A DNA stretch of 35,618 nucleotides, taken from NCBI GenBank assembly GCA_949487135.1, contig CATAJQ010000026.1, forward strand, positions 1-35,618, written 5' to 3'. The stretch comes from Cellvibrionales bacterium UBA7375 (GTDB lineage: Bacteria; Pseudomonadota; Gammaproteobacteria; Pseudomonadales; Porticoccaceae). Both the position numbers and the translations under genes were made by a program. The notes below the pieces were generated by a model. That model was not told the DNA's origin and did not search any database. It saw only the letters and a program-made list of their open reading frames with translations. Of this stretch, positions 1 to 35,618 are shown piece by piece. The number at the start of each line of letters is the position of its first letter. Within the stretch, counting starts at the first letter, position 1.

Positions 1-1223
1 GACAAAATATAGTCATATCTAGCATTAGAAAAGTTTCTCTTTGCTTGAAATAGGGTTCGCTGAGCCATTAAAACATCAACTATAGTGCGCGTCCCAACCT
101 CATAGCCGGCTTGAGTGGCTTTCAAGGCACTTTCAGCTGATGTAATGGCCTGTTTGCGCGCCTTAACTCTTGCCGCATTGGTAATAGCTAATTGATGATT
201 AGAGCGAGCGGCTTGCATAGTATTGCGTTTAGTCGCAACGTAATTTTGCTCTGCGGCTTTGGCTTGATAAGAAGACTGTCGAGCTTGAGAACTTGTTAGA
301 CCGCCAGAAAAAATAGGCATTGTTAAGTTTAAATTAATGGCAGTTTGTTCTGTGGTTGTGGCCTCAGTGGCGGTTATTGCTTCGATATCATGCTTTGTAT
401 AGTCAGCAGAAATAGTAATTTTTGGTAAATGTTGCGCTTTAGCCGCCTTGGCGGTTTGCTCAGATGCCTCATAGGTCAGCTGACTGGCGTGCAAATCAAA
501 ATTATTAGCTAGGGCGAACTCTACCCAAGATTCTGCGGACGCTGGATCTGGGTTAAGAGTAATAAAGTTATCTTTAATTCCGGCCAATTCGTTGTGACTT
601 TTACCGCTTAGAATCTGTAACTGTTCAAAGGCTATATCTAGCGCACCGCTTGCTTCAAGACTATTAACGGTGGCGTCATCATAAATAGCTTGAATTTCAT
701 GCACATCAGTAATGGGGAGTAAGCCCACTTCAAATCGTTCTGTTACCTGTTCTAATTGACGTTTAATGGCTAGCTCTTCAGCATTGCGTGTTTGTTTATT
801 GTCATAGGCGCGAAGCACATTGAAATAGGAATCACTTACTCTGATAATCAGTGACTGTTGCTGAGCGGCGAATTTAGCTTCAGCCACTTGATCCATTTTC
901 TTGGCACTTTGGAACTGAAACCAAGCTGGTATGTTAAACAGTGATTGACTAAGACTTGCCCTATAGGTGGTTTTATCGGGATCATCATTTTCAGTGGATG
1001 AGGGCTCTAATTTGATCGAAGATGCAGTCAACTGCGGCATTAATACGGCTCTACCCTGATTTAGTGTTTCTTTATTTGCCATATAATTGGCCTTAGCTGC
1101 ACCGGCAATAGGATCATTTTTTACAGCAGACTGATAAATATCAGCTAGGGTTTCTGCTCTAGCTGATAGGCTTAAAAACGCTATCATGGTGATTAACGAA
1201 ATAACTTTATTAATTGTTAGCAT
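1..1223 (-). CDS. tolC: TolC-family outer membrane efflux protein (C-terminus cut off by window edge)
   Basis: Outer membrane channel of type I secretion and tripartite efflux systems. The reading frame is open from ATG at 1223 to the window edge, about 407 codons, so the last part (tens of residues) is missing. The N-terminus is a signal peptide (MLTINKVISLITMIAFLSLS, cleavage near ARA) followed by ETLADIYQSAVKNDP, the typical TolC mature start. Further on are helical repeats such as VTERFEVGLLPITDVHEIQ and, in the second half, TQAGYEVGTRTIVDVLMAQR, the hallmark duplicated TolC motif. The start is supported by GGAGA six bases upstream of ATG. It is divergent from yqiB across 298 bases. tolC next to yqiB-cpdA-yqiA-parE is the order known from enterobacteria, which supports true TolC over a generic efflux homologue. 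Family is certain; the exact symbol is likely. Confidence 0.93.
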   Translation of the reverse strand, partial: MLTINKVISLITMIAFLSLSARAETLADIYQSAVKNDPIAGAAKANYMANKETLNQGRAVLMPQLTASSIKLEPSSTENDDPDKTTYRASLSQSLFNIPAWFQFQSAKKMDQVAEAKFAAQQQSLIIRVSDSYFNVLRAYDNKQTRNAEELAIKRQLEQVTERFEVGLLPITDVHEIQAIYDDATVNSLEASGALDIAFEQLQILSGKSHNELAGIKDNFITLNPDPASAESWVEFALANNFDLHASQLTYEASEQTAKAAKAQHLPKITISADYTKHDIEAITATEATTTEQTAINLNLTMPIFSGGLTSSQARQSSYQAKAAEQNYVATKRNTMQAARSNHQLAITNAARVKARKQAITSAESALKATQAGYEVGTRTIVDVLMAQRTLFQAKRNFSNARYDYIL

Positions 1224-1521
1224 ATTTTCTCCATGCTTTATTAGTGGCATTGTCTGCCGTTTCCTTTGGGATATCGTTGTCCCTATTGTTCTATCATAAT
1301 CTTTAACGTAGTCGTTAAACAAACACTAAGCTTGTATGATCATGATCGCGGCACAAAATAATTATTCATATTACGTTAAACGAGAATATTATGATCAATA
1401 TTGCGCTACCAGCATGTAAGTACTTTTTGATTGCTGATCTTGGTTGGCTTATTTAGTGGCAATGGAATAATGTCCCGAAATCAGGTATATTTTTAACTTT
1501 CTTTTAATGTTTTGATAACTT
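1224..1521. promoter_or_regulatory. Divergent tolC / yqiB intergenic region with CGTTAAA repeats
   Basis: This 298-base A+T-rich gap separates divergent tolC and yqiB. No ORF of note is seen. At 1302-1319 there is a perfect interrupted palindrome, TTTAACG-TAGT-CGTTAAA. A further half-site CGTTAAA lies at 1374-1380, and a short perfect palindrome GATCATGATC at 1339-1348. The 18-base palindrome has the size of a TetR- or MarR-type operator; which protein binds it is not known. In enterobacteria nudF would sit at this junction; it is not here. Confidence 0.4.
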
Positions 1522-1947
1522 ATGCAAAGACAAAATTTTAGTCTAGCTTGCCTTCACCGAGAGTGCGAGCTGAACTATAGTAGACTTTTGCGACTGACAG
1601 ATGAAAACTCCTGTCTGGGTAGCAGTTTTCGTATTAAAAATGCGCATCATTCAATAATAGATTTCAAGGTAATTGAGTTAGCTAAATTTACTACCACGCT
1701 TTTTATAAGGATTGAATCTAATAAGCTCAAATGGCTGCCGTGCATTGAATTAAAGGCCAGGGTTTATCGCGATGCAAAAATGGCAGAGGTTATTGAGTGG
1801 TGTTCAGATAGTACTATTCCATGGGCGCTTGTGGAGCGAAAAGGACCTCAATCAAGAGATGAAAAGTGGCAGTGGAATATCTTTTTAGGCGAGCTGTTAT
1901 ATCAGGCCTTACGCCATAGACGTATTGCACAAGCCCAAATTGGTTGA
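1522..1947 (+). CDS. yqiB: YqiB family protein (DUF1249)
   Basis: Small conserved protein of unknown biochemical function, 141 residues, about the length of E. coli YqiB (140). Visible family features are an N-terminal CELNYSRLLRL stretch, corresponding to CEMNFSQLRRL in E. coli as I remember it, ARVYRDAKMAEV in the middle, and RDEKWQWNIFLGELL near the end. There is no signal peptide or membrane segment. The ATG lacks a strong Shine-Dalgarno sequence. Its 3' end overlaps the proposed cpdA start by 23 bases, so the two are probably translated together from one transcript that continues into yqiA, parE and parC. Position between tolC and cpdA agrees with the enterobacterial order, apart from missing nudF. 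Confidence 0.88.
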   Translation: MQRQNFSLACLHRECELNYSRLLRLTDENSCLGSSFRIKNAHHSIIDFKVIELAKFTTTLFIRIESNKLKWLPCIELKARVYRDAKMAEVIEWCSDSTIPWALVERKGPQSRDEKWQWNIFLGELLYQALRHRRIAQAQIG

Positions 1948-2716
1948 TTTAGTGGCGGTCTTAAAGCTAACTCAGATGACTGATTTACATCTTGGACCCA
2001 CACCAGATTTCAAATGTAGAAGCCTAGAAACATTTAAAAGTCTCCAGTCTGTTCTAGATACTATAAGTGCCGATGGCCGCGGTGACTATATATTACTACT
2101 TACGGGCGATATTGCCAGCGATGGTCAACCTGAAGCCTATCAGCTTGTTGACCAATTGCTATCATCCAAAGGCAAGCAGATGCTTTGGCTGCCAGGCAAT
2201 CATGATCGTGTGGATCTAATGCCGCAAAATTTAAAAAACTTCCCCTATTTACCCCTGTATGAAACTGAACATTGGGCAATACTGATGTTAAATAGCTCTA
2301 TAGCTGATCAACCCGGTGGAGTAATGTCCAATAGCGAGATGCAGCAGCTAGAAAAGCATCTATTCAATCTCCCACATAAAAATATTTTAGTGGCTATGCA
2401 TCACAGCCCAGTGGAAGTAGGGAGTGATTGGGTTGATCAGCACCGCATAGCCAATCATCGTCAACTTCATCAGCTATTAGCATCTCATGGAAGAGTCAAG
2501 GCAGTGATTAATGGCCATATTCATCAGTCACATGAGGCAGATTGGGACGGCATACCTGTATATGCAACCCCCTCGACCTGTTTTCAATTTAAGCCAAAGT
2601 CTGTTGATTTCGCGCTTGATGATCTGCCGCCAGCCTACCGATGGATAGACTTATATTCCGATGGAAAATTAAACACTGGGGTAAAATATTTACATGCATT
2701 TTCAGCTAACAAATAA
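1925..2716 (+). CDS. cpdA: 3',5'-cyclic-AMP phosphodiesterase CpdA
   Basis: Class III metallophosphoesterase that hydrolyses cAMP to AMP and so limits CRP signalling. All five metal-site blocks of the calcineurin-like fold are present in order: TDLHL (about residue 19-23), TGDIAS (about 60-65), GNHDR (about 95), MHHSP (about 158) and NGHIH (about 196-200). The C-terminal TPSTCFQFKP block is typical of CpdA. Length is 263 residues against 275 in E. coli. The ATG at 1925 overlaps yqiB by 23 bases. A GTG at 1952, just after the yqiB stop, would remove nine residues ahead of the conserved fold and is an alternative start. No signal peptide is seen, so it is cytoplasmic. Confidence 0.92.
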   Translation: MHKPKLVDLVAVLKLTQMTDLHLGPTPDFKCRSLETFKSLQSVLDTISADGRGDYILLLTGDIASDGQPEAYQLVDQLLSSKGKQMLWLPGNHDRVDLMPQNLKNFPYLPLYETEHWAILMLNSSIADQPGGVMSNSEMQQLEKHLFNLPHKNILVAMHHSPVEVGSDWVDQHRIANHRQLHQLLASHGRVKAVINGHIHQSHEADWDGIPVYATPSTCFQFKPKSVDFALDDLPPAYRWIDLYSDGKLNTGVKYLHAFSANK

Positions 2717-2787
2717 GCTAAAATCAACCGCTGATAGTAGGGTTTATTTAAATATAATGTCCTTCGGTTTTTAGGTGAGCTGATACT

Positions 2788-3375
2788 ATGTCGATGCTAC
2801 TTTATTTGCATGGGTTTAATAGTTCTCCGCAGTCTAAAAAAGCGATTGAAACAGAGCAGTGGATGCAGTTAAATACCCCGCAGATAAAGTTCTGTTGCCC
2901 ACAATTATCGCCCTATGCATCACAGATAATGGCAAGACTTAGATCAATTGTAGAAGCGCATTTACCTCAGCCGGTCTATTTAGTCGGTAGCTCGATGGGT
3001 GGATTATTTGCCACCTGTCTTGCCGAGCAATATGACTTGCCTGCTGTGCTGATAAATCCTGCCGTCAATCCCGGTTCTGGGTTACACTCATGGTTGGGAG
3101 AAAATAGAAATTTTGTAACCGGTGAGCATTGGGTTTTTAAGCCCGAGCATATTGTAGAATATGTGAAATTGAACCCAAAAAAAATTGAGCGCAAGCAAAA
3201 TTACAAACTACTGTTGCAAACTGGGGATGAAGTATTAGATTATCGTCAAGCGCAACAGCATTACAGCGGTTGCTGTATTGTGACCGAAGCCGGGGGTGAT
3301 CATAGTTTTGTTGATTATCAGCAACATTTACCGGCTAATATAGAATTCTTAACTAATATGCATAAAAACCAATAA
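2788..3375 (+). CDS. yqiA: YqiA-family alpha/beta-hydrolase esterase
   Basis: Putative esterase of the UPF0227/YqiA family, 195 residues as in E. coli (193). It begins with LLYLHGFNSSPQSKK, the family's oxyanion-hole strand. The nucleophile elbow GSSMGG lies near residue 67-72, the acid is in TGDEVLDY near 146-153, and the catalytic His is in GGDHSF near 170-175, giving a full Ser-Asp-His triad. The ATG at 2788 is preceded by AGGTGAG at a usable distance. It lies between cpdA and parE exactly as in E. coli; in that organism the family acts as a short-chain acyl/palmitoyl-CoA esterase. The true substrate here is unknown. Confidence 0.9.
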   Translation: MSMLLYLHGFNSSPQSKKAIETEQWMQLNTPQIKFCCPQLSPYASQIMARLRSIVEAHLPQPVYLVGSSMGGLFATCLAEQYDLPAVLINPAVNPGSGLHSWLGENRNFVTGEHWVFKPEHIVEYVKLNPKKIERKQNYKLLLQTGDEVLDYRQAQQHYSGCCIVTEAGGDHSFVDYQQHLPANIEFLTNMHKNQ

Positions 3376-3396
3376 CAGAAAAAGTACTCTTAAATA

Positions 3397-5289
3397 ATGA
3401 GCAACTACAACGCAGAAGATATTGAAGTCCTTACAGGGTTAGACCCCGTCAAAAAGCGCCCTGGCATGTATACCGATACCAGTCGCCCAAATCATTTGGC
3501 GCAAGAGGTTATCGATAATAGTGTAGATGAAGCTTTGGCTGGTCATGCTCGTCGAGTAGATGTCACTCTTCATAAAGACGGATCCCTATCGGTTTGCGAC
3601 GACGGCCGCGGCATGCCGGTGGACCTCCATCCCGAGCAGGGTTTGCCGGGGGTTGAGGTTATTTTGTCGACTCTGCATGCTGGGGGAAAATTTTCAAATG
3701 ATAATTATCAATTTTCTGGCGGCCTGCATGGTGTGGGCGTATCTGTTGTTAATGCTCTGTCAGATCGTCTAGATGTCACTGTAAAAAGAGATGGCAAGAT
3801 TCATCAAATACTCTTTTCCAACGGTGATAAAACCTCTGATTTAAAAGTAATAGATACCTGCGGTCAGCGCAATACAGGCACTATTTTACGCTTCTGGCCC
3901 AATTCTGAGTACTTTGATTCAGTGAAATTTAGCGTTTCCAGATTGCGTCATGTGCTAAGAGCCAAAGCCGTGCTTTGCAGCGGCTTGACCATGAGCTTTT
4001 ATGATGAAAACACCAGTGAAAGTTTGGAATGGTTCTATGAAGATGGGCTAAAAGATTATATTGCAGATGCCTTGCATGGCTGGGAAGTTTTGCCAGTAGA
4101 GCCGTTTATTGGCGCCTTTGCCGCTGAAAATGAGGCTGTTGATTGGGCAGTGCAGTGGCTGCCTGAGGGAGGTGAACTGGTACAGGAAAGCTACGTTAAC
4201 TTGATCCCAACGCCTCAGGGCGGAACCCATGTCAATGGTTTGCGAACGGGACTACTAGAGGCCATGCGTGAATTTTGTGAATTTCGCAATCTATTGCCTA
4301 GAGGAGTAAAGCTTACTCCAGATGATATTTGGGATCGCTGTAGTTTTGTGCTGTCCTCAAAAATGGCTGATCCGCAATTCTCCGGACAAACTAAAGATCG
4401 TTTATCCTCAAGAGAGGTAGCGGCATTTATTGCTGGGGTGGTGAAGGACGCCTTTAGTCTGTGGTTAAACCAGCATACGGATGAATCTGAAAAGCTTGCT
4501 GAGCTGTGTATTTTACATGCCCAACGGCGTATGCGTGCCAGTAAAAAAGTGGTGCGAAAAAAGATTACCCAAGGGCCGGCACTACCTGGTAAATTGGCTG
4601 ATTGCTCCAGTGATGAGCCGGAGCAGTGCGAAATATTTTTGGTAGAGGGTGACTCTGCGGGTGGTTCTGCAAAGCAGGCGCGAAACCGAGAAAATCAGGC
4701 GATTATGCCGTTGCGCGGTAAGATCCTAAATACCTGGGAAGTCGAATCTCAGGAAATTCTTGGTTCGCAAGAGGTGCATGATATTTCTGTCGCTCTGGGG
4801 GTGGATCCCGGCCTAGAATCTGCAGATGATTTGCGTTACCACAAGATCTGCATTCTCGCTGATGCTGACTCCGATGGTCTGCATATTGCCACCCTACTCT
4901 GTGCGCTATTTGTTCGTCACTTCCGTCCATTGGTTGCCAGTGGTCATGTATATGTAGCCATGCCGCCGCTATTTAGAATCGATGTAGGTAAAGATGTTTA
5001 TTATGCACTTGATGATGCTGAGAGGCAGGGTGTTCTCGACCGAATAGAGGCTGAGGGTAAGCGTGGCAAAGTAAATGTTCAGCGCTTTAAAGGGCTGGGG
5101 GAAATGAACCCGCTACAACTGCGTGAAACCACCATGGACCCCGATACCAGACGCCTAGTTCAGCTAACCCTAGAGCCGGGGGATGATACTAATTCAGTAC
5201 TCGATATGCTGTTGGCAAAGAAACGTTCGCCAGATAGACGTCAATGGCTAGAAACTAAAGGCAATTTGGCCGACACCAGCAATCTGTAA
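3397..5289 (+). CDS. parE: DNA topoisomerase IV subunit B
   Basis: ATPase subunit of topoisomerase IV, which decatenates daughter chromosomes. 630 residues, the same as E. coli ParE. The GHKL ATPase part shows EVIDNSVDEALAGHA (Mg/ATP Asn and Glu), CDDGRGMPVD and GGLHGVGVSVVNALS (ATP lid). The transducer domain follows, then the TOPRIM domain with FLVEGDSAGGSAKQARNR and the ADADSDGLHIA metal aspartates. PLRGKILN is retained and no quinolone-resistance change is evident. The C-terminal RFKGLGEMNP block is intact. It lies 21 bases after yqiA and 24 bases before parC, so parE and parC are cotranscribed, giving a 1:1 complex. Confidence 0.97.
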   Translation: MSNYNAEDIEVLTGLDPVKKRPGMYTDTSRPNHLAQEVIDNSVDEALAGHARRVDVTLHKDGSLSVCDDGRGMPVDLHPEQGLPGVEVILSTLHAGGKFSNDNYQFSGGLHGVGVSVVNALSDRLDVTVKRDGKIHQILFSNGDKTSDLKVIDTCGQRNTGTILRFWPNSEYFDSVKFSVSRLRHVLRAKAVLCSGLTMSFYDENTSESLEWFYEDGLKDYIADALHGWEVLPVEPFIGAFAAENEAVDWAVQWLPEGGELVQESYVNLIPTPQGGTHVNGLRTGLLEAMREFCEFRNLLPRGVKLTPDDIWDRCSFVLSSKMADPQFSGQTKDRLSSREVAAFIAGVVKDAFSLWLNQHTDESEKLAELCILHAQRRMRASKKVVRKKITQGPALPGKLADCSSDEPEQCEIFLVEGDSAGGSAKQARNRENQAIMPLRGKILNTWEVESQEILGSQEVHDISVALGVDPGLESADDLRYHKICILADADSDGLHIATLLCALFVRHFRPLVASGHVYVAMPPLFRIDVGKDVYYALDDAERQGVLDRIEAEGKRGKVNVQRFKGLGEMNPLQLRETTMDPDTRRLVQLTLEPGDDTNSVLDMLLAKKRSPDRRQWLETKGNLADTSNL

Positions 5290-5313
5290 ACAGAATAAAA
5301 TAAAGGAAGGGCA

Positions 5314-7560
5314 ATGAGCGATACAGTAACCTTTAATGATCAGGGTCTTGAGAGTCGATCACTCAGTAGCTACACCGAGCAAGCGTACCTTGATTATTCA
5401 ATGTATGTGATTCTCGATCGCGCCCTACCGCATATTGGTGACGGTCTTAAGCCGGTACAGCGACGCATCGTTTACGCTATGAGTGAGCTTGGCCTTAAAG
5501 CGACCGCTAAATATAAAAAATCAGCCAGAACCGTGGGTGATGTAATTGGTAAATTTCACCCCCATGGTGATAGTGCTGCCTATGAAGCTATGGTATTGAT
5601 GGCGCAGCCGTTCTCTTACCGTTATCCGCTAGTAGATGGTCAGGGCAACTGGGGCTCGCAGGATGATCCTAAGTCTTTCGCTGCGATGCGCTACACCGAA
5701 TCTAAGCTATCAAAATATGCAGAACTATTACTTGCCGAATTAGGTCAGGGAACCAGTAACTGGCGACCTAATTTCGATGCATCCCTAGAGGAGCCAGAAA
5801 TATTGCCCGCTCGAGTGCCGAGCATTTTGCTTAATGGCACCACTGGTATTGCGGTGGGTATGGCGACCGATATCCCGCCGCATAACCTTAATGAAGTAGT
5901 CAGTGCTACCTTGCATTTACTGGATAATCCCAAGGCGGATATCCCCGAGCTCATGAACTATATTCAGGCGCCGGATTTCCCCACTGATGCGGAAATAATT
6001 ACCCCCAAAGCCGATATTTTGGCGGCCTATGAAAGTGGTCGCGGCTCAGTAAAAATGCGTGCGGTGTGGAATAAGGAAGACGGTGATGTGATTGTAACTG
6101 CTCTGCCATTTCAATCATCGGGCTCGAAAGTATTGGAGCAGATTGCAACACAAATGCGCAACAAAAAATTGCCGATGGTGGCCGATCTTCGCGATGAATC
6201 CGACCATGAAAACCCAACACGCTTAGTGATTACACCAAAGTCTAATCGCGTCGATGTCGATATCTTGATGGACCATCTATTTGCCACAACCGATCTCGAG
6301 CGTAGCTACAGAATCAATCTCAATATTATTGGTGTAGATGGCAAGCCTGCGGTTATGAACCTAAAACGCATTTTAAAAGAATGGTTAAGTTTTAGAATTG
6401 ATGTTACTCGCCGGCGTTTAGACTATCGATTGCAAAAAGTTGAAAAACGTCTGCACCTATTAGATGGTTTATTAATCGCCTTTTTGAATATTGATGAAGT
6501 GATTCATATTATTCGCACTGAAGATCAGCCAAAGCCTGCGCTGATGCAAAAATATGGGCTGTCCGATCTTCAAGCAGACTATATTCTCGATACTAAGTTA
6601 CGTCAGTTGGCGCGCCTTGAAGAAGTTAAAATTCGTGCTGAGCAAGAAGAGCTCGCTAAAGAAAAAGCTGAGTTAGAATTACTATTGAGTTCTGATGCGC
6701 GACTTAAAACACTGGTCAAAAAAGAGCTTAAAGCCAGTGCTGAAGAATATGGCGATGAGCGTCGTTCAGCGCTTAAAGAGCGCACAGAGGCTCAAGCCTT
6801 TAGTGAAAAAGATTTGGTAACTGCAGAGCCGGTGACGGTAGTGCTATCGGATAAAGGTTGGCTTAGAGCGGCTAAAGGGCACGATATTGATCCGACTAGC
6901 TTAAACTATAAGGCCGGGGATAAATTTCTATCCTCAGCCCTAGGCCGCAGTAATCAGAATGTGTTTTTACAGGATACCACCGGCAGATTCTATGCCCTAT
7001 CTGCTCATACATTACCCTCCGCACGAGGTCAGGGTGAGCCAGCTACGGGTAGGCTAAATCCATCCGCAGGCTCATTATTCACCCACTTAGTGATGGGTGA
7101 TGATTCACAAAAGATTCTTTTGGGCACTGACGCTGGCTACGGTTTTGTCGCTAAAATTGGCGATCTTTTTACCAAAAATAAAGCAGGTAAAGCGGTGGTG
7201 TCAATTCCTAAAGGCGCAAAAATACTAGGTCCTAAATTAGTCTCTGATGAAAATTTGCTGATTGCCGCAGTGAGTAATGAGGGTAGGTTGCTTGCCTTTC
7301 CGCTAAGTGATTTACCAGAGCTTTCTAGGGGTAAGGGTAATAAGATTATTAATATCCCCAGCTCTCGTTTGCAGTCTAGAGAAGAATTTGTAGTCGACTT
7401 TGCGGTGATACCAGATGGTGGTTCGCTAGTGGTTCATTCCGGTAAGCGTTACTTGGTGATGAAGTCAAAAGACTTAGAGCACTACCGCGGTGAACGCGGC
7501 CGTCGAGGGCATAAATTGCCTCGAGGGTTCCAGAAGGTGGATAGGTTAGAAGCAGAATAG
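5314..7560 (+). CDS. parC: DNA topoisomerase IV subunit A
   Basis: Breakage-reunion subunit of topoisomerase IV, 748 residues (E. coli 752). The catalytic tyrosine is Tyr127 in [10 protein letters not shown]. The quinolone-determining segment reads [12 protein letters not shown], with wild-type Ser (about 87) and Glu (about 91), so a quinolone-sensitive form is expected. The C-terminal beta-pinwheel domain from about residue 500 has degenerate repeats such as [11 protein letters not shown] and [19 protein letters not shown] stands just ahead of the ATG, a strong ribosome binding site. It is convergent with ctpA, with only 12 bases between the two stop codons and no terminator visible between them. 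Confidence 0.97.
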
Positions 7561-7572
7561 AGTTAGACTTTA

Positions 7573-8703
7573 CTAAGATTGCTTTAAGCTGATAATTGCC
7601 TGAGTAATCTGGTTATCGTTACCACCTGTTTTTGGTTTAGTTGCTTCCACAATAATATCTGGCTCTATCCCCTGCCCGTGAATAAATCGACCGCTGGGGG
7701 TTAGATAGTGAGCAGTGGTTAGTTTTATGGCACGTCCATCGCCTAGGGGCATAATTGATTGTACCGAGCCTTTGCCAAAGCTTTGGGTCCCTATAATTGT
7801 GGCACGTTCCTGATCCTGAAGTGCGCCAGCAACAATTTCTGAGGCTGAGGCACTGCCGCCATTAATTAAAACCGCAATTGGTGCTCCATTGGTAAGATCA
7901 CCATAGGTTGCATAGTATTGCTTATTGGCCTCTGGTAACCGACCCTCGGTATAGAGTAACAACCCCTGATCAATTAGAGTGTCTGCAACTTCAACCGATA
8001 TGGGCATTAAGCCGCCGGGATTATTTCTCAAATCCAATACCAAGCCTTGAAGAGGACCCTCATCTTGCAGTTGATTGATAGCCGATTTAAATTCTTCGCT
8101 AGTTTCCGTTTGAAATACCGCTATGCGAATATAGCCAATACCCTGCTCTAGCATTTGGCTACGCACCGAGCTTTTTGGCGCGAGTTCACGCTCTAAGGTG
8201 AATTCAATTCTTTCAGAGTCACCGGGTCTTGCGATACCTAAGATAATTTCTGAACCCTGCTTGCCGCGCAATTCGGCAGTTACCTGCTTAAGATCCATAC
8301 CCTCAATAGTTTGGTAATTTATATCTATGATTTGATCGCCAGACTGAATGCCTGCTTGCCGCGCAGGACTATTATCAAGGGTTGTCACAACCTGCACCAC
8401 TTGATTTTTTAAGCTGATATCAATGCCCAAACCGCCGGCATTGCCAGAGGTCTTGCCTTGTAGCTGTTGATATTCATCTTTATCGAGATAGGTCGAATGT
8501 GGGTCAAGATTACTCAATAGGTCTTCTATAGATTTCTCTTGCAGTTGATTATCCGAGGGGACATCAACATAACCGGCGCGAACCTTATCTAAAACCTGAG
8601 AAAATATCTGTAATTCTCGGTCTTTTTGTTGGCTGTTACTTTCTTCGCTAAAGCAAAGCCCACTAGTCAAAATCAAACCAGCGATGAAAATAATTCTATA
8701 CAT
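7573..8703 (-). CDS. ctpA: S41-family C-terminal processing peptidase (CtpA type)
   Basis: Periplasmic serine protease of the tail-specific/carboxyl-terminal processing family. 376 residues, the short CtpA type rather than the long Prc type. It has a signal peptide (MYRIIFIAGLILTSGLC), an N-terminal helical part with SNLDPHSTYLD, a PDZ domain around residues 85-160 (GLGIDISL, SPARQAGIQSGDQI), and the protease core LVLDLRNNPGGL (223-232). The catalytic serine motif GGSASASEI is at 282-290 and the catalytic lysine is in FGKGSVQ (Lys311). It follows envC by 43 bases on the same strand, as in many gammaproteobacteria. The divergent polysaccharide deacetylase (yibQ) often found next is absent; parC lies there instead. 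Related proteases degrade cell-wall hydrolases, which fits the neighbouring EnvC, but the substrate is inferred only. Confidence 0.92.
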   Translation of the reverse strand: MYRIIFIAGLILTSGLCFSEESNSQQKDRELQIFSQVLDKVRAGYVDVPSDNQLQEKSIEDLLSNLDPHSTYLDKDEYQQLQGKTSGNAGGLGIDISLKNQVVQVVTTLDNSPARQAGIQSGDQIIDINYQTIEGMDLKQVTAELRGKQGSEIILGIARPGDSERIEFTLERELAPKSSVRSQMLEQGIGYIRIAVFQTETSEEFKSAINQLQDEGPLQGLVLDLRNNPGGLMPISVEVADTLIDQGLLLYTEGRLPEANKQYYATYGDLTNGAPIAVLINGGSASASEIVAGALQDQERATIIGTQSFGKGSVQSIMPLGDGRAIKLTTAHYLTPSGRFIHGQGIEPDIIVEATKPKTGGNDNQITQAIISLKQS

Positions 8704-8746
8704 ACTGCATAACCTAATCGTTTATCTATCTACGTGTCAAAAATAT

Positions 8747-9901
8747 TTAGCGTTTACCCAGCCATATTTTTGGGTTAACCGGCAAACCTTTTTCTCGTAT
8801 TTCAAAGTATAGAGCAGGATTGATTAGGCCGCCGGTATTTCCAGCTTGAGCAACTATATCGCCACCTTGAACCCAATCGCCGGTTTCACACATAAGCTCC
8901 TGGCTATGCGCATACAGGGACATAAAGCTATCGCCATGATCAACAATCACCAGTAGGCCAAACCCGCGCATATAGTTAGAGAATACTACGCGACCATGGT
9001 GAACAGCGCTAATATCAGTACCGCTGGGGGTGCTAATTAGCCAGCCCTGCCAGCGCAGATCACCTTCTCTAACAGCGCCAAATGTATTTTTTAACTTTCC
9101 TCTGGCCGGCCATTTAAGTTTGCCTTTTCTCGATGTAAAAGCTGGATAATTTTTGGCTGGGGCGACTTTTTGCGCGGCTTTTTTTACGCTACTTAGCAGC
9201 TTTTCTAATTGCTTGCGTTGTTTTTGGTAGCCGGTTAATTGTTTATTACCCAATAGTAGAGATTGGTTGAGTTCGTCGAGCATGGTTTTTCGACTTTTTA
9301 CATTAGTAGCGTGCTTTTTGCGCTGTTTCTCTAATGTCACCTTCGATTTTGTTAGTCCTATCTTTGTGGTTTCTATTTCTGTTGCGATGGCTTCAAGTTG
9401 AGTAATATCGTCGGTAAATTGTTCAATTTTTTCACTGCGAGCTTGCAGAATATAGTCATAGTATTTCAATGTTCGCGCAAGCTGTTGAGGATCTTGTTGA
9501 TTAAGCAGCAATTTGAAGGGCTCTTCATTGCCCGTCTTGTAGACAGACCTTATTTGTTCAGCAATGGCTGAGCGCTGTTGTTCGATACGCTGATCGAGTC
9601 TATTTTTTTTATCCTGCAGGGTTTTGAGTTGCTTGGTGGCTGCCGTGATTTTATGGCTAAGGTTGCGAATGGTTTGATTGAGCTTGGCCGAATCAAGCTC
9701 TACAGCTTCAATCTGAGTTTGAAGGGCACCCTTTTCCTGACGCTGATGTTCCAGCTTTTTCTCAAGCGCAGAAATACTGCGTTTAAGCTGTTTTAACTCA
9801 GCTTCTTGATGATTATCTGCAAGCCCATAAAGGCTTAGATTAAGGCATAAAAGACCTATTAAAGGTAGTGCCAATAGAGACCTTACCTTTAATTTAGTCA
9901 T
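8747..9901 (-). CDS. envC: Murein hydrolase activator EnvC
   Basis: Periplasmic activator of the amidases AmiA/AmiB at the division site. 384 residues: a signal peptide ending near GLADNHQ, a long coiled coil (about residues 32-245, e.g. LKRSISALEKKLEHQRQ), then a LytM/M23 domain from about 260. The M23 domain has lost its zinc ligands. The usual HxxxD reads SGTDIS, and the usual HxH region reads ALYFEIR. The ending NPKIWLGKR is EnvC-like. Such a degenerate LytM domain is normal for EnvC, which activates rather than cuts. Its ATG shares one base with the gpmI stop (TAATG), so translational coupling is likely. Confidence 0.93.
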   Translation of the reverse strand: MTKLKVRSLLALPLIGLLCLNLSLYGLADNHQEAELKQLKRSISALEKKLEHQRQEKGALQTQIEAVELDSAKLNQTIRNLSHKITAATKQLKTLQDKKNRLDQRIEQQRSAIAEQIRSVYKTGNEEPFKLLLNQQDPQQLARTLKYYDYILQARSEKIEQFTDDITQLEAIATEIETTKIGLTKSKVTLEKQRKKHATNVKSRKTMLDELNQSLLLGNKQLTGYQKQRKQLEKLLSSVKKAAQKVAPAKNYPAFTSRKGKLKWPARGKLKNTFGAVREGDLRWQGWLISTPSGTDISAVHHGRVVFSNYMRGFGLLVIVDHGDSFMSLYAHSQELMCETGDWVQGGDIVAQAGNTGGLINPALYFEIREKGLPVNPKIWLGKR

Positions 9902-11442
9902 TAGCGTATCAGTGAGCGACCCGACATTTCGGCGGGGTTATCAAGCCCCATCATATCTAGTATAGTTGGCGCTATATCAGCTAGTGAGCCGCCAGAATCT
10001 AGGCTTAGTTGGCGTGAGCCGGCATATACTAGAGGGACTGGAAGCGTGGTGTGTTGTGTGTGTGGCTGATTGCTAGCCTCGTCAAACATCTCTTCAACAT
10101 TACCGTGATCGGCAGTAATCAACACTTCTCCGTCCTGTTTTTCAGCTGCCTCAATGACCTGTTTTAGGCAGCTATCTACTGTTTCAACTGCTTTGACAGA
10201 AGCGTCAAAGTTGCCAGTATGACCAACCTGATCACAGTTAGCATAGTTGCAGATAATGGTATCAAAGCGTCCAGAGTTAATAGCCTCTACTAGCTTTTCA
10301 GTCACCTCAAATGCACTCATTTCAGGTTTTTGATCATAGGTTTCTACATCGGGTGAAGGTATAAGGGTTCGCTCTTCACCCTCGTAGAGAGCTTCGCGAC
10401 CGCCGCTAAAGAAAAAGGTCACATGGGCGTATTTTTCAGTTTCGGCAATACGTAACTGTTGCTTGCCTTGCTTAGAGAGATATTCCCCGAGAGAATTAAC
10501 AAGATTTTCTGGCGGATAGGCACAGGGCAAGTCAAGTGTTGCCTCATATTCAGTGGCCATAACAAAACTTGAGAGGCCAGGGATTTTTTTCCTATTAAAG
10601 CCATCAAATTTTTCACCTACCATTGCATGGGTAATTTCGCGGGCGCGGTCAGGGCGAAAATTCATGGAAATAATAGCATCACCATCTTCAATGGCGATTG
10701 CTGTCTCGCCCTCAGCAACAATAGTAGTTGCCTGAACAAATTCATCATTTTCATCGCGGCTGTAAGCGGCCTCTAAACCTTCTAAAGCTGATGTTGCTGT
10801 GTAGCTAGCATGACCTTCGGTCATAAGGCGATAGGCCTGTTCAACACGGTCCCAGCGATTGTCGCGATCCATAGAATAGAAGCGACCAATAATAGAAGCA
10901 ATTTTCCCCGTACCCAGCTTATCGCATAGGGCCTGAGTTTTTTCTAACGACGGCTTGGCGCTGCGTGGTGGGCAGTCGCGACCGTCTAGTGAAGCATGAA
11001 TATAGACTTTTTTGGCGCCGCGCTGAACAGCCATCTCAAGCATGGCATTGATATGGTCTTCGTGGCTGTGGACGCCGCCCGGTGATAGCAGACCAAGGAT
11101 ATGCACAGCCTTATCATTTTTAATCGCGCCATCAATAGCATCGCAAAATACTGGGTTGCTAAAGAAATCGCCTTCGGCAATGGCTTTATTAATCCGCGTA
11201 AAGTTTTGATACACCACACGACCGGCACCCAGTGTCATATGGCCAACCTCGGAGTTGCCCATCTGTCCTTCTGGTAATCCTACTGCCATACCCGAAGTGC
11301 TAATCAAGGTTTTGGGATTGTTTTGCCACAGATTTTGCCAGTACGGGGCATTAGCAGCAGAGATCGCGTTATATTTTCCGCTATCGCTGTAGCCAAAGCC
11401 GTCGATAATAATTAATACCTTGGGTGATTTTTTGGAGCTCAT
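9901..11442 (-). CDS. gpmI: 2,3-bisphosphoglycerate-independent phosphoglycerate mutase
   Basis: Mn-dependent glycolytic enzyme interconverting 3- and 2-phosphoglycerate. From the ATG at 11442 it has 513 residues, against 514 in E. coli. A GTG at 11457 would add five residues (VRKKI), but the enzyme core starts [17 protein letters not shown] and nothing conserved lies before it, so the ATG is preferred. The phosphoserine nucleophile lies in [15 protein letters not shown] (about residue 60-75). Metal ligands are visible in [18 protein letters not shown] and [24 protein letters not shown] is the family block. No dPGM gene is seen in the window. It is followed by envC and ctpA on the same strand. 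Confidence 0.96.
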
Positions 11443-11521
11443 AATCTTTTTACGCACAAATTGAATATAGGTGTAATTTTAAAGAGTTGCCGCAGTTTTC
11501 GCTATGCCGAAGTTTAAAATA

Positions 11522-13405
11522 TTACTGATTTTCTAGTAATTCCCAGCGTTCATAGCAATAACTCAGCTTATTTTGTAGTTCGGATAGCCGGTTTTCTGTC
11601 TTTTGCACCTCATCCCGCGCACTTTTAAAAAAGTCTGGTTCGCTCATTTGTTGCGAGATATGGGCAATTTCAATTTCCAGTTTTTCAATTTGGTCTGGCA
11701 GTCCGTCAAGTTCGCGCTGATCCTTATAGGATAGTTTATCCGTTTTCTTCTTTACTCTGGTGTCGGTCTTTTTCGGTTTGCTAGTTTGGTTTAATTGTTT
11801 GGTGCGCTGGCGCAACCAATCGTTGTAACCGCCAACATAGTGGTTAAATGCGCCCTTGCCCTCAAAGGCTAGGGTGCTGGTCACCACATTATTGATAAAG
11901 GCGCGATCATGGCTGACCAAAATAATAGTGCCCTTATAGTCAATCAGCAGTTCCTCTAGGAGATCCAGGGTATCTATATCAAGATCGTTGGTGGGCTCAT
12001 CAAGTATTAGCATATTGGATGGCTGAGTAAATAACTTGGCTAAAAGCAATCGGTTGCGCTCTCCGCCAGATAATACTTTTACCGGTTGTCTACAGCGCTC
12101 TGGCGCAAACAAGAAATCCCTTAAATAGCTAACAACGTGACGGGATTTACCGCCAATATCTAACATATCCTTACCACCAGAGACATTATCCTGCACGCTT
12201 TTTTCTTCATTTAAAGCACTTCTATACTGATCAAAGTAGGCAATATTAAGGTTGGTACCTATTTTTATTTTGCCGGTGCTGGGGGCGAGTTCACCCTGAA
12301 GTAATTTAATCAGTGTGGTTTTACCTGAGCCATTGCCGCCAATAAGGCCAATTTTATCGCCGCGCTGAATTAATGCAGAAAAGTCTTTTACGATAGGCTT
12401 TTGTTCTGGGTCACCATCGAATACAAAGTTTATATCTCGTGCTTCAACCACTATTTTCCCTGATTTCTCTGCCTGCACAACATTAAGCTTGGCTTTTCCC
12501 TGATGCTTACGGCGCTCAGAAAATTCAACTCGCATCGCTTCAAGTGCGCGCACACGTCCCTCATTGCGGGTGCGTCGAGCTTTAATTCCCTCTCGAATCC
12601 ACGCCTCTTCCTGAGACAGTCGCTTATCAAAAAGCGCATTATGCTTATCTTCGGTTTCGAGCATTTCTTTTTTACGCTTGAGGTAGGTGTTGTAATTACA
12701 ATTAAATTCCATCACTTTACCGCGATCTATTTCAATGAATCGGGTGGCGAGATTGTCCATAAACTCACGATCGTGGCTAATAAACAACAGCGCCGCTTCC
12801 CACTTCTTTAGAAAGGACTCTAGCCATTGTATGGCTTCGATATCTAGGTGATTGGTAGGCTCATCAAGCACAAGCAGGTCTGGATCGCTAACCAGTGCAC
12901 GGGCCAATAATACGCGACGTTTGTAGCCGCCAGACAGATCGGCTATATCGGTATTAGCATTGAGCCCCATCTTGGTGATAATCGCCTCAACTCTGGAGTT
13001 GACGTCCCAGCCATCAACCAGATCAAGCTCGGCCTGACAGGCTTCGAGTTCAGCCATATTTTTCTTGGTAGGGTTGGTTGCTACCTCTGTACTCAGCCGA
13101 TAATAACTTTGAGCTAATGCGCCTTCTGTACCTAAGCCATGAGCAATGACTTCATAAACGCTACCCTGAGTATCTGTAGGAACTGCCTGTTCCAATTGGG
13201 CTATTTTGACGCCTTCAGTATATTTAACCACACCGTCATCGGGGATGATTTTGCCGGTTAGGATATTAAGTAAGGTGGATTTGCCGGCACCATTGCGACC
13301 TATAAGGCAGACGCGCTCACCACGCTCTATTGATAGATTAATGCCATCAATCAGTGCAGGTTGTCCGTAGCTTAAATAGATATCTTGTAATGTAACTAGT
13401 GCCAT
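11522..13405 (-). CDS. uup: ABC-F ATPase Uup
   Basis: Soluble duplicated ATPase of the ABC-F family, with no membrane domains, acting on ribosomes or DNA-repair intermediates. 627 residues (E. coli Uup 635). First cassette: Walker A GRNGAGKST (about 36-44), signature LSGGYKRR, Walker B LLVLDEPTNHLD. Second cassette: GGNGSGKTT (about 350), LSGGERNR, LILDEPTNDLD. A Lys-rich linker and a C-terminal coiled coil (about 560-627, DQIEKLEIEIAHISQQM) follow; this coiled coil distinguishes Uup from EttA or YheS. It starts 13 bases after the RND exporter stop, so these two are probably cotranscribed; 79 bases separate it from the gpmI start. Confidence 0.93.
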   Translation of the reverse strand: MALVTLQDIYLSYGQPALIDGINLSIERGERVCLIGRNGAGKSTLLNILTGKIIPDDGVVKYTEGVKIAQLEQAVPTDTQGSVYEVIAHGLGTEGALAQSYYRLSTEVATNPTKKNMAELEACQAELDLVDGWDVNSRVEAIITKMGLNANTDIADLSGGYKRRVLLARALVSDPDLLVLDEPTNHLDIEAIQWLESFLKKWEAALLFISHDREFMDNLATRFIEIDRGKVMEFNCNYNTYLKRKKEMLETEDKHNALFDKRLSQEEAWIREGIKARRTRNEGRVRALEAMRVEFSERRKHQGKAKLNVVQAEKSGKIVVEARDINFVFDGDPEQKPIVKDFSALIQRGDKIGLIGGNGSGKTTLIKLLQGELAPSTGKIKIGTNLNIAYFDQYRSALNEEKSVQDNVSGGKDMLDIGGKSRHVVSYLRDFLFAPERCRQPVKVLSGGERNRLLLAKLFTQPSNMLILDEPTNDLDIDTLDLLEELLIDYKGTIILVSHDRAFINNVVTSTLAFEGKGAFNHYVGGYNDWLRQRTKQLNQTSKPKKTDTRVKKKTDKLSYKDQRELDGLPDQIEKLEIEIAHISQQMSEPDFFKSARDEVQKTENRLSELQNKLSYCYERWELLENQ

Positions 13406-13418
13406 AGCAGGTAGTTGA

Positions 13419-16004
13419 TTATTTCCCTAGTGGTTTGATCATAAGAATTAACTTTGGCAACAGCGTCATTGAGCCCAGTAGCGCGGCGATCATAGCCAAA
13501 CCGGTTAATAGACCAAAATAAATCGATGGGATAAAGTTCGATAAAGCTAAAATTGAAAAGCCAATAATTATGGTTATCGCGGTATAAAACAGCGCCTGAC
13601 CAATGCTATTGTGAGCCCGATGCATGCTGGCTATATAGTTGCTGTCTTTGGCAAATTCACGCCTAAAGCGGGTAATGTAATGAATGCTGTGATCTACACC
13701 AATGCCGACCGTAATGGCCGCTATGGTGATTGTCATCATATCTAGTGGAATCTTGAATATGCCCATTCCGCCAAGAACGGTGCCGGCGGCTAAAAAATTG
13801 GGAATAATAGCTATTAATGAAAGCTTAAGCGATCGAAACAGAATCAAAAACATTAGCATAATGCCAATAAACACCGCTCCAAGGGTCATAATTTGCGACT
13901 TAAATAAACTTTGAAGCATATTGTTATACAGCACTAATAAACCGGTAAAGCGTATATCTTTTTCTGCAATACCGACTTCTTCAGTGGCGAATTGTTGTAT
14001 CTTAGCCAGCAGCTCTTTGCGTTTTAATCCGGCAGTTTCCATGGCACGCAACTGAATTCGCGCTTCATCTAGGTCTTCGATAAGGTAAGGCGCTACAAGC
14101 TGTTGATAGATATCTACACTTAAACTTTGGCGGATAAAAGCGATTTCAAAGTCATTGAGTTTATGTCCTGTTAAATCGGCAGCAACTTGATTGAGTTGCA
14201 CAAGTGAACTCACTTTGCCTATTTCCGGTTGCGACTGTAAAAATTCAGTGAGTTCTGAGAGGACAGTTAAACCCGCTGATGAAAACCAATAACTTTCTTT
14301 GAGCGGAGCAACGGCGTTGTCATTTTCAATATCGCCATATTCGTCAATATCGCCATATTCATCGAATTCATCATATTCGTCATCTAAATCATAATCATCG
14401 TCATCGTTATGGATTTCACTGTCATCGCTTGCAGCATAGGATTGTTCAAAAGTAGGTGCCTGAATAATAATATCAAGTGGTGTTGTGCCGCCCAGCGCTG
14501 TATCTATAACCTCCATGCCGCGATAAATTTCGGTATCGCTTTTAAAGTAATCGATAAAGCGATTTTCCACCTCAATGCGAGAAATACCATAGCCAGACAA
14601 CAGCGTTAGCAATAGAGCAAAGAGTAAAATAACCGTGCCGCGCCGTTCTGTGAAGTTTGCAAATTTTGCAGTGATTGCACCGCTAGCATCTTTTTTAGCG
14701 ACAATTTTCTGTTTACCCATAACCATCATGCCGGCGGGCATAACAATAAAGGACACTACTAGGGCGACAACAATGCCGATTGTCATCATCCAGCCAAAAT
14801 CAATAACAGGCCGGATATTGCTAACTACCAATGAGCTAAACGCGACGATGGTGGTTAAAACAGTGTACAGACAGGGTTTGGCCATGGATTCAATGGTTTC
14901 AGTCACCAGTTGGCGCTGATCTTGTTTGGTTTTAGCTGCATGTAGCTCGCGATAGCGCACCATCAAATGAATGGTTAATGCTAAAGTGATAATAAGCAGC
15001 AGAGAGACAAAATTAGATGAAATAACTGTAAGCCGCCAATCGATCCAGCTTAAAAACCCTAGAACAATAGTGAGGCATATAGCGCAGGTAACCACGGGCA
15101 GAATAACCCAGCGTAAAGCGCGAAAAATAAAGGCTAGCGTTACTAGCATAAATAGCAAAATACCAATGCCAAAAATAGCTAAATCACTTTTGATAAAGTC
15201 GATCATATCGGCGGTAATCATATCGGGACCACCGAGATAGATGGTGGCGCGATCGCGATATTGATCCATCAGCTTTCGAACCTGAGCGACTCGCTGATGG
15301 TCCTCAGCAGTTTTTGCGGTGCGGTAGTCAAGGAACTCAGCACTGATCGTTTCTAGTTCATGATTTTGCTGCAAGCTTAGGCCTTGAGTGTCTCGCAATA
15401 GTCTTAGATTGTCGCGCTGGGTGACTAATGAAAGATACTGTTGGTCTAGGCTTAAGGTAGCAACAATACCGGTGGTTTTGCCGTCGGCACTGAGCAGCAT
15501 ATCCTTGTAGATTGGGCTGGTTAAAAATTCTTGCTTGGCGAGTTGTTTATCAACCCCATCAGAAGTAACTGTATTCAGCGGTTGATCTAAATCACTAATG
15601 CTTATTTTGGGGCTGTACAGCAGAGGTACATCGAGTATAGAAATAGTTGCTTCTATACCGCTGATTTCTTGTAGTTGGTTGCTTATTGAATCAAGTATAT
15701 CGAGGTTTTCTTTATCAAGAAGATCACCAGATTTTGGTGAGAACGTGATGATTAAAAAATTATCACTGCCATAGCGTTTAGATACCTCGCGAAAGTAATT
15801 AAGGTCCTCATCGTACTCCAGGGTCAAGGAATCGGCAGAGGCATCTAACTTAAAGTTAGGCAATCCAAGGCTCATCAATAGAGTTGCAGCCAGAACAAGC
15901 ACAATGGCTCGCCATGGATGGTCTATGATTATTCGTTGGTAAAGTGCTAAAAAAGCGCTGGGCATTCTCGCGATATTCCTAATACCATAAATTAAGGGTG
16001 ACAT
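13419..16004 (-). CDS. RND-superfamily exporter (MMPL/HAE3 type) with an acidic repeat insert
   Basis: Large inner-membrane protein, 861 residues, with the RND exporter layout. There is one membrane helix near residue 30-50, a periplasmic loop, a block of five to six helices (about 275-450), a second periplasmic loop (about 470-680), and a final block (about 700-855) that includes GVDHSIHYITRFRREF. This is the shorter hydrophobe/amphiphile efflux-3 group, related to hopanoid and lipid transporters, rather than the AcrB type. Odd feature: residues about 530-566 in the second loop are almost all Asp, Glu and Tyr and contain a tandem copy of EYGDID. No membrane-fusion protein gene is adjacent; uup follows. 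Substrate unknown; lipid or hydrophobic compound export is a family-based guess. Confidence 0.85.
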   Translation of the reverse strand: MSPLIYGIRNIARMPSAFLALYQRIIIDHPWRAIVLVLAATLLMSLGLPNFKLDASADSLTLEYDEDLNYFREVSKRYGSDNFLIITFSPKSGDLLDKENLDILDSISNQLQEISGIEATISILDVPLLYSPKISISDLDQPLNTVTSDGVDKQLAKQEFLTSPIYKDMLLSADGKTTGIVATLSLDQQYLSLVTQRDNLRLLRDTQGLSLQQNHELETISAEFLDYRTAKTAEDHQRVAQVRKLMDQYRDRATIYLGGPDMITADMIDFIKSDLAIFGIGILLFMLVTLAFIFRALRWVILPVVTCAICLTIVLGFLSWIDWRLTVISSNFVSLLLIITLALTIHLMVRYRELHAAKTKQDQRQLVTETIESMAKPCLYTVLTTIVAFSSLVVSNIRPVIDFGWMMTIGIVVALVVSFIVMPAGMMVMGKQKIVAKKDASGAITAKFANFTERRGTVILLFALLLTLLSGYGISRIEVENRFIDYFKSDTEIYRGMEVIDTALGGTTPLDIIIQAPTFEQSYAASDDSEIHNDDDDYDLDDEYDEFDEYGDIDEYGDIENDNAVAPLKESYWFSSAGLTVLSELTEFLQSQPEIGKVSSLVQLNQVAADLTGHKLNDFEIAFIRQSLSVDIYQQLVAPYLIEDLDEARIQLRAMETAGLKRKELLAKIQQFATEEVGIAEKDIRFTGLLVLYNNMLQSLFKSQIMTLGAVFIGIMLMFLILFRSLKLSLIAIIPNFLAAGTVLGGMGIFKIPLDMMTITIAAITVGIGVDHSIHYITRFRREFAKDSNYIASMHRAHNSIGQALFYTAITIIIGFSILALSNFIPSIYFGLLTGLAMIAALLGSMTLLPKLILMIKPLGK
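14326..14361. repeat. 18-base tandem repeat inside the RND exporter gene
   Basis: Two adjacent copies of TCAATATCGCCATATTCG (14326-14343 and 14344-14361) differ only at the last base. Read on the minus strand they encode EYGDID-EYGDIE. Degenerate relatives (TTCATCG, TTCATCA, TTCGTCA) continue to about 14405, encoding the Asp/Glu/Tyr-rich insert. The unit is a multiple of three, so copy-number change would keep the frame. Confidence 0.85.
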
Positions 16005-16098
16005 TATGCGTTTATACTGGCTTTGGGGAAAGCCCTAAGGCACTTCTGTCGTTATCAAGCTACCATTAAACTATAGGCAATCAAGGAAAGTGGAACAG

Positions 16099-17358
16099 AT
16101 GAAAAAAAATGCATTTTACGCGCAGTCAGGCGGTGTTACTGCGGTAATAAATGCCTCGGCCTGTGGGGTTATCGAAGCCTGCCGTAAACATAGCGATAAA
16201 ATAGGCGTTCTCTATGCTGGACTCAATGGAATCATTGGCGCGCTCGAGGAAAATTTAATTGATACTAGTTTAGAATCGGACCTAGCCATCGCTTCGTTGC
16301 GGCATATCCCTGGGGGTGCCTTTGGTTCCTGTCGCTATAAATTACAAAATGCCCTAGATAATGACAGTGAGTACCAGCGCCTGATAGAGGTATTTAAAGC
16401 CCATAATATAGGTTATTTTTTTTACAATGGTGGCGGTGATTCGGCCGATACCTGTCTTAAGGTGTCACAGATATCTGAGGATATGGGCTATCCGATTCAG
16501 GCTATTCATATACCTAAAACCATAGATAATGATCTTCCATTAACTGATTGCTCACCGGGTTTTGGCTCTGTGGCCAAGTACGTGGCGGTATCCACTAAAG
16601 AGGCAAGCCTAGATATAGCCTCAATGGCGGTTTCATCAACCAAAGTATTTGTGCTCGAAGTAATGGGGCGCCACGCGGGCTGGATAGCAGCTGCGGCCGG
16701 CTTGGCGTCACAAGCTGAGGGCGAGCCACCGCATATTATTTTGTTTCCCGAGATCCCTTTTGAGCGCGAACAATTTATTGCTTTAGTAAAAAAATCGGTT
16801 GCACAGTGGGGTTACTGCGTAGTGGTTGCCTCTGAGGGTGTTAGCTATGCTGACGGTGGATTGTTATCCGGGTCTATCGCTGAAGATGCTTTTGGGCATA
16901 AACAGTTAGGTGGAGTAGCGCCGGCGCTATGCAGTATGGTCAAACATTCACTCGGTTATAAATACCATTATGCGGTGGCCGATTATTTACAGCGCTCTGC
17001 TCGACATTTAGCCTCTAAGACCGATGTGGAACAAGCCTATGCCGTTGGAGGTGCCGCGTTGGAAATGGCCTTAGCGGGTAAAAATGCACTAATGGTCAGT
17101 ATTGAGAGAGACTTAGGTAAACCCTATGCTTGGTCATTGGGCGAGGTGCCCCTAAAAGCGGTAGCCAATCGGGAGAAAAAAATGCCGCGGGCGTTTATCA
17201 GTGATAATGGCTTTGGTATTACGCAACAAGCGAGAGAGTATTTGTTGCCGCTTATTGCGGGTGAGGACTATCCGCCCTATAAAAATGGACTACCCTATTA
17301 CCCGCAGTTAAAAAATACATTGATAACTAAGCGCTGCAAGCAATGGGTACTATGCTAG
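16099..17358 (+). CDS. pfp: 6-phosphofructokinase, pyrophosphate-dependent type
   Basis: Phosphorylates fructose 6-phosphate at C1; by its residues it uses PPi instead of ATP, so the step is reversible. 419 residues from ATG at 16099. A GTG at 16090 would sit only three bases from the AAGG of the ribosome binding site, so it is not preferred. Key sites: SGGVTAVINAS at the N-terminus; NGGGDSADT near 110-118, where ATP enzymes have GGDGS and the Gly-to-Asp change blocks ATP; and PKTIDND near 139-145, where the Lys replaces the Gly of ATP enzymes and the Asp pair is catalytic. EVMGRHAGWIA is typical of PPi-type enzymes. It is divergent from the RND gene and 47 bases ahead of mpl. ATP use cannot be excluded without assay. 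Confidence 0.88.
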   Translation: MKKNAFYAQSGGVTAVINASACGVIEACRKHSDKIGVLYAGLNGIIGALEENLIDTSLESDLAIASLRHIPGGAFGSCRYKLQNALDNDSEYQRLIEVFKAHNIGYFFYNGGGDSADTCLKVSQISEDMGYPIQAIHIPKTIDNDLPLTDCSPGFGSVAKYVAVSTKEASLDIASMAVSSTKVFVLEVMGRHAGWIAAAAGLASQAEGEPPHIILFPEIPFEREQFIALVKKSVAQWGYCVVVASEGVSYADGGLLSGSIAEDAFGHKQLGGVAPALCSMVKHSLGYKYHYAVADYLQRSARHLASKTDVEQAYAVGGAALEMALAGKNALMVSIERDLGKPYAWSLGEVPLKAVANREKKMPRAFISDNGFGITQQAREYLLPLIAGEDYPPYKNGLPYYPQLKNTLITKRCKQWVLC

Positions 17359-17405
17359 CGGCTAATTTATTGTTCTAATATAGCTTTACGTTATTGGGAT
17401 AATTT

Positions 17406-18794
17406 ATGCATCTGCATTTTTTGGGTATTTGCGGCACCTTTATGGGAAGCTTGGCTCAGTTAGCCAAGTCCGCTGGTCATCAGGTGTCCGGCTGTGATGC
17501 CAATGTCTATCCGCCTATGAGTACTCAGTTGCAACAAGCGGGTATCGATTTAGTGGAGGGTTTTGATCCTGTCCAATTAAAGTCTGCCCCAGACTTAATT
17601 ATTGTTGGCAATGCCCTATCTCGCGGCAATCCCTGCATTGAATATATGCTGGATAATAAGCTTGCCTATAGCTCTGGCCCTCAGTGGTTGGGCGAAAATA
17701 TTTTAAAACATAAGCATGTTATTTCTGTATCTGGCACCCACGGCAAAACATCTACTAGTAGCATGCTGGCAAAAATACTCGATACAGTGGGTTATCATCC
17801 GGGGTATCTAATCGGTGGTGTGCCTAAAAACTTTGGGGTATCTGCTCGCATTGGAGGCACTGCTGCTGACGGTAAAAAATACTTTGTGATAGAAGCGGAC
17901 GAATATGACACGGCTTTTTTCGATAAGCGATCTAAGTTTGTTCATTACCATAGCAATAGTTTGATTATTAACAATCTTGAATATGATCATGCTGATATTT
18001 TTGATGACCTAGCGGCTATTCAGCGTCAGTTTCATCACTGTGTGCGAACCCTTCCCAGTAATGGCAATGTTATTTTTCCTGCAGCCAACGCAGCGGTGTT
18101 AGAGGTGCTTGAGCAGGGATGTTGGAGTCAGCAGTTAAGTTTTGGCGCTATTGACGCACCCTGGCAATACAAACTTCTAGCGGATGACGGCAGCATATTT
18201 GTAGTGTGTCATAAAAATTATAATCAGCAGGCTACCGTAAAGTGGCAACTGTCAGGGCTACATAATGTCAGCAATGCAGTGGCGGCTATTGTGGCGGCAT
18301 CAGAGGTTGGAATAAGCCTGCAACAGGCCTGTGATGCCCTGAGTTCATTTGTGGGTATTAAGCGCCGTATGGAATCGATTTACAGCACTGACAATATAAC
18401 TATATATGATGATTTTGCCCATCATCCAACGGCTATAAAAACCACCCTTGAAGGATTGCGAGAAAAAGTCGGTGATGCCCAGATAATATCTGTGATAGAG
18501 CCGCGATCGGCAACTATGAAATTAGGTGTTCATCAGCAGGCCCTAAGCGCTGTGGTCAGTGATTCTGATCAGGTGTTTTGGTATCAAAATGCCACTATAG
18601 ATTGGGATCTGGCATCTGTTGCCAAAAGTTGCCCAGTGCCGGCATTGGTAGCCAAAGATATCGATAGTTTATTGGATGCTGTCGAGAGCGCCGTTGAAGC
18701 CAATCAAAAACCCGCTAAACCTGTGCATATAGTGATTATGAGTAATGGCGGGTTTGAGGGTTTTCACCGCTTGCTAGTTGAGCGGCTAAAATAA
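17406..18794 (+). CDS. mpl: UDP-N-acetylmuramate:L-Ala-gamma-D-Glu-meso-DAP ligase
   Basis: Peptidoglycan recycling enzyme that joins the recovered tripeptide to UDP-MurNAc, a cytoplasmic ATP-dependent ligase. 462 residues (E. coli 457). The N-terminal Rossmann part starts MHLHFLGICGTFMGSLA, with FLGICGTFMG being the Mpl form of the Mur signature. The P-loop is SGTHGKTSTSSM (about 109-120). IEADEYDTAFFDKRSKF is diagnostic for Mpl. The C-terminal domain has YDDFAHHPTAI and IEPRSATMKLG. It follows the phosphofructokinase by 47 bases on the same strand. It is convergent with dtd, with three bases between the stops. The meso-DAP substrate fits a Gram-negative wall. Confidence 0.95.
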   Translation: MHLHFLGICGTFMGSLAQLAKSAGHQVSGCDANVYPPMSTQLQQAGIDLVEGFDPVQLKSAPDLIIVGNALSRGNPCIEYMLDNKLAYSSGPQWLGENILKHKHVISVSGTHGKTSTSSMLAKILDTVGYHPGYLIGGVPKNFGVSARIGGTAADGKKYFVIEADEYDTAFFDKRSKFVHYHSNSLIINNLEYDHADIFDDLAAIQRQFHHCVRTLPSNGNVIFPAANAAVLEVLEQGCWSQQLSFGAIDAPWQYKLLADDGSIFVVCHKNYNQQATVKWQLSGLHNVSNAVAAIVAASEVGISLQQACDALSSFVGIKRRMESIYSTDNITIYDDFAHHPTAIKTTLEGLREKVGDAQIISVIEPRSATMKLGVHQQALSAVVSDSDQVFWYQNATIDWDLASVAKSCPVPALVAKDIDSLLDAVESAVEANQKPAKPVHIVIMSNGGFEGFHRLLVERLK

Positions 18795-18797
18795 TGC

Positions 18798-19238
18798 TTA
18801 ACTGCTAAGCAGAAACGTCACCGGCCCGTCATTACAGAGAGATACCTGCATATCTGCACCAAATTGCCCGCTGGCAATTTTCCCATTATGGATCTTGTTA
18901 GCCTGATCTAAAAAATAGTCATAGAGTATTTCTGCTTCGGTTGGTGGCGCTGCCGAGGAAAAGCTTGGGCGAAGCCCTTTTTTGGTATCCGCGGCCAGAG
19001 TAAATTGTGAAACTACTAGTAGCTCACCGGTGATATCCGTTAACGATTGATTCATTTTTCCGCTGTCATCAGTAAAGATACGGTAGTTAAGAATTTTTTT
19101 TAACAGTTGGTCAGCCTGATCAGTAGCATCATTTTTTTCTACGCCGAGTAATAGCAGGATACCCTGATTGATATGGCCGTGGATGTTTTCCTCAATTGAT
19201 ACTGACGCTGAGGTGACGCGTTGAATCAGACCTAGCAT
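18798..19238 (-). CDS. dtd: D-aminoacyl-tRNA deacylase
   Basis: Removes D-amino acids (and glycine mischarged on tRNA-Ala) from tRNAs, a proofreading enzyme. 146 residues against 145 in E. coli. Diagnostic motifs are SQFTLAADTKKGLRPSFSSAAPP (residues about 77-99), the conserved SQFTL block, and the C-terminal NDGPVTFLL, the Gly-cisPro loop that excludes L-aminoacyl groups. AGGAAAC stands seven bases before the ATG, a good ribosome binding site. It is divergent from tag and convergent with mpl. Confidence 0.95.
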   Translation of the reverse strand: MLGLIQRVTSASVSIEENIHGHINQGILLLLGVEKNDATDQADQLLKKILNYRIFTDDSGKMNQSLTDITGELLVVSQFTLAADTKKGLRPSFSSAAPPTEAEILYDYFLDQANKIHNGKIASGQFGADMQVSLCNDGPVTFLLSS

Positions 19239-19342
19239 ACTAAGTTTCCTTATTTAGTGCTCGCAATTATAACTTGAAAACTCGTCGGTGCGATCAATGG
19301 GTTTATTTAATCTATACTGAGAAAAAATTACTGGGAGAAAGT

Positions 19343-19915
19343 ATGTCTAATAAATTGATTCGTTGCTCCTGGTGCGGTGAGGATAAGGATTATCAAAGCT
19401 ATCATGACCGTGAATGGGGGGTCCCCTGTCGCGACGATAAAAAACTATTTGAGTTTTTAATATTAGAGTCTGCGCAAGCAGGACTGTCATGGTTAACTAT
19501 TTTGCGTAAGCGTGATAATTATCGCATTGCCTTTGCTGGGTTTGATGCAAACGCTGTTGCCGGTTTTGGCGACTCTGATATTGATCGCTTAATGGCAGAT
19601 ACAGGCATTGTGCGCAATCAATTAAAAATAAAAAGTGCTATTAGTAATGCGCAAGCCTTTCTTCGAATACAGGCAGAAAAAGGCAGCTTTTCAAATTATC
19701 TATGGGGTTTTGTTAATAACCGCACGATTGTTAATGGCTGGACATCTGAGGATCAAATTCCGGTATTTACCAAATTGTCAGATCGAATTAGCAAAGATAT
19801 GAAAGATCGTGGGTTTAAATTTTTTGGCACCACCATTTGTTACGCTTATCTTCAAGCTATGGGGGTGGTGAATGATCATATTGTAGATTGTTTTCGTTAC
19901 TCTGCCGACAGCTAA
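19343..19915 (+). CDS. tag: DNA-3-methyladenine glycosylase I
   Basis: Base-excision repair glycosylase for 3-methyladenine, 190 residues (E. coli 187). An upstream in-frame ATG at 19274 would add 23 non-conserved residues. The ATG at 19343 has GGGAGAAAG just upstream and puts the family start IRCSWCGEDKDYQSYHDREWG at the N-terminus, so it was chosen. Zinc ligands of the Tag snap are all visible: Cys in RCSWC, His in YHDREWG, and His and Cys in VNDHIVDCF near the end. AGLSWLTIL and RGFKFFGTTICYAYLQA are conserved pocket blocks. Its stop overlaps the far end of the broken GGDEF gene on the other strand. Confidence 0.95.
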   Translation: MSNKLIRCSWCGEDKDYQSYHDREWGVPCRDDKKLFEFLILESAQAGLSWLTILRKRDNYRIAFAGFDANAVAGFGDSDIDRLMADTGIVRNQLKIKSAISNAQAFLRIQAEKGSFSNYLWGFVNNRTIVNGWTSEDQIPVFTKLSDRISKDMKDRGFKFFGTTICYAYLQAMGVVNDHIVDCFRYSADS

Positions 19916-20934
19916 GCGCTGACGACTAGGTTGCGACCCATTTTTTTGGCTTGGTAGACGCAGTTTTCAGCAATAGATAAAAGATCATCAAGTCCGGTCG
20001 AATTTTCTGTTGAGCAAACCCCAATGCTAAGGCTAAATTTTATCTGATCCCCTTGAGAAAATAGCTCTATTTAGCTGGCTTTCAGCCGTATCCGTTCAGC
20101 TATCATGGCAGCAGATTTTTGTGGAATATTGGGTAATATCAGTATAAATTGGTTTCCGCTCCAACGTCCGGCTAAATCATCTTCTCTAAGTTCTTGGCGC
20201 AAGAAGTGGCCAAGTTTTTTTAAGGCTTGATCACCTACTGCTCTTCCATAATGGTCATTAATTGCCTTGCAGTTATCAAGATCTGTCACAACAACACAAA
20301 AATAACTATTTCCTAATTCATATTGCCGGTAACGCTGTTTAAGCTGTTGTTCCACACGATGACGATGGAGTATTGCCGTTAAAATATCTTGAAGCTCGTT
20401 GTTTTTGTCATCTAGATGTCTAATGTTTTTCTGTCTTAGGTCGGTAAATCTAAATTTTTCCATAACCATTGAATAGGTCACTAAAAGCCCGTAAGAAAAC
20501 AAAAACCTCAACATAAGAATCCCGTCGTATTTAAGGGTTACCCAAGCGGGTAGTTCGACTAAAAGGTAAATGATGGCACTGGTAAATAGGCAAACAAGCG
20601 CTATAACTGCGCGAAGATGTCCCAGTAATAGTCCTACAATCGGAACCATGGTCAAACACCAAATTGCAGACAGCTGATCCGATGAGGCAATGATTAAAAA
20701 GAAATGGCCCGCCATCAACGCAAACAGCAGAATCCATTGTGTTAGGCGATAAAGGGAAAAGATACAGTAACAGGCGAGGGCTAGCAAAATCGCGCTAGAG
20801 ATGGCGCTAAACATGACTACTAGTAATGCCTGCGCGTTATAAAAATAATAGATGGCACAGGCTATTGCGATTAGCTGTTGTAACCCAAGGAAAAACAGCA
20901 AAAAATAATGGTCAATTTTGCGTTGTATTTCCAT
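19912..20934 (-). pseudogene. Membrane GGDEF-domain gene interrupted by an in-frame stop
   Basis: Originally a 340-residue membrane protein: about six helices in residues 1-165, then a GGDEF (diguanylate cyclase) domain. Two defects are visible. The signature reads RWSGNQFILILP where active enzymes have R-GGDEF, so the catalytic Asp and Glu are replaced by Asn and Gln. Codon 288 is TAA at 20071-20073. Beyond the TAA the same frame continues without shift for 52 codons to TAG at 19912. It encodes a normal end of the domain, FSLSIGVCSTENS and YQAKKMGRNLVVSA. DLDNCKAINDHYGRAVGD is still recognisable upstream. The ATG at 20934 has AAGGA nine bases ahead. A truncated 287-residue product may be made. 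It lies after typA on the same strand. Alternatives are a sequencing error at one base, or a signature-degenerate receptor. Confidence 0.85.
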
Positions 20935-20950
20935 GCTAAAAATCCTTGAA

Positions 20951-20971
20951 GGCTACTCACTTAGAGTAGCC
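20951..20971 (-). other. Perfect 8-bp hairpin between typA and the GGDEF gene
   Basis: GGCTACTC-ACTTA-GAGTAGCC forms a perfect 8-bp stem with a 5-base loop, 37 bases past the typA stop and 17 bases before the GGDEF start. In the minus-strand RNA it is followed by TTCAAGGATTTTT, not an immediate U-run, so it is at best a weak terminator. It may shape expression of the downstream gene. Confidence 0.4.
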
Positions 20972-21008
20972 TATGACTGCATGGATTTTGAATGAGTTAC
21001 TGAATAGT

Positions 21009-22820
21009 TTATTTGGGTGCGCGTTTCCGCAGGTTTTCAGTGAGCAATTTTTTGCGAATTCTGATGCTTTCTGGTGTCACCTCAACCAGTTCATCATCTT
21101 CAATAAACTCCAATGCTTGCTCAAGAGTATGCTTGATAGGTGGAACCAGAGTCAGGGCTTCATCAGTTCCCGATGCGCGAACATTGGTTAGCTGCTTACC
21201 TTTGATAGGGTTAACCACTAAGTCGTTGCCTCGGCTGTGAATGCCGACTATTTGACCCTCATAGACATCTACCGCATGACCTAAGAATAAACGGCCACGA
21301 GCCTGAATGTTAAACAGAGCAAATGCTGCCGTCTTACCTTTAACCATGCTGACTAAAGCACCATTTTGGCGGCTGTGGGCCTCACCCTCTTTGTAGGGGC
21401 CGTAATGATCAAATACGCTAGTCATAATGCCCGAGCCAGATGTAAGCGTTAGAAAGGCACCGCGGAAGCCTATCAGCCCGCGCGAGGGGATCATAAACTC
21501 AAGACGTACACGACCTTTGCCGTCGGGTTCCATATTGGTCATCTCGCCTTTACGGATCCCTAGTTCTTCCATCACCGATCCCTGATGTTGCTCCTCGACA
21601 TCAATAACAACCTGCTCATAAGGTTCCTGAACAGTGCCATCGACAATCTTAGTCACTACTTCTGGGCGTGAAACACCCATTTCAAAACCTTCACGGCGCA
21701 TTGTTTCAATCAATACTGAAAGGTGAAGTTCGCCGCGCCCTGAAACAATAAATTTATCTGGAGAGTCGCCCTGAGTAACGCGCAGCGCCACGTTGTGAAT
21801 TAACTCTTGCTCAAGACGATCTTTAATATTTCTTGTGGTGACGTACTTCCCTTCCAAGCCAGCGAAAGGTGAGTTATTTACGATAAAGGTCATACTTACC
21901 GTCGGCTCATCAACGCTTAGCGCGGGTAACGATTCAATATTTTCTGGGTCGCAAAGCGTATCTGAAATGCCGAGACCATCGATACCATTAATACATACAA
22001 TGTCGCCAGCCTCTGCTAAGTCTGTTTCTACCTGGTCAAGTCCCAGATAGCCCTTAACATTTAACACCTTACCTTTGCGTTCTTTTCCTTCAGCATCTTT
22101 AACTACCACCTGCTGACCAGGCTTTAATATACCTCTGGTGATTCGGCCAACACCGATAACGCCAACATAGCTGTCATAGGCTAGTGCTGAAATCTGCATT
22201 TGGAATGGACCATTGATATCAACTTTAGGAGAAGGAACATCAGTAGCGATCATTTCATACAGTGGCGTCATGTCTTCCGCCATATTATCAGCATCTGTTC
22301 CAGCGATACCGTTTAGAGCCGACGCATAAATAACTGGGAAATCGAGTTGTTCATCAGTAGCGCCAAGGCTATCAAACAGATCAAAAACCTGATCCATTAC
22401 CCAGTCTGGGCGGGCGCCGGGACGGTCTACCTTGTTGATAACCACAATTGGGCGCAACCCTTGCTCAAAGGCCTTAGATGTTACAAAGCGCGTTTGCGGC
22501 ATAGGCCCATCTACGGCATCTACAAGGAGAAGTACCGAGTCAACCATGGAGAGTACGCGCTCAACTTCACCGCCGAAATCAGCGTGACCAGGGGTGTCTA
22601 CAATATTGATGCGATAGTTATTCCAATTGATCGCAGTATTCTTGGCGAGAATGGTAATGCCACGCTCTTTTTCTTGATCATTAGAATCCATTAGTCTCTC
22701 TGAGCCTACATCCTTGCGATCCAGCGTGCCTGATTGGCTCAGAAGTTTATCAACCAAGGTAGTTTTACCGTGATCAACGTGGGCGATAATGGCAATATTA
22801 CGCAAATTTTCAATAGACAT
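21009..22820 (-). CDS. typA: Ribosome-associated GTPase TypA/BipA
   Basis: Translational GTPase of the EF-G family that binds 70S ribosomes and helps 50S assembly and growth under stress or cold. 603 residues (E. coli 607). G1 is [14 protein letters not shown] (about 13-26), the switch II block is [16 protein letters not shown] (G3), and G4 is NKVDR (about 128). The effector part contains [11 protein letters not shown]. The EF-G-like domains III and V and the BipA-specific C-terminal domain are intact ([35 protein letters not shown]). The C-terminus ends RKRAPK. It is the upstream gene of a minus-strand pair with the broken GGDEF gene. Its promoter must lie in the 603-base gap shared with glnA. 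Confidence 0.97.
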
Positions 22821-23149
22821 GAAGATACCTGATGTTGGCCGTAAGGCGCGAAAAAGTCGCGATTATACGAGAATTTCAGGGAACTGCTATAAAAGTTTTT
22901 AATCTTGGTGTATTTTTGTTGATTAATAGGCTCATTGAAACGGTTATTGGGAGGGTCATGGGCAGTATTTTTTGGCGGAGATTTCTCCAGTTTGCAGTTA
23001 GGGTTGGTTTTAACGGCTGATTTTAGCGATCTTTTTTAATCTTACAGCCAATCGATTGTGTCTATCTCGAAATTTAGATGAGATATTTAGTCCCAGTATG
23101 CTTTATACTGGGGCAATTCTGAGCTGATCGGCTGAGATTTGCCAAATAA

Positions 23150-23164
23150 GCACCAAAAAAGTGC
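23150..23164 (+). promoter_or_regulatory. NtrC-binding-like box upstream of glnA (distal)
   Basis: GCACCAAAAAAGTGC has the GCAC-N7-GTGC dyad of NtrC (NRI) enhancer sites. It lies about 168 bases upstream of the predicted sigma-54 start, where enhancer sites are usually found. A weaker relative, GCTTTATACTGGGGC, lies at 23100-23114. Confidence 0.7.
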
Positions 23165-23179
23165 CAATATTAGAAATAT

Positions 23180-23194
23180 GCTCTATATTGGTGC
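23180..23194 (+). promoter_or_regulatory. NtrC-binding-like box upstream of glnA (proximal)
   Basis: GCTCTATATTGGTGC differs by one base from the GCACTATATTGGTGC form that I recall for the strong E. coli glnA site. It is 30 bases (about three helical turns) from the distal box, so two NtrC dimers would sit on the same DNA face. It lies about 138 bases upstream of the predicted sigma-54 start. Confidence 0.75.
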
Positions 23195-23204
23195 AAATAT
23201 ATGC

Positions 23205-23233
23205 TTGACAATTATTTTGCTGTTAAGCTTTTA
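23205..23233 (+). promoter_or_regulatory. Possible sigma-70 promoter of glnA
   Basis: A perfect TTGACA at 23205-23210 is followed at 17-18 bases by a poor -10 (CTTTTA/TTTTAA). It lies just after the proximal NtrC box, resembling glnAp1 of enterobacteria, where NtrC represses a housekeeping promoter. The weak -10 makes this tentative. Confidence 0.35.
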
Positions 23234-23298
23234 AGCCTTAGCTATGCATTCTAGCGGTGTTGTCAATTAACGAGGTTAATAAACTTTGTGTTAAAATT

Positions 23299-23314
23299 TG
23301 GCATAAGAATTGCA
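23299..23314 (+). promoter_or_regulatory. Sigma-54 (-24/-12) promoter of glnA
   Basis: TGGCATAAGAATTGCA keeps GG and GC exactly 10 bases apart, matching TGGCAC-N5-TTGCA at all but one position. Transcription would begin near 23325, giving a leader of about 100 bases before the glnA ATG. Together with the NtrC boxes it makes glnA a nitrogen-limitation gene. Confidence 0.85.
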
Positions 23315-23423
23315 GGTCACATCAGGGATTAATAAGGCATTTGCTGTTTAAAACCAAGCGCAAAGCCAAAAGAATTACCAATTAAGTTAGTTTTATACGA
23401 ATTAAAGTAAAGTGGAGAAAAAA

Positions 23424-24830
23424 ATGTCTAACAAGACCCTAGATCTTATTAAAGAGAGTGAAGCCCGTTGGGTTGATCTTCGTTTCACCGACACCAAAGG
23501 TAAAGAGCAGCACGTGTCTATACCCATTTCTGAAGTAGACGAAGATTTCTTTGTCGAAGGAAAAATGTTTGATGGGTCGTCAATTTCTGGCTGGAAAGGT
23601 ATTAATGAATCAGACATGATTCTTATGCCTGACGACAGCACTGCAGTCTTAGATCCGTTTACTGACGAAACAACGGTTATTGTTCGTTGCGGAATTGTTG
23701 AACCTTCAACTATGCAAGGTTATGAGCGTGATCCACGTTCTATCGCTGAGCGCGCTGAGCAATATCTAGAGTCAACTGGCCTAGGTGATACAGCATACTT
23801 TGGTCCTGAGCCTGAATTCTTCGTATTCGATGATGTTAAGTGGGGCGCTGATATGAGTGGTGCTTTTTACAAGATCTCTTCAGAAGAAGCGGCTTGGTCA
23901 TCATCAGCTGAACTGCCTGATGGCAACATGGGTCACCGTCCTGGCGTTAAAGGTGGTTATTTCCCCGTTCCTCCAGTTGACAGTCTTCACGATATGCGTG
24001 CCGCAATGTGTGGTGCCATGGAGCAAATGGGACTTGATGTCGAAGTACATCACCACGAAGTGGGTACTGCTGGTCAGTGTGAAATCGGTATTCGTTTCAA
24101 CACCCTAGTTAAGAAAGCTGACGAAGTTCAGATTCTTAAATACTGTGTACACAATGTAGCTCATGCCTACGGTAAAACAGCAACCTTTATGCCTAAGCCA
24201 CTTGTTGGTGATAATGGTTCTGGTATGCACTGTCACCAGTCATTCTGGAAAGATGGTGAAAACCAATTCGCGGGTGACGGCTATGCAGGTCTGAGCGAAA
24301 CTGCTCTTTACTACATCGGTGGTATTATCAAGCACGCCAAGGCAATCAATGCCTTCTCAAATGCTTCTACAAACTCATACAAGCGTTTGATTCCAGGTTT
24401 TGAGGCGCCAGTAATGTTGGCATACTCAGCTCGTAACCGTTCTGCGTCAATTCGTATTCCTTATGTGCCTAGCCCTAAAGGTAAGCGTATTGAAGCTCGC
24501 TTCGGTGATCCAACCGCTAACCCCTACCTAATGTTTGCAGCAATGCTTATGGCTGGTATCGATGGCGTTAAGAATAAGCTTCACCCAGGTGATGCAGCGG
24601 ATAAGGATCTATATGATCTTCCAGCTGAAGAAGCAGCAGCTATTCCACAGGTTGCTGGTAGCTTGAGAGAAGCACTTGAAGAGTTGGATGGCGATCGCGA
24701 GTTCCTTACAGCTGGCGGCGTATTCACTGACGATATGATCGATGCTTACATTGAGCTGAAAATGGAAGATGTATATGCAGTTGAGCATACAACTCACCCT
24801 GTTGAGTTCGATATGTACTACAGTTGCTAA
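23424..24830 (+). CDS. glnA: Glutamine synthetase type I
   Basis: Makes glutamine from glutamate, ammonia and ATP; the main ammonia-assimilation enzyme. 468 residues from ATG at 23424 (E. coli 469). A GTG at 23412 is in frame, but the GGAG at 23414-23417 is better used as the ribosome binding site for the ATG. Motifs: the N-terminal [12 protein letters not shown] latch/active-site block, PEPEFFVFD metal ligands, [12 protein letters not shown] with the ATP-binding region, and [10 protein letters not shown]. The adenylylation tyrosine lies in [11 protein letters not shown] near residue 398, so the enzyme is the GlnE-regulated GSI-beta form. Codon use is visibly biased, as for a highly expressed gene. 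Transcribed from a sigma-54 promoter, followed by a terminator and ntrBC. Confidence 0.98.
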
Positions 24831-24867
24831 GCACTATCCCTGCCACGTGATAGCGTGGCAAATAAAG

Positions 24868-24899
24868 AACCCGGCGCCATTGGTCGCCGGGTTTTTTTT
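24868..24899 (+). terminator. Rho-independent terminator of glnA
   Basis: AACCCGGCG pairs with CGCCGGGTT around an 8-base loop, followed by an unbroken T-run (24892-24899). A second hairpin, GCCACG-TGATAG-CGTGGC (24842-24859), stands just upstream. It separates glnA from ntrBC, which then needs its own promoter. Confidence 0.92.
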
Positions 24900-24927
24900 G
24901 CCTGTAATTATGTGTACATATAATTTC

Positions 24928-24942
24928 GCACCAAAATAGTGC
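24928..24942 (+). promoter_or_regulatory. NtrC-binding-like box upstream of ntrB
   Basis: GCACCAAAATAGTGC is a near-ideal NtrC dyad (GCAC-N7-GTGC), with a further A completing TGCA on the right side. It lies about 133 bases upstream of the predicted sigma-54 start of ntrBC, so NtrC probably autoactivates its own operon. Confidence 0.75.
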
Positions 24943-25041
24943 ATACTATAGTTTAGTAACAATGATAGGGAAAAAGTTGGATTAATTTTGTCGTTATTTC
25001 ATTGTTAGACAGGTTAATTTCATCAAAACAATACAAATACT

Positions 25042-25057
25042 TGGCGCGCAAATTGCA
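25042..25057 (+). promoter_or_regulatory. Sigma-54 (-24/-12) promoter of ntrBC
   Basis: TGGCGCGCAAATTGCA has GG and GC exactly 10 bases apart, as required for sigma-54. The predicted start is near 25068, about 34 bases before the ntrB GTG. No such separate ntrBC promoter is the standard case in enterobacteria, where read-through from glnA and a sigma-70 promoter are used. Confidence 0.8.
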
Positions 25058-25101
25058 AGTTATCCAAATGCACTGACTTATCAGTTAGGAGATGCCCTGA
25101 A

Positions 25102-26178
25102 GTGGTTTCAAATAAAATACATCATTTTTTGATCGATAATCTCAATACAGCGGTGTTGTTGTTGGATGAGGATTTAACGGTCGAATATATAAATGCTGCA
25201 TTTGAAGCCATGCTGCAAGTAAGCAGTGCTCGGCTCAAAGGTTTGCCGGTAAGTGGATTATTTAGAGAGAGTGGCAATGTGATAAAAAGTATTGAGGCGG
25301 CTCTCGCTAGCGGGCGTCCTTACACCCGACGCCATGAGTTTTTGGACACCTATTCTGCAGGTCCGATTAAAGTGGATTATTCAGGTATCCCTATTGAGCT
25401 GGATGGACAAAAGAAGCTTTTAATGGAGCTTCAGCCGATTGATCGATTTTTAAAAATAAACCGTGAAGAGGCCATGTTGTCTGTTCAAGACACCTCAAAG
25501 ACCTTGATTCGTGGTTTGGCTCATGAAATCAAAAATCCTCTTGGCGGCATTCGTGGGGCGGCACAGCTATTAGATGATGAGATTGCTGAACAGAGTCTAG
25601 ATAGCGAAACTCGAGAATTGTGTCAGATTATTATGACTGAAACCGATCGCTTGAGAAATCTAGTCGACCGGTTATTGGGTCCCAATCAGGTTCCAACTTA
25701 CACGCAAATAAGCGTTCATGAAGTAACCGAGCGTGTTGTGGTTCTAATGCAGGCTGAGCTGCAGGGGCAAATTGAAATTATTCGTGATTATGACCCAAGT
25801 ATTCCGTCGATTGAAGGCGACGCCGAACAGTTGATTCAAGCCGTGCTGAATGTAGCTCGCAATGCCATGCAGGCATTGATTGATTGCGAGCAAAGGCAGC
25901 CAAAAATAACCTTCAGAACGAGGGTTAGTAGGAGCTTTACCATTGCGGGTGAGCGCCACAAGATGATTTGTAAAATTGAAATTATAGATAATGGACCTGG
26001 CGTGTCGGAAGAAATCAAAGAGCAGATATTCTTCCCCATGATTAGCGGTCGCAAGCAGGGTACAGGCTTGGGGCTAACGATCGCGCAAAATGCCGTTAAT
26101 GGCCATCAGGGCACTATAGAATGTGATTCGAGACCAGGTGATACCTGCTTCTCTATATATTTACCAATAAAGGCTTAG
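25102..26178 (+). CDS. glnL: Nitrogen regulation sensor kinase NtrB
   Basis: Cytoplasmic histidine kinase/phosphatase of the NtrBC system, controlled by PII. 358 residues (E. coli 349). N-terminal PAS domain (about 10-115, LLDEDLTVEYINAAFEAML). H box GLAHEIKNPLGGIRGAAQLL with phospho-accepting His141. N box (NVARNAMQAL), G1 (EIIDNGPGV) and G2 (GTGLGLTIAQNAV) are all present. No membrane helix, as expected for NtrB. The start is a GTG at 25102 with AGGAG (25086-25090) about 11 bases upstream. Six bases separate it from ntrC, so one transcript is expected. Confidence 0.95.
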   Translation: MVSNKIHHFLIDNLNTAVLLLDEDLTVEYINAAFEAMLQVSSARLKGLPVSGLFRESGNVIKSIEAALASGRPYTRRHEFLDTYSAGPIKVDYSGIPIELDGQKKLLMELQPIDRFLKINREEAMLSVQDTSKTLIRGLAHEIKNPLGGIRGAAQLLDDEIAEQSLDSETRELCQIIMTETDRLRNLVDRLLGPNQVPTYTQISVHEVTERVVVLMQAELQGQIEIIRDYDPSIPSIEGDAEQLIQAVLNVARNAMQALIDCEQRQPKITFRTRVSRSFTIAGERHKMICKIEIIDNGPGVSEEIKEQIFFPMISGRKQGTGLGLTIAQNAVNGHQGTIECDSRPGDTCFSIYLPIKA

Positions 26179-26184
26179 TTTTAA

Positions 26185-27585
26185 ATGACTTCAGAAATTT
26201 GGATTGCAGAAGATGACCGTTCACTGCGATGGGTGATGGAAAAGGCTATTCGGCGTGAAGAAATTCAGGTGCGTAGTTTTGAAAATGGCGAAGATTTGCT
26301 GGATGCTCTAGCCGAGGATCAACCTGAAATTATTATTTCGGATATAAGGATGCCGGGAATGGATGGTTTGGAGCTATTACAGCGCATTCATGCCGATCAT
26401 CCAGAAATGCCAATAATAATTACTACAGCGCACTCTGATCTCGATAGTGCGGTTGCAGCCTATCAGAGTGGTGCTTTTGAATATTTACCAAAACCCTTTG
26501 ATTTAGAGGAATTGGTAGATGTGGCGCGTCGAGCGATTAGTTTTGCCAATGAGCAAAAAACCTCGGGTGAGGTGGCTCAACTGCCTCAGAGTGAAATAAT
26601 TGGTGAAGCGCCGGCTATGCAAGAGGTGTTTCGTGCTATTGGTAGGTTGTCTAATTCAAATATCACCGTATTGATTAATGGTGAATCTGGTACTGGTAAA
26701 GAGTTGGTTGCCCAGGCCCTTCACAAGCATAGTCCGCGCCGCAACAATAAATTTATTGCACTAAATATGGCGGCAATTCCCCATGATTTGATCGAATCTG
26801 AGCTTTTTGGTCACGAGAAAGGTGCCTTTACTGGGGCGGCTCAGCGTCGCGAAGGTCGATTTGAACAAGCCAATGGCGGCACTCTGTTTCTTGATGAAAT
26901 CGGCGATATGCCCTCGGAGGCGCAGACAAGGTTGCTGAGAGTACTGGCCGATGGCGAATTTTATCGTGTGGGCGGTCATACAGCCGTTAAGGTTGATGTG
27001 CGAATTATTGCCGCAACGCACCAAAATCTTGAAACCCTGGTAACCGAAAATCGTTTTCGAGAGGATCTGTTTCACCGTTTAAATGTGATTAGAGTGCATC
27101 TGCCTCGATTGGCCGATAGGCGAGAAGATATACCCGAATTAATGCAGCATTTCTTTCATAGTGCTGCTAAAGAATTAGAAATGGAGCCCAAGGCGCTATC
27201 GCCTGAGGCTGAACAGTTCTTGTACAGCTTGCCGTGGCCAGGAAATGTCCGTCAGTTGGAAAATATCTGTCGATGGTTAACAGTGATGGCCGCAGGTCGA
27301 GAAGTGCTTCTATCTGACTTGCCACCAGAGCTACGAGCTGAACAGTCGGATAAGGAATACAGAGTTTCTGGGGACTGGCAAACAATGTTGCGCAGCTGGG
27401 CTGATAAAGCGCTTGGGTCTGGCAGTAAAGACATACTTTCATCGGCTATTCCTGATTTTGAACGCACAATGATAGAGGCGGCGTTGGCGCACACTGCGGG
27501 AAGGAAGAAAGATGCAGCGCAGCTATTAGGTTGGGGGCGTAATACGCTGACCAGAAAGCTTCAAGAATACAATATTGAAAAGTAG
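26185..27585 (+). CDS. glnG: Nitrogen regulation response regulator NtrC
   Basis: Sigma-54-dependent activator of nitrogen genes. 466 residues (E. coli 469). Receiver domain 1-120 with the acidic pair Asp10/Asp11, phospho-acceptor Asp53 in [13 protein letters not shown] and Lys in YLPKPFD. AAA+ domain from about 138: Walker A GESGTGKE, the sigma-54 contact loop GAFTGA in [14 protein letters not shown], Walker [13 protein letters not shown], and a sensor region with [12 protein letters not shown]. Fis-type HTH at the C-terminus ([21 protein letters not shown]). It probably acts on the boxes at 23150, 23180 and 24928. A shared terminator separates it from secB. Confidence 0.97.
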
Positions 27586-27608
27586 TTATTTGTATATATA
27601 AGATGCAT

Positions 27609-27639
27609 TAAAAAACCCGCCAATAAAGCGGGTTTTTTT
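27609..27639. terminator. Bidirectional terminator between ntrC and secB
   Basis: AAAAAACCCGC pairs with GCGGGTTTTTTT around the 7-base loop CAATAAA. An A-run on one side and a T-run on the other make it work in both directions, ending ntrC on the plus strand and secB on the minus strand. Confidence 0.92.
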
Positions 27640-27659
27640 AATGTTTGTCGCACTATTGT

Positions 27660-28139
27660 TTAGTGCTGAGTGCCTTCTTTTTCCTCTGCAGCCTGTTGCA
27701 GTGCATTGGCAAAAAGCGCATCAAAATTGATAGGTGGAAGTAATAATGCAGGGAACGAGCCCTTGGTAACCACGTTATCAAGTGTTTCGCGAAGATAAGG
27801 GAATAATATACCCGGACATGTTGTATTTAGAATCTGAGGTAGCTGCTCTTCGGCAAAGCCACTGACATTGAACAGACCGGCTTGTTCGGCTTCTACGATA
27901 TAAATTGTATCTTCACCATCGGCTACGGTAATGGTTACCCGAAGCGCTACTTCATATAAGCCTTCTTCAACTTGATCGGTTTTAGTGTTGAGATCTTGAC
28001 TAACTTTTGGCTGCCATTTTTTCTTGAATGCAGAAGGTCCCTGCGGCGTTTCAAATGAAAGATCCTTTAGGTAGACACGCTGTATCGAAAATTGTGGCTG
28101 TCCAGCGTCTTGTTTTTTTTCTGTCTTTTTTTTGGTCAT
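27660..28139 (-). CDS. secB: Protein-export chaperone SecB
   Basis: Cytosolic tetrameric chaperone that holds preproteins unfolded and passes them to SecA. 159 residues (E. coli 155). Family blocks: FSIQRVYLKDLSFETP near the N-terminus, YEVALRVTITV in the middle, the conserved AEQAGLFNVSGF and the CPGILFPYLRETLDNVVTKGSFPALLLPPINFDALF stretch that forms the SecA-binding face and peptide groove. The N-terminus is unusually Lys-rich (MTKKKTEKKQ) and the C-terminus Glu-rich. It is the last gene of yibN-grxC-secB, 33 bases after grxC, the same order as in E. coli. gpsA, which follows secB there, is absent; ntrC lies convergently instead. Confidence 0.96.
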   Translation of the reverse strand: MTKKKTEKKQDAGQPQFSIQRVYLKDLSFETPQGPSAFKKKWQPKVSQDLNTKTDQVEEGLYEVALRVTITVADGEDTIYIVEAEQAGLFNVSGFAEEQLPQILNTTCPGILFPYLRETLDNVVTKGSFPALLLPPINFDALFANALQQAAEEKEGTQH

Positions 28140-28172
28140 GGTAAAACCCTTATAACGTTAGCTTTTGATGAG

Positions 28173-28445
28173 TTAGGCATTAAGTAGATGGTCTAATTCA
28201 CCATTTAATGCCAGTTTTCGTAGATCGGTAAACCCGCCTATATGCTGTTCACCAATCCAAATTTGTGGAACCGTTCTCTGCCCGCTCCTTTGCAGGATAT
28301 TGTCCCGAAGATCAGGATCGTTATCAACCGCTATATACTTATATTCTATACTTTTAGCGTCAAATAGTTGCCTTGCTGCTACGCAATAGGGACAGTATTG
28401 TGTGCCGTATATTACTATTTGATTCAAGTCGTTTAAATTTGTCAC
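28173..28445 (-). CDS. grxC: Glutaredoxin 3
   Basis: Small dithiol glutaredoxin, 90 residues (E. coli GrxC 83), reducing disulfides with glutathione in the cytoplasm. Active site CPYC (Cys18, Cys21). The cis-proline block is TVPQIWIG, and the GSH-binding GGFTDL motif lies near the C-terminus. It starts with VIYGTQYCPYC, the typical thioredoxin-fold strand. Three bases separate it from yibN upstream and 33 from secB downstream, so the three form one operon. Confidence 0.95.
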   Translation of the reverse strand: MTNLNDLNQIVIYGTQYCPYCVAARQLFDAKSIEYKYIAVDNDPDLRDNILQRSGQRTVPQIWIGEQHIGGFTDLRKLALNGELDHLLNA

Positions 28446-28448
28446 AAG

Positions 28449-28868
28449 TTAATTCTTACTACCACTCACTAGGGGCAAATTACTGTGTCGCCATTGAGAG
28501 ATACCACCGCTAAGGCGGCGTATATTATATCCCTGCTTGGTGAGAATTCCACCGGCAGAGCCCGCATGTTGCCCCATTTGGTCGGTCAGCACAATCATAG
28601 TAGATTTGTGTTTTTCTAGCTCATTGGTTCTGCTGGCTAGGGCGTTGTGAGGGATATTGATTGACCCGTGAATATGTCCTTGATTGAAGTCATTCGCAGA
28701 GCGAACGTCAATCAATACAGCTTTATCTTGATTCATTAATGCAACCAGTTCACTAGCCATAATTGGCAGGCCGTTATTTTTTCGCGTTACTGCCACTAGT
28801 GCGGTAATTAGAGCAAAAAGAAAAGTAATCAGTAGCCATTCTTGGCTGACAAAAATAAAGATATTCAC
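28449..28868 (-). CDS. yibN: Membrane-anchored rhodanese-like protein (YibN), cysteine-free
   Basis: 139 residues: one N-terminal membrane helix (about 10-28, EWLLITFLFALITALVAV) and a cytoplasmic rhodanese fold (VLIDVRSANDFNQGHIHGSINIP, then the GGISQW block). The active loop reads TDQMGQHAGSA, and the protein has no cysteine anywhere, so the persulfide chemistry of true rhodaneses is not possible. E. coli YibN, as I recall it, also lacks the usual loop Cys but keeps one close by. First gene of yibN-grxC-secB. Recent work links YibN to the Sec/YidC insertion machinery; a structural role would fit both the missing Cys and the secB neighbour, but this is inference. Confidence 0.88.
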   Translation of the reverse strand: MNIFIFVSQEWLLITFLFALITALVAVTRKNNGLPIMASELVALMNQDKAVLIDVRSANDFNQGHIHGSINIPHNALASRTNELEKHKSTMIVLTDQMGQHAGSAGGILTKQGYNIRRLSGGISQWRHSNLPLVSGSKN

Positions 28869-28998
28869 GTTTAGAATCTCATAGAAATAATGGGTATTTT
28901 TTAAAGCAAAACTTTCAGCGAGGGCAAGTATACACAGTATTTGCTTAGTGTGGAATTGGGCTTATATTTTTTGTCTAAGGTTTATTCTTGCGATTAAG
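28869..28998 (-). promoter_or_regulatory. Upstream region of yibN-grxC-secB
   Basis: A 130-base A+T-rich gap between the RNase AM gene stop and the yibN start on the same strand. It probably carries the operon promoter. No clear -35/-10 pair or terminator could be assigned by eye. Confidence 0.3.
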
Positions 28999-29820
28999 TT
29001 ATGACCACTTGCTCCAGACCGGCACTAGGTCAGCGGGCAGTTCAGATGCCATGCCCAGAGCGGCCCAGGGCTGACCTGGGGCATGAAAGTCGGAGCCGCG
29101 TGAGGCCAGTAAATTATACTGCTTGCACAGTCGTGCCATAGATTGGGTTTCGGAGACAGTTTGAGAGCCAGAGATGACCTCCATGGCCTCACCGCCTAGC
29201 TCGATAAAATTTTCTAACAGTAGGCATAATTTGGTTCTAGTCATCTTGTACTTGGTCGGATGAGCTAATACTGCAACGCCGCCAGCACCACGAATCCAGT
29301 TGATGACCTCACCAAGACTTGCCCATTGCTGCTTGATATCGCCAGCCTTACCAGCACCTAAATAGCGCTTAAATGCCTGCTGAAAATTGCTAACAGCTCC
29401 TATTTCGACCAGATATTGGGCAAAATGTGGGCGCCCTACCTGCTGACCGCTACAAAAGCGTTTAGCACCTTCAAGGCTGCCTTTAATGCCTAGTTTATTA
29501 AGTTTTTCATCAATTAATTGAGCGCGCTTTTGTCTAGCGAGTGTTTGAAATTCAATACCCTTAAGCAGTTCGGCGTTATTAAGATCCATATTGAGCCCAA
29601 CAATATGCACGCCAATATTTCGCCAAGTGGTAGAAAACTCAATGCCGCTAATTAGGGTTAATTCGTCTGTTGGCGGGGCGATTTGAGAATAACAGTCAAT
29701 ATTATCGTGGTCAGTAATGGCTAAAACGTCAATTTCGCGCTCAATAGCCAACTTTATAAGCTCTTTGGGCGCTAAAGAGCCATCGGAAAGGTTGGTATGG
29801 CAGTGTAAATCAACATTCAT
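28999..29820 (-). CDS. rnm: PHP-domain 5'-3' exoribonuclease (RNase AM / YciV family)
   Basis: Metal-dependent PHP-superfamily phosphoesterase, 273 residues (E. coli YciV 293). In E. coli this family trims the 5' ends of rRNAs and degrades short oligonucleotides and pAp. Metal ligands are visible: DLHCHTNLSDG (His6, His8, Asp13), AITDHDN (Asp-His, about 36-42), SGIEFST (Glu), VLAHPTKYK (His) and GSDFHAPG near the C-terminus (Asp, His). The start is ATG at 29820. Divergent from the SprT-like gene across 54 bases. The older name for the group, TrpH, comes from its neighbourhood to trp genes in other bacteria, which is not the case here. Confidence 0.92.
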   Translation of the reverse strand: MNVDLHCHTNLSDGSLAPKELIKLAIEREIDVLAITDHDNIDCYSQIAPPTDELTLISGIEFSTTWRNIGVHIVGLNMDLNNAELLKGIEFQTLARQKRAQLIDEKLNKLGIKGSLEGAKRFCSGQQVGRPHFAQYLVEIGAVSNFQQAFKRYLGAGKAGDIKQQWASLGEVINWIRGAGGVAVLAHPTKYKMTRTKLCLLLENFIELGGEAMEVISGSQTVSETQSMARLCKQYNLLASRGSDFHAPGQPWAALGMASELPADLVPVWSKWS

Positions 29821-29874
29821 AAGTAAAATTGCCTAGTAATTAATCCTATTATAACTGTCTCTTGTGCGGATGCT

Positions 29875-30441
29875 ATGAATCTTTATAATCAAACCATGCT
29901 CTCCGTTGCCAAAAATACTGACCTTATCGCGCCTATTACTGAGCAGCAAATGGCTGAGGTGCAAAGCGTCACCATGAATTATATTGCACTGGCACAGCAG
30001 ATATATAAAAAGTCTTTTCCATCTATCCCTATCGTATTTGATTTGCGTGGCAAATGCGCCGGTATGTATCGGCGCAATGGTCGAGATCGATGTATCCGCT
30101 TTAACCCATGGTTGTTCGCAAAATACTATCAACACAGTATAGGTCAGACCATACCTCATGAAGTGGCTCATTACATCACTGATTGCTTGTTCCCATTTCG
30201 CCGCGTTAAGCCCCATGGTAAAGAGTGGCGATCAGTGATGCAGGCTTTCGGCGTTGAGGCAAAAGTTACGGGTGATTTTGATTTAGCCGGCATTCCGGTA
30301 AGGCAATATCAGCAAATTGACTACAATTGCGGCTGCAAAACACATCAACTCTCATTAATAAGGCATCGCAGAGTGCAGTCTGGGCAGGCGGAATACCGCT
30401 GTAAAGACTGTCGACAGCTTTTAAAGGTAGCGTCAAAGTGA
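29875..30441 (+). CDS. sprT: SprT-like zinc metalloprotease
   Basis: 188-residue protein of the SprT/Spartan-like family (E. coli SprT 165). The gluzincin motif HEVAH is at 95-99 in TIPHEVAHYITD, with a third likely ligand His114 in VKPHGKEW. The C-terminal zinc ribbon has Cys152, Cys154, Cys176 and Cys179 (NCGC ... RCKDC). Eukaryotic and some bacterial relatives cut DNA-protein crosslinks; for the bacterial protein the role is not settled. There is a potential start at 29875 and a second Met at codon 8 (29896). Its stop overlaps the GTG of the following GIY-YIG gene (GTGA), so the two are translationally coupled. Confidence 0.9.
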   Translation: MNLYNQTMLSVAKNTDLIAPITEQQMAEVQSVTMNYIALAQQIYKKSFPSIPIVFDLRGKCAGMYRRNGRDRCIRFNPWLFAKYYQHSIGQTIPHEVAHYITDCLFPFRRVKPHGKEWRSVMQAFGVEAKVTGDFDLAGIPVRQYQQIDYNCGCKTHQLSLIRHRRVQSGQAEYRCKDCRQLLKVASK

Positions 30442-30695
30442 GTGCTGAAGCTGATGGTAGGTGGTTTGTCTATATTATTCGTGCTGGTGACGATTCTCTG
30501 TACACGGGTATAACCACTGATTTAGAGCGGCGACTAAAGCAACATCAGACCGGCAAAGGTGGTGCTAAGTATTTTCGTGGCCGCCAAGCCTGTGAATTTG
30601 TGTATATGGAATCTGGCCATAACAGAAGTAGCGCCTCTATTCGTGAGGCGCAAATAAAAAAAATGACCCGTCAGCAAAAAGATCTGCTATTATAG
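30438..30695 (+). CDS. yhbQ: GIY-YIG domain protein (YhbQ family)
   Basis: Single-domain GIY-YIG nuclease-fold protein, 85 residues (E. coli YhbQ 100). The signature residues are visible as WFVYIIRAGDDSLYTGIT: VYI for GIY and YTG for YIG. The conserved Arg follows in TTDLERRLKQH. The catalytic Glu is probably in REAQIKKM near the end. The GTG start overlaps the sprT stop by 4 bases. YhbQ-type proteins have DNA endonuclease activity in vitro in some studies. Pairing with a SprT-like protease hints at a joint DNA-lesion role, which is inference. Confidence 0.9.
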   Translation: MSAEADGRWFVYIIRAGDDSLYTGITTDLERRLKQHQTGKGGAKYFRGRQACEFVYMESGHNRSSASIREAQIKKMTRQQKDLLL

Positions 30696-30703
30696 ATTAG
30701 TAT

Positions 30704-30790
30704 TGTATATACAAATAATATAATCTTTAAATACTGTATTTGTTGGTTATCTAGCTTATTAAATGTATATACAAATAATATGTATATACA
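30704..30790. promoter_or_regulatory. Three TGTATATACA operators and promoter of the GntR-NYN unit
   Basis: The perfect palindrome TGTATATACA occurs three times, at 30704-30713, 30764-30773 and 30781-30790. The first two copies are part of a longer identical 17-base word TGTATATACAAATAATA; the third shares its first 14 bases. Centres are 60 and 17 bases apart. A perfect TATAAT at 30719-30724 follows the first copy, which would lie in the promoter spacer. The form TGTA-N2-TACA matches what is reported for HutC-type GntR repressors. The adjacent GntR gene is the obvious binder. Confidence 0.8.
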
Positions 30791-30806
30791 AATATGGCTG
30801 GTCTCT

Positions 30807-31532
30807 ATGAATGCTAAAGATCAAAAAATTCCACAATTTGCTGTGATCAAGCAGTATTTAGAGCAGCAAATTAATACTGAGCAGTGGGCGCCGGGTCGGC
30901 GAATCCCCACAGAGCAATCCTTAGCCGATACCTTTGCTGTCAGCAGAATGACCGCCAGGCGAGCCGTGCAGGAATTAGCAGATAAGGGGATTCTCAACAG
31001 AACGCAAGGTTCTGGTACCTATGTTGCCGATAGGCCCGAAACTGTCCCAAATATCCTTATTAAGGATGTTGTTGCTGTGGCAAAAGCAGAAAACACCCAT
31101 CAACATGAAATAATTTCAGCGGATGCGGTGCAGGCAACCTCAGATATTGCCAAATTAATGGGATTGCAAACAGATACACTAATATTTCAGTTAACGATTG
31201 TACATTTCGATGGTGATCGAGCCATACAATGGCAAAAAATTTGGGTAAATAGGAGTATGGCGCCGGCGTTACTTAAACAGAAGCTCGATAAAGTTGACCC
31301 AAATGACTACCTTAACTGGCTGTGTCGACCACAAAAAACGCAGTTTCAGGCAAAAGCAGTGGTGCCAACGGCCAGTCAACGGTTGCAGTTACTGCTATCA
31401 AATCAAGATACGCTCAGTTGTTTTCAATTATCGCGCAGGCAGTGGTCGGCGGATGCAGTATTTAGTTTTTCAGAAATGTTGCATCCGGCGGATAGCTATT
31501 TTTTGGGCGATGACCTAAGGGAAGTTAAGTAA
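30807..31532 (+). CDS. GntR/HutC-family transcriptional regulator with UTRA domain
   Basis: 241 residues from ATG at 30807. An ATG at 30780 would add nine residues, but it starts inside the third operator copy and the extension is encoded by operator sequence, so the downstream ATG is preferred. N-terminal winged HTH about residues 10-80 (PTEQSLADTFAVSRMTARRA, then TQGSGTYVAD). A C-terminal UTRA ligand domain follows (about 95-235), with IWVNRSMAPALL and FSFSEMLHPADSY. UTRA domains bind small effectors such as urocanate, sugars or amino-sugar phosphates; no hut or sugar genes are nearby. Its stop overlaps the NYN gene start as TAATG. Probably represses its own operon through the three palindromes. 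Confidence 0.85.
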   Translation: MNAKDQKIPQFAVIKQYLEQQINTEQWAPGRRIPTEQSLADTFAVSRMTARRAVQELADKGILNRTQGSGTYVADRPETVPNILIKDVVAVAKAENTHQHEIISADAVQATSDIAKLMGLQTDTLIFQLTIVHFDGDRAIQWQKIWVNRSMAPALLKQKLDKVDPNDYLNWLCRPQKTQFQAKAVVPTASQRLQLLLSNQDTLSCFQLSRRQWSADAVFSFSEMLHPADSYFLGDDLREVK

Positions 31533-32017
31533 TGCAAAGAATTGCGCTATTTGTTGATGTACAGAATATCTATTACACCGTTAGGGATAGTTACCAAGGT
31601 TTTTTTAACTATCAGGCACTTTGGCATAAGCTTTCACAGGAATTCACCCTAGTATCAGCAGACGCCTATGCCATTGAAAGCGTTAATGCTAAGCAGCAAA
31701 GCTTTCAGCAAACTCTGAGAAATATCGGCTTTAATGTAAACCTGAAACCCTATATTCAGCGCGCAGATGGCTCTGCCAAGGGTGATTGGGACGTGGGTAT
31801 TGCGATAGATATGATGGACGCTGCCGCTCGGCAAGATATAGATAAGTTGGTGCTATTATCAGGCGATGGTGATTTTGATCGATTATTACAGCGCCTATAT
31901 CGCGGCAATGGAAAAGAAACCCTAGTCTATGGTGTGCCCCAGTTAACGGCGGCATCCTTGGTGAATGCCGCAACAGAGTTTCGTCCTATCGACAAAACCT
32001 TGCTAATGACTAAGTAA
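31532..32017 (+). CDS. NYN-domain protein (LabA/DUF88, putative RNase)
   Basis: 161-residue PIN-like NYN-domain protein, essentially the domain alone. Acidic active-site residues are visible in order: FVDVQNIYY (Asp9, Asn12), KGDWDVGIAIDMMDAA (Asp95/Asp97, Asp102 and nearby) and LLSGDGDFDRLL (about 118-129). This is the pattern of the LabA/YacP-type predicted endonucleases. The Met codon shares a base with the regulator's stop (TAATG), so it is translationally coupled to the GntR gene and controlled by the same operators. Its end overlaps the next, convergent gene by 8 bases. Nuclease activity is inferred from the fold. RNA target unknown. Confidence 0.85.
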   Translation: MQRIALFVDVQNIYYTVRDSYQGFFNYQALWHKLSQEFTLVSADAYAIESVNAKQQSFQQTLRNIGFNVNLKPYIQRADGSAKGDWDVGIAIDMMDAAARQDIDKLVLLSGDGDFDRLLQRLYRGNGKETLVYGVPQLTAASLVNAATEFRPIDKTLLMTK

Positions 32018-32375
32018 TAATACCACCGCCGGGGTTGTTGCCATCTTGCCCTGGAACAACTATTTTCGATGCCTGTTCACGGCGCATACGCTCTAGCTCT
32101 TTGCCTGCCTCTTCAACCGCAATGGCTGCTTTTCCGGCAAAATCTTGAGCTGCTTCACCAATAGTATCGCCATCTAAGGCAAAATTGAGTGGAATAGCGC
32201 CCATAGGCGTCATGACTTGGGCCGAGCCAAAAAATGCTGTGGCACGGTCAGGGTCATCAGAACCATCCGCCAATACGGGGATCAACTTGCGAATAGCACC
32301 GGTTTTTTGGTCGGTATAGTTTTCTTCTTTGAAAAGCTCGTCCGGGCTCATTGCGTTACTGTCTTCGTTACTCAT
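32010..32375 (-). CDS. Conserved-looking hypothetical protein, no recognised family
   Basis: 121 residues; I do not recognise the family. Visible features: an acidic N-terminus (MSNEDSNAMSPDELFKEENY), a central segment with TAFFGSAQVMTPMGAIPLNFAL that looks folded, then a predicted helix (AAQDFAGKAAIAVEEAGKELERMRREQ) and a flexible Gly-rich tail ending GGGIIT. No signal peptide and no membrane segment, so it is probably cytoplasmic. The ATG at 32375 is preceded by weak ribosome-binding sequence only. The 3' end overlaps the NYN gene by 8 bases, tail to tail. Balanced amino-acid use and the absence of competing longer frames favour a real gene. Confidence 0.6.
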   Translation of the reverse strand: MSNEDSNAMSPDELFKEENYTDQKTGAIRKLIPVLADGSDDPDRATAFFGSAQVMTPMGAIPLNFALDGDTIGEAAQDFAGKAAIAVEEAGKELERMRREQASKIVVPGQDGNNPGGGIIT

Positions 32376-32467
32376 AAATTGTCGCCAAAAAGGTTAGTTA
32401 GATTTACAGCGAAATGTATCAGAGATTGGCGCCTATGGATAGGCGGGCATGTGCTGTGTGACCATTA

Positions 32468-33661
32468 TTAGCGGCTAATCTTGGCGCTTAAAATGGTGCT
32501 GATAATAACCATAGCAGACGACACCGCTAGGCAGGCAACTAGACCCTGTTGTTGATATATAAGACCCGATAGCAGTGTGCCAGAGAGTCTGCCTGCCGCA
32601 TTGGCCATATAGTAGAAGCCGACATCGGTAGACACAGAGTCACGTTTCGAAAAGGCTACAATTAAAAATGAATGGATACTCGAATTAATGGCAAAAACAA
32701 CGCCGTAGGTGAGCAAGCCTGCAATTAAAATGATTGCGGGGTCTAGCCCATAGATAAGACCAGCTGCAATTAATGCGGGTATAAAGGTTAACTTAGCAAC
32801 CCAAGATGTAAGCTCAGAGCCTGTTGGAGTCTGCTGTTGGTAGTTGCTAGTAATTTTTGGGGCAAGTGCTTGAACCAAGCCATAGCCAATGACCCAACAG
32901 GCCATAAAGCTGCCGACTTGAAGGTGGGTCCATTGTAATTGGCTCTGTAAAAATACCGGCAGGGCAATAACAAACCAAATATCTCTAGAGCCAAACAAAA
33001 AAAAGCGCGCACCAGATAGCAGATTGATATCGCGGCTTTTTGATAGAGACTCACTAAATTTGGGCTTATAGCTGGTTTTTTGCGGCTGTAAAAATAATAG
33101 ACTCAGCACTAATGTAATGGCTAATAATGCCATCAGGGTATGTAGGCTACTGGCAAAGCCAAGTGTTGTCATTAAAAAGCCACCCAGGAAAAACCCCAAG
33201 CCTTTAAGGCTATTTTTTGATCCAGTGAGTAGTGCCACCCAACAATAGAGCTTGGTTTGCTGATTATCAGACAGCAATAGCTTAATACTACTTTTAGCGC
33301 TCATTTTATTAAGATCTTTGGCAATACCAGAAATAGCCTGTGCAATCATCACATACACAAGGCTTAGCATTGAGGGATCAACTGTGAGCATGCCCAATGC
33401 CAGAATTTGTAGAGCTAAGCCTATATGCAGTGAGGTGTTTAGGCCAATACGCGTGGCTAGCCAACCGCCATAGAGATTGGTTAAGATGCCAAAAAATTCA
33501 TAGAGTATAAATAAGCTTGCAAGTTCGATTGGCGAATAGCCCAAGCCATGAAAGAAAAACAGCACTAGCATACGCAGTGCGCCATCAGTCAGGGTAAATG
33601 CCCAGTAACTGAGGGTGATGGTTAGATATTGTTTGGCGGCAGAATTAAGTGCCATAATCAC
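32468..33661 (-). CDS. arsJ: ArsJ organoarsenical (1-arseno-3-phosphoglycerate) efflux MFS transporter
   Basis: Inner-membrane major-facilitator protein of 397 residues, about 11-12 helices. ArsJ exports 1-arseno-3-phosphoglycerate, which falls apart outside the cell to arsenate. Family marks: [18 protein letters not shown] near the N-terminus, [17 protein letters not shown], and the very characteristic [19 protein letters not shown] followed by [13 protein letters not shown]. The GTG at 33661 overlaps the GAPDH stop by 4 bases (GTGA); an ATG at 33655 is the alternative start. The immediate upstream GAPDH supplies the substrate, the known arsenate-resistance pair. No arsR, arsC or arsB is seen nearby. 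Confidence 0.93.
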
Positions 33662-34671
33662 ATGGAAATCGCGACTTTAGAGACCAATTCCATCATACGG
33701 TTTACATAGCCAATTTCGTTGTCATACCAAACTAATAGCTTAACCTGAGTGCCGTTAATCACCATAGTTGAGGGAGCATCGACAACCCCTGATCGAATAT
33801 CATTGGTGTAGTCGACCGATACCAATGGTAATTCTTCATAGCCCAAAATCCCTTTTAGACGACCATTTGCAGCGGTTTGAAGTGCCGCGTTGACTTCTTC
33901 AACCGTGACAGATTTTTCAACCTCAAACACACAATCTGTCAATGAGGCATTAGCCAGTGGAACGCGAACAGCGACACCGTTGATTTTGCCCTTAAGCTCG
34001 GGAAATATTTCGGTAATCGCTGTAGCAGAGCCAGTGCTTGTGGGTATCAGTGACATACTACTAGCGCGAGATCTGCGCAAATCCTTATGATATTGATCAA
34101 TAATACTTTGCGTATTGGTTATATCATGAATCGTGGTCATCGACCCGTGTGAGATACCAAAGCACTGGTGAATAACATCGACAACGGGCGCAATACAATT
34201 GGTAGTACAGGAGGCCGCGGTGACAATATCCTGTCCAGTATATTCATGGTCATTAACACCCATCACCACGTTGAGCACCTGATTGCGAGGGAAGCCTTTA
34301 ATCGGTGCTGAAACCACCACCTTAGTCACTCCCTGATCAAAATAAGGCGATAAGGCCTCAGGGCTTTTAAATGAACCAGTGCAATCAAGAACTAGGTCAA
34401 CTTTGGCGCCGCGCCAGTCGGTATCCGCAATATCCTTGTTTTGCGAGTAACTAATTTTATGGTTATCAATGATTAGATGATCATCTTCGACAGAAACTAG
34501 TTTATCCCACTGACCATGAACAGAATCAAAGCGCAGCAAATGTGCTGCACTTTGGGCATCGCCCGCCATCTCATTGATATGCACAATGTCAAAATCGGCA
34601 CATCCCCAAGATTTTCGAAGTGCGAGTCGACCCATGCGGCCAAACCCATTGATTGCAACTTTGATCGACAT
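33658..34671 (-). CDS. gap: Glyceraldehyde-3-phosphate dehydrogenase, ArsJ-associated type
   Basis: 337 residues. In the arsJ partnership this enzyme uses arsenate in place of phosphate and makes 1-arseno-3-phosphoglycerate. NAD-binding start [18 protein letters not shown]. Active-site Cys155 in AASCTTNC and His182 in THD (the usual HAYTNDQ reads HDITNTQ). The phosphate-site block STGSATAI and the C-terminal [13 protein letters not shown] are intact, so it should be catalytic. Overlap with arsJ by 4 bases indicates a dedicated operon copy rather than the housekeeping GAPDH, which probably lies elsewhere. The 68-base gap upstream to slyD contains a Pho box, so this promoter is internal and phosphate-controlled by inference. 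Confidence 0.93.
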
Positions 34672-34714
34672 AATATTTCTTAAGATAACAAAATAAGCAA
34701 ATTAATCGCAAAAG

Positions 34715-34732
34715 ATGACATTTTTATGACAG
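34715..34732 (-). promoter_or_regulatory. PhoB box (Pho box) of the gap-arsJ operon
   Basis: Read on the minus strand the site is CTGTCATAAAAATGTCAT. Against the enterobacterial consensus CTGTCATAWAWCTGTCAY it matches 17 of 18 positions, missing only the C at position 12. The two TGTCAT half-sites lie 11 bases apart. Exactly 10 bases downstream is TAATTT (34704-34699), a usable -10 at the spacing typical for PhoB-activated promoters. It starts 7 bases beyond the slyD stop. Confidence 0.8.
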
Positions 34733-34739
34733 TCTCGAT

Positions 34740-35225
34740 TTATTGCTCTTCAGCTTCTAGATTATGCAGATGCCCGCGAGCTATCTCTTCTTCTGAGGCT
34801 TCACGCACTGCTTCAATAGTGACATCAAAATTTAGGTTTTTACCTGCTAGGGGGTGGTTGCCATCAACAGTAACATGTTCATCTGTTAGCGCAACCACAG
34901 TCACTGGCACAGTGCCGCCCTGACCGGTTTGAGCTTCAAATTGCATACCTAGCTCGATAGTATCTATACCTTGAAATGCTTCGCGCGGTACTTCTTGAAT
35001 AAGCTCTTTCTGAACTTCGCCATAACCCTCACCCGCACTTACAGCAACGGTGAGTGAATCACCGATGGTTTTGCCTTCTAGGGCTTTTTCTAAGCCGGGA
35101 ATAATATTTCCTGCACCGTGTAAGTAATCAAGGGGCTCTTGGCCCTCTGAGCTATCAATGCTGATGCCGTCATCATCGGTCAGTTTATAGTGGAAGCTAA
35201 CCGCACTGTTGTTCTGAATATTCAT
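34740..35225 (-). CDS. slyD: FKBP-type peptidyl-prolyl isomerase, SlyD-like without His-rich tail
   Basis: 161 residues. FKBP domain split by the insert-in-flap (IF) domain: SFHYKLTDDDGISIDSSEG, then LDYLHGAGNIIPGLEKALEGK (the DYLHG block is specific to SlyD), the IF segment about 70-125, and VDGNHPLAGKNLNFDVTI, with its NHPLAG block. The usual Cys/His-rich nickel-binding tail of enterobacterial SlyD is missing; only RGHLHN remains near the end. So prolyl isomerase and chaperone activity is likely, but nickel delivery less so. It is upstream of gap-arsJ on the same strand with 68 bases between, and divergent from phoB. Confidence 0.9.
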   Translation of the reverse strand: MNIQNNSAVSFHYKLTDDDGISIDSSEGQEPLDYLHGAGNIIPGLEKALEGKTIGDSLTVAVSAGEGYGEVQKELIQEVPREAFQGIDTIELGMQFEAQTGQGGTVPVTVVALTDEHVTVDGNHPLAGKNLNFDVTIEAVREASEEEIARGHLHNLEAEEQ

Positions 35226-35332
35226 GATATTTATCCGTTAGTTAAATCAGCTGTACATTATCCATATTGGCGAATAAATATCGATCAACTTATGGTCAAA
35301 TGGGGTAATAAATTAAACAAAGGTTGATGCCA

Positions 35333-35350
35333 TAGTCATAATTATGTCAT
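35333..35350 (+). promoter_or_regulatory. Pho box upstream of phoB
   Basis: TAGTCATAATTATGTCAT matches the Pho box consensus at about 14 of 18 positions, with two TCAT half-sites 11 bases apart. TTTAAT (35361-35366) or TAATAT (35363-35368) stands 10-12 bases downstream as the -10. This fits the known autoregulation of phoB. Confidence 0.65.
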
Positions 35351-35400
35351 AAAGAGGATTTTTAATATGATGGCAGAAAGTGGAAAAAGAGATTGAGTTT

Positions 35401-35618
35401 ATGCCCAAACATACTGTCCTTGTGGTTGATGACGAATCAGCGATTCGAGAAATGCTGAGTATCTCTCTCGATGCTGCTGACTTCAATGTACTGCAGGCAT
35501 CAAATGCGCAGCAGGCTCACGCAATTATAGTAGACCGTCACCCCGATCTAGTGCTTCTAGATTGGATGATGCCGGGCACCTCGGGCCTAGAATTATTACG
35601 TCGGCTTAAACGCGATGA
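35401..35618 (+). CDS. phoB: Phosphate regulon response regulator PhoB (partial, start only)
   Basis: First 72 codons of an OmpR-family regulator, running off the window end. Receiver domain: acidic pair Asp10/Asp11 (VLVVDDESAIREML), phospho-acceptor Asp54 in DLVLLDWMMPGTSGLELL. The LLDW-PG-SG-LLRRLKR pattern is diagnostic for PhoB rather than OmpR or other regulators. The winged-helix DNA-binding domain is outside the window, as is presumably phoR. Start chosen at ATG 35401, with AGAG about 10-15 bases ahead; a short 9-codon frame (35367-35396) lies in the leader. Divergent from slyD. Confidence 0.9.
   Translation, partial: MPKHTVLVVDDESAIREMLSISLDAADFNVLQASNAQQAHAIIVDRHPDLVLLDWMMPGTSGLELLRRLKRD

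Follow-up and report, generated by a model that had tools for sequence, protein, structure and literature searches.

Genes and regulatory features at the contig end

The window, i.e., the whole stretch of 35,618 nucleotides analyzed here, is one complete contig (G000:C26) of the 1.44-Mb draft genome G000 (92% complete), the genus of which probably consists of SAR92-like marine bacteria. The following features are located near the end of this contig:

32468..33655, minus strand: arsJ, MFS organoarsenical/arsenate efflux permease (NF033734, 561 bits, cut-off 400)
33658..34671, minus strand: gap, ArsJ-associated glyceraldehyde-3-phosphate dehydrogenase (NF033735, 537 bits, cut-off 450)
34699..34704, minus strand: -10-like hexamer TAATTT, 10 nt downstream of the Pho box, 3/6 to TATAAT
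34715..34732, minus strand: Pho box CTGTCATAAAAATGTCAT, a direct repeat oriented towards gap and located 61 nt upstream of its ATG
34740..35225, minus strand: slyD-like FKBP peptidyl-prolyl isomerase (PF00254; NF008008, 170.4 bits, slightly below the cut-off of 174)
35333..35350, plus strand: phoB's own Pho box TAGTCATAATTATGTCAT (14/18), 68 nt before the phoB ATG
35401..35618, plus strand: phoB, N-terminal 72 codons, truncated by the contig end (TIGR02154 best family, E 1.8e-24 over 72 aa)

The ArsJ-family permease of the MFS type and its dedicated ArsJ-associated GAPDH are encoded by adjacent ORFs, and the pair is assigned as an arsenate efflux module by family membership, both proteins scoring above the curated cut-offs. 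The genes slyD and gap are positioned on the same strand and are 68 bases apart (34672-34739). The start of phoB at 35401, which runs off the contig end, was overlooked in the preliminary description of this DNA. Genes for a HutC-like GntR regulator, an NYN-domain protein and a protein of 121 aa that matches no Pfam or NCBIfam family (window positions 30780-32375) adjoin arsJ at most loci of the genus, and these three still adjoin slyD in slots that lack gap-arsJ.

The C-terminal part of a phoB is found on a separate contig of the same draft genome (G000:C4:8677-9255). This contig (L239) also carries phoR, a porin gene, genes for a PstS-like binding protein, for PstC (over cut-off) and for a second permease, phoU, and an ATP-binding ORF that was read by eye as pstB; two Pho-like sites, offset by 11 bases, precede pstS there. 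An E. coli-type DNA-binding domain is present in the PhoB protein of G000, as this part of the protein matches E. coli PhoB (1gxp) at 9e-40 and possesses the identical RTVDVHIRRLRKA stretch. In the related genome G005, phoB is followed by phoR-like and pstS-like ORFs and stands beside slyD-gap-arsJ, a gene order that places gap-arsJ by synteny at the edge of a phosphate island. The order phoB/slyD/gap/arsJ is conserved in the genus: phoB is seen at 33 of the 38 gap-arsJ loci, and slyD stands beside gap at 36 of them.

The Pho box before gap and its recurrence in the genus

The E. coli Pho-box consensus is CTGTCATAWAWCTGTCAY, from which CTGTCATAAAAATGTCAT departs at a single position out of 18 (C>A at position 12). 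The site consists of two 7-bp direct repeats, CTGTCAT and ATGTCAT, separated by a 4-bp AT-rich spacer (AAAA), and it occupies the position of a -35 contact, 10 nt before the -10-like TAATTT. The preliminary description had reported a 17-of-18 Pho-box match in a 68-base interval between slyD and gap, with TAATTT exactly 10 bases downstream, and each of these statements is borne out by the positions listed above, although the hexamer agrees with TATAAT at only half of its bases. The promoter of phoB shares this layout in G000, since its Pho box is followed after 10 nt by TTTAAT (35361-35366); this box is weaker than that of gap (14/18 vs 17/18).

Across the entire 1.44-Mb genome G000, the gap box is the only site with at most one mismatch to the consensus; chance expectations computed from the base composition of the window are 0.026 such sites on both strands of the genome and about 5e-7 in the 68-nt spacer in the sense of gap. 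When up to three mismatches are allowed, G000 contains 10 sites, in comparison with 6 for a reversed-pattern control. Two further sites have two mismatches; one of these (C4:731) is positioned just downstream of phoU within the Pho island, and the other (C47:50742) is probably a chance occurrence because it lies inside a coding ORF.

The genus provides a yardstick of its own for PhoB sites. In 33 of 33 phoB promoters, the best Pho-like box (13 to 17 of 18) is located 67-70 nt before the ATG, and in all 33 the hexamer 10 nt downstream agrees with TATAAT in at least four of six positions (mean 4.45). A weight matrix trained solely on these 33 phoB boxes was used to score the 130 bases upstream of gap at the 37 genus loci in which gap is present, G034 being left out of the gap counts as its contig ends inside arsJ; the control consisted of 14726 windows taken from the arsJ flank of these loci, which avoids real phoB and pst boxes, together with shuffles. 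The gap box of G000 attains a score of 19.2 and thereby exceeds every one of the 14726 control windows and 7400 shuffles. Conservation in relatives, which the preliminary description had named as a check of its proposal, turned out to be broad and incomplete: a Pho box precedes gap at p<0.05 in 24 of the 37 loci (p<0.01 in 23, p<0.001 in 16), it is marginal in G015 (p 0.06), and it is missing from 12 loci even though PhoB is present in these genomes. Of the 24 gap boxes, 10 agree with the E. coli consensus at 15-18 of 18 positions, and the remaining 14, at 11-13 of 18, rest on the clade-specific matrix. The stretch of G058 ends inside gap, and its upstream region displays, by eye, the same strong box as G011.

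The gap boxes were chosen without use of the hexamer, and the spacing between the two elements can hence be assessed separately. Among the 24 gap promoters, agreement of the hexamer is best at +10 (mean 3.83/6, with at least 4/6 in 17 of 24), while the other offsets tested give means of 0.75-2.67, except for 3.12 at offset 7. The shuffle mean at +10 is 2.05, and none of 5000 shuffles reaches 3.83; the same outcome is obtained with the 17 loci that remain after thinning close relatives. Taken together, the rarity of the site, the matrix controls and the -10 spacing statistics argue strongly against a chance match as the origin of the gap Pho box. Sites with at most two mismatches number 111 in the 50 genus genomes vs 44 for the reversed control, and there are seven zero-mismatch Pho boxes in these genomes, four of which are gap promoters (G005, G009, G013, G064).

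Arsenic regulators and the history of the module

The G000 locus has no arsR in or beside the operon, where an ArsR-controlled ars operon would carry one, and the earlier statement that arsR is missing nearby holds for the whole window. An ArsR-type ORF near gap-arsJ was found at none of the 38 genus loci, in stretches of differing length, some of which extend only a short way on one side (e.g., G005, G009, G015, G034). Outside the genus, such an ORF accompanies 85 of 102 gap-arsJ loci once duplicates are removed (raw count outside the genus list, 91 of 120); 11 named loci, four in the genus and seven in the family, were dropped as duplicates of loci carrying G handles. A box score of at least 6 is reached by none of the 85 ArsR-positive and one of the 17 ArsR-negative loci outside the genus, and by 20 of the 37 genus loci (Fisher 1.3e-10, kinship ignored); four more loci without a gap match above 50% identity and three with fewer than 100 bases upstream were set aside in this comparison. 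The single high-scoring locus outside the genus stems from Marinobacter sp. F4216 (L112), in which a Pho-box-like TTGTCAGGTTTCTGTCAC is located 90 nt upstream of gap, the examined stretch of this gap-arsJ locus having no ArsR; judged from its sequence, it is a possible independent case of a gap-arsJ pair with a Pho box.

The distance from slyD to gap, taken between match ends, is 489-741 bases at 21 of 36 genus loci. An arsR hidden in these long spacers was rejected, as none of them contains an ArsR-type ORF of at least 60 aa. At least several of them, in larger-genome members (e.g., L044, L051, L053), instead contain a short ORF of about 60-75 aa that is divergent and resembles a small membrane protein.

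An HTH_5 scan took in 40 genomes, 29 of them among the 50 of the genus, with G063 and G064 outside it. In G000 it returned one match over cut-off, in a 347-aa ArsR-methyltransferase ORF, and no short ArsR-type ORF; an arsR elsewhere in this genome was rejected, the only other match being a sub-cut-off one in a 333-aa frame. The 347-aa ORF (G000:C35; L241:1230-2273) fuses an ArsR-type HTH to a SAM-methyltransferase domain and stands directly before a metK-like ORF, and many genomes of the genus have HTH_5 matches in frames of about this length. Five genomes of the small-genome lineage were scanned, and none of them contained a short ArsR-type ORF over cut-off. Neither an Acr3 nor an ArsB match was found in G000 as an alternative arsenic exporter; an ArsC-family reductase over the TIGR00014 cut-off is encoded at G000:C15:69096-69431, in this genome without an ArsB or Acr3 match.

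The 12 box-less loci (G001, G002, G022, G025, G029, G031, G056, G057, G061, G062, G065, G069) belong to genomes that all possess PhoB and PstC over cut-off, yet have no arsR near gap-arsJ. Hence, PhoB wiring is not universal, and the module does not depend on it; the presence of PhoB in these 12 genomes limits the reach of such wiring across the genus and has no bearing on the G000 site itself. A 15-base element, ATGCAAAATACTGTG, is positioned 84-111 nt before gap in 9 of the 12 (e.g., L064, L202, L201), with one variant base in G056, and it also occurs at -82 in G015. It may serve as a promoter or operator in place of the Pho box. Some box-bearing species seem, on inspection by eye, to have shorter relatives of it.

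A Gap plus ArsJ tree was built by a quick method with SH-aLRT only, from the 75 rows with G handles out of 127 prepared. The 37 rows of the genus group together in a single clade (99% SH-aLRT), the box is found in every main genus subclade, and the box-less rows comprise one clade of nine and three rows within another. The simplest reading, made by eye on grounds of parsimony, is that PhoB control was acquired once in an ancestor, arsR being lost with it, and that the box disappeared later. In G030, G023, G014 and G026 (the latter at a contig start), the slot from slyD to the next conserved gene has no gap-arsJ, and in the slot of G027 gap is present and arsJ absent.

Among genus genomes with an over-cut-off PhoB, 34 of 36 encode ArsJ; among those lacking one, 4 of 14 do (G015, G024, G034, G063). 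For PstC, the corresponding counts are 34 of 38 and 4 of 12. Fisher tests on all 50 genomes (PhoB 5e-6, PstC 3e-4) ignore kinship, and co-absence is inflated by incomplete drafts; restricted to the 35 genomes whose completeness is at least 85, both give 0.003. Within the genus, absence of arsJ thus tends to coincide with absence of phoB and pst, but since the genomes are mostly drafts, as G000 is, gene absences are provisional. Two genomes, G063 (L205) and G024 (L068), have kept gap-arsJ and retain phoB as a start stub beside slyD; neither draft gave a PhoB match (E<=1e-40) or a PstC match (E<=1e-10), and in G024 the stub is followed by PhoR-end-like sequence. The box of G063 is degraded (15/18, matrix score 4.0, in comparison with about 19 for its sisters G000, G013 and G064). 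Because G024 keeps a moderate box (8.1) despite its lack of a PhoB match, this natural experiment is suggestive only.

Proposed phosphate control of arsenate export and its rivals

The recurrence of the box, the same 10-nt spacing of its hexamer, the lack of arsR in the stretches examined at all 38 genus loci and the adjoining phoB support, at the level of sequence, the proposal of the preliminary description that gap-arsJ is under PhoB control. With the usual arsenic sensor missing, phoB next door and a box in most members, gap-arsJ is therefore probably switched on by phosphate hunger, the condition in which mistaken uptake of arsenate is most likely. For G000, we regard it as very probable that PhoB activates gap-arsJ, i.e., that the pair belongs to the Pho regulon.

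Arsenate competes with phosphate for uptake by the same importers, and phosphate concentrations in surface seawater are often low. Under phosphate scarcity, PhoR would phosphorylate PhoB, and PhoB-P would bind the gap box and recruit sigma-70 RNA polymerase, in keeping with the binding of PhoB-P to Pho-type repeats and its recruitment of sigma-70 polymerase given in PMC4563254. Gap and ArsJ would then be made alongside the Pst importer, uptake through which would admit some arsenate; phosphate transporters are the route of arsenate entry according to PMC5930303. Gap would form 1-arseno-3-phosphoglycerate, and ArsJ would export arsenate, free or as the ester, a point that is disputed (PMC5930303, PMC9601151). 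Phosphate hunger would in this way act as a proxy signal for arsenate entry and take the place of an arsenic sensor.

Control by PhoB does not have to be the only input. A compatible possibility, though one that we consider rather unlikely, is dual control, in which PhoB acts together with an unlinked ArsR-type or other arsenic sensor, or with read-through from slyD, so that arsenate or basal transcription would continue to play a part. Short HTH_5 ORFs do occur elsewhere in several larger genomes of the genus (e.g., G025, G002, G011, G018), and the Nodularia gap-arsJ cluster rises under phosphate limitation while retaining arsR (PMC9846622). However, neither of the two HTH_5 matches of G000 is a short ArsR-type ORF, and the over-cut-off matches of G005, G009, G013 and G034 are situated in frames of 343-369 aa. 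Read-through from slyD may add phosphate-independent expression, since the slyD-gap interval revealed no terminator and slyD itself is preceded by a promoter-like pair; just ahead of gap, no sigma-70-type pair was found on the gap strand. In the small-genome lineage, anticipatory control may be the sole control, given that none of its five scanned genomes contains a short ArsR-type ORF over cut-off.

That the module became constitutive after arsR was lost, with a plain sigma-70 ancestral promoter to which the Pho box is a local add-on, could draw on ATGCAAAATACTGTG as a putative promoter common to most box-less loci, but the box is present in all main subclades, for which reason its loss in some lineages is the simpler reading (parsimony by eye); we hold this scenario to be improbable. 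The box might also be a by-product of its neighborhood, a chance site or stray promoter near phoB that is irrelevant to gap-arsJ. The box-less loci in PhoB-containing genomes fit this, as does the fact that one of the three G000 sites with at most two mismatches lies inside a coding ORF. Against it stand the sense orientation of the box, its promoter spacing, its recurrence across subclades while the flanking bases diverge, matrix and shuffle scores far above chance, and the strong boxes in five of the six readable members of the small-genome lineage despite slyD-gap spacers of only about 70-110 bases. We therefore deem such a by-product highly improbable, and control by PhoB remains the reading that we favor.

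In P. aeruginosa, the arsR-gap-arsJ operon is under ArsR control. Such an operon is attributed to P. aeruginosa DK2 (as cited in PMC5930303), and the V. cholerae var operon has, according to PMC9601151, a single arsenate-dependent promoter upstream of arsR that becomes constitutive when arsR is inactivated. The G000 locus has the same Gap and ArsJ families (NF033735, NF033734), and presumably the same chemistry, but differs from both operons in having a Pho box and no arsR nearby. A Pho box on an arsenic gene has a precedent in Halomonas sp. HAL1, where PhoBR controls the arsenite oxidase genes aioBA, with PhoB binding demonstrated by EMSA and one-hybrid assays (PMC4563254). Unlike gap-arsJ of G000, aioBA serves arsenite oxidation and is induced by As(III), and its box is weaker (56% to the E. 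coli consensus) and placed on the antisense strand, as described in the same paper. PMC3834237 describes arsenic islands that include pst and phn operons, together with a part played by PhoB1/PhoB2 in the transcription of aioBA.

A link between gap-arsJ and phosphate is also apparent in Nodularia spumigena, whose cluster arsR-sphX-gap-arsJ joins the pair to a gene for a phosphate-binding protein (PMC9846622, PMC3610870). The three columns given for phosphate limitation in PMC9846622 contain log2 values of 1.57, 2.41 and 0.09 for gap and of 0.29, 1.20 and -0.25 for arsJ; gap is thus raised in two of the three columns and arsJ in one of them, similar to our reading of G000, and most arsenate-related genes are described there as lacking a pronounced change. 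This cluster differs from the G000 locus in retaining arsR, and its authors found no conserved P-box in this organism (PMC9846622). In Halomonas GFAJ-1, the island mfs1-mfs2-gapdh likewise places ArsJ-type arsenate efflux near the pst operon, but it also has acr3 and arsH, and the main text of PMC5930303 never mentions PhoB. In phosphate-starved marine plankton, the gene for the low-molecular-weight ArsC of SAR11, which serves arsenate detoxification, is reported to be up 2.3-fold (PMC6426599); its product is a reductase, in contrast to the products of gap-arsJ, and the passage on it discusses no Pho box.

No published report of PhoB control of gap-arsJ was found in the open-licence literature. 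Since the parts that connect PhoB with arsenic, and the idea itself, have already been published, gap-arsJ without arsR, linked to phoB and furnished with a Pho box, appears to be a new variant, i.e., a new wiring of known parts. We lean toward the broader view that the ancestor of the genus swapped the input of its arsenate export: arsR would have been lost and gap-arsJ would have entered the phoBR-pst island under PhoB, so that arsenic defense follows phosphate hunger and the module tends to go missing together with phoB and pst.

If this is true, the replacement of an arsenic sensor by PhoB would provide a clear example of anticipatory regulation in nature, and the expression of arsenate efflux genes in such plankton would report phosphate stress and not arsenic. 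The occurrence of box-bearing and box-less species within one and the same genus makes the PhoB wiring directly testable.
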